A stretch of DNA of 44,522 nucleotides from positions 1 through 44,522 of IMG/VR virus record IMGVR_UViG_3300042923_000179, one strand, 5' to 3'. Source of the stretch: a virus. A model generated the notes under the pieces. The model had not been told where the DNA came from. It searched no databases and worked only from the letters and a program-made list of their open reading frames with translations. Positions 1 to 44,522 of this stretch are shown here, piece by piece. Both the position numbers and the translations under genes were made by a program. Every line of letters begins with the position of its first letter. Position 1 is the first letter of the stretch.

Positions 1-127
1 AAGCTGCCGCGATCCACGAGCCGCCGATCCTTCAGCGTGCCGAAGTTAACCGTTCCGCTTCCGATGTCGATAATACGCACCGTACCGCTCCCGGCGACCA
101 GCAGACCCGCTGTGACGCCCTCGGCAG
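1..127. repeat. 127-bp terminal direct repeat, left copy (circular closure)
   Basis: Bases 1-127 are identical to 44396-44522. A repeat of exactly 127 bp equals a common maximum assembly k-mer, so this is most simply the overlap of a circular assembly. It would not then be a biological terminal repeat. It lies inside the actin-like gene, whose frame is restored when the ends are joined, which supports true circularity. Confidence 0.95.
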
Positions 128-557
128 ATACTTCGCAGCGCCTAACCACTAGAACGCGTCTAACGCCATTTACGGCGATCTCGTGACGTCCCGTTAGTTG
201 CTGCTTGATGTCGGCCTTCTCCGTCGCCGTGTATCGGCCTATCGGTTGCCCGACGATGATCTGATGCTCTGTGCCGTCTGCGAATTGATGGAGCGCCAGC
301 AGCACCCGGAGCCGGGCGTCAAGCGTTGCCTTCGTGTCGCCTTTCAAGCTGTCAGCGGCGTCACTCTCGTTCTGAGCCAGCGATCCCGCGAAGCCCCTCA
401 TGCCCTCATAGCTCCATTCCCAATCCGTCTCCCCGTGCCGCTGCTCGATCCGGCGCTCGCGCCAGTCGTAGCCGATCGTCGACGGGAATACATGGAGCGC
501 CTTGCCGTCGTAGACCTTCGTCGCCGATCCGCCTGCATCGATTGCCACGATGCCCAT
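1..557 (-). CDS. parM: ParM-like actin ATPase, N-terminal part (gene continues at the right end)
   Basis: First 185 codons of a 266-residue actin-fold protein. Joining base 1 to base 44395 gives one 801-nt frame that stops at 44152. The phosphate-1 motif is visible at residues 5-16 (AIDAGGSATKVY) and phosphate-2 at 162-172 (IIDIGSGTVNF). In this family ATP-driven filaments bind an adaptor on centromere repeats and push plasmid copies apart. The ATG at 555-557 follows GGAAGGAG at good spacing. It is short for a ParM (usually about 300-330 residues) but all three nucleotide motifs are present. A ParR-like gene follows with an 8-nt overlap, and a promoter with four GTCTATG-type boxes precedes it. 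The assignment to the actin/ParM superfamily is firm; which subfamily (Alp, StbA or phage actin) is not resolved. Confidence 0.85.
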   Translation of the reverse strand, partial: MGIVAIDAGGSATKVYDGKALHVFPSTIGYDWRERRIEQRHGETDWEWSYEGMRGFAGSLAQNESDAADSLKGDTKATLDARLRVLLALHQFADGTEHQIIVGQPIGRYTATEKADIKQQLTGRHEIAVNGVRRVLVVRRCEVSAEGVTAGLLVAGSGTVRIIDIGSGTVNFGTLKDRRLVDRGS

Positions 558-636
558 CAGCCTCACTCCTTCCCATAACCCGTTATGTGACTCGCGGCTG
601 TCGACCGCTGTCGTCGTTTAACTGGTTATGGAAGTA

Positions 637-712
637 GTCTATGGGCGAAGCTAGTCTATGTTTCCTCTTAGGCTCGTACTATTTTCATAGACTCGTCCCG
701 GTTGATAGACAA
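637..712 (-). promoter_or_regulatory. parM promoter with GTCTATG boxes, candidate centromere/operator
   Basis: On the minus strand, TTGTCT (712-707) and TATGAA (689-684) are 17 bp apart. The heptamer GTCTATG occurs at 637-643 and 654-660 on the plus strand, inverted at 686-692, and as a degenerate copy (GATAGAC) at 704-710. Repeats just upstream of a parM gene usually form the ParR-binding centromere and autoregulate the operon. That role is inference here. One box overlaps the -10 region, as expected for an operator. Confidence 0.55.
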
Positions 713-735
713 ACAAAAAGAGCCCCGAAGGGCTC
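711..735 (-). terminator. intrinsic terminator after the accessory-gene block
   Basis: On the minus strand a perfect 6-bp stem GAGCCC/GGGCTC with a UUCG tetraloop is followed by TTTTTGTTT. It overlaps the stop codon of the 59-codon gene and separates the small-gene operon from the parM promoter. Confidence 0.9.
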
Positions 736-913
736 ACATTAGTTTCGTCACTATCTTAACGGTTTTCGTTAAGTCGTGTATCGTCGCTTTCTTTTTCGCC
801 GCGTATTCGGTCGCCATCTCTATGGCCTCGTCGTCCGATTTTGCGTCATGCAAATATTTACGCTTGCACGGGAATTGTCCGTTCGGCTTGTAAAGTAACG
901 TGTACATTATCAT
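734..913 (-). CDS. small hypothetical protein, 59 aa
   Basis: Last gene of the accessory block; its TGA sits inside the terminator hairpin. The ATG at 911-913 overlaps the upstream TGA by 4 nt (ATGA) and has GGAGG seven bases away. The protein starts MIMYTLLYKPNGQ, is lysine-rich, and has a central acidic/alanine helix (DDEAIEMATEYAAKK), so it is probably a small soluble alpha/beta protein. I recognise no family. The in-frame extension upstream of this start is rejected because it would run through the previous genes. Confidence 0.75.
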   Translation of the reverse strand: MIMYTLLYKPNGQFPCKRKYLHDAKSDDEAIEMATEYAAKKKATIHDLTKTVKIVTKLM

Positions 914-993
914 TGGCGCTCCTCCAATTGCTCGACGATCCTGATCAAGAATATGATGACTACCCCGATAAGCGGCGCGACCCAATCACCCAT
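910..993 (-). CDS. 27-residue single-span membrane peptide
   Basis: A very short gene bridging its neighbours. The ATG (991-993) overlaps the upstream stop by 8 nt and its own TGA overlaps the next ATG by 4 nt. The peptide is a short N-terminus, a hydrophobic stretch of about 13 residues (APLIGVVIIFLIR) and a charged tail ending QLEERQ. The tail codons also carry the GGAGG ribosome site of the next gene. Tight coupling on both sides argues that it is translated. It could be a small membrane modulator or merely a coupling leader; function unknown. Confidence 0.6.
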   Translation of the reverse strand: MGDWVAPLIGVVIIFLIRIVEQLEERQ

Positions 994-1315
994 TGTCGTC
1001 ATCCTCCTCCACTTCGTACGTGCGCTCTATCCTTCCGTCCGCATGGTAGATGATTATTTTCGCGTCCGGCTTTTCTGCAATCGGTTCTTCCCACATGGTC
1101 GGCTCGTCTGTGCCGTCGTCGTCTTCATCAGCGGGGTACGAAGGCCAGCGATACCCGCAGCACTCACAATACGCAGAATGCTCTTGCGTGATGTCGAGGA
1201 GCTTGTCATAAGCTTCTGCCGCACCCTCCGCCTGTATGATGACGTGGGCAGCGACGACCTCGTTAATGATGAAATATCCGCCGCTATTGTTTTGCGAAAA
1301 GTGGAAATACTTCAT
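986..1315 (-). CDS. DUF7296-like phage protein, 109 aa
   Basis: Begins MKYFHFSQNNSGGYF, a start I recognise from a family of phage accessory proteins (DUF7296-like). A CxCC cluster at about residues 50-53 (YCECCGYRW) is typical of that family and may bind metal. The C-terminal half is acidic and ends in EEDDDNG. The ATG overlaps the upstream TGA in a TGATG junction, implying coupled translation. The function of the family is unknown; it usually travels in early accessory regions of siphophages and myophages. Confidence 0.8.
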   Translation of the reverse strand: MKYFHFSQNNSGGYFIINEVVAAHVIIQAEGAAEAYDKLLDITQEHSAYCECCGYRWPSYPADEDDDGTDEPTMWEEPIAEKPDAKIIIYHADGRIERTYEVEEDDDNG

Positions 1316-1692
1316 CAGCGCACCGCCTTGCACACGTCGTACTTCTTCGCCGCATAGGCCCGGTCTCGCGTGATATGGTCGGCGAGTCCGTACCGCTTGC
1401 CCGTCACGCCGCACGCCCGGCATTTATGCACGTCATAATATTGCCCCGTTCGATCTCGTACCGTGTATAGGTTCTGCTTCTCCCAATCGTGTTTGGCTTC
1501 GACATCCGGCAGCATGCGGGACGCCACCAGCTCGCGGGCCGACTCCCCCGATCGCAATGTGTCGTTGAAATATTGGATGACCTCCGCTCCGTACGTCTCC
1601 GGGTCGCGATCCTTTGGCACGTTCAGCACCTCCAGCCATGCTGTGCTATCCTCTGCGCCTGCCTTCTTTACACTGATCTCGATTCGTTTCAC
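1315..1692 (-). CDS. hypothetical protein with C-terminal zinc-binding cysteines, 125 aa
   Basis: GTG start (1690-1692) forming a GTGA overlap with the upstream stop and preceded by AAAGGAGGAG. The N-terminal half is mixed alpha/beta (KRIEISVKKAG). The C-terminal part holds CRACG near residue 96 and a further Cys near the end (KYDVCK), with a His between them, so a small zinc knuckle is plausible. It may bind nucleic acid, but this is inference. No named family recognised. Confidence 0.7.
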   Translation of the reverse strand: MKRIEISVKKAGAEDSTAWLEVLNVPKDRDPETYGAEVIQYFNDTLRSGESARELVASRMLPDVEAKHDWEKQNLYTVRDRTGQYYDVHKCRACGVTGKRYGLADHITRDRAYAAKKYDVCKAVR

Positions 1693-1907
1693 TTCGTCTC
1701 CTCCTTTTCGAATATGCCGCCGCACCCGCTGACGATGCTGCTGCATGTGTACGTCGTGATTTTGATCTGCCGGAAAAAGCCGTCACGCTTGTAACGGTAC
1801 GTTCCGCGAAGTCCGACCGTATTGCCGCACATCGGGCATTTTGTTACGCTGCTTGCCGTTTCCTTCCGCGCCTGTTCGCCTGTCTTAATGATCCGGTATG
1901 TCGTCAT
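1689..1907 (-). CDS. zinc-ribbon protein, 72 aa
   Basis: CPMCG at residues 24-28 pairs with Cys55 and Cys62 to give four likely zinc ligands of a ribbon fold. The rest is basic and beta-rich (GTYRYKRDGFF). The ATG lies inside the end of the upstream gene (23-nt overlap) with GGGGGAGAG just ahead of it. Small zinc ribbons in phages often bind DNA or modify host transcription; nothing here fixes the role. Confidence 0.75.
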   Translation of the reverse strand: MTTYRIIKTGEQARKETASSVTKCPMCGNTVGLRGTYRYKRDGFFRQIKITTYTCSSIVSGCGGIFEKEETK

Positions 1908-2259
1908 TGCTCTCCCCCTTCCCCGAACGCGATCCGTCTGCTGGTTTCCGTTGCCGCTTCTTCACAACCTCGCACACCTCGAACCCTTGATCCCTGAGAC
2001 GGTCTCTAATCTCAAGAAACTTATCCCGGAACCAGTATGGATACGCGAACCCGTGATCTCCATCGGCGTAGTTTAGCAGCTCGGGGAATGTGTACGTCTT
2101 CGACGGGTCGAGCGCCATCCGAGTACAGTAGGCCGTCGTACGTCCGTTCCTTCGCCCTCGTGGGAAAACGGCTTCGCCTGTCAGAATGTAGTCCTTCTGC
2201 CAATCTTGCAGCTTGAACCCTAGCGCCTTTTCGATATGCTCGATGAACTTAGCCTTCAT
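1885..2259 (-). CDS. hypothetical protein, 124 aa
   Basis: Starts MKAKFIEHIEKALGFKLQDW, chosen because its ATG makes an ATGA overlap with the upstream stop. The pattern of an N-terminal helix, then LQDWQKDYI and a GRRNGRTTA loop, resembles a small phage family related to the N-terminus of ATPase/terminase-like proteins. The loop looks P-loop-like, but there is no canonical Walker A lysine-serine pair. The tail is basic and low in structure. Function unknown. Confidence 0.7.
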   Translation of the reverse strand: MKAKFIEHIEKALGFKLQDWQKDYILTGEAVFPRGRRNGRTTAYCTRMALDPSKTYTFPELLNYADGDHGFAYPYWFRDKFLEIRDRLRDQGFEVCEVVKKRQRKPADGSRSGKGESNDDIPDH

Positions 2260-2531
2260 AGCTGCTCCGTGAAGACGTGCAGCATAAGGAGCCCGCCTTG
2301 CAATCCGATCGTGCCGAGGTGCCGGAGCGTACTTAGATCGTGCTGAAGATCCTCGCCCGTCATGTAGACCCATACGTCAATATGCTCTGTCGACGGAACA
2401 TCCGGGACCGATGCGTATATGACAGCCCTTCCATGCTGCTCGACCGCCGACAATAGGCGCGAGCCTGCCGCCAAGGCCATCACTTGCCGACGCTGTCCGG
2501 TGATAAGGTTATATTTAAAAATCCGGTTCAT
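2256..2531 (-). CDS. DUF7352-like phage protein, 91 aa
   Basis: The protein is beta-rich. MNRIFKYNLITGQ is followed by MALAAGSRLLSAVEQHG and then an aromatic segment (VYASVP.. WVYMTG). I recognise this order from the DUF7352 family of small phage proteins (N-terminal strand, Pro/Ala-Gly-hydrophobic turn, Gln-Gly, TG). ATGA overlap with the gene above. Family function is unknown. The start is the coupled ATG; the longer in-frame extension has no ribosome site and would overlap the upstream gene. Confidence 0.75.
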   Translation of the reverse strand: MNRIFKYNLITGQRRQVMALAAGSRLLSAVEQHGRAVIYASVPDVPSTEHIDVWVYMTGEDLQHDLSTLRHLGTIGLQGGLLMLHVFTEQL

Positions 2532-2785
2532 AGTTCTTCCGCCTCCTCTGCTCGCTGCTCGCCCCATTGGGCGATGTCTTTCTTGAGCCATACCGGACCA
2601 CATGCCAGCTCTTGGAGCGGTGCCGGGAATCCGGCCTTCCCTCCTTTGTAGCGGTGGACCTGCATCCGGCTCCAGCCAAGGAGCGCGGCAGCTTCCGCCA
2701 CGCCCACAAGCTCGAAGTCTTCAAGATGACGAGTGGTACGGAGCGCGTCCTCGAACGCCTTGCGTAGCTGTTCAATTCGGTTCAA
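2528..2785 (-). CDS. MerR/AlpA-like helix-turn-helix protein, 85 aa
   Basis: Residues about 28-75 (VGVAEAAALLGWSRMQVHRY ... PVWLKKDIAQW) match the winged HTH used by AlpA/excisionase-type phage regulators: a helix-turn-helix with the LGWS/QVHRY recognition helix, then a short wing and an anchoring Trp. The likely start is TTG (2783-2785), with GGGAGGCGGG nine bases upstream; an ATG at 2819-2821 is the alternative. Overlaps the gene above. It may regulate this accessory operon or the lysis-lysogeny switch. An excisionase role is unlikely because no integrase is present. Confidence 0.75.
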   Translation of the reverse strand: MNRIEQLRKAFEDALRTTRHLEDFELVGVAEAAALLGWSRMQVHRYKGGKAGFPAPLQELACGPVWLKKDIAQWGEQRAEEAEEL

Positions 2786-3209
2786 TGCTGCCCGCCTCCC
2801 TCGCAGCTTCCGCCGCCTCATGTGCTTCTCGGAGCGTCTCGGTGAGTTGGTTGTTCATCATTCGTTCCCGTGATTGTTCGGTCGCCTCTCGCGATAGCTT
2901 GTAGGGCTCGAAGGGGAGTCCTTTCGCGATGCCCCACCCTTTGCACGATGTACAGTTTTTAGCGTGCAATCTGACGGAGCTTGGGTCGCGTAGAATGCCG
3001 TCCCAGCAATGCGGCGCGCGGCACGGATCGAGGAGCCGGATTGCTTCGATGATCGGCGTGAGCACCCACGATTCGCGCCACAGTGCCGTGTCCCTTTTGA
3101 TCCCGTAATCCGTCGAACCGTCGTCGAACGGTCCGAAGCGCGCCGTGTGCATCGTTGCCATCTTGAGCGCTTTCTCCAACTCTTCCCGTGCCTTCTTGAT
3201 TGCTGCCAT
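2772..3209 (-). CDS. hypothetical protein with CxxC pair, 145 aa
   Basis: An alpha-helical N-terminus (KKAREELEKALKMA) leads into a segment with CRAPHC near residue 64 and CTSC near residue 87, four plausible zinc ligands arranged like a short zinc finger or DnaJ-type knuckle. The C-terminus is a charged coiled coil (REAHEAAEAAREAG). ATG start with GGGAGAG upstream. No family recognised; a nucleic-acid-binding adaptor is a reasonable guess only. Confidence 0.65.
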   Translation of the reverse strand: MAAIKKAREELEKALKMATMHTARFGPFDDGSTDYGIKRDTALWRESWVLTPIIEAIRLLDPCRAPHCWDGILRDPSSVRLHAKNCTSCKGWGIAKGLPFEPYKLSREATEQSRERMMNNQLTETLREAHEAAEAAREAGSIEPN

Positions 3210-3224
3210 TATTGTCCACTCTCC

Positions 3225-3368
3225 CTATTTTCGTCTGCGCCGGGTAACGACCCGGCAGAGCCCTATTTCTTGATCCGCCATTACTGTTATGAGCCCCATC
3301 GCGTCGAGCAAGATCATCGGCACGTACACCCGACCATAGACCGCGTAATCGATCAGATACGGCTTCAT
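3225..3368 (-). CDS. small basic hypothetical protein, 47 aa
   Basis: ATG at 3366-3368 preceded by GGAGGCGGGCGCT, a strong ribosome site. The protein begins MKPYLIDYAVYGRVYVPMIL and ends in a basic run (VVTRRRRK). The beta-hairpin-like hydrophobic core followed by an arginine tail resembles small phage proteins of unknown role. The TAG is 15 nt before the next ATG, so spacing fits the operon. Confidence 0.65.
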   Translation of the reverse strand: MKPYLIDYAVYGRVYVPMILLDAMGLITVMADQEIGLCRVVTRRRRK

Positions 3369-3432
3369 AGCGCCCGCCTCCATTTTGTGGTAGGATGGAG
3401 ACAAGGCCCGCCAGCCTTGCCCCCTGTGTACT

Positions 3433-3645
3433 TTACTTGCTTCTGCGTTGATCGGTTATCGCATTATGTCGGTCATACGCGGCCTGCTCTTCATCCGTGA
3501 GCGCGTAACGCTCCATGATGATCTTCGATTCGGCGCGGTGCTCGGCTTGCGTGATCCGGCGAAGCCCGCGCTTGTCAGTGATGACCCGGAGAAGGTGCTC
3601 TCGTTTCTGCATCTTCTCGTACGCCTTAGCTGTGATCTTATCCAT
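3433..3645 (-). CDS. small charged helical protein, 70 aa
   Basis: MDKITAKAYEKMQKREHLL is preceded by AAGGAGGTGAGGGAAAC, an ideal ribosome site. The protein is highly charged and helical throughout, with no cysteines or membrane segment. It lies directly under one of three repeated promoters (3663-3699). A hairpin (GGCAAGGC/GCCTTGTC) at about 3400-3421 follows the stop and may attenuate transcription. Function unknown. Confidence 0.7.
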   Translation of the reverse strand: MDKITAKAYEKMQKREHLLRVITDKRGLRRITQAEHRAESKIIMERYALTDEEQAAYDRHNAITDQRRSK

Positions 3646-3662
3646 GTTTCCCTCACCTCCTT

Positions 3663-3699
3663 GATATAAATATAACACGTTTCGGATATAGATGCAACA
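3663..3699 (-). promoter_or_regulatory. duplicated-element promoter, copy 1
   Basis: Minus strand: TTGCAT (3697-3692) and TATATT (3674-3669) with a 17-bp spacer. A 15-bp element (plus-strand consensus GATATAAATRYAACA, one mismatch here) occurs twice, at 3663-3677 and 3685-3699, 22 bp apart, one copy over each hexamer. Spacing of about two helical turns suggests a bound regulator. Confidence 0.8.
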
Positions 3700-3700
3700 A

Positions 3701-3868
3701 CTATTTTCCGGCTTCGAGTCTCGCTAGCTCCTTCTGCCAATACTGTAAATCACCTTCGGTTTTCAATTTGAGGAATGCCGGGTGTTCGCCCTCTTCGATG
3801 CCCTCTAGGAATCGCTGACAATGCGCGATCTTCTTCTTCACCATCTCCAGCAGGTCGTAATTGGTCAT
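3701..3868 (-). CDS. small helical hypothetical protein, 55 aa
   Basis: Reads MTNYDLLEMVKKKIAHCQRF and ends in ARLEAGK. The ATG directly abuts the upstream TAG, so translation is probably coupled. Almost entirely helical and amphipathic, with a WQKELARLE heptad pattern that suggests a small coiled coil. The TAG (3701-3703) lies next to the -35 side of the following repeated promoter. No family recognised. Confidence 0.7.
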   Translation of the reverse strand: MTNYDLLEMVKKKIAHCQRFLEGIEEGEHPAFLKLKTEGDLQYWQKELARLEAGK

Positions 3869-4243
3869 CTATACTAGGTTCGCTCCTTTCTTCTCAGCGG
3901 CCTCGCGGTAGGCTTCGATACGTAGCGAAGCGAGGTGCTGCTCGGCATAATCCCACGTAGGAAGGTCACGCATCTTGTCGTCTGCGATCCTGATAAGCTC
4001 CACAAGCCCCTCAACCGTTTCGCCTTCGACGCCTTGTGCGACTTCCGCGATGTAAGCCTCGACGGCTTCCTCCGGCATCCATTGCCCGCTCTCCTCTAGG
4101 ATCTGGAGCGCGATGTCGTACGCTATCGCCATGGCCTCCCATTGCTTGACCGCGTTCTCGTTGTCGTAGCCTTCGCGTGTCATCTTCGCTTGCTCCAGTA
4201 CGTACGCCTTTTGTGCTTTGATTGCCTCGATCTTGTTTTCCAT
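3869..4243 (-). CDS. helical hypothetical protein, 124 aa
   Basis: MENKIEAIKAQKAYVLEQ start, chosen over the ATG nine bases upstream because the AAGGGAG ribosome site is correctly spaced only for this one. The N-terminal 60 residues form a likely coiled coil. The rest is acidic, with two further helices (PEEAVEAYIAEVAQG, YAEQHLASLRIEAY). Such proteins are common as phage accessory or host-takeover factors; nothing specific is visible. Confidence 0.7.
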   Translation of the reverse strand: MENKIEAIKAQKAYVLEQAKMTREGYDNENAVKQWEAMAIAYDIALQILEESGQWMPEEAVEAYIAEVAQGVEGETVEGLVELIRIADDKMRDLPTWDYAEQHLASLRIEAYREAAEKKGANLV

Positions 4244-4263
4244 TCGTCCCATCTCCCTTGTGG

Positions 4264-4279
4264 GAGCCCCGAAGAGCTC
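4264..4279 (-). terminator. UUCG hairpin between small genes, weak terminator or processing site
   Basis: Minus strand GAGCTC-TTCG-GGGCTC: a 6-bp stem with one G-U pair and a UUCG tetraloop, like the terminator at 711-735 but without a T-run. It probably stabilises the 3' end of the transcript or partly terminates it. Confidence 0.45.
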
Positions 4280-4282
4280 CGC

Positions 4283-4468
4283 TTATTTGTTGTTTACGTC
4301 CGCTGTTACCGTGATCTCGCACTCGCCAGCTTCGACCGCTTCCCGAAGTCTCTTCGGCTGCTTGCTTACCGCCGCCCGGATCGCTTGCGCCTCCGTCATC
4401 CCCTCGCCCTTTACCGTCCGTGTGTGAGTGATGCCGCCGTCCTTGATCGCTACCGTGAAGATGTTCAT
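4283..4468 (-). CDS. small hypothetical protein, 61 aa
   Basis: MNIFTVAIKDGGITHTRTVK start; the ATG overlaps the upstream stop by 4 nt. The beta-strand, linker, helix (TEAQAIRAAVSKQPKRLREAV) and strand (CEITVTADV) order suggests a compact alpha/beta fold of dodecin/KOW size. No family recognised. It is followed by a UUCG hairpin. Confidence 0.65.
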   Translation of the reverse strand: MNIFTVAIKDGGITHTRTVKGEGMTEAQAIRAAVSKQPKRLREAVEAGECEITVTADVNNK

Positions 4469-4650
4469 GTTATCCGCTTCTCTTTATTTTCGCTTTTTTC
4501 GAAGTCCTCGCGCATCCCTTTTAACATGATGTTGTCTATATCGTTCAGAGGCACCCCCTGAGCGCGTAGCTCTTTCCTAAGCTCAGTTATACCCATCCCG
4601 GTCCGTTCTTTCACATGACGACTGAACGACTTGCTGCTAACTCTCCCCAT
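4465..4650 (-). CDS. small basic helical protein, 61 aa
   Basis: MGRVSSKSFSRHVKERTGMG start with AAGGAGGCGG upstream; it sits just below repeated promoter copy 2, so it is the first gene of its transcript. The helical, basic N-terminal half (SKSFSRHVKERTGM, ELRKELRAQG) could be a helix-turn-helix. The C-terminus is acidic-basic and disordered (FEKSENKEKR). A DNA-binding role is possible but not shown. Confidence 0.65.
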   Translation of the reverse strand: MGRVSSKSFSRHVKERTGMGITELRKELRAQGVPLNDIDNIMLKGMREDFEKSENKEKRIT

Positions 4651-4691
4651 CTCGACCGCCGCCTCCTTCGTTTTTAGTATTCCCTTGCCCT

Positions 4692-4728
4692 GATATAAAT
4701 ATAACACGATGCGGATATAAATGCAACA
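4692..4728 (-). promoter_or_regulatory. duplicated-element promoter, copy 2
   Basis: Minus strand TTGCAT (4726-4721), 17 bp, TATATT (4703-4698). The 15-bp elements lie at 4692-4706 and 4714-4728. The whole block from about 4664 to 4735, including the untranslated leader, is nearly identical to 5445-5513, a recent duplication. Confidence 0.85.
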
Positions 4729-4729
4729 A

Positions 4730-5221
4730 CTATCTTAGCATATCCCAAACTTCGAGATCGACCTCGCCAAGAATCTCCGCCGTGACTGTCGTGTCGTTGT
4801 TCGTGCTATAATGCTCCACTAGGCGTGGGACATCAGCCTCGCTCAAAACATAAGCAATGGTTTTCCACGGGCTCCAATGTGAGTACGCTCCCGAATATGT
4901 CCGCGTAACCTTGACCGCGACAGCCTTCGTCAGTCGTTCCGGTAATTCCAGCCCAACGACCTTCACAGCGTCGATCATCCGACCGCCGTCCCGTATAATC
5001 TCCACAAGTCCGCGCTTCTCCAGCGCCGCCAATGTCGAACTACTCATCGTGGCGTAGACATAGCCACCTTCAACGATCCCGACCCCTTCGTGCCCGATGT
5101 GGCGGACGCCTGTCGGCGTTGCAAGTATCATCCCGCCGCGCTCGCCGTTGGTTTTATAATACCAGTCTGCCGCCCGTAATTTATCCATCGTCGCTTGCAT
5201 CGTTTTCGACAATTTCGCCAT
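4730..5221 (-). CDS. putative winged-helix-like protein, 163 aa
   Basis: MAKLSKTMQATMDKLRAADW, chosen because AAAGGAGAG is eight bases upstream; a GTG at 5228-5230 is the alternative. N-terminal helices, then a glycine-rich beta region and SSSTLAALEKRGLVEIIRDG near residue 70, which reads like the recognition helix and wing of a winged-helix domain. The C-terminal half (VTRTYSGAYSHWSPW ... VLSEADVPRLVEHY) is a separate alpha/beta domain. It may be a transcriptional or anti-host factor; confidence in the fold is modest. Confidence 0.65.
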   Translation of the reverse strand: MAKLSKTMQATMDKLRAADWYYKTNGERGGMILATPTGVRHIGHEGVGIVEGGYVYATMSSSTLAALEKRGLVEIIRDGGRMIDAVKVVGLELPERLTKAVAVKVTRTYSGAYSHWSPWKTIAYVLSEADVPRLVEHYSTNNDTTVTAEILGEVDLEVWDMLR

Positions 5222-5222
5222 A

Positions 5223-5438
5223 TCAGACACTCTCCTTTAGAATCGTGTAGACTGTGTTCGCTTTCGGCGCGTCCGGCTGGATCATGATGGCGTAGGCCGC
5301 GCCGTTATCCTTCATTCGCAAAACGTGCTTGTATGCTGCATCCATCATTACTTTTTCGCTCCGCGCTACCATGGCGACGTGCTCCACAATCCGACGTCCT
5401 CCTCGTGTGTATGTCGCTAGTGCTCTTTTCATCATCCC
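5223..5438 (-). CDS. small hypothetical protein, 71 aa
   Basis: MMKRALATYTRGGRRIVEHV, first gene after promoter copy 3. Starting upstream would require reading through the promoter, so the ATG at 5436-5438 with GAGGGAG ahead is preferred. The strand-helix-strand layout (VAMVARSEKVMMDAAYKHVL, AYAIMIQPDA) gives a compact alpha/beta protein. Basic N-terminus. Function unknown. Confidence 0.7.
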   Translation of the reverse strand, partial: GMMKRALATYTRGGRRIVEHVAMVARSEKVMMDAAYKHVLRMKDNGAAYAIMIQPDAPKANTVYTILKESV

Positions 5439-5469
5439 GGCTCCCTCGTTTTTAGTATTCCCTTGCTCT

Positions 5470-5506
5470 GATATAAATATAACACGATGCGGATATAAAT
5501 GCAACA
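5470..5506 (-). promoter_or_regulatory. duplicated-element promoter, copy 3
   Basis: Minus strand TTGCAT (5504-5499), 17 bp, TATATT (5481-5476). The 15-bp elements are at 5470-5484 and 5492-5506. It lies right after the holin terminator and starts the accessory operon. Confidence 0.85.
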
Positions 5507-5519
5507 ACTATTTTGCGCA

Positions 5520-5547
5520 TAGAAAAAGCCGCCCATACATGGACGGC
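5520..5547 (-). terminator. late operon terminator after holin
   Basis: Minus strand GCCGTCC-ATGTAT-GGGCGGC, a 7-bp stem with one G-U pair, followed by TTTTTCT. It ends the structural/lysis transcript and insulates the following promoter. Confidence 0.9.
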
Positions 5548-5556
5548 CTTGGCACG

Positions 5557-5817
5557 TTATTCCTTTTGGTTGGTCTGCTTAATGAGCTGGTTCGCGAGCA
5601 CCGTAGCGCCAGCGACTAGCACGCCTTGGATGACATCCGATACCGGGTCGCCCTTGATGACAAACGGTGCGGCGACGGCCCCGAGGATGACGAGCACCCA
5701 CGGGATGGACCAGTCCGGCACCTTCGGCGTATTCTTCAGCAGCATGCCGAGCACATACAGGAATGGCATGAGAATCAATGCTTCCTCGACGATAAACGAT
5801 ACAATGTCATTAATCAT
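5557..5817 (-). CDS. holin, 86 aa
   Basis: Starts MINDIVSFIVEEALILMPFL with two to three membrane spans (about 9-27, 38-55 and a weaker 64-78). The sequence follows the Bacillus-group phage holin pattern: EEALILMP, LGMLLKNTP, DWSIPWVL, GVLVAGATV and NQLIK. Holins open the membrane to release the endolysin at the end of the lytic cycle. The ATG overlaps the upstream stop by 4 nt. XhlA and the amidase lie upstream in the same operon, giving a full lysis set, although fibre-like genes separate them. Confidence 0.9.
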   Translation of the reverse strand: MINDIVSFIVEEALILMPFLYVLGMLLKNTPKVPDWSIPWVLVILGAVAAPFVIKGDPVSDVIQGVLVAGATVLANQLIKQTNQKE

Positions 5818-6152
5818 GATTGCGTTCCTCCAATGCCCGAGGGCTTAATAGTGATCGTGCCTGTTAGAATCGTGGATACGTTGCCGTTACTGTCCGTGAG
5901 CTCGGCCTCGTGATAGTACGCGCCCGCTAGCTCTTCCGTTTCGTCCGGGTCGAGCTTGATCGTGATGGTCGACTCCGACAGCGTTGCACCTTGTCCGAAG
6001 GACTTCGTGACGAGGATCGACCACTCGTTCCGGGTCATCAGCGCCCAAACGAACGACGACCCGACGAGGCTCTCCGGCTCGGCGTCGATGAAGATGACGA
6101 TCTCTTGCGAATCCCCGGCAAACATCGTCCCGTTCTGCCGTACCATGGTCAC
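5814..6152 (-). CDS. baseplate/tail accessory protein, beta-sandwich, 112 aa
   Basis: GTG start (6150-6152) overlapping the upstream TGA by 4 nt, with GGGAGGGG five bases ahead; the ATG further upstream would contain that ribosome site. The all-beta sequence (TMFAGDSQEIVIFIDAEPE, TITIKLDPDETEELAG, YYHEAELTDSNG) resembles the Ig-like or BppU-type N-terminal domains of tail accessory proteins. It ends in a beta strand pair (TITIKPSG). Late-operon position supports a virion or host-contact role. Confidence 0.65.
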   Translation of the reverse strand: MTMVRQNGTMFAGDSQEIVIFIDAEPESLVGSSFVWALMTRNEWSILVTKSFGQGATLSESTITIKLDPDETEELAGAYYHEAELTDSNGNVSTILTGTITIKPSGIGGTQS

Positions 6153-7153
6153 GCCGACCCCTCCCATCTAAATGGCTTCGCGAGGCTTCCACGAAGCAGA
6201 ATGCGCTTGACCACGGGCGCGGCGGTGTTCATACGGACCGTTACGCTGCTGCTTGCCGCTCCAGTGATTCGAATAACCTTAACCGCTGTCCCTTGGGCCG
6301 AGCTGGAGCCGCTTGCCGCCCCGGTCGCTTGAGCCCTACGTCGTGCCGCGCCTGTAGCTGTCGAGCTGCTGGAGGCTGATCCTGTCACCGTGTAAGTGAT
6401 CGGCCCGTCTTCCGCGATGTTCGATTGCGCCGACGAACTGCCGGACGCCGCCCCGGAGACGGGAACGGTGCGTATCGCTCTGCCTGACGCGCTAGATGCC
6501 CCGCTCGCGGCTCCCGTGACCTTCTGCCGTCTTCTCGCCCCGCCCGAAGCTGTCGAGCTTCCTGCTGCCGTTCCTGTGACGCTGACGCGCTTCCGTGCTG
6601 CGCCTGTAGCTGTCGAGCTGCCGGAGGCCGCGCCTGTGACCGTATAACTCGTCGCCGCATCGTCCCCATACGTGCCGCCTGTCATAATGGCGTTTCTCGC
6701 GTTGCCCGACGTGTCGTTCATGTGCCCGAGCGCTGGATCATACTGGAGTGCCAGCGTCGCGCCTTGGTACATCTTGACGCCGTAGATCCGGCCCCGGAGG
6801 AATTGAGAGGTCGAGTTGCTAAGGACATAGGTGCCTGTGTTGCCTGTCGTGATCCCCGCCTTCAGCACGCCCCGGAGCATGACGCGCGTCCCTAGTGGGA
6901 TGAAAGCTGTTCCCGCTGTGACGTTTACGCCGTTGACCTGCACATAATCGAAATCCGCGTGGACGACGATGTTCTGCGTGCTGCTGGAGTAGTTGAGCGT
7001 ACGTGCGCCGAAGTTTATGATCTGGTGCCAATCCTCATGAGCTAGCACCATAATGTCGACTTCGAACGATGTCAGATTGCACGGCACGCTTGCGTAGCTG
7101 CCGTTAACGGCGAGCTTATCGTCGACGCCGTCTGATTCCCAATATGCTGCCAT
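6149..7153 (-). CDS. LamG-like tail fibre/adhesin with Ala-Ser repeats, 334 aa
   Basis: The N-terminal 160 residues look like a concanavalin/LamG-type jelly roll: MAAYWESDGVDDKL, VDIMVLAHEDWHQI and YGVKMYQGATLALQYDPA. Then, from about residue 170 to 310, come imperfect 20-residue repeats of the form TGAASGSSTATGAARRR followed by a short strand. The C-terminus is short and basic. A sugar-binding head on a flexible repeat stalk suggests a receptor-recognition fibre or decoration. A SD-like AGGTGAAG precedes the ATG. The repeats may vary in number between relatives. Confidence 0.7.
   Translation of the reverse strand: MAAYWESDGVDDKLAVNGSYASVPCNLTSFEVDIMVLAHEDWHQIINFGARTLNYSSSTQNIVVHADFDYVQVNGVNVTAGTAFIPLGTRVMLRGVLKAGITTGNTGTYVLSNSTSQFLRGRIYGVKMYQGATLALQYDPALGHMNDTSGNARNAIMTGGTYGDDAATSYTVTGAASGSSTATGAARKRVSVTGTAAGSSTASGGARRRQKVTGAASGASSASGRAIRTVPVSGAASGSSSAQSNIAEDGPITYTVTGSASSSSTATGAARRRAQATGAASGSSSAQGTAVKVIRITGAASSSVTVRMNTAAPVVKRILLRGSLAKPFRWEGSA
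6185..6650 (-). repeat. about 60-bp imperfect tandem repeats in the fibre gene
   Basis: Six to seven degenerate units of about 60 bp encode Thr-Gly-Ala-Ala-Ser-Gly-rich modules with Arg-Arg spacers. Short identical cores such as GTAGCTGTCGAGCTG recur, so recombination could change copy number. Confidence 0.75.
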
Positions 7154-7157
7154 GTCT

Positions 7158-7406
7158 TCACCTCGCCATTATGTCGTTCGGCACGCATGGCGTAGGCTCC
7201 GGGTCGCCGTGGGTGCATAGATGACGGCTCACCTTCCCGCCGTGCAGCTCGACGACAGCCGCCATAACGTCATAAGCCTCGTCAGCGTAAACAGTAAAAC
7301 CTGTTTCGCCGCCCACTTCCACGAGCTCGTATTCATACGGAGCGAGAAGCGAGGCGAGGTCTAGCCCCGCCGCGCTAACGTAGCCTTGCACCACTAGCCG
7401 CGCCAT
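7158..7406 (-). CDS. small hypothetical late protein, 82 aa
   Basis: MARLVVQGYVSAAGLDLASLL; the ATG overlaps the upstream TAA as TAATG. An alpha/beta pattern with a ferredoxin-like order: strand, helix (DLASLLAPY), strand (YELVEVGG), helix (DEAYDVMAAVVELHGG). Cys-His residues near the end (HLCTHGD.. PC) may bind metal. It sits between two fibre-like genes, so a small tail-associated or chaperone role is possible. No family recognised. Confidence 0.65.
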   Translation of the reverse strand: MARLVVQGYVSAAGLDLASLLAPYEYELVEVGGETGFTVYADEAYDVMAAVVELHGGKVSRHLCTHGDPEPTPCVPNDIMAR

Positions 7407-7804
7407 TAGTCGGTTTGCGAGACTTGGAGCGTCCCGGAGGCGATCCGTAGCTCCTCGCCATTCGCGAGTGTTGGCGTGGCGAGCGTCCCGTCGATCCGGA
7501 TGTCGCACCAGTACAGCAGATTGCCCGCCGTCGCCGCGTCCCATACCCCGATGTAGCGCACCGTTGCCCACGCGCCTGTTGCCGTCCATAGGACTTCCGC
7601 GTTCGTCGCCTTAACGCCGGACGCCGCTGCCGCGTGCGTGACCGTCTTCCGGGCGTAGCCGGGACAGTTGACCGTCGTCGCCTCGGTAGCAGGCTGGTCG
7701 GTTGTGAGCCCCGCCGCGTCCGTGAATAGGCCGACGTACTTCGTGCCGACTAGAAGATCGTCGAGCACCTTATTCTCTGCGTAGTTCGATAGCGATCCTG
7801 CCAT
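7406..7804 (-). CDS. phage tail fibre-like protein, 132 aa
   Basis: MAGSLSNYAENKVLDDLLVG, YVGLFTDAAG, YARKTVTH, ATGAWATVRYIGVWDAATAGNLLYW and a terminal SGTLQVSQTD reproduce the full order of a well-known small phage tail fibre/appendage family, in which a 'GLFT ... ATGDWGTVTHFGIFDA' core is diagnostic. All-beta. These proteins are usually found beside fibre and lysis genes and are thought to be virion-associated. ATG start three bases after the amidase stop. Confidence 0.8.
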   Translation of the reverse strand: MAGSLSNYAENKVLDDLLVGTKYVGLFTDAAGLTTDQPATEATTVNCPGYARKTVTHAAAASGVKATNAEVLWTATGAWATVRYIGVWDAATAGNLLYWCDIRIDGTLATPTLANGEELRIASGTLQVSQTD

Positions 7805-7807
7805 GGT

Positions 7808-9268
7808 TTACTTGCCCCCTTTGATAATGTTGTAAAGACGTTGCATGAGAACGAGCTGCCTTTCGATAGTCACCGCTTCACCGAAGCCAAGCGTGCCGTC
7901 CGGCTTGCCCTCGATAAGGTCGATCTTATCCGCCCACTCGATAGCTCCGGCGCTCCAGTGATCGCCCGGCACGTCGGAGAAGATGCCGACAGGCTTCGGC
8001 TTAACAGGCGGCGGGGTGACGGGAGGCTTCGCAGGCAGCGGCTTGTAGGTGATGCCGAAATGATTGCAATAGCCTCGGACGACGCCCTCGACCCACCCGT
8101 CGAATTCGGTCTTGTATTCGACTAGATCGGCGTCCGGTCCCGTGGCCTTGCTGTCGAGGAAGAACAGCTCGACGATCTGCGTCGAGACATTGCCCGTGTC
8201 GCGGTGCATGTAGTAATAGTCGGTCCGCAGCTCCTCGTCGTTCGGGAGCGAACGGCAGAACACTCGGCGGACGTTCTGACCTGCGGCCTTGATCCCGGCG
8301 GCGATCGCATTTGCAAGCTTGCCGTCGTTGTGGATACTGTGGATCACTTCCGCACCGTCTCCGCCGCCTGCGTTAACGTGGATCGACAGGCACGTCTTCG
8401 CGCCGCTATCCTTGACGAGCTTCGCCCGTACCGCTGCCGGAAGCGTCTTGTCTGTGGTGCGCGTCATCGCGACCTTCACACCGTGTTCCCGGAGCCGACT
8501 TGCAATCGTCAGCGAAGCCGCTAGCGTTAGATCCTTCTCGATAATGTGGTCGAGCGGATTCGTTGCGCCCGGATCGCTGCCGCCGTGGCCCGGATCAATC
8601 ACGAGCAGCGGATTCGCATCCCCAAGCAATACGTCTGTATTCATGTCGTACCCCTCCTCGATTACGATTGCCGAACCCATGAGCCTGCCCCACGTCTTCG
8701 GATCGCCTTTCGACCATAGGACGGCAGAGCCGCCGCCATCGCCGTTCAATGCTTTAACGCATCCTAGCGCCTTCATCGCCTGCGCCCATTGCTCCATGCT
8801 GACGGGTTTCTCCGACTTCGCGAAGATGACCTCGCCGCCGGGCATAATCCCGGTCGCCACACGGTACGCGATGCCCGCCCATACGCTGCGATCCGTCTTG
8901 TCGTGCTCGACACTATCGCGCCACACTACGGTGAACATATCGACCAGCAGCGGCGAGCCTTGCGCGGAATAGACGGCCCCGGCTGGAGCTCGTCCGATCC
9001 ACCATTCGCCGCTCGGCAGCATGTAGAGCTCGTTACGGTTCGCGGTCTTCGCCACGTCGCTGACGACGGTCTTCCCGTCCACGATAAGGCGTCCGATAGG
9101 GACGCCCGTCTCGTTGTTGGCGAAGTTGAAATTCATCGCGTGGGCAGCTTTCGTCTCTTCCCCGATGGAACGGATCGTCGCGCCGTTTTTATGTACGACT
9201 CGAATCCCTTTGCGGGCGCGAACGACCTCCATCTTGACGCCTGCACTCGTGATTAGCTGTGAGGTCAT
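7808..9268 (-). CDS. three-domain endolysin: phosphodiester glycosidase-like, amidase_3, SLH-like, 486 aa
   Basis: The N-terminal 215 residues look like the NAGPA/phosphodiester glycosidase fold (AMNFNFANNETG, AIAYRVATG-like core, LNGDGGGSAVLW). The central amidase_3 domain spans about 225-410: VIDPGHGGSDPGA with the zinc His, the catalytic-region Glu in IIEKDLTL, LSIHVNA and VELFFLD. After a proline linker, a single SLH-like repeat (FSDVPGDHWSAGAIEWADK, TIERQLVLMQRL) ends the protein. Amidase_3 cleaves the MurNAc-L-Ala bond. The SLH-like end may bind pyruvylated wall polymer. ATGA overlap with xhlA; the longer TTG start is less likely. Confidence 0.85.
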   Translation of the reverse strand: MTSQLITSAGVKMEVVRARKGIRVVHKNGATIRSIGEETKAAHAMNFNFANNETGVPIGRLIVDGKTVVSDVAKTANRNELYMLPSGEWWIGRAPAGAVYSAQGSPLLVDMFTVVWRDSVEHDKTDRSVWAGIAYRVATGIMPGGEVIFAKSEKPVSMEQWAQAMKALGCVKALNGDGGGSAVLWSKGDPKTWGRLMGSAIVIEEGYDMNTDVLLGDANPLLVIDPGHGGSDPGATNPLDHIIEKDLTLAASLTIASRLREHGVKVAMTRTTDKTLPAAVRAKLVKDSGAKTCLSIHVNAGGGDGAEVIHSIHNDGKLANAIAAGIKAAGQNVRRVFCRSLPNDEELRTDYYYMHRDTGNVSTQIVELFFLDSKATGPDADLVEYKTEFDGWVEGVVRGYCNHFGITYKPLPAKPPVTPPPVKPKPVGIFSDVPGDHWSAGAIEWADKIDLIEGKPDGTLGFGEAVTIERQLVLMQRLYNIIKGGK

Positions 9269-9537
9269 CCGGTCACCAGCTTCCAAACCGTACCGATTGT
9301 GAGGAGGACGATTGCGCTAACAATGGCCCATGACCGATCCTCCATCGTCTTGATCCGGCGTTCGTGTTCCTTCGAGAAGGCGAGCGCCATTTTCGCGATG
9401 TCGTCGGAGGCGTCGAGCTTATCCGCGAGTTTCCCGACACTCGCTGCCATGTCCCGCACCGCAGAGGCCATGTGATCCTGTGTCGTGCTTAGTCGCTCCA
9501 TCTTGAGCTCTAGGGCTCTGCTTGCTTCCTCCGTCAC
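9265..9537 (-). CDS. xhlA: XhlA-type haemolysin/lysis protein, 90 aa
   Basis: A coiled-coil N-terminus (RALELKMERLSTTQDHM ... SVGKLADKLDASDD) is followed by one C-terminal membrane span (about residues 69-88, WAIVSAIVLLTIGTVWKL), the layout of XhlA of Bacillus PBSX-like prophages. XhlA works at the inner face of the membrane with holin and amidase. GTG start (9535-9537). It directly precedes the amidase with a 4-nt overlap, supporting a lysis role. Confidence 0.85.
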   Translation of the reverse strand: MTEEASRALELKMERLSTTQDHMASAVRDMAASVGKLADKLDASDDIAKMALAFSKEHERRIKTMEDRSWAIVSAIVLLTIGTVWKLVTG

Positions 9538-9540
9538 GCT

Positions 9541-9696
9541 TTACACCTCCACGATTAAATGGGCGTAGCCTCTTTCGGTTAACACGTAGTCAATACCCGC
9601 CTTGTCTTGCGGACGCGCCGTGATGACTTGAACGTACGTGAGGTGCTCGCCGATGATGCGGCCCGCTAGATACGTTTGGATGATTGTCGGTTCCAT
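9541..9696 (-). CDS. small hypothetical tail-region protein, 51 aa
   Basis: ATG at 9694-9696 with GGAGGTG eight bases upstream, three bases after the previous stop. It reads MEPTIIQTYLAGRIIGEH and ends LTERGYAHLIVEV. Small proteins of this size (XkdX- and CD1375-type) regularly sit between tail fibre genes and lysis genes in Firmicute phages; this one fits the position, but I do not see their signature. Function unknown. Confidence 0.7.
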   Translation of the reverse strand: MEPTIIQTYLAGRIIGEHLTYVQVITARPQDKAGIDYVLTERGYAHLIVEV

Positions 9697-9699
9697 ACT

Positions 9700-9987
9700 T
9701 TACACACCTCCCATCAGAATGGCGTCGAGTAACGCTTCTAGCGTCTCTATTCTATTAAGCGCTTCGGTGAGCGTCGGCCCCGGTTCGGGAACGGGCAGCA
9801 CCGGGATCTCAACGAGCACGAACTCCCCATCTTGCTTCTCGACAACGTACCCTTGAGGGCAATTGGCGATAATCTCCGGCAGCTCCTCCACCAACTCGTA
9901 GATTAGCCCACTCTCGTCCATGTCCTCGTCCGTCGTATCGGGACGGTACCCGACAACGCGCGATCCTGCATAAATAATCGCAAGCAT
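9700..9987 (-). CDS. hypothetical tail-region protein, 95 aa
   Basis: MLAIIYAGSRVVGYRPDTTD start, a beta-rich N-terminus, then an acidic segment and a C-terminal short coiled coil (LTEALNRIETLEALLDAIL). The Pro-rich hinge (VLPVPEPGP) separates the two halves. The C-terminal coil is like the XkdW/tail-fibre-associated proteins that trimerise small fibre parts. Ribosome site GGGGGAAA precedes the ATG. Probably virion-associated, low certainty. Confidence 0.65.
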   Translation of the reverse strand: MLAIIYAGSRVVGYRPDTTDEDMDESGLIYELVEELPEIIANCPQGYVVEKQDGEFVLVEIPVLPVPEPGPTLTEALNRIETLEALLDAILMGGV

Positions 9988-10515
9988 CTATTTTCCCCCA
10001 ATCTCTACCTTGTCGTAATAGCATCGCAGATTCCGCGCGTACCCCGTGGCAGCAAGTAGCCCGCCGCCCTGTAGCACGACAAACAACGTTCCTTCCGAAG
10101 GGAAGGATATGTTTTTGGCGACTGGGACGTATGTCGTGAGTGATGTTTGCCCAAGTGTTAGGCTATGATACCTGCTAGCATCCGGGTCGGCGATCACGGT
10201 CCCGATCGGCAGTTTTTCAATAGCGACGGTGTTATCAGCCAAAAACCTCATTAGGTTTGTCGAAATCTCGTCTTGCCCGTATCTCACAAAATAGAGATGC
10301 AAAAAAGCAGTATAATCAGAGACTGAGGTCCGCAGCTCCCCGGTTAACCGAAGCGCGCCCCTATAAGGCAACGGGATTTTTGCCAATAGTAGCTTTTGGG
10401 ACTGGTTGTTTAACGTCCCGATCGATCGTTCCGTTAGATCCTCATATTTTAGTGTTGTCGAGCTTGCAGCCATTTCAGCGGTTCCGCTAGGCTGAGGGAA
10501 AATCTGAATGCCCAT
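9988..10515 (-). CDS. tail appendage protein, 175 aa
   Basis: MGIQIFPQPSGTAEMAASST start with GGAGGTATAAG upstream. Beta-rich, with a central jelly-roll-like stretch (ALRLTGELRTSVSDYTAFLHLYFV) and SFPSEGTLFVVLQGGG near the end, as in minor tail or receptor-binding accessory proteins. It is encoded between two other short fibre-like genes. AT content is higher than in neighbours around 10,200-10,400, hinting at exchange of fibre modules. Specific function not recognised. Confidence 0.65.
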   Translation of the reverse strand: MGIQIFPQPSGTAEMAASSTTLKYEDLTERSIGTLNNQSQKLLLAKIPLPYRGALRLTGELRTSVSDYTAFLHLYFVRYGQDEISTNLMRFLADNTVAIEKLPIGTVIADPDASRYHSLTLGQTSLTTYVPVAKNISFPSEGTLFVVLQGGGLLAATGYARNLRCYYDKVEIGGK

Positions 10516-10518
10516 ACC

Positions 10519-10842
10519 TTATACCTCCTCTATGCCATAGAGCGTCATCGTAATGTCGGTTCCGGCGTTCGCCCTCGACGCGACTGTCTGCCCCGCCGCG
10601 ACGACGATCTTCAAGTCTTGCAGCAGCAGCGAACCGCCTGCGGGTATGACTAAACCGTTGAGCAGGACATGTTGCGCGGCTGTTCCACCTTGATAAAGTG
10701 TGAACGTACGTTCATCCGGCCCGGTATTGGCTAGGTAAATTTCCGTCACCTGCGCCGTCGTATTGGTCGGGGCGGTGTACCGTACCGTTATTGTCGAGCT
10801 TTGCAGCCCTTGGTAGAGCTTCTTCGCTGTTCTGCTTATCAT
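10519..10842 (-). CDS. tail appendage protein, beta-sandwich, 107 aa
   Basis: MISRTAKKLYQGLQSSTITV followed by an Ig/jelly-roll pattern (QVTEIYLANTGPDERTFTLY, HVLLNGLVIPAGGSLLL, DITMTLYGIEEV). This matches a recurring phage domain that decorates tails and resembles the beta-barrel of small capsid or fibre proteins. The ATG overlaps the upstream TGA (TGATG). Probably part of the adsorption apparatus. Confidence 0.65.
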   Translation of the reverse strand: MISRTAKKLYQGLQSSTITVRYTAPTNTTAQVTEIYLANTGPDERTFTLYQGGTAAQHVLLNGLVIPAGGSLLLQDLKIVVAAGQTVASRANAGTDITMTLYGIEEV

Positions 10843-11339
10843 CAGACCATCGCTCCCATCGAAATAGACATCGCTAACCTATGATCGCCCGTTAATTCCC
10901 ACACGCCCCACGAGTCCGTACCTAGCGACCCGTCCCTTGTGAACACCTTGCCTGTATTCGTATGCGTCGCAATCTGAAATATCTTGCCGCCGGAGTCGTC
11001 GCTCCATGGTCGGAACGTCTCCAGCATGACGAAAGTCGGGGACAGATTCACGATCCCGATCGTGTCCGATATTTTAAGCTCCCGGAACGACTCGAACGCC
11101 GCGTAGAAGCTCGGCGGCGAGTTGATGGCGCGCGTGTCCTTGATGCCGAACATAAAGCCCGCCGCCTCGATGCCGCTCTCGATCTTGTTCATGTTCGCGG
11201 CGTTAACGGGCGTCCCTTCTTGCGTTACGGTGCCCGGAGACGGGGTGAGCGTGACCTCTGTTCCCGTCTCGCCTGTCTTCGCGTATCGCCGGGCATACTC
11301 GACAGCCCGGTCAATCCAATTCGTTTTCGTGTACGCCAC
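10842..11339 (-). CDS. tail fibre N-terminal-type protein, 165 aa
   Basis: GTG start right after the upstream TAG. The N-terminus MAYTKTNWIDRAVEYARRYA followed by NAANMNKIESGIE is typical of fibre/baseplate attachment modules in Bacillus and Paenibacillus phages, where a 'TNW.DR..E.p.RY' start and 'N.Me.gI' motif are common. The remainder is a small beta domain (TFVMLETFRPWSDDSGGKIF, TRDGSLGTDSWGVWEL) like the head of pyocin/fibre proteins. Likely contacts the cell surface. Confidence 0.75.
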   Translation of the reverse strand: MAYTKTNWIDRAVEYARRYAKTGETGTEVTLTPSPGTVTQEGTPVNAANMNKIESGIEAAGFMFGIKDTRAINSPPSFYAAFESFRELKISDTIGIVNLSPTFVMLETFRPWSDDSGGKIFQIATHTNTGKVFTRDGSLGTDSWGVWELTGDHRLAMSISMGAMV

Positions 11340-12977
11340 CTAAACCGCCCCCATTTCCATGCCGCTCGTCCACGCGCCGCACCGCATAACGCTATTGGCG
11401 ACCCGCTCGGCGTATCGCATGAGCATTAGAATATTACCCTCGATCCGGTTCATGTCGTTCCAAGTGAAGCCCAATCCGACGCCCCAAGTCACCGTCCCGC
11501 CCCATTCTGCCGGGGTGAGGAAGTTATCCTTAATCGTCTTGATGTTGGTCTCCATTCGGTTGATGCCGTCGAGGAAGTCGATATACGTCTGATCCCGCGA
11601 CAAGACCAGCGTTAAACCCGGTATCGTGTATTGCAGCTTCTCTAGATATTCGCGGCACACCCTCGTATTTCCTTCTATCCTGTTAAAATCTTCCGCGCTC
11701 ACGATGTCGGTCGAAACCCAATCCGTTTTCGTGTCGATCCCGAAGCCCAGCTCCAGCGCGTCCGTCGTGTAGCTCGCTCCGAAGACCGTCCCATTATTGC
11801 CGCTCGGGCTGGAGTCGATCGCGGTGTTGACGAACTCGACGTGCAGCTCGACGTAGTCGGTATTGATGACGGAGGCTATCGTCCCGTTCGATGCGGGAGC
11901 GTAGGCAAGATAGTGAACGAAACCGTTGCTGTCGACATATTGCGAAGCGGCGTTATTGTTCGGGTGCGTTACCTTCGCAACGGTGGCGCTCGTGGTAGAA
12001 ATGCCAGCGTGATACGAGCCGCTAGTGACGTTGTAGAGCGTCAGAGTGGCGTTGTTCCCGCTCGGCCCCGATCCGTACCCCCACCAACTGGCCGTGAAAG
12101 ACCGAACATTCGCCTTGAGCCATGCGACAGCCTCGGCGGTTGTCATCGTGTTCAGCGGGACGCCTCGCTCACGAATGGCGAGCTGAATAAGGTCGAAGGA
12201 GAACAGCATCAAAGGGTATTGGCCCGCCACCGCAACGCTTTGGCTCCCTGTTGCCCCGTCCAATACGGCGATGTCGGTATATCCTCTATTTGACGATTCC
12301 GTCGTGAACGTCGCAGGCGATACTAGCGACGTATGGTTTGACCGCTTCATAATGTGCGGATTCGCCACCGTGCTGCCTGCGACTTTGCCAACAAAATTCG
12401 CCGTGACCGGGTTGAGCCCCGCCTCGTTGAACTTCCAATACCCGACGAGCCCCGGCTCATTGCCGACGAGCTCGCGGTGCATGTTCTCTTGGATCTGCTC
12501 GGCGGTGCGTAGCACCTTCCACTCCCGGACATCGTCGACGTCGACCTGTGTGAATTGGTCCCACGTCCCACGGAACGCCGCAACGGCTAAATTGCCACCG
12601 TCCGACGTGTCGAGGAACGATGCCGAGCCTACCAAAGCGCCGTCAATGTACGCGTACGCTGTGCCGTTTTTCCAGAACATCGCGGCGTGATGCCATTGCC
12701 CGTCTCTCAATCCGGTGACACCCACGATCTTGACATTCGGATTTCCTTTGCTGAATGTAATCTCGTCGGCACCTGTGAAATGGATGTACGTCCGAAGGTT
12801 CGTGTCTGTCGAAAAGATGAAGCCACCCGTTGCGGCGCTCGACGTCCGAAACCATAGCTCGAATCCTCCCTCCGTGCCGATGCCCGGGACTGTGCGAAGA
12901 ACGCGAACGTAGTCACCCGACCCGTCGAACGACAGCGCAGACGGGGCCGGACCCGGCAGATATGTGCTAACGGTCAT
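11340..12977 (-). CDS. LamG/concanavalin-like adhesion protein, 545 aa
   Basis: Residues 15-190 form a LamG/ConA-like lectin domain: LSFDGSGDYVRVLRTVPG, GFELWFRTS, WHHAAMFWKNGTAYAYIDG and LVGYWKFNEAG. A middle beta-rich region follows. The C-terminal 130 residues carry two copies of a 'N-R-I-E-GN/ET-N' helix motif (FNRIEGNTRVC, INRMETNIKTI, MNRIEGNILML) similar to the attachment segments of the neighbouring fibre. It therefore probably binds host glycans as a receptor-binding protein. The ATG overlaps the previous stop (TAATG). Confidence 0.75.
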   Translation of the reverse strand: MTVSTYLPGPAPSALSFDGSGDYVRVLRTVPGIGTEGGFELWFRTSSAATGGFIFSTDTNLRTYIHFTGADEITFSKGNPNVKIVGVTGLRDGQWHHAAMFWKNGTAYAYIDGALVGSASFLDTSDGGNLAVAAFRGTWDQFTQVDVDDVREWKVLRTAEQIQENMHRELVGNEPGLVGYWKFNEAGLNPVTANFVGKVAGSTVANPHIMKRSNHTSLVSPATFTTESSNRGYTDIAVLDGATGSQSVAVAGQYPLMLFSFDLIQLAIRERGVPLNTMTTAEAVAWLKANVRSFTASWWGYGSGPSGNNATLTLYNVTSGSYHAGISTTSATVAKVTHPNNNAASQYVDSNGFVHYLAYAPASNGTIASVINTDYVELHVEFVNTAIDSSPSGNNGTVFGASYTTDALELGFGIDTKTDWVSTDIVSAEDFNRIEGNTRVCREYLEKLQYTIPGLTLVLSRDQTYIDFLDGINRMETNIKTIKDNFLTPAEWGGTVTWGVGLGFTWNDMNRIEGNILMLMRYAERVANSVMRCGAWTSGMEMGAV

Positions 12978-14542
12978 TAGATGATCCCCCTCGCCTGCGT
13001 GCGCCCGCGTAGCGCTCCGTCGTAATTAAGCTCGATCCGTGTGAGCCAAGCCTCTTTATCGTCGCCATAGCTGTTCTCAATGCCGACGTAGTCCATCAGC
13101 TCGTGCGCCGGGTTGCCGCGCCAGTCAATCGAATACTTCGCCTTGGCGTACGCTTGATCGGTCATCCAGTTCGCCACCTGCGAAGCCTGCGATGCCGTCT
13201 CGATGAACGTGTTGTTCGCTAGCTCTAGGATGTCGCCAGTGTTCAGCATGGTCGGGACGGTGACGCGCCCGCCTACCGTGTCGACGCTTGTCCAGTACGT
13301 AACGACGCACAACCGGACCGGGCGATCGAGCTCGACCTTTGGCTCCGTGTAGGTGTTGTCGAAGTCGATACGGTCGACCGCTGCACCGTCCACCATCTTG
13401 ACGACTCGCACCTGACCGCTGCGCGTGATAAACACGTTACACTGATACGCCGAAGCCATCATGAATAATGCCGTTTTACAGTCCGTTCTCTTGGCCCGGC
13501 ATCCGAGCGGCGTTGTTGAGATCGTCGGGTCGATGTAATAGTCGGTGACGCCACATAGACTGAACAGGTACGCGATGAAGGCGGCAGGCGTCCGGCTGAC
13601 GGACGTGAGCTGCTCGTAGTCGTAGCTCGCCATTAGGTCAACGATAGACTGAGCCTTGAATGTCGCAATCATAGAGTTGTCCTCGCTTGTCCAGTCCGCG
13701 AGATAAAACTCCCCAAGCGGCACGTATTGATAGGACGACTCAACCTGCACGCCGATGTCGACATAGACTTTTTGCCGTTCCTGTAGATAGGCGTAAAAGC
13801 CTGTTGGATTAAGTATATTAAACTCTCTACCGCTGTTGTCAATACTAAAAATAAATTCACTAGCTGGCCCGGTCGCGCTGAACATGTCTAGCTCCTCGAT
13901 CCAGCTCGCCGACGTGAGGCTGTCGTCAGCATAAACACGCACGATCCCATAGTCGACCTCGATCACACGGCCCCGGCGGTTCGGCTTGCACCACTTCTCA
14001 ATATCGATTCGGATAAACGTATAATTCGATAGATTGCCGAGCGGCTCCGCGATGACGTTTGTATTCCCCGTCACATGAACGTACGCGATTTCCGTCATGT
14101 CCACGTCGTAGACCGTAACGGCGAAGTCTTCGGCCCATTCGTTATTGACCGGGTCGAAGGTGATCGTCAAACCTGCCGAGCTGTGGTACCCTGTGAACGC
14201 GATGTCAATTCGGAGTGGTACGGCGAAGAAACCGTCCGCGCCGCTGAGTGAATCCGACACGTAGCCGACTTCTCCGTTCAGCGCGGCGGTTGAGCTCGGG
14301 AATGAGAACGAGCCGTCGAGCTTGAAGCGTCCGAGCTCGTGCGTGGCGATGTTGGTCGACGGCACGCGCTCCCGGTCGCTAATCTGATCAACGTTGCTGA
14401 TGACAGCCTCTTGATCCGCCGCCGAGATGCTGTCGACGTCGTCATAGGCGGTTACGTCCGTGATATCGAACGTAACGCGCATAGCGGACGACCGAACGGG
14501 CGCATAGACCGCCTCTTTGAATTCTGCACTAGTCGGATACAT
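12977..14542 (-). CDS. tail tip/baseplate protein, Dit-Tal region, 521 aa
   Basis: Late tail gene following tape measure and DUF6711. MYPTSAEFKEAVYAPVRSSA resembles the start of tail proteins that adopt a Dit-like beta-sandwich, and a later part (GEFYLADWTSEDNSMIATF, FIAYLFSLCGVTDYY) matches Tal/gp27-like hub domains of siphophages. Length and position fit a combined distal tail hub. Hubs anchor fibres and initiate contact with the cell. No protease or hydrolase motif is seen. SD AGGAGGCGGG precedes the ATG. Confidence 0.75.
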   Translation of the reverse strand: MYPTSAEFKEAVYAPVRSSAMRVTFDITDVTAYDDVDSISAADQEAVISNVDQISDRERVPSTNIATHELGRFKLDGSFSFPSSTAALNGEVGYVSDSLSGADGFFAVPLRIDIAFTGYHSSAGLTITFDPVNNEWAEDFAVTVYDVDMTEIAYVHVTGNTNVIAEPLGNLSNYTFIRIDIEKWCKPNRRGRVIEVDYGIVRVYADDSLTSASWIEELDMFSATGPASEFIFSIDNSGREFNILNPTGFYAYLQERQKVYVDIGVQVESSYQYVPLGEFYLADWTSEDNSMIATFKAQSIVDLMASYDYEQLTSVSRTPAAFIAYLFSLCGVTDYYIDPTISTTPLGCRAKRTDCKTALFMMASAYQCNVFITRSGQVRVVKMVDGAAVDRIDFDNTYTEPKVELDRPVRLCVVTYWTSVDTVGGRVTVPTMLNTGDILELANNTFIETASQASQVANWMTDQAYAKAKYSIDWRGNPAHELMDYVGIENSYGDDKEAWLTRIELNYDGALRGRTQARGII

Positions 14543-14555
14543 GTCGCCCGCCTCC

Positions 14556-14906
14556 TTACTTCTCGATTAGGTTAAACTTGACGCCTTTGTACCTGATGTT
14601 CCCATTCCGATAGTCCATGACCCCAAGGTTACGGTCGCCCGTGTAGAAGGTTCCGGTGCGAAGCGAGTTGGTGACAGGGTTGTGGTACGTCACCGTGAAG
14701 AACATCGTCGAGATAGCCGTCAGCAGCGTCGACATGGCGGCATTGCTTAGGTATTTGTATTCGATGTTCAGCTTGTGCTTCGTCGCGATCCGCTCCGCAA
14801 TCAAGTTGCCATTCGTATTCCGCTTGGCATCGTTGATGTCTTGGATGCCGACGTCCATAGAGGACGGGCCGGGCATGTCGACGCCGTTAATTCTGAGTAG
14901 TGCCAC
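14556..14906 (-). CDS. DUF6711-like distal tail protein, 116 aa
   Basis: MALLRINGVDMPGPSSMDVG, DINDAKRNTNGNLIAERIATKHKL and a C-terminal YTGDRNLGVMDYRNGNIRYKGVKFNLIEK are characteristic of the DUF6711 family between tape measure and tail-tip genes of Firmicute siphophages. All-beta; probably an alternative distal tail (Dit-like) adaptor. GTG start (14904-14906) with GGGAGGGG upstream. Confidence 0.8.
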   Translation of the reverse strand: MALLRINGVDMPGPSSMDVGIQDINDAKRNTNGNLIAERIATKHKLNIEYKYLSNAAMSTLLTAISTMFFTVTYHNPVTNSLRTGTFYTGDRNLGVMDYRNGNIRYKGVKFNLIEK

Positions 14907-14908
14907 CC

Positions 14909-17557
14909 TTAGCCCCTCCCCGTAATGAGCGATACGCCTTGGCGCGTGTTCTCGCCGTTCAGATATGGCGCGACGACGCGCGCGAACTCCGTCCCGTTGA
15001 TCGTCATGACAACATCCCCGCTTGCGCGTCCGCCTGTCTGCTGGCCTGTGCTGCCCATTTGCATGGCGTTCATAACAGCGGTGCCGAGCGCCGAGGCGAT
15101 ACGGTCCACGAATGATGTGTTTTCAAGCGGCATGACGAGCTCGCTGCCAGCTTCTCCCGCAACGTAGTTGCCGAAGTTGGTCGCGCTGCCTACGAAGCCG
15201 CCACGAGCCAGCTCCGGGATCGTGGGAATGCGCGGGACGCCTATCGAGAATCCGCCGAGCAACGTCTCCCCGTTTAACGGGTTTTTGATCTCCGGGATGT
15301 TGATCGAAATCGAGTTGACCCGGCTAATGAACGTATTGATCGACCGGATGACTTTATTAATCTCTCCAGTGATCCCGGCGGCGATCTGACTCCAGATCGT
15401 GCCCGCGCTCGTCTTGATGTTGTTCCATACCGTATCGACCGCCGTCTTCACGCTCGACCAATCGATCTTCGCGATCGCGTCCCACTTCTTGCCGACCTCG
15501 TCCTTGATCTCATTCCATTTGGTGCCCGCTTGCGTCTTGATCTCGGTCCATTTGGTCGCGACCGCTTCTTTCACGAGCGCGCCCTTCTCGCCCGCTTGCG
15601 TTTTGATCTCGTCCCATTTGGTCGCGACCGCCAGCTTGATATTCGACCATTTGGTCGAGGCGTCTTCTTTGAATTCGTCCCATTTTGCACCGACTAGGAT
15701 ACGGACGCCTTCAGACTTGAGCGATGCCTCGTCCTTGATCTCGTCCCACTTTTTGCCGACCGCGTCCTTAATGGCTGTCCATTTGGTCCCGGCATCCGTT
15801 TTGAATTCGTCCCACTTGGTACCGATTGCGTCCGTAACCGCTGTCCAGTCGTATTCCTCTAGCGCTTTGTATCCGGTCTTTGCGGCGTTGGCGATGCCCT
15901 CCCATAGAGGGCGCGTGTCTTCCTTAAGGCGCTCCCATTCGGCTTTTACGCTCGCCCCTACGGACGACCAATCAAACTCTTCTAGCGCTTGCCATTCGTC
16001 GGACGCCTCCTTGTAGACGCCGCTCCAAATTGGTTTCGTATTGTCGCGGAACCATTCCCATTGGTTTTTGGTCCGATCCCACCATGAGTTGACCGTCAGA
16101 TAGCCGTCGCCCGTGATGCCGAGTTGATCAAGCAGCGCGCCGATCGACTTGCTGGAGCCTTCTGCGCTTCCCTTGATGCCGTCGATGATCTTCGCGAAGT
16201 CCAGCGTGACGATGCCCTCTAGGATCGTGAAGAAGCCCGACCAGCCTTCGAGCACACCTTCCGCAAGCTTGATGTCACCCATGCGGGCATCCCAAAACTT
16301 GCCTGCGATCCAGTCGATGAACGTTTGGAAGGCCGGGGTCTCGATGAATCCCTTGATCGAGTCGCCGAGCTTCTTCGCGGCATCGCCTAGATCCCGGAGC
16401 GGCTGGATAAGATCCGCCGCCCGGCCCTTCAGCTTATCCAGCTTTCCGGCGAAGGCGTCCAGCGGTGTAATGGCGTAGGGGTCGAAGAGGTCGCCCACTG
16501 ACATACTCGGCACGCCGTCCCCGGCAGCAGCATCGGCGTCGCTCGCGCTCTCCTTGGCTACCTGATGGATTTCGTCGAAGCTCGCGAGTGCCCCAGCCGC
16601 TTCCTTGCCCGCCTTCTTGTACGCGCCGCCTAGATCGCCTACGGAGCCCGCGGCCTTCGTGGTCGCCTTGCTCTGCGAGTCGGTCTTCTTCGCCGTGTCG
16701 GTGCCAAATAGTATACTGAAGAATTGCGCGACGTAGGTCGCCGCCGTAGCCAGCCCCCGCGCCATCGCGGTCAAAGCAGGCAGCACGCTATTGATGATCG
16801 GCAGGAACGCCAGCCCGAGGGCCGTCCGCGTGTCATTCAATTGCGCCGTAAACTTGTTTAGGTTCGTCCCGGTGTTCTGCGTGAGCTCCGTTCCGAAGTT
16901 GGCGGAAATCTGCTCCAGAATCGCGTAATACCGAATCTGCTGCGCGAGCTCGCCATTCGTCGAGGCGATTTTATCCCACGATTGGCCTTTGCCAAGCTCT
17001 TTGAACGCTTTCGACATTTGGATGACGGAAACCTGAGCCGAGATACCTAAATCTTCGATCGCCTCGGTGTTGCCGAGCAATCCTGACCGGATACGTTCGC
17101 CGACTTCGTCAATCGGGATGTTCCGTGCCGAGGAGATGACCGCCATCCCTTCGATAAGGTTCTGCGTGGCTAGCCTGAGCCCCTCGGGCGACTTTTCGAA
17201 CGTCCGCAGCAAGTTGGCGTATGTCGCGCCGTACTTGACAGCCGCGCCCATACCGACGCCTAGCGCTTCGTCCTGCTCGCGTGCCCATGCGTAGAACCCG
17301 GACGCGCTGGAGCCTAGCAGGCGGTTGATGTGCTGGACATCGGCTTCGAACTTCATCCCGGCCTTCGATGCCGCCGCGAAAGCAGCAGCGACCGCCGTCA
17401 GCCCGGCAGCGACAGCCATAAACGCCGCGCCTGCTTTATTCGCGCTCGACTCTACCACGGTTTGGAACGTCTGCGCCTCTTTCTGCGTTTGTTTCATCGC
17501 CGTGCGTAGCGACGAGAAGTCCGCCCCCGCCCGGACAAGTAGGTTCTTAGTTGCCAT
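14909..17557 (-). CDS. tape measure protein, 882 aa
   Basis: Longest gene of the tail module. The N-terminus is a coiled coil (SLRTAMKQTQKEAQTF) followed by alanine-rich membrane-like segments (AAGLTAVAAAFAAASKAG, about 50-70). A conserved phage tail tape measure domain (EADVQHINRLLGSS, GNTEAIEDLGIS, YAILEQISANFG) spans about 70-300. Residues about 560-705 hold 11-residue Trp-rich repeats. The C-terminus (ELARGGFVG, YVAGEAGSELVMPL) is the usual end motif. It sets tail length and enters the membrane at DNA ejection. At 882 residues the predicted tail is about 130 nm by the usual 0.15 nm per residue rule. Confidence 0.95.
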   Translation of the reverse strand: MATKNLLVRAGADFSSLRTAMKQTQKEAQTFQTVVESSANKAGAAFMAVAAGLTAVAAAFAAASKAGMKFEADVQHINRLLGSSASGFYAWAREQDEALGVGMGAAVKYGATYANLLRTFEKSPEGLRLATQNLIEGMAVISSARNIPIDEVGERIRSGLLGNTEAIEDLGISAQVSVIQMSKAFKELGKGQSWDKIASTNGELAQQIRYYAILEQISANFGTELTQNTGTNLNKFTAQLNDTRTALGLAFLPIINSVLPALTAMARGLATAATYVAQFFSILFGTDTAKKTDSQSKATTKAAGSVGDLGGAYKKAGKEAAGALASFDEIHQVAKESASDADAAAGDGVPSMSVGDLFDPYAITPLDAFAGKLDKLKGRAADLIQPLRDLGDAAKKLGDSIKGFIETPAFQTFIDWIAGKFWDARMGDIKLAEGVLEGWSGFFTILEGIVTLDFAKIIDGIKGSAEGSSKSIGALLDQLGITGDGYLTVNSWWDRTKNQWEWFRDNTKPIWSGVYKEASDEWQALEEFDWSSVGASVKAEWERLKEDTRPLWEGIANAAKTGYKALEEYDWTAVTDAIGTKWDEFKTDAGTKWTAIKDAVGKKWDEIKDEASLKSEGVRILVGAKWDEFKEDASTKWSNIKLAVATKWDEIKTQAGEKGALVKEAVATKWTEIKTQAGTKWNEIKDEVGKKWDAIAKIDWSSVKTAVDTVWNNIKTSAGTIWSQIAAGITGEINKVIRSINTFISRVNSISINIPEIKNPLNGETLLGGFSIGVPRIPTIPELARGGFVGSATNFGNYVAGEAGSELVMPLENTSFVDRIASALGTAVMNAMQMGSTGQQTGGRASGDVVMTINGTEFARVVAPYLNGENTRQGVSLITGRG
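15410..15850 (-). repeat. tape-measure 33-bp degenerate repeats
   Basis: Repeated units of the type W-x-x-I-K-x-x-(A/V)-G-x-K (about 11 residues, 33 bp) occur a dozen times, with recurring DNA cores such as TCCCATTTGGTCGCGACCG. Trp/Phe at fixed spacing is a classical tape-measure feature, and repeat number should set tail length. Confidence 0.8.
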
Positions 17558-17924
17558 GGTCTTCCTCCTTCCGTTCCGTTGTCACGACCTTGCCGCCGAG
17601 TGCCTTATTCATCGCCTTGATCCGCGTCAGAAGTTGCTTGTCGGTCATCGGCTTCACGGGTTTCTTCGGCGTGGCGTCCTCGGTCTTACCCTTGAGGATC
17701 GTCTCCAGCTTCGGCAAGCGTCTAGCACGCTGGAATTGTGCCCCCATCCATACGAGCGTGACGGCTTCCCGCTGACGCGCTTTCTCGGACGCTATGTAAA
17801 CGTCGACAATCAGCTTGGTCTCATGGGGCGTGAGGTCGTCATACTCTTTCGGAGAGATGCCGACCTTGATCGCCGTCATGAAGTGCTCGTCCCAATCGTA
17901 CGCGGGGAGCTTTATTCGTTTGGG
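17547..17924 (-). CDS. tail assembly chaperone T segment, made by -1 frameshift
   Basis: Extension frame of the G/GT chaperone pair. After slippage at 17918-17924 the -1 frame reads RIKLPAYDWDEHF and then MTAIKVGISPKEYDDLTPHE without a stop to 17547. A free start at 17877-17879 exists but has no good ribosome site, so the product is probably only the GT fusion. The domain (MGAQFQRARRLPKLETIL) matches the second part of gpGT-like chaperones, which recruit tail tube and tape measure during assembly. The last codons overlap the tape measure start. Confidence 0.8.
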   Translation of the reverse strand, partial: PKRIKLPAYDWDEHFMTAIKVGISPKEYDDLTPHETKLIVDVYIASEKARQREAVTLVWMGAQFQRARRLPKLETILKGKTEDATPKKPVKPMTDKQLLTRIKAMNKALGGKVVTTERKEEDHGN

Positions 17925-18346
17925 TCCGCTTCGATCTCCCCCGGACCTTCTTCCTCGACCGCGTCAGCCTGCGCAGGTGCGCTCTCACGCGCCTCTGCGA
18001 TCGCTTGCGAAGCCTTGGCGACGTCTTCTTGCGTCAAGCCGTAGGCGGCGTACAGAGCGCGGTGCAGCGCGACGAGAATCTCGCCATATACAGGCGCTTG
18101 GTCGAGTAGGTCGTCCATCATCTCAAGCGTCAAGGTTTCCTTGTGCTTTATGGCGTCAGACTGGAGGCCGCAATACATGTAGACCTCGACCTCTTGGTAC
18201 GAGATGTTGTTGTCCGGCATGATGTCGTCGATACCTTTGCCCGTCATCTCTTGGAGCATCTTCAGACCCTTATTGCCGAAACGCACCTCGCGTGGTCTGT
18301 CCAACATGACCATTACCGTTTTGTGATTGTTCGCATTCTTCGTCAT
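17912..18346 (-). CDS. tail assembly chaperone G, 144 aa
   Basis: First part of the G/GT pair. MTKNANNHKTVMVMLDRPRE, FGNKGLKMLQEMTGKGIDDIM and YMYCGLQSDAIKHKETLTLEM match tail assembly chaperones between tail tube and tape measure genes. The acidic C-terminus (VEEEGPGEIEADPNE) encodes the slippery heptamer just before the stop. Most ribosomes end here; a fraction make GT. GGAGAGGGACG precedes the ATG. Confidence 0.9.
   Translation of the reverse strand: MTKNANNHKTVMVMLDRPREVRFGNKGLKMLQEMTGKGIDDIMPDNNISYQEVEVYMYCGLQSDAIKHKETLTLEMMDDLLDQAPVYGEILVALHRALYAAYGLTQEDVAKASQAIAEARESAPAQADAVEEEGPGEIEADPNE
17918..17924 (-). other. -1 ribosomal frameshift site CCCAAAC
   Basis: On the mRNA strand the heptamer C_CCA_AAC sits in the correct X_XXY_YYZ register, two codons before the G stop (TAA at 17914-17912). 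Slippage by -1 links G to the long open T frame. This is the classical lambda G/GT arrangement. Confidence 0.85.
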
Positions 18347-18375
18347 TGTCTATCGTCCCTCTCCCATTTTGGATT

Positions 18376-18406
18376 GAAAAAGGACGGAGGCGTTAACCTC
18401 CGCCCT
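18376..18406 (-). terminator. terminator after tail tube gene
   Basis: Minus strand stem GGGCGGAGG/GCCTCCGTCC with a TTAAC loop and a TTTTTC tail. A terminator directly after the highly expressed tail tube gene would lower expression of the chaperone and tape measure genes below it. Confidence 0.85.
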
Positions 18407-18411
18407 TTTGA

Positions 18412-18828
18412 TTATGGCGTTACGGCAAGAACAGGCGGGCCGGATACCTTGAGCGTACCCTCGAAGGTGAGTGCTTCCTCAACGTCCGCCGCTGTGGAGA
18501 AACCTGTTACGATGGCTTGGAACGTCCACGTCGCGCCGAGAGACGCGGGGAACGTGATTACGATCGGAACCTCTGCGCCGGACTCGAACGCCTCGTATAC
18601 GTCCATTTGCCCCGGATCGGTTGGGTCGAAGAAGCCGGATACAGCAACCTCGCCGCCGTCCTTGAAGCCTGCGAGGAACTTGCGATAGCCACCTGTCGAG
18701 TCGAGCGCCGTGACGTCGATCGTCTCCGCCGAAGCGTCCACGCCTCCGATGGATGTCAGCAGGCCGACGACGACAGCGGGCGACCCGATTCCTAGCGTCG
18801 TGCCTAGTGCGCGTGTAGCATTTGCCAT
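18412..18828 (-). CDS. major tail tube protein, 138 aa
   Basis: MANATRALGTTLGIG, then IGGVDASAETIDVTALDS and GGYRKFLAGFKDGGEVAVSG, the standard order of HK97/TP901-type tail tube monomers: a beta-barrel with a 'DvT.ldS..g....aG..dgGe....g' core. The AAGGAGGAATAACC ribosome site is the best in the tail module and the gene is followed by a terminator, both fitting high expression. Hexamers stack to form the tail tube. Confidence 0.95.
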   Translation of the reverse strand: MANATRALGTTLGIGSPAVVVGLLTSIGGVDASAETIDVTALDSTGGYRKFLAGFKDGGEVAVSGFFDPTDPGQMDVYEAFESGAEVPIVITFPASLGATWTFQAIVTGFSTAADVEEALTFEGTLKVSGPPVLAVTP

Positions 18829-18830
18829 GG

Positions 18831-19223
18831 TTATTCCTCCTTGTAATGGATAGTGCCGGAGATGACCGAACGGAAAACGTTGCCGTCCTCCTCGAATATC
18901 TCGTCCGACTGTCTTTCATAGGTGATCTCTTCGATCAGAATCGTGCCGGAAGTCGTGCCGCTTAACGACTCAAGGACATCGGTGACGGCCTTCGAGAGCC
19001 CGCGCATCGCCGCGTATCCGATCACGATCACGTTGAGCTCAATGTCGAGCTGCCGCGAACTCGTGGGCCCGGACAGTGTGCGAACGACGAGCCCCTCGCT
19101 AGATACATAGGCGACATACGGTGCCGGGGTGTTGGGGTCCAGCGCGAACGCCGGATACACCCGCCCGGATAGCTCCGGGATCGCTAGTCCAATCTGCTCG
19201 ATTAAGACGTCCTCTATGGTCAT
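18831..19223 (-). CDS. tail terminator/completion protein, DUF3168-like, 130 aa
   Basis: Reads MTIEDVLIEQIGLAIPELSG, RVYPAFALDPNTPAPYVAYV, SRQLDIELNVIVIGYAAMRG and ends FRSVISGTIHYKEE, the pattern of HK97 gp11-like tail terminators that cap the tube and join it to the neck. A GTG at 19230-19232 overlapping the upstream stop is an alternative start; the ATG at 19221-19223 has the better-spaced GGTGAG. Position between gp10-like and tail tube genes is standard. Confidence 0.85.
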   Translation of the reverse strand: MTIEDVLIEQIGLAIPELSGRVYPAFALDPNTPAPYVAYVSSEGLVVRTLSGPTSSRQLDIELNVIVIGYAAMRGLSKAVTDVLESLSGTTSGTILIEEITYERQSDEIFEEDGNVFRSVISGTIHYKEE

Positions 19224-19228
19224 AGGTC

Positions 19229-19681
19229 TCACCGCTTCCGCATGATTTTCTCGACTTCGTCCCGCCCGACTTCAACGATCTTGCGCTGAATGCGGACGTA
19301 GTTGTTAGACAGCGCCCGGCTCATATACTTGAGACCCGGCATATAGCCGCCGTCCTTGAGCCGATAGCCGTATTCCTGCGAAGCCGGATAGTAATACCGC
19401 ACGCCGCTTTTCGTCATCTTTACGAACGTTTGATTCTTGCTCGCGTTCATGATGACGTCGAACATGGCTTTCCCTAGCTTCGTACGTCGTTCCTGACGCT
19501 GCACGATGCCGCTCTTAAGCTCGCCGGAGTCGACCGGGGCGTTAGCCTTCGCCGCCTTCCTCGCAATCGCCGTGCCGTGCCTCGCGGCCTTAACGACGAC
19601 AGCCTGCGGTAGTTTCTCAAGCCGCCGGAACATTCGCATCAGCTCGTCCATGCCTTCGATCTTCGTTCGACCCCTAGCCAC
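19229..19681 (-). CDS. HK97 gp10-like tail completion protein, 150 aa
   Basis: Core IEGMDELMRMFRRLEKLPQAV, AAKANAPVDSGELKSGI, YYPASQEYGYRLKDGGY and MSRALSNNYVRIQRKI are diagnostic for the gp10 family (neck/tail completion). A GTG start at 19679-19681 overlaps the upstream stop by 8 nt and gives the usual length; the ATG at 19651 is possible. Any further in-frame extension upstream overlaps the head closure gene completely and is not coding. Confidence 0.9.
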   Translation of the reverse strand: MARGRTKIEGMDELMRMFRRLEKLPQAVVVKAARHGTAIARKAAKANAPVDSGELKSGIVQRQERRTKLGKAMFDVIMNASKNQTFVKMTKSGVRYYYPASQEYGYRLKDGGYMPGLKYMSRALSNNYVRIQRKIVEVGRDEVEKIMRKR

Positions 19682-19988
19682 CAGCCTGCACCGGGTAACG
19701 GGACATCGACAATGCGACATAGTCGCCGCCTTTCGAGTATTGCCGCGCCACGTAGAGGGTTTCCCCGTTCCATGTGAGCTTGGGCTCCCGGTTGTACTCG
19801 GCGGCAATCATGTCGATGATCAATTCCACTCTTACCCCCGCCGCTAACGCTTGGTAGGTCTCCGTTCGTCCGGCATCCCGCACGTTGCACATGACCTCGC
19901 GGGGCGTACCGTCTACCGGGACCATAGCGCCGTATGCGCCGGGCTCGTAGGTCGTCGGAATGAGCTGTACCGCATCACGCCATAACAT
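19674..19988 (-). CDS. head closure protein, SPP1 gp16-like, 104 aa
   Basis: MLWRDAVQLIPTTYEPGAYG, REVMCNVRDAGRTETYQALAAG and LTWNGETLYVARQY fit the small beta-barrel head closure proteins that form the stopper ring below the connector and prevent DNA leaking out. The ATG forms a TAATG overlap with the gene above. Order connector-1, stopper, gp10, terminator, tube is canonical for siphophages. Confidence 0.85.
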   Translation of the reverse strand: MLWRDAVQLIPTTYEPGAYGAMVPVDGTPREVMCNVRDAGRTETYQALAAGVRVELIIDMIAAEYNREPKLTWNGETLYVARQYSKGGDYVALSMSRYPVQAGG

Positions 19989-20275
19989 TAGGCATCAGCC
20001 TCCACATAATCAACGGACGTCATGAGATGCGCCTTTAGCGAGGTGTACGCCTTGACGTTCCTCTCTTGGTCCGGGTTGTCGAAACCGAAGTATGCCTTGG
20101 CGTAAAGGATGACAGCACGGGTCGCTAGGGCGTCCGTTTCATCGTTCGCCCGGGCTTCGCTGATGCCCGCGAGGATTAGATCCCCGCGAGCTGCGTCGAT
20201 TAGGCCCGTAATCTCACCATCGAAGGCGGTGTTGACTTGCGAGATACGAAGCGCAAGCTTAACCGCCGCCAGCAT
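19988..20275 (-). CDS. head-tail connector (gp6/gp15-like), 95 aa
   Basis: All-helical: LAAVKLALRISQVNTAFDGE, ITGLIDAARGDLILAGI, ALATRAVILYAKAYFG and KAYTSLKAHLMTS, the typical pattern of the gp6 family that binds beneath the portal as the first neck ring. It overlaps the capsid stop as TAATG. Size is normal. Confidence 0.9.
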   Translation of the reverse strand: MLAAVKLALRISQVNTAFDGEITGLIDAARGDLILAGISEARANDETDALATRAVILYAKAYFGFDNPDQERNVKAYTSLKAHLMTSVDYVEADA

Positions 20276-21504
20276 TAGGCGCCCTTCTTGATGATCAGCA
20301 CGCCGTTAGGGTCGAGGATCTTGCCGTCAGCGATCAAGATCGCCTTGTCGACCCACTGGTTCGTGTCGTGATCCATCCAGCGGAACATTTGCAATGTCAT
20401 GTTGCTGTTGAACGCGTAATCGTTCAGATCAGCGAATACAGCGAAGATGTCGCCCGTCACGCCTGCGTCATAGGACGCGATTACGTCGTCTTCCACGAGG
20501 ATGACGTCAGCGCCGCCGAAACGCTCCTGACCTTTGCCGTCGATGCCGTAGTTAACACGGCCTACGGGTTGACCTTGTGCGTCGACCATGCCGTCAATCG
20601 TGCCCTCGAACGTGCCTGCCGCCATGAAGAACACGCCCTTACCACGGTACGCAAGCGGAATTTTCGCGAAGACCTGCTTCTTCCATTCGGCCCATTTCGA
20701 AACGTTCGCCGCTGTGATCGTGATGATGTTCGCCGCCGGGATACGTGGGTCAACAGTCAAGCCGAGCGGTTGGCCTGTGCCTGTGCCTTTGATGACCGCC
20801 ACGTCGAGCGCCTTCGCGATGGCTTCAGCGATCAAGCCAGCGATCGAGCTTTCGAACATTTGCAGCGATACCGTTTGCGCCAGCAGGTCGACAGCGACGC
20901 GGCATTCCAAGCCGTAGTAGCTGAATTGAACGTTCGTGTTGACCGTCAGTTTTTGGCGATCGGTCGGCGTGTTGCCAGTCATCCATGTGGCGACAGGCTT
21001 CAGCGACAAGATCGGCACGGATACGCCGCCTTGAATGTTCAGCTTGCGAACACGGGAGAACACTTGACCGTATTCCTTGATTTTCGAAATCATCTCGTTA
21101 AGGATTGTTGTCGGTACGACAGCCGAGATGTCAGCAACCGCCGTCGAAGCGTTAGCGCGAAGCTCGGGAGCCATTACGCTGGAGCGGTATTCGTTCGGCA
21201 GAACGCCCGTTTTCGCGAACGTCATGAACGCTTTACGGTATTCCAGCGATACGAACGGATCAGCGTCTTCAGCGGAACGTTGTTCCGAAGGATTGCGTTC
21301 AGCGGCAGGAATAGGTGCAGCGCCCGGAGCCGGAGCTGGTGCAGGCGTGCCGAGCAAGCCCGTGCGACGCTTGATGACTTCCATCTCTTCCAGCAGCTCG
21401 CGTTGCTCTTTTTCGAGGTCGTCCAGTTGTGCGCCAGTTGTAGCAGCGCCGATAGCGGCGCGGATCTCGACAAGTCGAGCTTGGATCTGTTCGATCGTTT
21501 TCAT
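20275..21504 (-). CDS. major capsid protein, HK97 fold, 409 aa
   Basis: The N-terminal coiled-coil delta domain (IEQIQARLVEIRAAIG ... LEKEQRELLEEMEVI) is followed by an Ala-Pro-rich linker and the HK97 shell: EYRKAFMTFAKTG, AVVPTTILNEMISKIKEYG, VFSRVRKLNIQGG, SYYGLECRVAVDLLAQT and RFGGADVILVEDD. The delta domain acts as internal scaffold and is removed by the protease encoded just upstream. AGGAGGCAACACCC precedes the ATG. No separate scaffold gene is seen, as expected for this type. Confidence 0.97.
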   Translation of the reverse strand: MKTIEQIQARLVEIRAAIGAATTGAQLDDLEKEQRELLEEMEVIKRRTGLLGTPAPAPAPGAAPIPAAERNPSEQRSAEDADPFVSLEYRKAFMTFAKTGVLPNEYRSSVMAPELRANASTAVADISAVVPTTILNEMISKIKEYGQVFSRVRKLNIQGGVSVPILSLKPVATWMTGNTPTDRQKLTVNTNVQFSYYGLECRVAVDLLAQTVSLQMFESSIAGLIAEAIAKALDVAVIKGTGTGQPLGLTVDPRIPAANIITITAANVSKWAEWKKQVFAKIPLAYRGKGVFFMAAGTFEGTIDGMVDAQGQPVGRVNYGIDGKGQERFGGADVILVEDDVIASYDAGVTGDIFAVFADLNDYAFNSNMTLQMFRWMDHDTNQWVDKAILIADGKILDPNGVLIIKKGA

Positions 21505-21640
21505 GGGTGTTGCCTCCTCGTATGGGTTTAGGGTCTTGCTTATATGCCTGTCGGTGCTGCTGAGTAACGCCCATCCGGGCGAGCGTCCGCCTGTCCACTC
21601 CTCCGACAGCTAGAGCAGCGCTATCCAGCGCCGCGAGTAG

Positions 21641-22219
21641 CTAAAATTTTGCTTGAAGCTGAAGCTTGCGCTTGCGAAGCTCTAGCTCTTCACGCTCCAG
21701 CTCGTCGAGCTCGACAGCGAAGGCGCTGCGTGCACTAATCGACGTGGAGTCGTAGGCCGGAATATCGACCGCCGAGACGTCGTAAATCTTTTTGAACTTG
21801 ATGATGGAACGCGTGGACGTGTCCCGGTCGTAGCTCGATTCTTTGACGCTGAAGGCGAAGCTCATACGGTCGATGTACCCGCCACGAATTTCCTCGTGGA
21901 GCTGTCGACCTGCTTCCGTGCCTCCGACCTCGGCGCGGATATGGAGCCCTTCGCCGTCCGTCACGAGCTGGAGCGTGCTGTTACGCGTGCGGGCCATGAC
22001 TTTCCCGCTGTGATTGAAGTTGAAAATCACATCCGACATGTCGGCACCGTCGAACGCGCCGCGCTTGATGACTTCCATGTACTTTCGCCCCTCGTACTCG
22101 TAGAGGACGGTTGGCTTCTCGAAGTTGGCGGCGTACCCCTCGACGAACTTCTTGTCGCCTTCGCTCTCGGCGGCGCGGATCTCGAATTGTCGATAAATGC
22201 GGTCATTCTTTTGGGTCAT
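21641..22219 (-). CDS. HK97-family prohead protease, 192 aa
   Basis: MTQKNDRIYRQFEIRAAESE, FVEGYAANFEKPTVLYEYEG, EVIKRGAFDG, NFNHSGKVMARTRNSTLQL and IDRMSFAFSV show the U35/S78-like fold, with the catalytic His in NFNHSG and the Ser in DRMSFAF. It cleaves the capsid delta domain in prohead maturation. The start overlaps the portal end by 17 nt. The C-terminus is a short charged helix (ELEREELELRKRKLQLQ). About 136 bp without a gene separates it from the capsid gene; that gap shows only the capsid ribosome site and small hairpins. Confidence 0.95.
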   Translation of the reverse strand: MTQKNDRIYRQFEIRAAESEGDKKFVEGYAANFEKPTVLYEYEGRKYMEVIKRGAFDGADMSDVIFNFNHSGKVMARTRNSTLQLVTDGEGLHIRAEVGGTEAGRQLHEEIRGGYIDRMSFAFSVKESSYDRDTSTRSIIKFKKIYDVSAVDIPAYDSTSISARSAFAVELDELEREELELRKRKLQLQAKF

Positions 22220-23459
22220 CGTCTTCACCCTCCTTTGGTTTGGGCTTGTCTCCCGGCTTCGGCTTAGGCTTATCGCCTTCAGCGGTCGGCGCGGTATCAA
22301 GCCGTCGGATCAACTCATCGCCACCCGGTACGGGAGGCAGGTTGAACACTTCCAGCCAGCTATTAGGCGACATCGCGCCACGGTCGACCAGCGCCACGAG
22401 CTCCAGCTTCGTTTGTATGCTCGCGTATTGGAGACGGTTCGCCTCGAATATGATGCGATTGCCGCGCCGCTTCTCGCCGGGCGTAAATAGCTTCTCGGTG
22501 TATTCTAGGCTCATTTGAATCGCCATGGGCTCGATAACGGATTCGTAGAAGCTGTTCCACTCTTGTTCCGTGTACGTCGCGTTGATGATCTTCTCGTTGA
22601 GCCCGAAGAAGTTGTAAACCTTCTTGTCAATGAGCTCCATTTGCTTGGCGTCCATGATCTTAGGCTCGTACTTAAGCTCCTTGTATTCGGCCCGGGCATC
22701 GAGCGCCGCGACGCCGCCGGAATTGTTCACCGACATGTAGTCGGCGACAAAGTCTTCCTGCTGCTTCTTGAGGTCGGTAGCCTTGAGCATGGCCTCTTTA
22801 TATTGCAGGATGCCGCGAAGGTGCGCCGACTTCTTGATCGCGTTCGTGATCCCCTCGTCCGTCGTCTTGACGAGCGTCAGCAGCGGCGTCAGCACGCCGT
22901 CGTTAGCCTCGCCCCACAAGTCGTGGTTATAGAAGAAGTGCCGGAGATGAATGAGCGTCAGATATGGGACGGTGAGCTCTTGACCGCCGAAGAAGCGGAA
23001 CCGTGCATACAGCTCGCCACGCTCCCCGTTTTGCAGGAACTCCACCGAGGAGGCATTGATCGGGTACAGCCCTTGCAGGACTCGCCCGGTCTCGTCCCAG
23101 TGTGGATACACGAAAGCGTTGTTCTGCATGCGTAGCTGCGTGATTACCTTGTAATGGAACGAGAACGCGTCCATATAGGGGTTCGGCCGGACCGATAATA
23201 GGTATTCCACGTTGCCCGGCACGAGCTCCATATTGCTGCCGTCCTTGCCTCTGACGTGCTTCGCCTTCAGCTTCGCGCCGTTGGTCGCAATGGAATGCAC
23301 CGCGCCTCTGACGATGCCCACATCGTACGCTTCGCCCGTGTAGTTGCCGAAATTGGAGCTCCGACCGTCCAGCAGCTTCACGTAGGCCGCGCCGGATGGC
23401 GGCATCTTCTTGGGGCCAAAGAAGAGGTCATATAAGGATCTCAATTCGAAACGTGCCAA
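22203..23459 (-). CDS. portal protein, HK97 family, 418 aa
   Basis: SLYDLFFGPKK, VGIVRGAVHSIATNGAKLKA, LLSVRPNPYMDAFSFHYKVI, LRMQNNAFVYPHWDETGRV and KKVYNFFGLNEKIINATYTE follow the HK97-type portal in order. The dodecamer forms the vertex through which DNA enters and leaves. The start is TTG with GGGAGGTGATAGC upstream, a weak start for a low-copy protein. The C-terminus is a Lys-Pro-Gly tail (KPKPGDKPKPKEGEDDD), probably disordered. Confidence 0.96.
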   Translation of the reverse strand: MARFELRSLYDLFFGPKKMPPSGAAYVKLLDGRSSNFGNYTGEAYDVGIVRGAVHSIATNGAKLKAKHVRGKDGSNMELVPGNVEYLLSVRPNPYMDAFSFHYKVITQLRMQNNAFVYPHWDETGRVLQGLYPINASSVEFLQNGERGELYARFRFFGGQELTVPYLTLIHLRHFFYNHDLWGEANDGVLTPLLTLVKTTDEGITNAIKKSAHLRGILQYKEAMLKATDLKKQQEDFVADYMSVNNSGGVAALDARAEYKELKYEPKIMDAKQMELIDKKVYNFFGLNEKIINATYTEQEWNSFYESVIEPMAIQMSLEYTEKLFTPGEKRRGNRIIFEANRLQYASIQTKLELVALVDRGAMSPNSWLEVFNLPPVPGGDELIRRLDTAPTAEGDKPKPKPGDKPKPKEGEDDDPKE

Positions 23460-23472
23460 GCTATCACCTCCC

Positions 23473-25131
23473 TCATATGAGCGCTTCGTAGTCCGCCATG
23501 CGGTTGAAATAGACCGTATAGGCGATAATTAGCGCCACCGCGCCGTCAATCCGTTGGCGGCTGTTCTTGCCCTTTACGGGGCGTATGTTGTCGTTGTCGT
23601 CCCGCTTAATGGCTGTGTTCGTTAAGCACCATTTGAGCATGGGATTGTTGTTGTAGTTGATCCGCTTGGCCCCTAGATCGGCGGCAAGCTCCTTCATCGG
23701 CTGTGATAGCGTCTGAGCACCCTGTCGCACCTGTTCCATGTTGAACCCGGCGGCGATCATCTCGTCGATCCAATATTGACTATTCCATGGGTCATAGCCC
23801 ACCCAATACGGCGTGATGTCGTGCTCGTGGTGCATCTTGAGGAACCATGCCGTAACGTCCGAATAGTTGACCTTATTGCCCTCACATAGCGTTAAAAGAC
23901 CTCGTTCGGCCCATCTATCGTAGGGAATGCGGTCCTCTTTGACGCGTTTTTCGATGCCTTCCTTCGGCATGAAATATTGCTGAATGACATAGACCGTGTC
24001 GCTATCCGGGAGCCTTAGAAGGATATTGGCACACGTTAAGTCCGTTGTACTCGATAGGTCGGCCCCGCCGATCCCGTAAGAGCCGCGGAAGCGCTCCAGC
24101 TCGTGAACGTCCTCGTTGTTGATGTAGTCGAAGGTGAGCCACGTTCCTGTCACCGTCTCCCGGATGTTGAAATCCTTCGTCAGAACGGTCGGCAGGAAGT
24201 CCGGGTCGTTCTTGGCCCGCTCCACGTTAAGCGCCAGCTCCTCGCGGCTCTTGATCGTGCCAAGTCCGGGATTCGCTTTCTCCCAACAAGCCGGGTCGGT
24301 CCATTCCGCCTTGTCGTCCAGCTCGTAAATGAAGGCTAGGAATCTATCATCGTCGACGCCGTCGTTAGCCGCACCGTCTAGCACGCGGCAGGCGTAGTCG
24401 TAAATAGAATCATAGATTGACTCGCGTACGAAGCCCGCCGTCGTGATCATGTCAAGGAGCGGTTGCCTACGCGCCGTCATGGATTGCTTCAAAACGTCGT
24501 ATAGGTTACGGTCCTTGATGGCGTGCAGCTCGTCAATAATGATGTTGTGCGCATTCAGACCGTCGAGGCTGTTCGAATCGGAGCTTAGGGGCTCGAACTT
24601 CGAATAGAGCGCCGCGCAATAGAGGTCCGTCTTGCGCTTCTTGATATGCTTGGCGAGCACGGGTGACTGAGAGACCATGTTGAGCGTCTCGCTGAATACA
24701 ATCCGAGCTTGGTCGCGCTTCGTGGCGGCACTATAGACCTCGGAACCGCCCTCGCCGTCGCCAATCATCATGTACGCGCCTGTGCCGGATTTCTCGGTCG
24801 ACTTGCCGTTCTTCCGCCCGACGACCGTCAGCACCTCGCGGCAGCGTCTCATGCCTGTGTCCTTATGTACGAAACCGTAAATCGCTTGCAGCTTAGACTT
24901 TTGGAAGAGCTCCAGCCGTACAGGCTTGCCAAACCATTCGCCCTTCGAGTGCTTACAGAAGGACTCGATGAATTCGATCGGATTGTTTGCTGCTCTCTCG
25001 TCAAAAACCCACGGGTCGCGTGGGTTATCTAGCTCATATATAATTTTGGAGTATTGTTGGATCAGCCGCTTACAAGCTGCGACCTCGCCCGAGACGATCT
25101 TCCCCCAATACTCCCGGATATATTGACCCAT
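23473..25131 (-). CDS. terL: terminase large subunit, 552 aa
   Basis: ATPase motifs: GRKNGKST at about residue 108 (Walker A variant typical of the phage terminase_1 group) and NIIIDELHAI at about 200 (Walker B). The C-terminal RNase H-like nuclease starts GIGGADLSSTTDLTC near 350, with its Asp residues. The enzyme packages and cuts DNA at the portal. Lineage typical of HNH-associated cos phages of Firmicutes. ATG start three bases after the small terminase stop. Confidence 0.96.
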   Translation of the reverse strand: MGQYIREYWGKIVSGEVAACKRLIQQYSKIIYELDNPRDPWVFDERAANNPIEFIESFCKHSKGEWFGKPVRLELFQKSKLQAIYGFVHKDTGMRRCREVLTVVGRKNGKSTEKSGTGAYMMIGDGEGGSEVYSAATKRDQARIVFSETLNMVSQSPVLAKHIKKRKTDLYCAALYSKFEPLSSDSNSLDGLNAHNIIIDELHAIKDRNLYDVLKQSMTARRQPLLDMITTAGFVRESIYDSIYDYACRVLDGAANDGVDDDRFLAFIYELDDKAEWTDPACWEKANPGLGTIKSREELALNVERAKNDPDFLPTVLTKDFNIRETVTGTWLTFDYINNEDVHELERFRGSYGIGGADLSSTTDLTCANILLRLPDSDTVYVIQQYFMPKEGIEKRVKEDRIPYDRWAERGLLTLCEGNKVNYSDVTAWFLKMHHEHDITPYWVGYDPWNSQYWIDEMIAAGFNMEQVRQGAQTLSQPMKELAADLGAKRINYNNNPMLKWCLTNTAIKRDDNDNIRPVKGKNSRQRIDGAVALIIAYTVYFNRMADYEALI

Positions 25132-25134
25132 AGG

Positions 25135-25656
25135 CTACGCCTGCTTTCTAGCAAGGAATGCGGCGAGCTCGTCTTTCGTTTCTTCCGGCTTCGCCTCGGC
25201 ACGCTTGGCGGTTGCCTGCTCCCGCAGCGCTTCGGCTTCGGCCTTCTTCGCTCCAGCCAGCTCGGCGGTCGCCTTTGCCTGCTTGTCCGCGATCGTCGCC
25301 TGCTTCTTCGCGATGGCGTTCCGCTCCGCCTCGACCTTCAGATCGTTTAGCAGCTTCCAGCTCGATTGAAAATTCTTGACGAGCGTATTATAGAGCGTCG
25401 CGGCGGGCTTGGCCCGGGCGAACTCCGTCCCGTATTCCGATTGCTTGTACATCTCCGTCATGGACCCGTCGCCTATCTCGATCTCTCGCTCAAGGTTCTT
25501 TAGCTGGATCGTCATGAAGGCCACGCGCTCGATCAGAGGATCGGCGAGCTTGATTCGTTCCGCTGGTACGGCGGGCGTCATCTTGAGCTTGCGCTGGATG
25601 TTCGCCACCTCGATTAGTACGAGCTCGCGGTCGGTTGCGTCGTCTTCCATCCCCAT
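25135..25656 (-). CDS. terS: terminase small subunit, 173 aa
   Basis: Immediately upstream of terL. The N-terminal region (VLIEVANIQRKLKM ... LADPLIERVAFMTIQLKNLE) is helical and the C-terminal half is an Ala-Lys-Glu coiled coil (ATIADKQAKATAELAGAKKAE). This layout fits P27-like small terminases, which recognise the packaging site. The ATG at 25654-25656 with GGGAGGGCGG is preferred; ATGs at 25650 and 25680 are alternatives. Confidence 0.85.
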   Translation of the reverse strand: MGMEDDATDRELVLIEVANIQRKLKMTPAVPAERIKLADPLIERVAFMTIQLKNLEREIEIGDGSMTEMYKQSEYGTEFARAKPAATLYNTLVKNFQSSWKLLNDLKVEAERNAIAKKQATIADKQAKATAELAGAKKAEAEALREQATAKRAEAKPEETKDELAAFLARKQA

Positions 25657-25680
25657 GGTCAACCGCCCTCCCTCTCCCAT

Positions 25681-25902
25681 TTTTTGGATATTCCTGTCCT
25701 ACGCTTTTACCAAATTTTGGATACCCGTCGCACCCGCACCCGTCACCTTTGGCGAAATCCCGTGGAGGGGTTTTTGCAGGAGGGCGCGCGGTATTCCAAA
25801 AGTTGCCTTGCCCCTAAGTGAAGGGGGGCACTTACCTAAAGTAAGCAACTTACCGACTGGTTAGTGACTTACAATAGGTTAGTGCCGAGGCAACTCGTCC
25901 AC
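25681..25902. other. non-coding 222 bp between terS and HNH, candidate cos/terminase-binding region
   Basis: No supported gene. It holds ACTTAC three times (25830, 25848, 25867; spacing 18 and 19 bp), ACTAACC-type repeats, TTGGATA twice plus an inverted TATTCCAA, a TGCCCC/GGGGCA hairpin, and a GC-only core (GCGCGC near 25784). Repeats beside a GC-rich core, between HNH and terS genes, are what a cos site would look like. No cleavage position can be read from sequence alone. Confidence 0.5.
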
Positions 25903-26241
25903 TCATTCATAATTGCTGCGTTCTCGTCCCACCTTGATCACGTTGCCGTCTGCATCGAATCCCACACCTTGCACCGTAGCCTCTAGCAAGCCCATATGTT
26001 CAGCATTGTGGCAAGCTAGACACACATACTCAAGGTTACTGTGATTCAAGGCAATGCGTGCATCCGTATGATTGGCCTCCGTGAGTCGCACCTTGTGATG
26101 CACGATGTACCCAAGCTCGGGACAACGCTCGCACTTCCCATCTACCCGCTTGGCGATGAACGATGCTCTGCACATCTTCCACGCTTTGGATTGATAGAAG
26201 CGCTCGCGCCATGTCCTAGGCTTCTTTGGTTGGTTCGGCAT
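25903..26241 (-). CDS. HNH endonuclease, 112 aa
   Basis: WRERFYQSKAWKMCRASFIA, CERCPELGYIVHHKVRLTEA, NLEYVCLACHNAEH: a classical HNH domain with two CxxC zinc pairs, the HH catalytic dyad and the final N...H. In HK97-type phages such a gene next to terS helps terminase nick at cos. It overlaps the Tad2-like gene by 26 nt. The alternative role of a homing endonuclease is less likely given its position. Confidence 0.93.
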   Translation of the reverse strand: MPNQPKKPRTWRERFYQSKAWKMCRASFIAKRVDGKCERCPELGYIVHHKVRLTEANHTDARIALNHSNLEYVCLACHNAEHMGLLEATVQGVGFDADGNVIKVGRERSNYE

Positions 26242-26473
26242 TCGGCTTGTCCACTTCGTACCAGTCTTCAGCGAATTGATCCTCAGCGCTTATGTAGACG
26301 AATCCGATAACATCGCCATCAGCCTGCACGCTCATGAACTTCCCTCTGTGTGCCATGATGACCAGCTCGGGATTCGCTTGACGTGCTACCCACGATCCTG
26401 TGGCAACCCGCTTCAGCACCTCACCGAAACCGAATGTTGTTGTTTCCGGCTTTTCCGTTTTGTTTCTCGTCAT
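26216..26473 (-). CDS. Tad2-like (DUF2829) candidate anti-Thoeris protein, 85 aa
   Basis: MTRNKTEKPETTTFGFGEVL, VLKRVATGSWVARQANPEL, then a short beta region (VIMAHRGKFMSVQADGDVIGF) and a terminal FAEDWYEVD. The 'F.e.L..l..G.wVaR ... (L/F)AeDW' frame is the DUF2829 signature. Tad2 proteins of this family sequester the cyclic ADP-ribose derivative made by Thoeris and block the defence. The canonical 'W' after the R is replaced by Q here, so binding may differ. The start was chosen because GGGAGGG lies just upstream and inside the longer ORF. First gene after a strong promoter. Confidence 0.7.
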   Translation of the reverse strand: MTRNKTEKPETTTFGFGEVLKRVATGSWVARQANPELVIMAHRGKFMSVQADGDVIGFVYISAEDQFAEDWYEVDKPNAEPTKEA

Positions 26474-26514
26474 ACCCGTACCCTCCCGCATGAGTGAGTC
26501 TATCAGTTACCGCG

Positions 26515-26544
26515 ATTCTACCATGCGATTGGAAGACTTGTCTA
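26515..26544 (-). promoter_or_regulatory. promoter for the Tad2-HNH-structural operon
   Basis: Minus strand: TAGACA (26544-26539), 18 bp, then TAGAAT (26520-26515) with an extended -10 TG. Predicted start near 26508, about 35 bases before the Tad2-like ATG. The best-looking promoter upstream of the structural genes. Confidence 0.75.
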
Positions 26545-26546
26545 GT

Positions 26547-26819
26547 TCATCTTTCGATATCGACGCCTAGCAATTCTTTGAATTCGACATTGCCCACGCT
26601 GACCTGTTCCATGCCGTCCCAATCCGCCCTTATCTCGGCCGCTTTGGCATTGACCTCGGCCCTCTTCTTCGGCGTCAGAACGATACTCATGGCTTCGTCA
26701 TAGTGCCGCATAGCCGCTGCATACGCCTTCGAGTGCAGCAGGTTCATGGCCTTCCAGAAGCGCTCACTGGTTAGCGTCTTCAGCTTTTGAAACGTTCTCC
26801 GTTGTTGTTCCGGCGTCAT
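26547..26819 (-). CDS. small helical hypothetical protein, 90 aa
   Basis: MTPEQQRRTFQKLKTLTSER, chosen because the ATG forms ATGA with the upstream stop. Mainly helical (FWKAMNLLHSKAYAAAMRHY, KKRAEVNAKAAEIRADW) with a short acidic end (FKELLGVDIER). Last gene of the early/replication block, before the late promoter. No family recognised. Confidence 0.7.
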   Translation of the reverse strand: MTPEQQRRTFQKLKTLTSERFWKAMNLLHSKAYAAAMRHYDEAMSIVLTPKKRAEVNAKAAEIRADWDGMEQVSVGNVEFKELLGVDIER

Positions 26820-27001
26820 CGCTTTGCCACCTCCACGTAATAGCCATTCACGAATACATGCCCGACCGCGTTCGTCTCGACGGATTGAATCTTGCGTATC
26901 TGTCCTCTCGTCCCGTCTTTGAACGTGTACGTATCGCCGACAGCACACCGAAAGCCTTTCGTCACCTGCAATCGAAACCCCTTGTAGCCCTCGTTACCCA
27001 C
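26816..27001 (-). CDS. small beta-rich hypothetical protein, 61 aa
   Basis: GTG start overlapping the SNF2 stop by 8 nt, with GGAGGTGCGTCGAG ahead. KGFRLQVTKGFRCAVGDTYT, DGTRGQIRKIQSVETNAVGH and a final strand (VFVNGYYVEV) read like a small SH3/KOW-type barrel. Such barrels often bind nucleic acid; no specific family. Confidence 0.7.
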   Translation of the reverse strand: MGNEGYKGFRLQVTKGFRCAVGDTYTFKDGTRGQIRKIQSVETNAVGHVFVNGYYVEVAKR

Positions 27002-28367
27002 CTCGACGCACCTCCTCGATTTCTGCTTTCACCGCTGCCATTAGCCCGTTCTGCGTTTCCTCTTTCTCCTCTAGCGCCTTGATAACCGACATGTCCATCG
27101 TGCCAGTAGCCGCGATGCGGTGAATAAAGACGCTCCGCGATTGCCCTTGTCGGTGAACCCGTGCGTTGGCCTGCAAATACTCCTCTAGGCTCCATGTCAT
27201 GTCAAACCATATGACGTGCTGACAGCTCGAATCCTGTAGGTTGAGCCCGTGACCCGCGCTCTTAGGATGCAGCAGCAGAAGCGGGATCTCGTCGTTATTC
27301 CATGCCGCTATGTCCTCGTTGCTCTGTGCGCCCTTCCGCAGCGTTCTCGCATGCTTGAAGCGGGCGACAAGCCGTTCATAGCTGTGGATGAAGTTATAAA
27401 ACACCATGACGGGCTTCCCTTGCGCTGCCTCGATCAGCTCCTCCAGCACGTCAAGCTTTTGGTCGTGGATATTCTTGACGACGCGATCCTCGGCGTAGAC
27501 CGATCCCGAAGCCATTTGCAGCAGCTTATTGCTCAGTACCGCCGCCGTAGTCGCCACGACATCGGCGTCGACGAATGGCAGCAGCATATCCCGCTTCATG
27601 CGCTTGTACTTCTCCCGCGCCTCGGGCTCCAGCTCGACAGGCACCGTCCGCTCGATCTTCGGCGGAAGCGTAAGCCAGTCTTCGGCCTTCATGCTGACCG
27701 TGATGTCGCCTAGCGCCTCGTAAATGCGTTCCTCGGCCTCCTCCTTCTGGTAGAACGTCGTATGCTGGTTTTTCGTCCGGCTGTTGAAATATCGATCCCG
27801 GAAGGCTGTCATCGTCCTCCCAAGCCGCTCCCCTTGGTCCAGCAGGTAGATCGGAGCCCATAAATCCATGAGACCATTCGGTGCAGGCGTACCCGTCAAG
27901 GCGATCAGTCGCTTGATAAAAGGCCGGACGCGCCGCAACGCCTTGAAGCGTTTCGAGTTGTGATTTTTAAAGCTAGACGACTCGTCGATAACGACCGTGT
28001 CATAGTCCCACTTGCTGCCGAGCTCTTGCACCAACCATTCGACGTTCTCCCGGTTGACGATCCAGATATCCGCCTGCTGCTTGATCGCGGCCCGACGTTC
28101 CTTCACGCTGCCGAGGATGCTTGCGATGCGTAGATGCTTGAGATGGTCCCACTTATTGACCTCACGGGCCCATGTGTCCTGTGCGACCCGAAGAGGGGCG
28201 ATGACCAGCACCTTGGAACTCAGGAAGTAGTCATACAGCAACAGGTCGACCGCCGTAAGCGTGCTTACCGTCTTCCCGAGGCCCATCTCAAGGAATAGCC
28301 CGATATGTGGCGTGTCGATGATCCGCTCCGTGGCGTACGCTTGATAGTCATGCGCGACGTACCTCAT
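26994..28367 (-). CDS. SNF2-type DEAD/H helicase, 457 aa
   Basis: SF2 helicase of the SNF2/Rad54-like phage group. Motif I is FLEMGLGKTVSTL (about 28-40), the DEAH-equivalent is VVIDESSSFKN (about 126-136) and motif III is ALTGTPAPNG. Motifs V and VI are HGLNLQDSSCQHVIWF and ANARVHRQGQS. In this cassette (PolA-DUF2800-DUF2815-VapE-VRR_NUC-SNF2) it probably remodels replication forks or recombination intermediates. It overlaps VRR_NUC by 4 nt. Confidence 0.95.
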   Translation of the reverse strand: MRYVAHDYQAYATERIIDTPHIGLFLEMGLGKTVSTLTAVDLLLYDYFLSSKVLVIAPLRVAQDTWAREVNKWDHLKHLRIASILGSVKERRAAIKQQADIWIVNRENVEWLVQELGSKWDYDTVVIDESSSFKNHNSKRFKALRRVRPFIKRLIALTGTPAPNGLMDLWAPIYLLDQGERLGRTMTAFRDRYFNSRTKNQHTTFYQKEEAEERIYEALGDITVSMKAEDWLTLPPKIERTVPVELEPEAREKYKRMKRDMLLPFVDADVVATTAAVLSNKLLQMASGSVYAEDRVVKNIHDQKLDVLEELIEAAQGKPVMVFYNFIHSYERLVARFKHARTLRKGAQSNEDIAAWNNDEIPLLLLHPKSAGHGLNLQDSSCQHVIWFDMTWSLEEYLQANARVHRQGQSRSVFIHRIAATGTMDMSVIKALEEKEETQNGLMAAVKAEIEEVRRGG

Positions 28368-28654
28368 GTCATCCTCTCGATGCGTCGAACGAATTCGTCG
28401 ATGTCCGACTCCGACGCCAGCACATAAACGTCATGGCCTTTCTCGCCTAGCTTCTTGATCATGTGCTCCTGCAACGGGTGTAGCGATCCTCCCGGCGCTT
28501 TCATCTCGACGAACGCAATGTTGCCATCCGGCAGGATGACAATCCGATCCGGCACGCCTCTCGTTCCCGGACTCACCCACTTGAGCGCGAACCCGCCTAG
28601 CTCACGCTGCACCCTTCGCACCAATATCTTCTCTAACCTCGACTCTTCCGCCAT
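28364..28654 (-). CDS. VRR_NUC nuclease, 96 aa
   Basis: MAEESRLEKILVRRVQRELG, WVSPGTRGVPDRIVILPDG and IAFVEMKAPGGSLHPLQEHMI are the compact VRR_NUC fold: PD...(D/E)xK with the catalytic PDR and VEMKAP. Resolves or nicks branched DNA. A longer start at 28711 has an AGGGGTG site, but it adds 19 unusual residues over an inverted repeat (28699-28716), so the shorter start is preferred. Overlaps SNF2 in ATGA coupling. Confidence 0.9.
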   Translation of the reverse strand: MAEESRLEKILVRRVQRELGGFALKWVSPGTRGVPDRIVILPDGNIAFVEMKAPGGSLHPLQEHMIKKLGEKGHDVYVLASESDIDEFVRRIERMT

Positions 28655-28740
28655 GACTCTATCATCCTCTCGAATTTGAATATCGGGCGTATGGCATATG
28701 CGTACGCGCATATATAGGGCACCCCTATTTAACGTACTTT

Positions 28741-28968
28741 TTGTTACGTTATATCCTAATCCTGTTACAACTAACCGCCAAAATAGCCCCTTTATATTTT
28801 ACTCTATTTTATCTGTCCTATCTGCCATATTAATGGTTAATACCTTGGTATGACTGGGTTTTTGGTATGGCAGATGATATGGCAGATGATAGGACAGATA
28901 AAATTTATCTGCCATAGTGTGTGGCAGATGATCTGCCCTATGCCATACGGTCTGCCATATCATCTGCC
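28741..28968. other. candidate replication origin: iterons and AT-rich segment
   Basis: Between primase-helicase and VRR_NUC. The GGCAGAT/ATCTGCC heptamer occurs ten times, some copies with one mismatch. Starts are at 28811, 28820, 28869, 28881, 28893, 28907, 28923, 28931, 28950 and 28962, in both orientations. They include a perfect palindrome GGCAGAT-G-ATCTGCC and CAGATAAA-A-TTTATCTG. The adjacent 28741-28810 is AT-rich with few G-C runs. Iterons plus an AT-rich unwinding segment beside a primase gene are what an origin looks like. They might instead be operators of the VRR_NUC/SNF2 operon; a possible promoter (AGGACA-N17-TATAAA on the minus strand) lies within. Confidence 0.65.
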
Positions 28969-31536
28969 CTATTGCTCTATTCTCTCAAATACCGCCTGTT
29001 TACCATAACCGGGGAAGTAGACGCGCCCAACTTCTCGCCAGCCTTCAATGGACCGAAGGAGCTCACATATGGTACGACCGTCAGCCGGACGCATGTCTCC
29101 CTGTCGCTTTCCGAAGCACTCCACCCATACTTGGATTGCGCATGTCCGGTCTCGCGTAATGCCCATAGGGAATCCCTTGTCGTCGGTGCGCTCCTCGTCC
29201 ATCCATTCCTCAATCATGCCGACCCGGTCATCCTTCTCAACGTGTCCGGCCTGCATCTTGGCGATCGTCTGCGCGAGCTCGGCAGGCGGTTCTAGGCTCT
29301 CGCCCGAACGGTACGCCGCGACGGCCTCGGCCCATAGAAGACCGATCTCCTCGTTCAGATCGTCGAAGACGTTTAGCTTCCGCTTGCTCGGATCGACCGG
29401 GACAGGCCAGAAACGACGGTTCCCTGTGGCATCCTTCAGAAAGTTGTGGTTGTTCGTCGTGCCGAAGAAGACACACTTTCGCGGGAAGTCCGAAACGGTA
29501 CGATCATAGGCGACGCGGTACTTGTCCGACCGCTTCGATAGAAACTGTTTGATCTCCTCGACCTCGACCCGGTTCATGCCTGCTAGCTCGCCAAACTCGA
29601 ATAGCCAAGCAGACTGAAGATGCTCGCCCGCTTCCTTGCTCTCCAGACTCTTCAGCGAATCGGAGAACCAGTCCATACCCATCTTCTGCAAGATAGTCGA
29701 CTTGTGCGCACCTTGAGGTCCGATCAAGACAAGCATATTATCGAATTTGCACCCCGGCTCATAGAGACGCTTGACCGCTGCGATGAACATCTTCTTCGTC
29801 ACGCACCTTGTATAATCGCTATCCTCCGCCCCAAGGTAATCAATGAAGAGGCGCTCCAGCCGCCCCACCCCGTCCCACTTCTGCGCTTCGAGGTAATCAA
29901 TGATCGGATGGAAACGATGCTGTCTTGTGACCTCCGTGAAAGCTTGCTTAATAACCTGCGTATTCGCTATACCATGTACCTTAGCGAACCAGTGATTCCG
30001 GCGGTCGTCATCCTCCCCCAGCCAAGGCTCATAAGGTGCATCAGGTGCCCGGCGATCACGCCACGGAAGCGCACGCTTAATAACTTCTCGATTCCCGAAG
30101 CCATCATAAGCCAGCGTGCCCTTCCACTTTCCATTGTTAAGCAGCAGCTCGACGTTGCCCGCTGTCGGCAGCAGCGCCCCGGTCTTGCTATGCCGCTCTA
30201 GCTCTTGCGCCCATGCTTTTGGATCAGCCACGCCGCCGTCAGCACTAGCCCCGCCAGCAGGCTTAGACAGCCCCACACCGGGAGAGTCATCGCCACGTAA
30301 TACACCGCCACCAGCACGACCGTCTGCGCCCCGATCACTATCAGAATCGCCGCCGCTATCCTCATCGTCTCCCAAAAGCGCTCGAAGTCCCGCTTCCTCA
30401 TCTCGCTCATTTCCTCTCTCGTCTTCCTTATCTCGTCCAGCCCTTCTTTCGTCTTCAGCTTGTTCAACTCCTTCCCCGTCCTCCTCGAAATCCTCGTCAC
30501 CGAAATCCTCCATCGCCGCCAGCCGTTTCACTTCCGGGAGCGACATGACCCATATGCACATAGCATCGAAGCTCGGGCGCTTGGCGTCCGGCGTGCCGTC
30601 CTTAATCCCCTCGTCATGCTCCCCGAATAGGTGGATGCGCACGAGGTCAAACAGGTTATGCGTCCGCCCGTCTGATACAGGGTCGCTGTCTTGGTGCGAG
30701 AACGCGAGGTCTTGTTCCGGGTACACTTCTAGCCCGTTGCCGCTCGTGCCCGGTAGGTACGTGTAGCGCCCCGGCATGCTGCCTTGATCGTATTGATCGG
30801 TGAGGAACGTTTCGATGCCCTCCTCGATCGTGAACGCCCGGCAGAACAGGCCGACCGCGCCGAACTTCTCCCGTGGGTCTTGCGCCTTCGTTAGGTTAAG
30901 ATTGACGCGGCCCTCGTTTGGATGCCGAGGCCAGCTTAGAACGTCCAAAGCGTCCTCGTAGGTTTCGAGAACGTCATCAACGACGAGCGGGACGCCCTCA
31001 CCCTCGATACTTACCGGGTCGGCGTCCTTTGAGCAGCTCGGGAAATACATCAGACGATGGACATGGAACGTCGTGCCGTCGAAGTTGTCCATGCCGATCC
31101 ATTCCGCCACGCGGCGGCTCACGGCGGCGTATTCGTCGACAGACATCGCCCGGTCGACCGGGATCACGAGGCGGTACTTCGGCGCGCTCTCCCGGTGCGA
31201 GTGGGTCGAGTAGATGAAGTAGGCCGTGCCGCCGAGCATAAGCTCGACGGTGCCGGGGAAGTCTATGGATGGCGTGTCCGCGTCCAAGGTGATCAGCGTC
31301 CGGTTGTCGACGTTCTCCTTCTTCCGCCGCCCACCCCGGAGAAGCCCGCCAACAAACGACGGGCCGTCCTTTACCTTTCCGCGATCGGCCTTGCTCATTG
31401 CGTCATAGCTCGACATGGTCTCCGGCGTCCGGCGTACCTTGCGGAAGCGCTCGACCAACTCCTCCCAGCTTAGGTACTCGGTCTTCCATGTCTTGTCTTG
31501 TCGGTGCTTCCCGAGTGATATGTCAATATGATCCAT
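28969..31536 (-). CDS. AEP primase - VapE/VirE-type helicase fusion, 855 aa
   Basis: N-terminal archaeo-eukaryotic primase-like region: LITLDADTPS (about 83-92) and SAPKYRLVIPVDR with the metal-binding pattern. A long acidic/low-complexity linker (about 340-445) follows. The VapE-like helicase then runs to the end: LIGPQGAHKST (Walker A about 600-610, with His in place of the usual second Gly), WLFEFGEL (Walker B), FFGTTNNHNFL and GNRRFWPV. Primes and unwinds at the origin. An out-of-frame membrane protein gene is nested in the linker (30198-30500). Confidence 0.9.
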   Translation of the reverse strand: MDHIDISLGKHRQDKTWKTEYLSWEELVERFRKVRRTPETMSSYDAMSKADRGKVKDGPSFVGGLLRGGRRKKENVDNRTLITLDADTPSIDFPGTVELMLGGTAYFIYSTHSHRESAPKYRLVIPVDRAMSVDEYAAVSRRVAEWIGMDNFDGTTFHVHRLMYFPSCSKDADPVSIEGEGVPLVVDDVLETYEDALDVLSWPRHPNEGRVNLNLTKAQDPREKFGAVGLFCRAFTIEEGIETFLTDQYDQGSMPGRYTYLPGTSGNGLEVYPEQDLAFSHQDSDPVSDGRTHNLFDLVRIHLFGEHDEGIKDGTPDAKRPSFDAMCIWVMSLPEVKRLAAMEDFGDEDFEEDGEGVEQAEDERRAGRDKEDERGNERDEEAGLRALLGDDEDSGGDSDSDRGADGRAGGGVLRGDDSPGVGLSKPAGGASADGGVADPKAWAQELERHSKTGALLPTAGNVELLLNNGKWKGTLAYDGFGNREVIKRALPWRDRRAPDAPYEPWLGEDDDRRNHWFAKVHGIANTQVIKQAFTEVTRQHRFHPIIDYLEAQKWDGVGRLERLFIDYLGAEDSDYTRCVTKKMFIAAVKRLYEPGCKFDNMLVLIGPQGAHKSTILQKMGMDWFSDSLKSLESKEAGEHLQSAWLFEFGELAGMNRVEVEEIKQFLSKRSDKYRVAYDRTVSDFPRKCVFFGTTNNHNFLKDATGNRRFWPVPVDPSKRKLNVFDDLNEEIGLLWAEAVAAYRSGESLEPPAELAQTIAKMQAGHVEKDDRVGMIEEWMDEERTDDKGFPMGITRDRTCAIQVWVECFGKRQGDMRPADGRTICELLRSIEGWREVGRVYFPGYGKQAVFERIEQ
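30198..30500 (-). CDS. nested two-span membrane protein, overprinted in the primase linker, 100 aa
   Basis: Same strand as the primase, other frame. GTG start (30498-30500) with GGAGG six bases upstream (GGAGGATTTCGGTG), an ideal ribosome site. A charged helix (KLKTKEGLDEIRKTREEMSE) is followed by two membrane spans (about 47-69, AAAILIVIGAQTVVLVAVYY; about 72-93, VWGCLSLLAGLVLTAAWLI) and a basic end. Codon third positions in this frame are strongly G/C, as in the rest of the genome. The primase frame in the same stretch is T-rich at third positions and encodes only a low-complexity linker, so the nested frame looks like the selected one. TAG at 30198. Role unknown; a holin-like or superinfection factor is a guess. 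Confidence 0.6.
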   Translation of the reverse strand: MTRISRRTGKELNKLKTKEGLDEIRKTREEMSEMRKRDFERFWETMRIAAAILIVIGAQTVVLVAVYYVAMTLPVWGCLSLLAGLVLTAAWLIQKHGRKS

Positions 31537-31562
31537 GCGCCCCGCTCCTTCTGATTAATCCG

Positions 31563-32396
31563 TTACCTCACCATCATGGTTCGAATGAATGCGATGATTG
31601 CTGTGTATTCGTTGTACGTGTGTTCCGCGTCCTCGTCACCCGGACCGCCGTGCGTCTCCTTAACCGCGGCCTCGAACTCGTCGAGCGTGCCGCTGAAGCA
31701 GCCCCGTGTAACGCCGATGCCGGACTTCGTTTTGTACACGGTGAGTGTGCCGCCCTCGCTCCCGATCGGGCCGATGACGTAAAGATCGTTACGACTCTTG
31801 ATCCGGGCCTCGCCAATGACTTTGAACACGCTTTTGATGCTTATATTGTCGACGTGAGATTGATCGGTGACGAGAAACCCCTCGGTGATCACATAGCAAT
31901 TGTCGAGCCGAGCGTGACCTTTGATATGCCCCGATCCCCGAAGCGTGCTATGGGCAACATGGGCGTCATCGGTAAGCAAGATAGCGCCCGATATAGCCGA
32001 GTCTTTGACCGACGCGCGACCGCCTACGTGAGCGTCTCCCCCCAACCGGGAGCGGTCGATAAGCGCCGTCCGGGAGACTCTCGCCTCGTCCCACAATACA
32101 GACGCCCCGATGACCACGGCAGACCCTTCGACGATTGCCGAGTCGCGCACGATCGAACTCTTGTAAACCTTCGCGTCGTCTAGCACGAGCGCGTCGCCCA
32201 CATGGCTTAGATTTACCTCTTCCTCGATCCAGCCGCCGAGCGTACCCGGTTTAACGTAGCGTATATCGCGCAAGTACCGAATCCTCTGGAGCGTATGCCC
32301 GTCAGCCGTCTCCATCGTCTCACCTGTGAACTCGTATTTCCGCTCCGGCTTCGCCAAGTCCACCCCTACTATCCATCCCCCGTTAGCTTCCTTCAT
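31563..32396 (-). CDS. YdcK-like beta-solenoid protein, 277 aa
   Basis: YEFTGETMETADGHTLQRIRY and VKPGTLGGWIEEEVNLSHVG match the N-terminal signature of E. coli YdcK-like proteins. The rest, about 60-200, is hexapeptide-like left-handed beta-helix (DALVLDDAKVY, SIVRDSAIVEGSAVVI, AHVGGRASVKDSAISG), then a small domain (LYVIGPIGSEGGTLTVYKTK). The function of this family is unknown; it recurs in phage early regions. It overlaps the upstream stop by 4 nt (ATGA). No transferase catalytic His is apparent. Confidence 0.8.
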   Translation of the reverse strand: MKEANGGWIVGVDLAKPERKYEFTGETMETADGHTLQRIRYLRDIRYVKPGTLGGWIEEEVNLSHVGDALVLDDAKVYKSSIVRDSAIVEGSAVVIGASVLWDEARVSRTALIDRSRLGGDAHVGGRASVKDSAISGAILLTDDAHVAHSTLRGSGHIKGHARLDNCYVITEGFLVTDQSHVDNISIKSVFKVIGEARIKSRNDLYVIGPIGSEGGTLTVYKTKSGIGVTRGCFSGTLDEFEAAVKETHGGPGDEDAEHTYNEYTAIIAFIRTMMVR

Positions 32397-33004
32397 TTCC
32401 TTTTCCTCCCCACGATTAGTTGATTCACGATGACCTTCGGCAACCCCATTGCCTTAGCCAGCTTGGAACGAGGCTCCTTCGGCTTGTAGGCCGCGAGAAG
32501 CGCCGCCTGTTTCGGTGTAAGCTGGAGCGCCGCGCATGCCTTCCGAAGATGGTCCTCGGGCTCGACGATCCCGAGCTGAAGGCCGTACGGCTTCCCGGTT
32601 GCCGCCCACACATACGCGCCGCGAGTCCCGGTCCGCCATATCAGCCCCTTGCGCTCCAGCTCATAGATGACGCCCGTCGTACCCTCGGCCTTGATTACGG
32701 CTATCTGCTTATAGGTCGCGCCTTCCGGCAGACCCGCGATGAGCCGCATGACATCGGCGTGGCGCTCCGTTATGATGGCGCTCTCCGGCTCCGCAGGCAG
32801 GCGTCCAGCCGCCCGGAGCTTCCGCCCCTTGTTAAGTACCGAATCGACGGAACGATTCAGCCTAGCCGCAATGTCGGGCTTCGAGACGTAGAACCAATTC
32901 GTAATGAGTAGGTTCTCGTCCCGCTTCGACCATTTCTTAGGTCCATCGTCCGCCTCTACACCCTCACGCCCGCCCCGGTATCGCTTGACGTATTTGTCAC
33001 CCAT
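32393..33004 (-). CDS. DNA-binding protein with Myb/GcrA-like and winged-helix parts, 203 aa
   Basis: Residues 23-68 (KKWSKRDENLLITNWFYVS, DIAARLNRSVDSVLNKGRKL) look like a GcrA/SANT-type helix-turn-helix. The middle (ITERHADVMRLIAGLPEG, TGVIYELERKGLIWRTG) is a winged helix. The C-terminal 60 residues contain another helical unit (LTPKQAALLAAYKPK). Multi-HTH regulators of this kind are frequent in phage early genes. Overlaps the DUF3310 gene by 8 nt. Confidence 0.75.
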   Translation of the reverse strand: MGDKYVKRYRGGREGVEADDGPKKWSKRDENLLITNWFYVSKPDIAARLNRSVDSVLNKGRKLRAAGRLPAEPESAIITERHADVMRLIAGLPEGATYKQIAVIKAEGTTGVIYELERKGLIWRTGTRGAYVWAATGKPYGLQLGIVEPEDHLRKACAALQLTPKQAALLAAYKPKEPRSKLAKAMGLPKVIVNQLIVGRKRK

Positions 33005-33734
33005 AGAGTTCAGCCAGCTTATCCGTATACCACTTGGCCTTTCGGTAATCCTCGGCCCCGTTCTTCAGCTCTGCCCGGCTCAGATACTTGATGATGTTGC
33101 CCTTCAGATATCCACGGAACTCCTCCGGCGTGAGCTTCATTTGCATGTATTCCCACGGCTCCATGCCGCCCGCCTTGTAATGGTCCGGGCTGTTCACCAT
33201 GTCGGGCTCCGGCCTCGGCGTGAAGACGTCGTCCTCGCGGTGAAGCTCCAGCTCCTCCTCGTCGTACCATGTACCGGGCTGCTCCTCAATGAAAACGCGA
33301 ATGCCGTCTTCGGGGTGCGTCACGCTACAGTGTACCGTCGCCACCATGAAGAAGCTCCGACCCGGTACCCGGAACCCGCCGCCGTTTACCCGGACGACCT
33401 TAGCCCCCGGTGCGAACTTGAAGGTCGGCGTCGCGACCGATGCGGCCTCTTGCGCCATCGCTGCGTTAACACGGACGCCTGCCGCCTTCGCTGCCAAGTC
33501 TTTGAAGTATTCCGGCGTACCGACCGGGTAATCGCTTAGGTTCTTCCGGTTCTCTCTTAGCGCCTCCTTCATGTTGTACCCGCAAGAGCTGCACACGGGC
33601 GTGCCTGCGAGGCGGAACTTCGTGGGATACTTACATTGCCTCGCTGTGACGAGTGTATTCTCACAAGGCAACATCTCACTGAGCCGCTCGAACGGCAATT
33701 TGCGGAATGCTTCTAGCGCTGGATTCGTTATCAT
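32997..33734 (-). CDS. DUF3310 protein fused to a zinc-finger/beta-barrel N-terminus, 245 aa
   Basis: The C-terminal 60 residues (VNSPDHYKAGGMEPWEYMQM, FRGYLKGNIIKYLSRAELKN, AEDYRKAKWYTDKL) are a textbook DUF3310 (phage SaV-type nucleotide-kinase-like). The N-terminal part has four cysteines (CENTL, QCKYP, CSSCGY), a likely zinc finger, then a beta-rich segment (VVRVNGGGFRVPGRSFFMV). Such a fusion is uncommon. The ATG at 33732-33734 is preferred for spacing from AAGGGG; a GTG at 33741-33743 overlapping the upstream TGA is the alternative. Confidence 0.8.
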   Translation of the reverse strand: MITNPALEAFRKLPFERLSEMLPCENTLVTARQCKYPTKFRLAGTPVCSSCGYNMKEALRENRKNLSDYPVGTPEYFKDLAAKAAGVRVNAAMAQEAASVATPTFKFAPGAKVVRVNGGGFRVPGRSFFMVATVHCSVTHPEDGIRVFIEEQPGTWYDEEELELHREDDVFTPRPEPDMVNSPDHYKAGGMEPWEYMQMKLTPEEFRGYLKGNIIKYLSRAELKNGAEDYRKAKWYTDKLAELYG

Positions 33735-33739
33735 CTCGC

Positions 33740-34327
33740 TCACCCCTTCATAATGTTTGGATCGACCGACAGCTTCACAATGGCGGGCAGCATCGGCGCG
33801 ACAACGATTGTCAGCCCCGACAGGTCGACCCCTAGCTCGATAAGCTTTTCGCCAGCCTTGGGTCCACTCTTCGAGCTGGTAATGATCGCGGCGAGCTCCG
33901 ACTCCAGCACGTCAAGCTTCCGAAGCCGTTCCCTAGCCGCCTTGCCCGCTTCCCGCAGCTCCCTCTCGACATAGCAGAATTCGCCCTTACCCTTGCGAAT
34001 ACCATCCCCGAGCAAGTAGTCATAGATATCATTCGTCTGCGTCTTCGCGACATCCTTGTATGGGTCGAGATTGTTCAGCTCCTTGACAGCGGACGTCAAA
34101 TTCCAGCTCATACCGCCAATGTATTCGTCGTGCTTTTGATAGTAGGCCGTAATCGCCTCCGCCGTCTCCCCGGCTTTCTTGGCAAGCTCCTTGCCGCCGC
34201 TGAAGTGCCGAGCGAGCACGATGTCGACGAGCCGCCGCACCTGCACTCGAAGCTCGGTGCGTACCGCCTTCCGTCTATTCGCGATCTGATTATAAACGTA
34301 CTCCCGCAATTCCTTTTTCGTTGTCAT
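33740..34327 (-). CDS. helical hypothetical protein, 195 aa
   Basis: MTTKKELREYVYNQIANRRK start with GGGGAG ten bases upstream. Mostly alpha-helical with two coiled-coil stretches (KKAGETAEAITAYYQKHDE, REAGKAARERLRKLDVLESE), and a short beta-rich C-terminus (LSGLTIVVAPMLPAIVKLS). Encoded downstream of polymerase and upstream of DUF3310, so it belongs to the replication operon. A recombination or DNA-binding partner role is conceivable; nothing specific seen. Confidence 0.75.
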   Translation of the reverse strand: MTTKKELREYVYNQIANRRKAVRTELRVQVRRLVDIVLARHFSGGKELAKKAGETAEAITAYYQKHDEYIGGMSWNLTSAVKELNNLDPYKDVAKTQTNDIYDYLLGDGIRKGKGEFCYVERELREAGKAARERLRKLDVLESELAAIITSSKSGPKAGEKLIELGVDLSGLTIVVAPMLPAIVKLSVDPNIMKG

Positions 34328-34355
34328 ACTTGTCCCGCTCCCCGCGTATAATGGA

Positions 34356-34631
34356 TTATAATTTCAAGTTGGTCGAGCCTTCCGCTTTTAGAACGCGGCA
34401 CGCTTCCTCTATCTGTTCCCGATCGATGCTCGTCTTCACGTCGTTCACGTTGTAGCTCACGACCGGACCGCACATGTCCTCATTGGTACGGTCCGGGAGA
34501 CGGCAACCCATCCTGCGGGGCGAAGCGTACCTCGGCTCCCGTGCCTCTTCGTCATAGCGATCGTAGTCGATCCCGCTCCCGGCAATCCGGCCTTGACTCC
34601 GCAACCCTTCATAGGGTCTACGCTTTGTCAT
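34356..34631 (-). CDS. small hypothetical protein, 91 aa
   Basis: MTKRRPYEGLRSQGRIAGSG; overlaps the upstream gene's end by 14 nt and is separated from the next gene by 28 bp. Basic and low in structure in the first half (ARE.PRYASPRRMG), with a helical end (IDREQIEEACRVLKAEG). Two cysteines (C43, C54) are in the middle. No family recognised. Confidence 0.65.
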   Translation of the reverse strand: MTKRRPYEGLRSQGRIAGSGIDYDRYDEEAREPRYASPRRMGCRLPDRTNEDMCGPVVSYNVNDVKTSIDREQIEEACRVLKAEGSTNLKL

Positions 34632-34884
34632 CTTTCGCCCGCTCCTTCCAATAGCTCTCCCATTTCGTCATGACCGCTATCACAATGGCGACCGCCACCC
34701 ATGCGAGGCAGAGCACAAGGAGATAGCCTAGCCGGATCGCCAGCAGCGCCCAAAACGGGAGCGTCACGAGCCACCATGACCAGTCAATAAAGCCCGTCAG
34801 CTTCAGCGCGACGAACAGTACGCCGAGTAGCCCGGCGACCGTGAGACCGCCGCCCTTCGTCTTCTCCTTCTTGTTCATCCGCAT
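34618..34884 (-). CDS. transmembrane Fragile-X-F-type protein, 88 aa
   Basis: MRMNKKEKTKGGGLTVAGLL, then VLFVALKLTGFIDWSWWLVTLPFWALLAI and a second span (LGYLLVLCLAWVAVAIVIAV). The KLTG-I-WSWWLV motif followed by PFWALLAI is the 'Fragile-X-F' membrane protein seen in phages and bacteria; two spans with a cytosolic Lys-rich end. Function unknown. The ATG overlaps the polymerase stop (TGATG). Confidence 0.8.
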   Translation of the reverse strand: MRMNKKEKTKGGGLTVAGLLGVLFVALKLTGFIDWSWWLVTLPFWALLAIRLGYLLVLCLAWVAVAIVIAVMTKWESYWKERAKDDKA

Positions 34885-36851
34885 CAGTCCTTTTGGTAGA
34901 ATGTACACTCGAACCCTTCAGCCGTAAGCGGCAGACCCGGAGCCCATGGGATCGGCTCGCTCATGATCCGCGTGATTTCCTCGATATCGGCGTCGGCGCT
35001 GTCGATGATAATTTCATCATGGACGTGCATGACGATATCGTACCCGGCGGCATCCAGCCGCATCATGGCGACCGCAAGACAATCACGGGCGATCGCTTGG
35101 ACGAAATTCTCGACGAGCGTCCCGCCCCATGTTCTATGCTTGACCCATTGCCCTGTTTGCTGGTCCTTGCCCATGAAGGTCAGCTCGTCGCCACCGAAAT
35201 TCTTGTTCGGCTCAAGCCGTGGCGATTGATAGGCGAGGCTTCGACCGCTCGGCAGACTCGCGAGCAGCACGTCGCCTTGCATACGGTACGAAACGCCGTG
35301 CCCGACTTGGATCGGCTTGACGCTTTTCTTCCGTACCGCCTCAATCGCGGCCCGCTCAACCCGCTTCCATAGCCGGGCAATCTGCGCGTTCGCCGTGCGC
35401 CAGTCTTTCACGATGTCGCCTAGCTCGTCCTCCGTCAGCCCGTCCCGCAGCGCTCCCATTTTAATCAGCGCATTCACGCCGCCGCCGAAGCCGCAAGCCA
35501 GCACCGCGATCTTCCCCTTGGGCCGGAGATAGTCGTTCTCCTCGCCCTTGACGATGGTCTGCCACGGCACGCCGTACATTTGCGCGGCGGTCGCTTCGTA
35601 TATCTTCCCGTGCGTTCGGAATACCTCTAGCACCCACTCCTCGTCCGCCACCCACGCGATGACCCGCGCCTCGATCGCCGCGAAGTCGTCGACCACGAAC
35701 CGACCGGACGCCGGGATAAAGGCGGTACGAACGAGCTGCGACAGGATGAACGGCGGCGCGCCGTAAAGCAGCTCCAGCAGGTCATGCTCGCCTTCCCGGA
35801 GCGTCTGCCGGGCGAGCGCCAAGTCCTTGACCTTGTTCTGCGGAAGGTTCTGGACTTGGATGAGCCGCCCGGCCCACCTCCACGTACGCCCCGCCCCGAG
35901 GAACTCCAGCAGGCCATGGGCTCGACCGTTCCGGCAGAGTGCCCGGCGCATGGCGTCGTACTTGTCGACGCTCGTCTTGCCGAGCTCGCCCCGGATGCGC
36001 AGCACCTCGCGCACGTCTTCCCGGCCTAGCTTCATCGCCTCGGCGGCTAGCGCGGGCATGGACTCCTTCGTGATGCCGTCCGGCGTCGGGATGCCTTGAT
36101 CATGTAACCACGCCTTGAGCTGCGGCAGCGCGTTCGGATTATCGAGGCCCGTAAGTTCGCCTTGACGCTCCAGCAGCTCCAGCTTGTACGCCTCGGCGCA
36201 TTCGATGGCGGATAAGAATAGCGTCTCGTCCAACTTCACGCCCCGGTCGTTGATCCGCTGGTCGAGCGCCCAAAGCTTCCATTCGAAGTCCGGGATCTTG
36301 TACGGCGCGAGTCGCTTCGAGACCTCACGCTCGACGACGACGTCTTGCCGACAATACTCGATGTATTGCTGCCACTTCTCCGGCGCATGATGCGGCTCGT
36401 TCCTCTCCCGCCAGCCGTTCGCCTTCGACGGCTTGCACGGACAAGAGAAGTATTTGATTAGCGCCTTGCCTTTCGAATCCTTTTGGTCATCCAGACCGAG
36501 CACCTTAGCGGCCCGTGCCAAGTCATTAGGCAGGCCGAGAGCGGCGGCGTGGACTTTCGTGCATCGCCACTGGAGCGGATCGCAGTATATGCCGAAGTGC
36601 TTCCCGATCGTGAGCCGCTCGAAGTTGGCGTTGAACGCCGTCTTGATGACGCTCGGGTCGGTGAGTGCCTGCATGACCTCGTCCGGCACCGCCTCGAAGT
36701 CTGTTAAGTCAATGATGTTAACGGGGCCGTCGTCGAAAGCGTAGCCGAAGAGGAGAATCTCGAAGTCGTCCGAGTCAACGTACTTATACGCGCCGTGGTC
36801 TTTGATGTCGATGGAGCTGTATGTCTCGACGTCGATTCTAAGTATGGTCAT
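34884..36851 (-). CDS. family A DNA polymerase with 3'-5' exonuclease, 655 aa
   Basis: Exonuclease motifs: LRIDVETYSS (exo I, about 4-13), FNANFERL (exo II, about 75-82) and YCRQDVVVE (exo III, about 166-174). Polymerase motifs: DDFAAIEARVIAWVAD (motif A, Asp and Arg), LRPKGKIAVLACGFGGG (motif B, Lys; CGFGG in place of YGFGG) and MHVHDEII (motif C). The enzyme replicates phage DNA. It follows a short 85-residue gene in ATGA overlap, part of the DUF2800-DUF2815-PolA block. Confidence 0.97.
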   Translation of the reverse strand: MTILRIDVETYSSIDIKDHGAYKYVDSDDFEILLFGYAFDDGPVNIIDLTDFEAVPDEVMQALTDPSVIKTAFNANFERLTIGKHFGIYCDPLQWRCTKVHAAALGLPNDLARAAKVLGLDDQKDSKGKALIKYFSCPCKPSKANGWRERNEPHHAPEKWQQYIEYCRQDVVVEREVSKRLAPYKIPDFEWKLWALDQRINDRGVKLDETLFLSAIECAEAYKLELLERQGELTGLDNPNALPQLKAWLHDQGIPTPDGITKESMPALAAEAMKLGREDVREVLRIRGELGKTSVDKYDAMRRALCRNGRAHGLLEFLGAGRTWRWAGRLIQVQNLPQNKVKDLALARQTLREGEHDLLELLYGAPPFILSQLVRTAFIPASGRFVVDDFAAIEARVIAWVADEEWVLEVFRTHGKIYEATAAQMYGVPWQTIVKGEENDYLRPKGKIAVLACGFGGGVNALIKMGALRDGLTEDELGDIVKDWRTANAQIARLWKRVERAAIEAVRKKSVKPIQVGHGVSYRMQGDVLLASLPSGRSLAYQSPRLEPNKNFGGDELTFMGKDQQTGQWVKHRTWGGTLVENFVQAIARDCLAVAMMRLDAAGYDIVMHVHDEIIIDSADADIEEITRIMSEPIPWAPGLPLTAEGFECTFYQKD

Positions 36852-37105
36852 TCGTCTTCATCCTTTAGGCCGAGCAGCTCGTTAATGCGATCCGTTGCGC
36901 GGTTGAGTGTGGTCAGGATCTCCCACGCGCGATCCGGCTTTACGGACTGTGACATGAGCCGCACGAGATTCGAATGGTAATTGATTAGGTGCGTGAGCTC
37001 CTGCTCCAGCGTGAGAAACTTAGCTGCGGGGTAGTCGCCGCGTCCAACAGGTCGGAAGCCTTGAGGCGGCGCTAGTGGCGGACGGTCTCTATCCTTTTCG
37101 TTCAT
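36848..37105 (-). CDS. small hypothetical protein, 85 aa
   Basis: MNEKDRDRPPLAPPQGFRPV has a disordered Pro-rich N-terminus, then a helical part (FLTLEQELTHLINYHSNLVR, AWEILTTLNRATDRINELLG) and an acidic tail (KDEDE). Four-nt overlaps on both sides with the MazG fusion and polymerase. Could be a small polymerase-associated factor; family not recognised. Confidence 0.7.
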   Translation of the reverse strand: MNEKDRDRPPLAPPQGFRPVGRGDYPAAKFLTLEQELTHLINYHSNLVRLMSQSVKPDRAWEILTTLNRATDRINELLGLKDEDE

Positions 37106-38043
37106 AGTTTCTTACCCCCATGGCGGTGCGGCCTCGTCGCGTTATACCGCATCTTCTCCGTGATCGCGCCCTCTAAATCGATACCTAGGTGCCCGGCTAG
37201 ATCGCCAACCCGGATAACCACGTCCGCAAGCTCTGACGGTATGCCGCAAGGCTTTTCAACGAGACCGGGCAGCATGTGCGCCGACGTCAACGGCATCCCG
37301 GCGCTGTTCTTACCTTCGTACCATACTTCCTTGAAGCCCTTGCCGTTGCGGTGATCCTCCAGCGCTTCCGACAGCTCCGAATGGATAAGCGCGATCAACT
37401 CGCCGAACTGACGGGGCTCCTCGTACCGTCCTTTGTCGATCGCGTTCGTGTGGGCGTCGTGCACCATCTTGCTAATCGTGAGCGATCCGTTCTCGATCGC
37501 GCTTTTCATCATCGCGTTATCTTCTCTCAGCGTGTCGATCTCCTTCTTCATGATGCGGGCGATCTGACTAGCGGGCGACATGTAGTCCTCGATCTTTCCC
37601 GCTGCTTCGAGCTTCCGCTTCAGTTCCTCGACTTCCCTCGTGGCGCGGCGTTGGGCGTCACACGCAAGATTTTCCCGCCATGCTAGACGTTCGTTTTCCT
37701 TCTGAAGCTTCTCGATGGTCTCAAGCTGTTCGGACGCGGTGCGCTGGAGCTCGCCGACGTTGACCGGGGTTGCGCTTTCTAATTGTTTAGCCCTTGCCCG
37801 CAGCCCGTCGACCGTATTGCGGTAACTCCGAAGCCAGTCCTCGCGAAGTGTGATCTTATACTCTGCCGCTTCGAGCTTCGACTTCAGCTCCTCCACTTTG
37901 GCGTTCGCGACGTTCCTCTCTTCGGTCACTTTATCGTACCGCTTCGAAAGGTTGTTGTACGCTTCCCCCTCGCCACTAAGCTGTATTTCCAGCATCGTGA
38001 TCCTGCCCTCTAAATCCGCCTTACTTGGCCCGAAAATCCCCAT
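37102..38043 (-). CDS. MazG-like NTP pyrophosphohydrolase with long coiled-coil N-terminus, 313 aa
   Basis: Residues about 1-185 form a long coiled coil (LEGRITMLEIQLSGEGEA ... EIDTLREDNAMMKSAIEN). The C-terminal 120 residues are MazG-like: FGELIALIHSELSEALEDHR has the ExxE/E metal motif and SELADVVIRVGDLAGHLG the ExxD pair. MazG hydrolyses NTPs, and in phages it is thought to alter (p)ppGpp or clean nucleotide pools. A coiled-coil extension suggests multimerisation or a partner. SD GGAGGAATGGG precedes the ATG. Confidence 0.85.
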   Translation of the reverse strand: MGIFGPSKADLEGRITMLEIQLSGEGEAYNNLSKRYDKVTEERNVANAKVEELKSKLEAAEYKITLREDWLRSYRNTVDGLRARAKQLESATPVNVGELQRTASEQLETIEKLQKENERLAWRENLACDAQRRATREVEELKRKLEAAGKIEDYMSPASQIARIMKKEIDTLREDNAMMKSAIENGSLTISKMVHDAHTNAIDKGRYEEPRQFGELIALIHSELSEALEDHRNGKGFKEVWYEGKNSAGMPLTSAHMLPGLVEKPCGIPSELADVVIRVGDLAGHLGIDLEGAITEKMRYNATRPHRHGGKKL

Positions 38044-38069
38044 TGTCCCATTCCTCCGATTATTTGAGA

Positions 38070-38095
38070 TAGTAAAGGCGGCAATGAATGCCGCC
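38070..38095 (-). terminator. attenuating terminator between DUF2815 and MazG fusion
   Basis: Minus strand GGCGGC-ATTCATT-GCCGCC followed by TTTACTATC. A strong stem but a short T-run, so probably partial termination. Confidence 0.6.
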
Positions 38096-38104
38096 CGTTG
38101 TTGC

Positions 38105-38689
38105 TTAGTACAGATTGTCGTCGTCCATGTCGTCGAATTCCACGTCCGCGAAGTCGTCCGCCGCGTTCGTCGTTCCGCTGAATGCCTCGCCGTCCCGTAC
38201 CTTGATGATGTTGTTAAGCCCGACCGCGATCCCGTTCGACTTACCGCTGAAGGGGTAGAAGTTGAGCGACAGCCGCACGTAGCAGCCGGAGTACACTTCC
38301 GTCGTATCGGTGATCTTCTCGAACTTGTTCGACTTGTCGGCGTTCTTGCCGACGTACTTCACGATCTCCGGTTGCGTCTTGGACTTGCAATTGAAGAAAT
38401 ACATGCCCGCATAAGCCGGGTCTTCCGGTTTCTCCTCGTCGCCGTCACGGAGCGGGAGCTTCAGCAGCGAGGCGGCAGGCATCTTCCCGTTCCACTTCTT
38501 GGCCTTGCCTTCCAGCTTCGCAGCTTCGACGGCGCGGTTAATCGCTGCGATCGTCTTCTCGTCGTCCTTCGGTACCAGCACCGATGTTTGGTACCATGGA
38601 ATGCCCTCGTCGTCGTCTTTCGGCTCCCAAACATGCGCGTAGCTTAGGCGTACTTCGCCCGTGATTACCTTCGTATCCTTTTCAGCCAT
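38105..38689 (-). CDS. DUF2815 ssDNA-binding protein, 194 aa
   Basis: MAEKDTKVITGEVRLSYAHV, WYQTSVLVPKDDEKTIAAIN, FFNCKSKTQPEIVKYVGKNA, YSGCYVRLSLNFYPFSG and GIAVGLNNIIKV are DUF2815, an OB-fold, SSB-like family next to DUF2800 and PolA. The terminal acidic tail ending DDDNLY resembles the SSB C-terminal tip that recruits partners. The start with GAGGAG ahead is preferred to the TTG six bases upstream. Confidence 0.92.
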   Translation of the reverse strand: MAEKDTKVITGEVRLSYAHVWEPKDDDEGIPWYQTSVLVPKDDEKTIAAINRAVEAAKLEGKAKKWNGKMPAASLLKLPLRDGDEEKPEDPAYAGMYFFNCKSKTQPEIVKYVGKNADKSNKFEKITDTTEVYSGCYVRLSLNFYPFSGKSNGIAVGLNNIIKVRDGEAFSGTTNAADDFADVEFDDMDDDNLY

Positions 38690-38703
38690 TCCCAATCGCT
38701 CCT

Positions 38704-39900
38704 CTATTCGTCAAAGTTTATATCGGCGAAGTCATTGCTCGCGGAAGCAAACATCGGGCGCGGGTCGGTCTCGTCGACTAGCGTCGGTTTGCCTTGCGGC
38801 TCCGTGATGAATTCGCCGATTAGATTCTTGAATTCCTTCTTGCCGATCTTACCCTCAAGTTGCGTCATCGCCAGCAGGTCCGGCGGCTTGAGATACATCT
38901 CCGGTTCAAAGAGAACGGACAGTGTGTCGATGATCGCATCCTTGTCCCGGTACGCCCGGCGAGCCGTTCCTTCGACCAACTTCCAGCCCGGCACCTCCCG
39001 CCCCTTGAGCGCCTCATTGAATGCGAACTCTTGCACGTCCTTCGCCCACGCCGTTAGCTTCCCAGCGATATGCAGGATACGCCCGATTTCCTCGATCGAC
39101 AATAGCGGCGGCTCCTTGAAGCGGTACTCGACCGCCGACAGATAGTGATCGGCGCGGGCTCGGCACTCGCCAGCGGCCTTGCACCATGCGCACCAGTCTC
39201 CCGGCTTGAATTCGCCCTCACCCCGGTACGCCATCGCGGCCCGGTCCATGATGCTATGTGCCCAATCGAGCAGGTCGGCGACGCTCATTTCCTCGGTCGT
39301 GATGCTGTCGAGCCTTGGTTGTACGATCGTCATACGCACCTTCTTGACGCTCGGCGGGTGGAATATCTTAGCCAGCGCCCCAAGTGCATAGAGCCGTATT
39401 TGCGGGTTGCCGATCGCCGACACGGGAACGCCTTTCCCGTACTTGAGGTCGATGACCTCCAGCGTATCGCCGCCAAGGATAACCACGTCCGCCGTGCCGC
39501 TGCCTTCCGGCACCCACGCGCTGTAGTCGACCAGTTGCTCAAGTGCGAAGACAGCGCCCTTATCGCGGGCCTTAGCTTCGTGGTAACGCTCCTCGACAAA
39601 GTCGCGGTAGTTGTCGGTATGAAATTCCATCTCCGACTCGTACAGGGGATCTTGCTTGATCTGTTCATGCTTGTCCGTAAGCGCTGCCCGAAGCGTCGAG
39701 TCGCACACCATCAGCCGCCGCCAAAGCTTAATCTCTGACAGCTCGTGTGCGAGTGTACCTTCTTCCGAGTAGACGCTGCCGTCGTCCGGCATATGTTCCG
39801 TCACGCGGGCACTTGGCGTACAGTTAAGCCACCGTTTCGCGCCGGAGGCGCTGAGGAGCGCGTGAGCACGCCCCCCATGGTTGATCGCCTCGCCGCCCAT
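38704..39900 (-). CDS. DUF2800 PD-(D/E)XK exonuclease, 398 aa
   Basis: RAHALLSASGAKRWLNCTPS, YSEEGTLAHELSEIKL, GTADVVILGGDTLEVIDLKY with the active site D...ExxDLKYGKG (about 135-160), and CAWCKAAGECRARADHYL (about 235-252), whose cysteines may hold an iron-sulphur cluster as in AddB/Cas4. A RecB-family nuclease for recombination or replication. The ATG overlaps the upstream TAA (TAATG). The tail (NDFADINFDE) is acidic. Confidence 0.93.
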   Translation of the reverse strand: MGGEAINHGGRAHALLSASGAKRWLNCTPSARVTEHMPDDGSVYSEEGTLAHELSEIKLWRRLMVCDSTLRAALTDKHEQIKQDPLYESEMEFHTDNYRDFVEERYHEAKARDKGAVFALEQLVDYSAWVPEGSGTADVVILGGDTLEVIDLKYGKGVPVSAIGNPQIRLYALGALAKIFHPPSVKKVRMTIVQPRLDSITTEEMSVADLLDWAHSIMDRAAMAYRGEGEFKPGDWCAWCKAAGECRARADHYLSAVEYRFKEPPLLSIEEIGRILHIAGKLTAWAKDVQEFAFNEALKGREVPGWKLVEGTARRAYRDKDAIIDTLSVLFEPEMYLKPPDLLAMTQLEGKIGKKEFKNLIGEFITEPQGKPTLVDETDPRPMFASASNDFADINFDE

Positions 39901-40478
39901 TAGTATGGCAAGTCGTCTTCGCTGATGTCAATCGGGCCGTGTCCTTGCCCGTGCAGCTCGAACGCTTCCTTCACGGCCTTATAGTGCTTCTTGTCGAGCT
40001 TCATCACGGACGCCGCGTCGAACTTGTCCAAGATGGCACGTACCGTGTCGTTGCCGAACTCCTTGCCGACACTCTTCGCCAGCTCGCGAAGCTCCTCGAC
40101 CTTGATCTCCGGCCCGCTGTCGCCCTCGTCAGCTTCAGCTTCAGCTTCAGCTGCTGCTGCCTTCTCTGCCGCTTCCTTCGCGGCCTTCTCCTCGGCAGCT
40201 TTAGCCGCCTTCGCCGCTTTGTCGGCTGCTGCTTTATCGGCCTTGGCCTTCTTCGCTGCTTCCTCGGCTGCTTTCGCGTCCGCTGCCGCTGCCGCTTTAT
40301 CCTCGGCGGCTGTGTCCGTCTCCGGCTTGATCGTCTCGGCGAGCAGCTTGCCGTCCACGCTCAACATGACTGACGCCTCGCCTGTCGAAGCCTTGCCTGT
40401 CGAAGCCTTGCCCGCCAATACCGCGAAAACGTCTGCCATTTCTTCCTTCGTACCTTCAATATGCAACGTGATATTCAT
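39900..40478 (-). CDS. Ala-rich coiled-coil protein with SSB-like acidic tail, 192 aa
   Basis: MNITLHIEGTKEEMADVFAV, then short repeats (KASTGKASTGEAS) and a long Ala/Lys coiled coil (about 62-120). The C-terminal domain (IKVEELRELAKSVGKEFGND, AILDKFDAASVMKLD) is a small helical fold. It ends ISEDDLPY, like the SSB tip DDDLPF. Proteins at this spot upstream of DUF2800 are often annotated as rRNA biogenesis Rrp5-like; role unknown. The codons include hexanucleotide repeats near 40130-40155. Confidence 0.8.
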   Translation of the reverse strand: MNITLHIEGTKEEMADVFAVLAGKASTGKASTGEASVMLSVDGKLLAETIKPETDTAAEDKAAAAADAKAAEEAAKKAKADKAAADKAAKAAKAAEEKAAKEAAEKAAAAEAEAEADEGDSGPEIKVEELRELAKSVGKEFGNDTVRAILDKFDAASVMKLDKKHYKAVKEAFELHGQGHGPIDISEDDLPY

Positions 40479-40584
40479 CCGTAAAACCTCCCATAGTTTT
40501 CATTGCTGGACTTGTCCGTCCCGTGATATGATTAACGTGTCCCTCTCCCACTAGCTTCGAGCTCCCCATGGCTCGGGGCTATTT

Positions 40585-41013
40585 CTATTCCAGCCAATCC
40601 GCTGGATCTTCTTCGAGCATCAGCTTCGGCGTCGACTTGGGCTCCGGCTCCGGTTTATACAGCAGCGCGAACCGTCCGTCTTCGAGCCGTAGTTCCATCT
40701 CGTCGAGTCGCTTCGTATTGAAGTTAACCTCGTAGATGGCGACGACCCTCGTCCCCCTCTCATAGGTGACGTCTCGATCTAGCGCAACCTCGATCGCCGC
40801 GGCGATGATCTCCTTCTCGTTTGTCATGAATTCGACGGTCTCTTCTTTGAGATTCTTCGCATGTGTAACGAACAGATACCTTTTTCGCATGTCCTTTTCC
40901 ACCTCCCTCACGATAATCTGTCTTTCTCCGCACATCGGGCACATGAACATGATGCCGCCGGGGATCGTCTCTTCCCAATCGCAACCGACGCACTCCTGAT
41001 GGTAGAGTATCAT
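40585..41013 (-). CDS. zinc-ribbon hypothetical protein, 142 aa
   Basis: MILYHQECVGCDWEETIPGG: CVGC at 8-11 and CPMC at 25-28 give four likely zinc ligands. An alpha/beta remainder (EKDMRKRYLFVTHAKNLK, EKEIIAAAIEVALDRDVTYE, GRFALLYKPE) and an acidic Trp-Leu-Glu end. First larger gene of the early operon. The ATG overlaps the upstream TGA (ATGA). Could modulate host transcription; not recognised. Confidence 0.75.
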   Translation of the reverse strand: MILYHQECVGCDWEETIPGGIMFMCPMCGERQIIVREVEKDMRKRYLFVTHAKNLKEETVEFMTNEKEIIAAAIEVALDRDVTYERGTRVVAIYEVNFNTKRLDEMELRLEDGRFALLYKPEPEPKSTPKLMLEEDPADWLE

Positions 41014-41108
41014 CGCCTCACCCGCTTCCGGCTACGCCATACGGCGCGCCCTAACTCCTCCACGCGATCCAGTAGATCCATGGCGCGAAACTCAGCCGTT
41101 ACCCGCAT
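41010..41108 (-). CDS. 32-residue basic peptide coupling the Xre and zinc-ribbon genes
   Basis: MRVTAEFRAMDLLDRVEELG then AVWRSRKRVRR: short amphipathic helix and a basic tail. The ATG overlaps the Xre stop by 17 nt and its TGA overlaps the next ATG by 4 nt, so it is probably translated. It may be a small DNA-binding or membrane-peripheral peptide, or act mainly in coupling. Confidence 0.55.
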   Translation of the reverse strand: MRVTAEFRAMDLLDRVEELGRAVWRSRKRVRR

Positions 41109-41304
41109 CAGCTTCCACCTCCCCGAAGGCTTCGACCGACAATTCCGGGAGCAGCTTGTCCCGAATCGCGATGGCCTCCTTGACGGTGAAATCACTCTTG
41201 CCGCCGAGCTTCGCATAAATCGTATTGAGATGAACCCCGAGTAGGTCGGCAATTTGTTGTGCCGTGATCCCGGCTCGCAGCATCTCTGCTTTTAAGTATC
41301 TCAC
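41092..41304 (-). CDS. Xre-family HTH regulator, 70 aa
   Basis: MRYLKAEMLRAGITAQQIAD, LLGVHLNTIYAKLGGKSDFT: a compact Cro/C1-type HTH with turn residues in LGV. GTG start with AAAGGAGC upstream. Sits right under the promoter at 41339-41368 and heads the early operon, so it is a candidate Cro-like repressor or activator. The C-terminal region is short, with no autocleavage domain, unlike CI repressors. Confidence 0.88.
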   Translation of the reverse strand: MRYLKAEMLRAGITAQQIADLLGVHLNTIYAKLGGKSDFTVKEAIAIRDKLLPELSVEAFGEVEADAGNG

Positions 41305-41338
41305 CCCTCTCAGCTCCTTTCATGTTGGGCTTGTCCAT

Positions 41339-41368
41339 AATATACTAGATTCATAGACGAGCCGTCAA
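41339..41368 (-). promoter_or_regulatory. strong promoter of the Xre/early operon
   Basis: Minus strand TTGACG (41368-41363), 18 bp, TATATT (41344-41339). A CATAGAC box (41352-41358) lies in the spacer and a GATAGAC variant at 41401-41407 upstream; the same motifs flank the parM promoter. Confidence 0.85.
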
Positions 41369-41419
41369 CAGTTTTTTGTGAATAATTCTATTATTTTGTG
41401 GATAGACTAATAAATTCAG

Positions 41420-41442
41420 TGGAAAAGCCGCCCGGAGGCGGC
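41420..41442 (-). terminator. terminator after the replication-relaxation gene
   Basis: Minus strand GCCGCC-TCCG-GGCGGC followed by TTTTCC, starting in the TAG of the upstream gene. Confidence 0.88.
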
Positions 41443-42026
41443 TATTTACCGAAGCGCACGAGCATCTCCGGCACGGTATCGCTGAACATAAACGGCGGGC
41501 GTCCCTCGTCCGGCAGATTCGTCTTGCCGATGATCCAGACCATGGGGAATCTTGAGATATTGCCCCGCTTCCATAGGTCGCTAAGATGGTACGCCTCGTA
41601 CCGATTGTACTTGTCGCGCCATTGCTTGACGGAATACACGGAGCGCTGGATCTCGATATAGATCGCCCGGCCCATCCATATGGCGAAGGCATCCGGCTCC
41701 GGGAGCCCTTTGCCCCCGAGCTTCGGCTCGACGATAAACTGTTTCGGCTCTGCGTGCTTCCGCAGCTCCCGGTAAAAGCCTGCGATCGCGAGATAGTGCG
41801 GAATCTTCGTCGAGTCGCGTTTGATGCTCGGCAGCGGGAAGTAATGATACATCCGGCGTTCCTTCGACACGGCGACCCTTTTCTGCTGCACGAGCCGGAG
41901 CAGGACTTTGTTGGCGTCCGCGACCGGGTACTTCATGCCGCCGAAATGCAAGTCGACAATATCGTCTCGTGTCAGCACCCGGAAGCGCTCCAGATCGGCG
42001 ACGATCCGCTTATCCCTCTCCATCAT
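41442..42026 (-). CDS. replication-relaxation family protein, 194 aa
   Basis: MMERDKRIVADLERFRVLTR, DDIVDLHFGG (N-terminal winged helix), then VEPKLGGKGLPEPDAFAIWM and IYIEIQRSVYSVKQWRDKYN: a PD-(D/E)xK-like nuclease core with PDAF and IEIQ. This family is associated with FtsK/TcpA-like ATPases in conjugative elements and plasmids. It overlaps the FtsK gene by 17 nt, so both are made together. Role in rolling circle relaxation or DNA processing is family knowledge and inference. Confidence 0.9.
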   Translation of the reverse strand: MMERDKRIVADLERFRVLTRDDIVDLHFGGMKYPVADANKVLLRLVQQKRVAVSKERRMYHYFPLPSIKRDSTKIPHYLAIAGFYRELRKHAEPKQFIVEPKLGGKGLPEPDAFAIWMGRAIYIEIQRSVYSVKQWRDKYNRYEAYHLSDLWKRGNISRFPMVWIIGKTNLPDEGRPPFMFSDTVPEMLVRFGK

Positions 42027-43266
42027 CGTCTAACACCCCCCAAAGCCCCGCTGCGACTTCCTCCGTCTCGATGACCGGAGCATCCGGCGCGGGCTTTCTC
42101 GCGCTTCCTGTGCCGACCTTGACCGCCTTGCGCGGTGCGAGCAGCGCCTTCGCGTCCTTCAGCTCCAGCAGCGGCGATTGCACGTACTGGATGCCGCTGA
42201 GACTGAGCGCCATTCGCCCGCTTTGGTCCCGGCGAATCGCTGCCGCCTCTCCGCTGCCCAAAGCGATCCGGCTATTCACATCGTCCGGCAGGCGGAAGGC
42301 CATGCGCACCGACAGATTAACCTTCAGCTTGCCGTCGAGAACGTCCTTGTCGGGGCGCTGCATGGCGAGGATGAGGAACATCCCGTAAGCCCGCCCGATG
42401 CTGCTGATGCGCTCCACGATCGCCATGAGCGGCTTTTCGTCGGCTAGGATCGATACCTCGTCGATTGCCAGCACGATATAGGGGAGCCGAGCGTCCCCCG
42501 GCAGCTCGTCGACGTGCTCGACTTCATGCGCTTCGAGGATCTTGCCGCGCCGGGTCATCTCCTTTTGCAGCTTGTAGAGCGTCTGAGCCGCTGCCACGGG
42601 CTCTGTATCGACGCTTTCAGCAGCCCCACGGAATAAGTGGAACTCTGACCGCTTCAGATCGATGCAATGCAGCAGGACGCGGTCTCCGGCGGTCATGATA
42701 AGCGTCGTGAGGACGTTCCGCAGCATAACCGACTTCCCGCTTCCGGTCTCGCCTGCAATCAGCAGGTGCGGGTGCGTCACGGCATCGTAGACCACATGCC
42801 CGCGACGACCCATGCCGACGTATATCGGAACCTTCAGCCCGGTCACTTGAGCCGCAACCGTGTCGAGGCTGTAGGCGAATTTCTCGATGTCCTTCTCGTA
42901 TACCTCGGCGATGAATACCTTGCTGTACTTCTCCGTTAGCTCGACATATGGGCCGAATCCTTGCTTGAGCAAGTATTCCTTTTTCCACACCTCTGCCGGG
43001 TCCAGCCCCTCCGGGATCGTGAAGACGATCGTCGTCTTGTCATCGTAGACGCGCACCTCTTTGACCTTCGGATACTTCCGCACGATCTCCTGCTTGCCGC
43101 CCCGCTGCCTTCTGAGCTGGAGCGCGAGGTCGCCGTTACGGAATAGATCGTTCAGCCGCCGCCGAGCTTTACCGCCCGGCATCGCCTGCCACGCTTCCCA
43201 AGATCCATACGACGAGGCCGCGATCCCGACCAGTTTAATAATCGTAATTGCGCCAATCACTGACAT
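42010..43266 (-). CDS. FtsK/SpoIIIE/TcpA-like DNA translocase, 418 aa
   Basis: One N-terminal membrane-leaning helix (VIGAITIIKLVGIAASSYG), then an ATPase with LIAGETGSGKSVMLRNVLTT (Walker A about 172-190), IVLAIDEVSILAD (Walker B about 265) and ILAMQRPDKDVLDG (sensor/arginine region). Short compared with chromosomal FtsK (no gamma domain, one span), as in ICE and plasmid proteins such as Tn916 Orf21 and TcpA. GGAGGGAACAGC precedes the ATG. Possible DNA-transfer, segregation or host-takeover pump. Confidence 0.93.
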   Translation of the reverse strand: MSVIGAITIIKLVGIAASSYGSWEAWQAMPGGKARRRLNDLFRNGDLALQLRRQRGGKQEIVRKYPKVKEVRVYDDKTTIVFTIPEGLDPAEVWKKEYLLKQGFGPYVELTEKYSKVFIAEVYEKDIEKFAYSLDTVAAQVTGLKVPIYVGMGRRGHVVYDAVTHPHLLIAGETGSGKSVMLRNVLTTLIMTAGDRVLLHCIDLKRSEFHLFRGAAESVDTEPVAAAQTLYKLQKEMTRRGKILEAHEVEHVDELPGDARLPYIVLAIDEVSILADEKPLMAIVERISSIGRAYGMFLILAMQRPDKDVLDGKLKVNLSVRMAFRLPDDVNSRIALGSGEAAAIRRDQSGRMALSLSGIQYVQSPLLELKDAKALLAPRKAVKVGTGSARKPAPDAPVIETEEVAAGLWGVLDDDGEG

Positions 43267-43540
43267 GCTGTTCCCTCCGATTACGTGGAGTAGCTACTCG
43301 CGTACTTACCCACTTAGTTGCTCCAGTAGTATTGAGCCTAAAGTACAAGCCGAAAACCTTGGCGTTGCTTGATTGTTGATTTTGTTTACAAAGGAACGAC
43401 GGAAGCAGAGCGAGGGAGGGAGAGAGGGAGGAAGAAGAGAAGAAAGCGAGTGTGCCCCAAACCGTCGCGGATCATACATTGCCAACCAAGGAATATTTTG
43501 CGGGATGATCGGGCATGATAGTAAGTGGTATGATGATTGC

Positions 43541-43614
43541 ATAACCTTTTCCTCTGCTCCTCTAAAGAGCGGTTGAGAATTTGCCGCCCGGCCCTATCCG
43601 GTGCGGCCTTTCTT
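43541..43614 (+). ncRNA. candidate rightward small RNA (about 74 nt)
   Basis: An extended -10 (TGGTATGAT, 43526-43534) has a weak -35 TGATCG at 43506-43511. From about 43541 the transcript would end in a hairpin GCCGCCCGG-CCCTAT-CCGGTGCGGC (43583-43607) followed by CTTTCTT. The T-run lies only on the plus strand, so this terminator serves plus-strand transcription, the only such signal seen in this genome. An antisense regulator is possible. Confidence 0.4.
43583..43614 (+). terminator. rightward terminator hairpin
   Basis: 9-bp stem with one bulge (GCCGCCCGG/CCGGTGCGGC) and a CTTTCTT tail on the plus strand; on the minus strand no T-run follows. Confidence 0.65.
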
Positions 43615-43618
43615 GCGT

Positions 43619-43744
43619 TCATAGAAAGATCCCGATGATAGCCGTGGCGAGCGGTGCGGCTACAGCCTGCGAAAAAATCACGCAAGCGATCACGCCAAGC
43701 ACCGCAGCCGTTCCAACTAAACCCCATGCGACGACGTCCGTCAT
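43619..43744 (-). CDS. small membrane protein, 41 aa
   Basis: MTDVVAWGLVGTAAVLGVIA continues to about residue 41, two hydrophobic stretches (7-24, 27-41). The ATG overlaps the upstream stop by 4 nt. Longer in-frame starts add a basic segment but no ribosome site. Third gene of the par-linked operon. Similar small spans occur near plasmid conjugation or partition genes; no family recognised. Confidence 0.65.
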   Translation of the reverse strand: MTDVVAWGLVGTAAVLGVIACVIFSQAVAAPLATAIIGIFL

Positions 43745-43956
43745 ATCCTCACCCCAAACGTCGAGGCGATGTACTTGACGCCTTGCCACCAGTATTCCAT
43801 GGCGATCATGCCGCACGCCACATAGGTAATCACTCGAACGAATATAACCTTATTCCCGTGCCCGTGGTCTTCCATCAACCGACCAACAAACTCACTTGCG
43901 ATTGCAATCCCCGCTATCTTGATAGCTGGAGCAAGCACCCCGATTGTTACGATCAT
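43741..43956 (-). CDS. small two-span membrane protein, 71 aa
   Basis: MIVTIGVLAPAIKIAGIAIA (span 1, about 2-22) followed by a charged loop (EFVGRLMEDHGHGNK) and VIFVRVITYVACGMIAMEYW (span 2, about 37-56). The ATG overlaps the ParR-like stop by 4 nt. Could anchor the partition complex to the membrane or be unrelated; inference only. Confidence 0.7.
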   Translation of the reverse strand: MIVTIGVLAPAIKIAGIAIASEFVGRLMEDHGHGNKVIFVRVITYVACGMIAMEYWWQGVKYIASTFGVRI

Positions 43957-44159
43957 ATGAATCCCTCCGCTTCGAAGTCGCCCGGCTCCAGCGTACGCGG
44001 CGTAGGTGCTGCCGTCGTGCCGCCTTCCATGTCCCGCTGCACGAGACGCCGGAGATAGGCGCTCTGATTCGTTTGCTGCCGGATGTATTGATACATCCTC
44101 TCTTGATACGGGTCGACGACGTTGAGACAGAGCTGCACAATCTTGATCTGCTTAGGCAT
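43953..44159 (-). CDS. parR: ParR-like RHH centromere-binding adaptor, 68 aa
   Basis: KIVQLCLNVVDPYQERMYQY, IRQQTNQSAYLRRLVQRDME: an N-terminal strand followed by two amphipathic helices, the ribbon-helix-helix pattern of ParR-like adaptors beside actin-type ParM genes. The disordered Pro-Thr tail (GGTTAAPTPRTLEPGDFEAEGFI) could contact the filament. The gene overlaps parM by 8 nt. Identity rests on the fold and context, not on a firm family match. Confidence 0.7.
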   Translation of the reverse strand: MPKQIKIVQLCLNVVDPYQERMYQYIRQQTNQSAYLRRLVQRDMEGGTTAAPTPRTLEPGDFEAEGFI

Positions 44160-44522
44160 ACACTCGCCTCGCGATCAGCCAATAGGCGCGGACGTTCGCC
44201 GTCACCGGGTCGCCTGTGATGATCTGAGCGCCCCGGAAATAGCCCCGAACAGGTGCGAGCAGCCTAGACGCTCCGCCGCCGCATAAATAGACGTCGTCGC
44301 CGCTCTGCCAGCCTCCTTGTACGGCCCGCGCGATGATGGCCTGCGCGAATGCGGAATCGTCAGCGGTCGTCGTTTCGAGGCCGCGGCTTAATGTAAAGCT
44401 GCCGCGATCCACGAGCCGCCGATCCTTCAGCGTGCCGAAGTTAACCGTTCCGCTTCCGATGTCGATAATACGCACCGTACCGCTCCCGGCGACCAGCAGA
44501 CCCGCTGTGACGCCCTCGGCAG
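44152..44522 (-). CDS. parM: ParM-like actin ATPase, C-terminal part (gene continues at the left end)
   Basis: Open from the window end to the TAA at 44152. After joining to base 1 it supplies residues 186-266 of the 266-residue protein (the overlap repeat doubles some codons). The adenosine-binding motif VYLCGGGASRLL sits at about 221-232, completing the actin nucleotide pocket started by the N-terminal part. The C-terminus is short and helical (NVRAYWLIARRVYA). Followed directly by the ParR-like gene. Confidence 0.85.
   Translation of the reverse strand, partial: AEGVTAGLLVAGSGTVRIIDIGSGTVNFGTLKDRRLVDRGSFTLSRGLETTTADDSAFAQAIIARAVQGGWQSGDDVYLCGGGASRLLAPVRGYFRGAQIITGDPVTANVRAYWLIARRVYA
44396..44522. 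repeat. 127-bp terminal direct repeat, right copy (circular closure)
   Basis: Exact copy of bases 1-127; see the left copy. Removing one copy leaves a continuous reading frame through the parM-like gene. Confidence 0.95.

Follow-up and report, generated by a model that had tools for sequence, protein, structure and literature searches.

Within the primase-helicase gene of a phage described as Paenibacillus-type (44.5-kb IMG/VR virus record IMGVR_UViG_3300042923_000179), the segment encoding the linker contains a second open reading frame (ORF) on the same strand, which raises the questions whether this nested frame is a gene and how two frames came to share the same bases. An earlier note on this DNA had described a membrane-protein gene overprinted on the primase, with selection acting on the nested frame and the linker as its by-product. 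Analysis of the complete record (44,522 nucleotides; hereafter, the window) indicates that the nested frame is probably a functional second gene within the primase-helicase linker, that is, a case of dual coding (probability about 0.6). The features involved are the following.

28969-31536, minus strand: host gene, primase-helicase, 855 aa (phrog_256, E 5e-266; PF05272, E 4e-81)
30198-30500, minus strand: nested ORF, 100 aa, +1 to the primase frame (GTG start 30500-30498, TAG stop 30200-30198)
30507-30511, minus strand: putative Shine-Dalgarno sequence GGAGG, 6-base spacer to the GTG (duplex -9.3 kcal/mol)
30369-30476, minus strand: charged amphipathic, possibly coiled-coil helix, residues 9-44 (from sequence; AlphaFold single-sequence helix H18-97)
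30291-30359, minus strand: predicted membrane span 1, residues 48-70 (hydropathy)
30219-30278, minus strand: predicted membrane span 2, residues 75-94, then the basic C-terminus KHGRKS (hydropathy)
30216-30473, minus strand: maximal segment favoring the nested over the primase frame (log-likelihood ratio, LLR, +30.9; 86 codons)

The host gene and the nested reading frame

The primase-helicase carries the VapE domain (PF05272) at amino acids 549-765; its nearest annotated relatives, from Brevibacillus and Paenibacillus phages, are 55% identical, and the nearest relatives in IMG/VR and genomes are 60-66% identical. An AlphaFold model of the primase from 7 sequences is poor (mean pLDDT 48.9), and the lowest confidence, at residues 390-430, fits a disordered linker but proves nothing. 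In the spacer between this gene and the VRR-NUC gene (28712-28968), TATGGCAGATG/ATCTGCCATA units recur in either orientation, with long inverted arms; these repeats are iteron-like and could possibly represent a replication origin or a regulatory site. At this position, a gap of roughly 270-340 bp is present in the annotated relatives L001-L004 as well.

The 100-codon length of the nested frame, its GTG and the GGAGG six bases upstream are all as the earlier note had described them. The putative ribosome-binding site and its accessibility resemble those of real genes: the local mfe at the nested start is -8.8, compared to means of -9.6 for genes and -14.9 for internal ATG or GTG codons, and 1.8% of the latter reach both the duplex and the mfe levels of the nested start. 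Internal GGAGG motifs followed by a start codon are present elsewhere in the phage as well. Translation of the nested frame could also be imagined to result from ribosomes shifting into it, which would yield a fusion of the primase N-terminal domain with a membrane tail. Upstream of the GTG, the nested frame indeed contains no stop for about 9 codons, leaving a short window for such a shift, but inspection of these codons by eye revealed no +1 slippery codon pair, and the independent start site is good; we regard frameshifting as very improbable.

The encoded protein consists of a basic/charged N-terminal helix (residues 1-47) and two hydrophobic segments, both within a 47-residue uncharged run (I48-Q94), with 19-residue Kyte-Doolittle maxima of 2.68 and 2.03, in agreement with the two membrane spans predicted earlier. 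The coiled coil that had been proposed for the N-terminal part is better described as a possible one, being suggested by a charged helical pattern and by the long helix of a single-sequence AlphaFold model (pLDDT 84.6, pTM.42) that gives no fold information. The product would be a 100-residue inner-membrane protein in which a basic, helical N-terminus precedes a membrane hairpin of two helices with a tight Thr-Leu-Pro turn, and both protein ends would probably be cytoplasmic. We infer that the nested ORF is translated, presumably from the early replication mRNA through independent initiation at the internal GTG; the full primase-helicase would be made alongside, with the same bases read as a disordered acidic linker.

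Codon statistics of the two frames

For the same bases, the nested frame has a GC content of.515/.416/.832 at its three codon positions and the primase frame one of.832/.515/.416, compared with about.60/.41/.73 in other genes of the phage. The nested-minus-primase codon log-likelihood over the 100 codons is +22.9; the other genes of the phage yield 13,036 alternative-frame windows with a mean of -69 (sd 16) and a maximum of +2.5, a comparison subject to selection bias given that the finding was picked from 44 kb. The maximal signal (30473-30216) lies within the nested start and stop codons. The best of the other windows is located at the doubtful start of ORF 7158-7589, where codon scores put the first part in the wrong frame at the overlap with 7406-7804 (PF23140); the true start of this ORF is probably downstream.

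The relative synonymous codon usage (RSCU) of the nested frame correlates with that of the phage at.59, whereas the primase linker gives a correlation of -.28. T-ending codons account for 34% of the primase linker, 14% of the genome and 7% of the nested frame, confirming the T-rich primase third positions reported earlier. Plain codon counts, which include the amino acid composition, give no significant separation of the two frames (r.56 vs.34, p.15). The argument from the GC3 of the nested frame carries only part of the weight that the earlier note had placed on it. The value is high indeed, but the nested third positions (68% G and 15% C, compared to 37% and 36% in the phage, and a maximum of 54% G in 100-codon windows of other genes) are G-rich because the same bases serve as the first positions of primase codons for Asp, Glu, Gly and Ala, and GC3 alone is therefore confounded. 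The real evidence is the T/A-rich third positions of the primase, which the primase itself does not explain.

Three null models were applied to the region. With the primase protein held and the codons redrawn from phage usage (20,000 redraws), the nested frame stays open in 34% of the synonymous redraws; the open frame and its length are by themselves unremarkable. The nested LLR in these redraws has a mean of -31 (sd 8.6), and none of the 20,000 reaches the observed +21.8; two membrane spans appear in 5e-5 of the redraws and the 47-residue uncharged run in none (0/20,000). When the linker's own synonymous codons are permuted, an open frame with two spans persists in 0.7% of the permutations. 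Conversely, with the nested protein held, the primase frame remains open in 7.6% of the cases, and acidic residues amount to 15.5 +/- 2.7% of its translation, compared to 32% (D+E) observed, a level that is reached in 0 of 5,000 trials. Given these three results, neither frame alone accounts for the DNA and both appear to shape the region. Thus, the description of the linker as a by-product turns out to be half right: the acidity of the primase frame exceeds the nested-only expectation, and therefore this frame looks constrained, too.

The converse explanation is that the acidic linker grew by low-complexity repeats with unusual Asp, Gly and Ser codons, the hydrophobic frame being an accident of GAT, GGT and AGT. 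T-ending codons for these amino acids do read as Ile, Val or Met in the +1 frame, the nested GC3 follows from G-starting codons, and the coil half contains a weak 14-base period (3.1 copies). Nevertheless, permutation of the linker's own codons destroys the feature in >99% of the trials, the residue entropy of the nested protein is higher than that of the primase linker (3.96 vs 3.26 bits), and Glu is altogether absent from the membrane half of the linker. The relatives of the primase bear on the same explanation from both sides. Acidic linkers are general in the family, with a mean of 42% D+E in the closer relatives, but none of the approximately 250 homologous primases has a hydrophobic span in the alternative frame at the linker. 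Furthermore, in 83 GC-rich relatives, the GC3 of the linker is the same as elsewhere in the gene (mean difference -.016, sd.10), compared to -.276 here. Taken with this evidence, growth of the linker by repeats appears to be an improbable origin of the nested frame.

A lineage-specific expansion of the linker

The linker (primase residues 322 to 460) spans 139 aa here, compared to mostly 55-74 aa in 165 homologs, and a further 86 primase sequences, which partly come from the same phages as the earlier homolog set, agree on a short linker with the exception of L213. The expansion of about 74 aa, which is missing in the relatives, coincides with the nested ORF and occupies about the same place as the maximal segment 30216-30473. 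No relatives with the same linker but with stops in the nested frame were found among these sequences, given that the relatives lack both the expansion and the nested protein altogether. The alternative frame is open across the segment in 15 of the 166 primases, a count that includes the window. High alternative-frame scores in L134, L025, L161, L164 and L100 were dismissed as artefacts of upstream extensions or, in L100, of a broken frame. Two distant homologs, L092 and L213 (from Clostridium sulfidigenes and an IMG/VR contig), have independently long, charged linkers, that of L213 being lysine- and glutamate-rich, without a hydrophobic alternative frame.

The search for homologs of the nested protein produced no match above the cut-off in PDB, Pfam, PHROGs or NCBIfam, only weak, composition-driven ones, including Pfam matches to 8xMP and presenilin that fall below the gathering cut-offs (21.6 vs 30 and 19.7 vs 34.3 bits, respectively). 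A tblastn search of phages and plasmids gave no match, pattern scans of IMG/VR gave none that was confirmed, and a search of 105 genomes of the family and 399 genomes of the order detected no homolog; five weak order-level matches (best E 3e-4 per genome, 399 genomes) were discarded as chance similarities to parts of unrelated larger membrane proteins or to broken frames. Comparison of the nested region to Rfam gave no match, and thus neither a known RNA element nor an intron. Two ordinary small membrane ORFs of the window that served as controls (34618-34908 and 43741-43956) are equally without convincing homologs in the phage collection, and therefore the orphan status says little against the nested gene. 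The first of these encodes a 96-aa protein with three spans and slightly overlaps the 3' end of the DNA polymerase gene (34884-36851, minus strand), and the second, near the end of the window, is one of two overlapping small membrane ORFs at 43619-43956 (the other being 43619-43816). The antisense ORF 30116-30766(+) was rejected as a gene, being a low-complexity Ser/Pro complement of the GA-rich linker.

Self-BLAST showed that the insert was not copied from another part of the phage, and blastn of the region against phages returned one weak 94-base match (E 0.1); no donor sequence was found. These results bear on the main rival of dual coding, namely, out-of-frame insertion into the linker of a membrane-protein gene fragment that is no longer translated and whose start and stop are accidental. 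The expansion is lineage-specific, and a codon signature would last for a while after such an event. Moreover, neither end of the nested ORF needs an inserted gene: the GTG falls in a short acidic 'EDFGDE' motif that is common to the relatives in the primase frame, although most of these have GGC or an Ala codon at this site and hence no GTG, and the nested stop is at 'ELE', adjoining a conserved Trp of the primase. Against this explanation, the frame is intact over 100 codons and is preceded by a good, accessible ribosome site, the acidity of the primase together with the extreme third-position G of the nested frame suggests that the region has undergone tuning for both frames over some time, and a donor is missing. 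Accordingly, we consider such a relic unlikely.

Origin of the overlap

The simplest reading that the data suggest is dual coding, the nested frame being better adapted than the primase frame: a long ORF is present inside a known gene, with an excess of coding signal and with start signals of its own. The nulls in which the primase was kept fixed, the ribosome site and the match in position with the lineage-specific insertion all favor selection on the nested frame, as claimed in the earlier note. The term 'overprinted', however, may have the direction wrong. De novo overprinting would be expected to leave the inner frame less genome-like than the outer one, and the opposite was found; given its genome-like codon usage, the inner frame appears to be the older one, so that in terms of codon genealogy the nested frame would be native and the primase reading new. 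The codon genealogy and the lineage-specific expansion together favor entry of DNA followed by primase read-through, and we infer entry of coding DNA into the linker rather than birth from primase sequence. In this scenario, DNA coding in the nested frame would have entered the hypervariable linker, after which the primase frame would have been tuned around it. A more specific version, put forward tentatively and at less than even odds, is that a small gene for a membrane protein entered the linker intact or almost intact, and that the primase kept its own, different frame open across this guest.

If true, overlap by insertion and read-through would differ from a new gene born in an old one, and a guest gene tolerated by an essential enzyme within its hypervariable linker would represent a second route to overlapping genes besides overprinting. 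Standard annotation misses fully nested same-strand genes, and more of these may hide in unusually long disordered linkers with off synonymous codons; the two-direction codon-redraw test is applicable to any such linker.

Possible function and comparison with known systems

By analogy with other small phage membrane proteins, our best guess is that the nested gene encodes an early accessory protein acting at the membrane. Its role could be to tether replication, to act on the host envelope or to counter superinfecting phages, and the sequence gives no basis for preferring one of these. The nested protein shows no match to a holin family above the cut-off, and its ORF belongs to the replication region; a recognisable holin (PF16079, 5557-5817) is encoded in the lysis region of the phage, which makes a lysis role unlikely. 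At a distance from this holin gene, ORF 9265-9537, adjoining the endolysin gene (7808-9286), encodes a coiled coil and a single span in an XhlA-like layout.

Among VapE-type phage primase-helicases (phrog_256, PF05272), the host gene is an ordinary member, except that its linker exceeds that of nearly all relatives and has the nested frame inside. Nested membrane genes of phages are a kind already known, but the direction would be unusual if the insertion reading holds. In phiX174, gene E is nested in gene D, the T in the third positions of the outer frame becoming the second position of the inner frame and specifying hydrophobic residues, and the frame with genome-like codons has been argued to be the older one (PMC8227390). 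As in the present case, a small membrane protein is encoded entirely within another gene, on the same strand but in a shifted frame. In phiX174, however, the outer frame D is genome-like, T-rich and ancestral, whereas in the present case it is the inner frame that is genome-like, the outer one being anomalous; furthermore, E is a lysis protein, whereas the phage analyzed here has its own holin. In Pseudomonas phage Fc02, the overlapping small genes olg1 and gene 10 have exclusion activity (PMC9936078), which could, by analogy, be a function of the nested protein as well, although these genes are located by the repressor and no sequence relationship is expected. Finally, p1 and p16.7 of phi29 are small early membrane proteins for which replication tethering has been proposed (PMC4974454); they are not nested and no homology to the nested protein was found, so the analogy would be one of function only.
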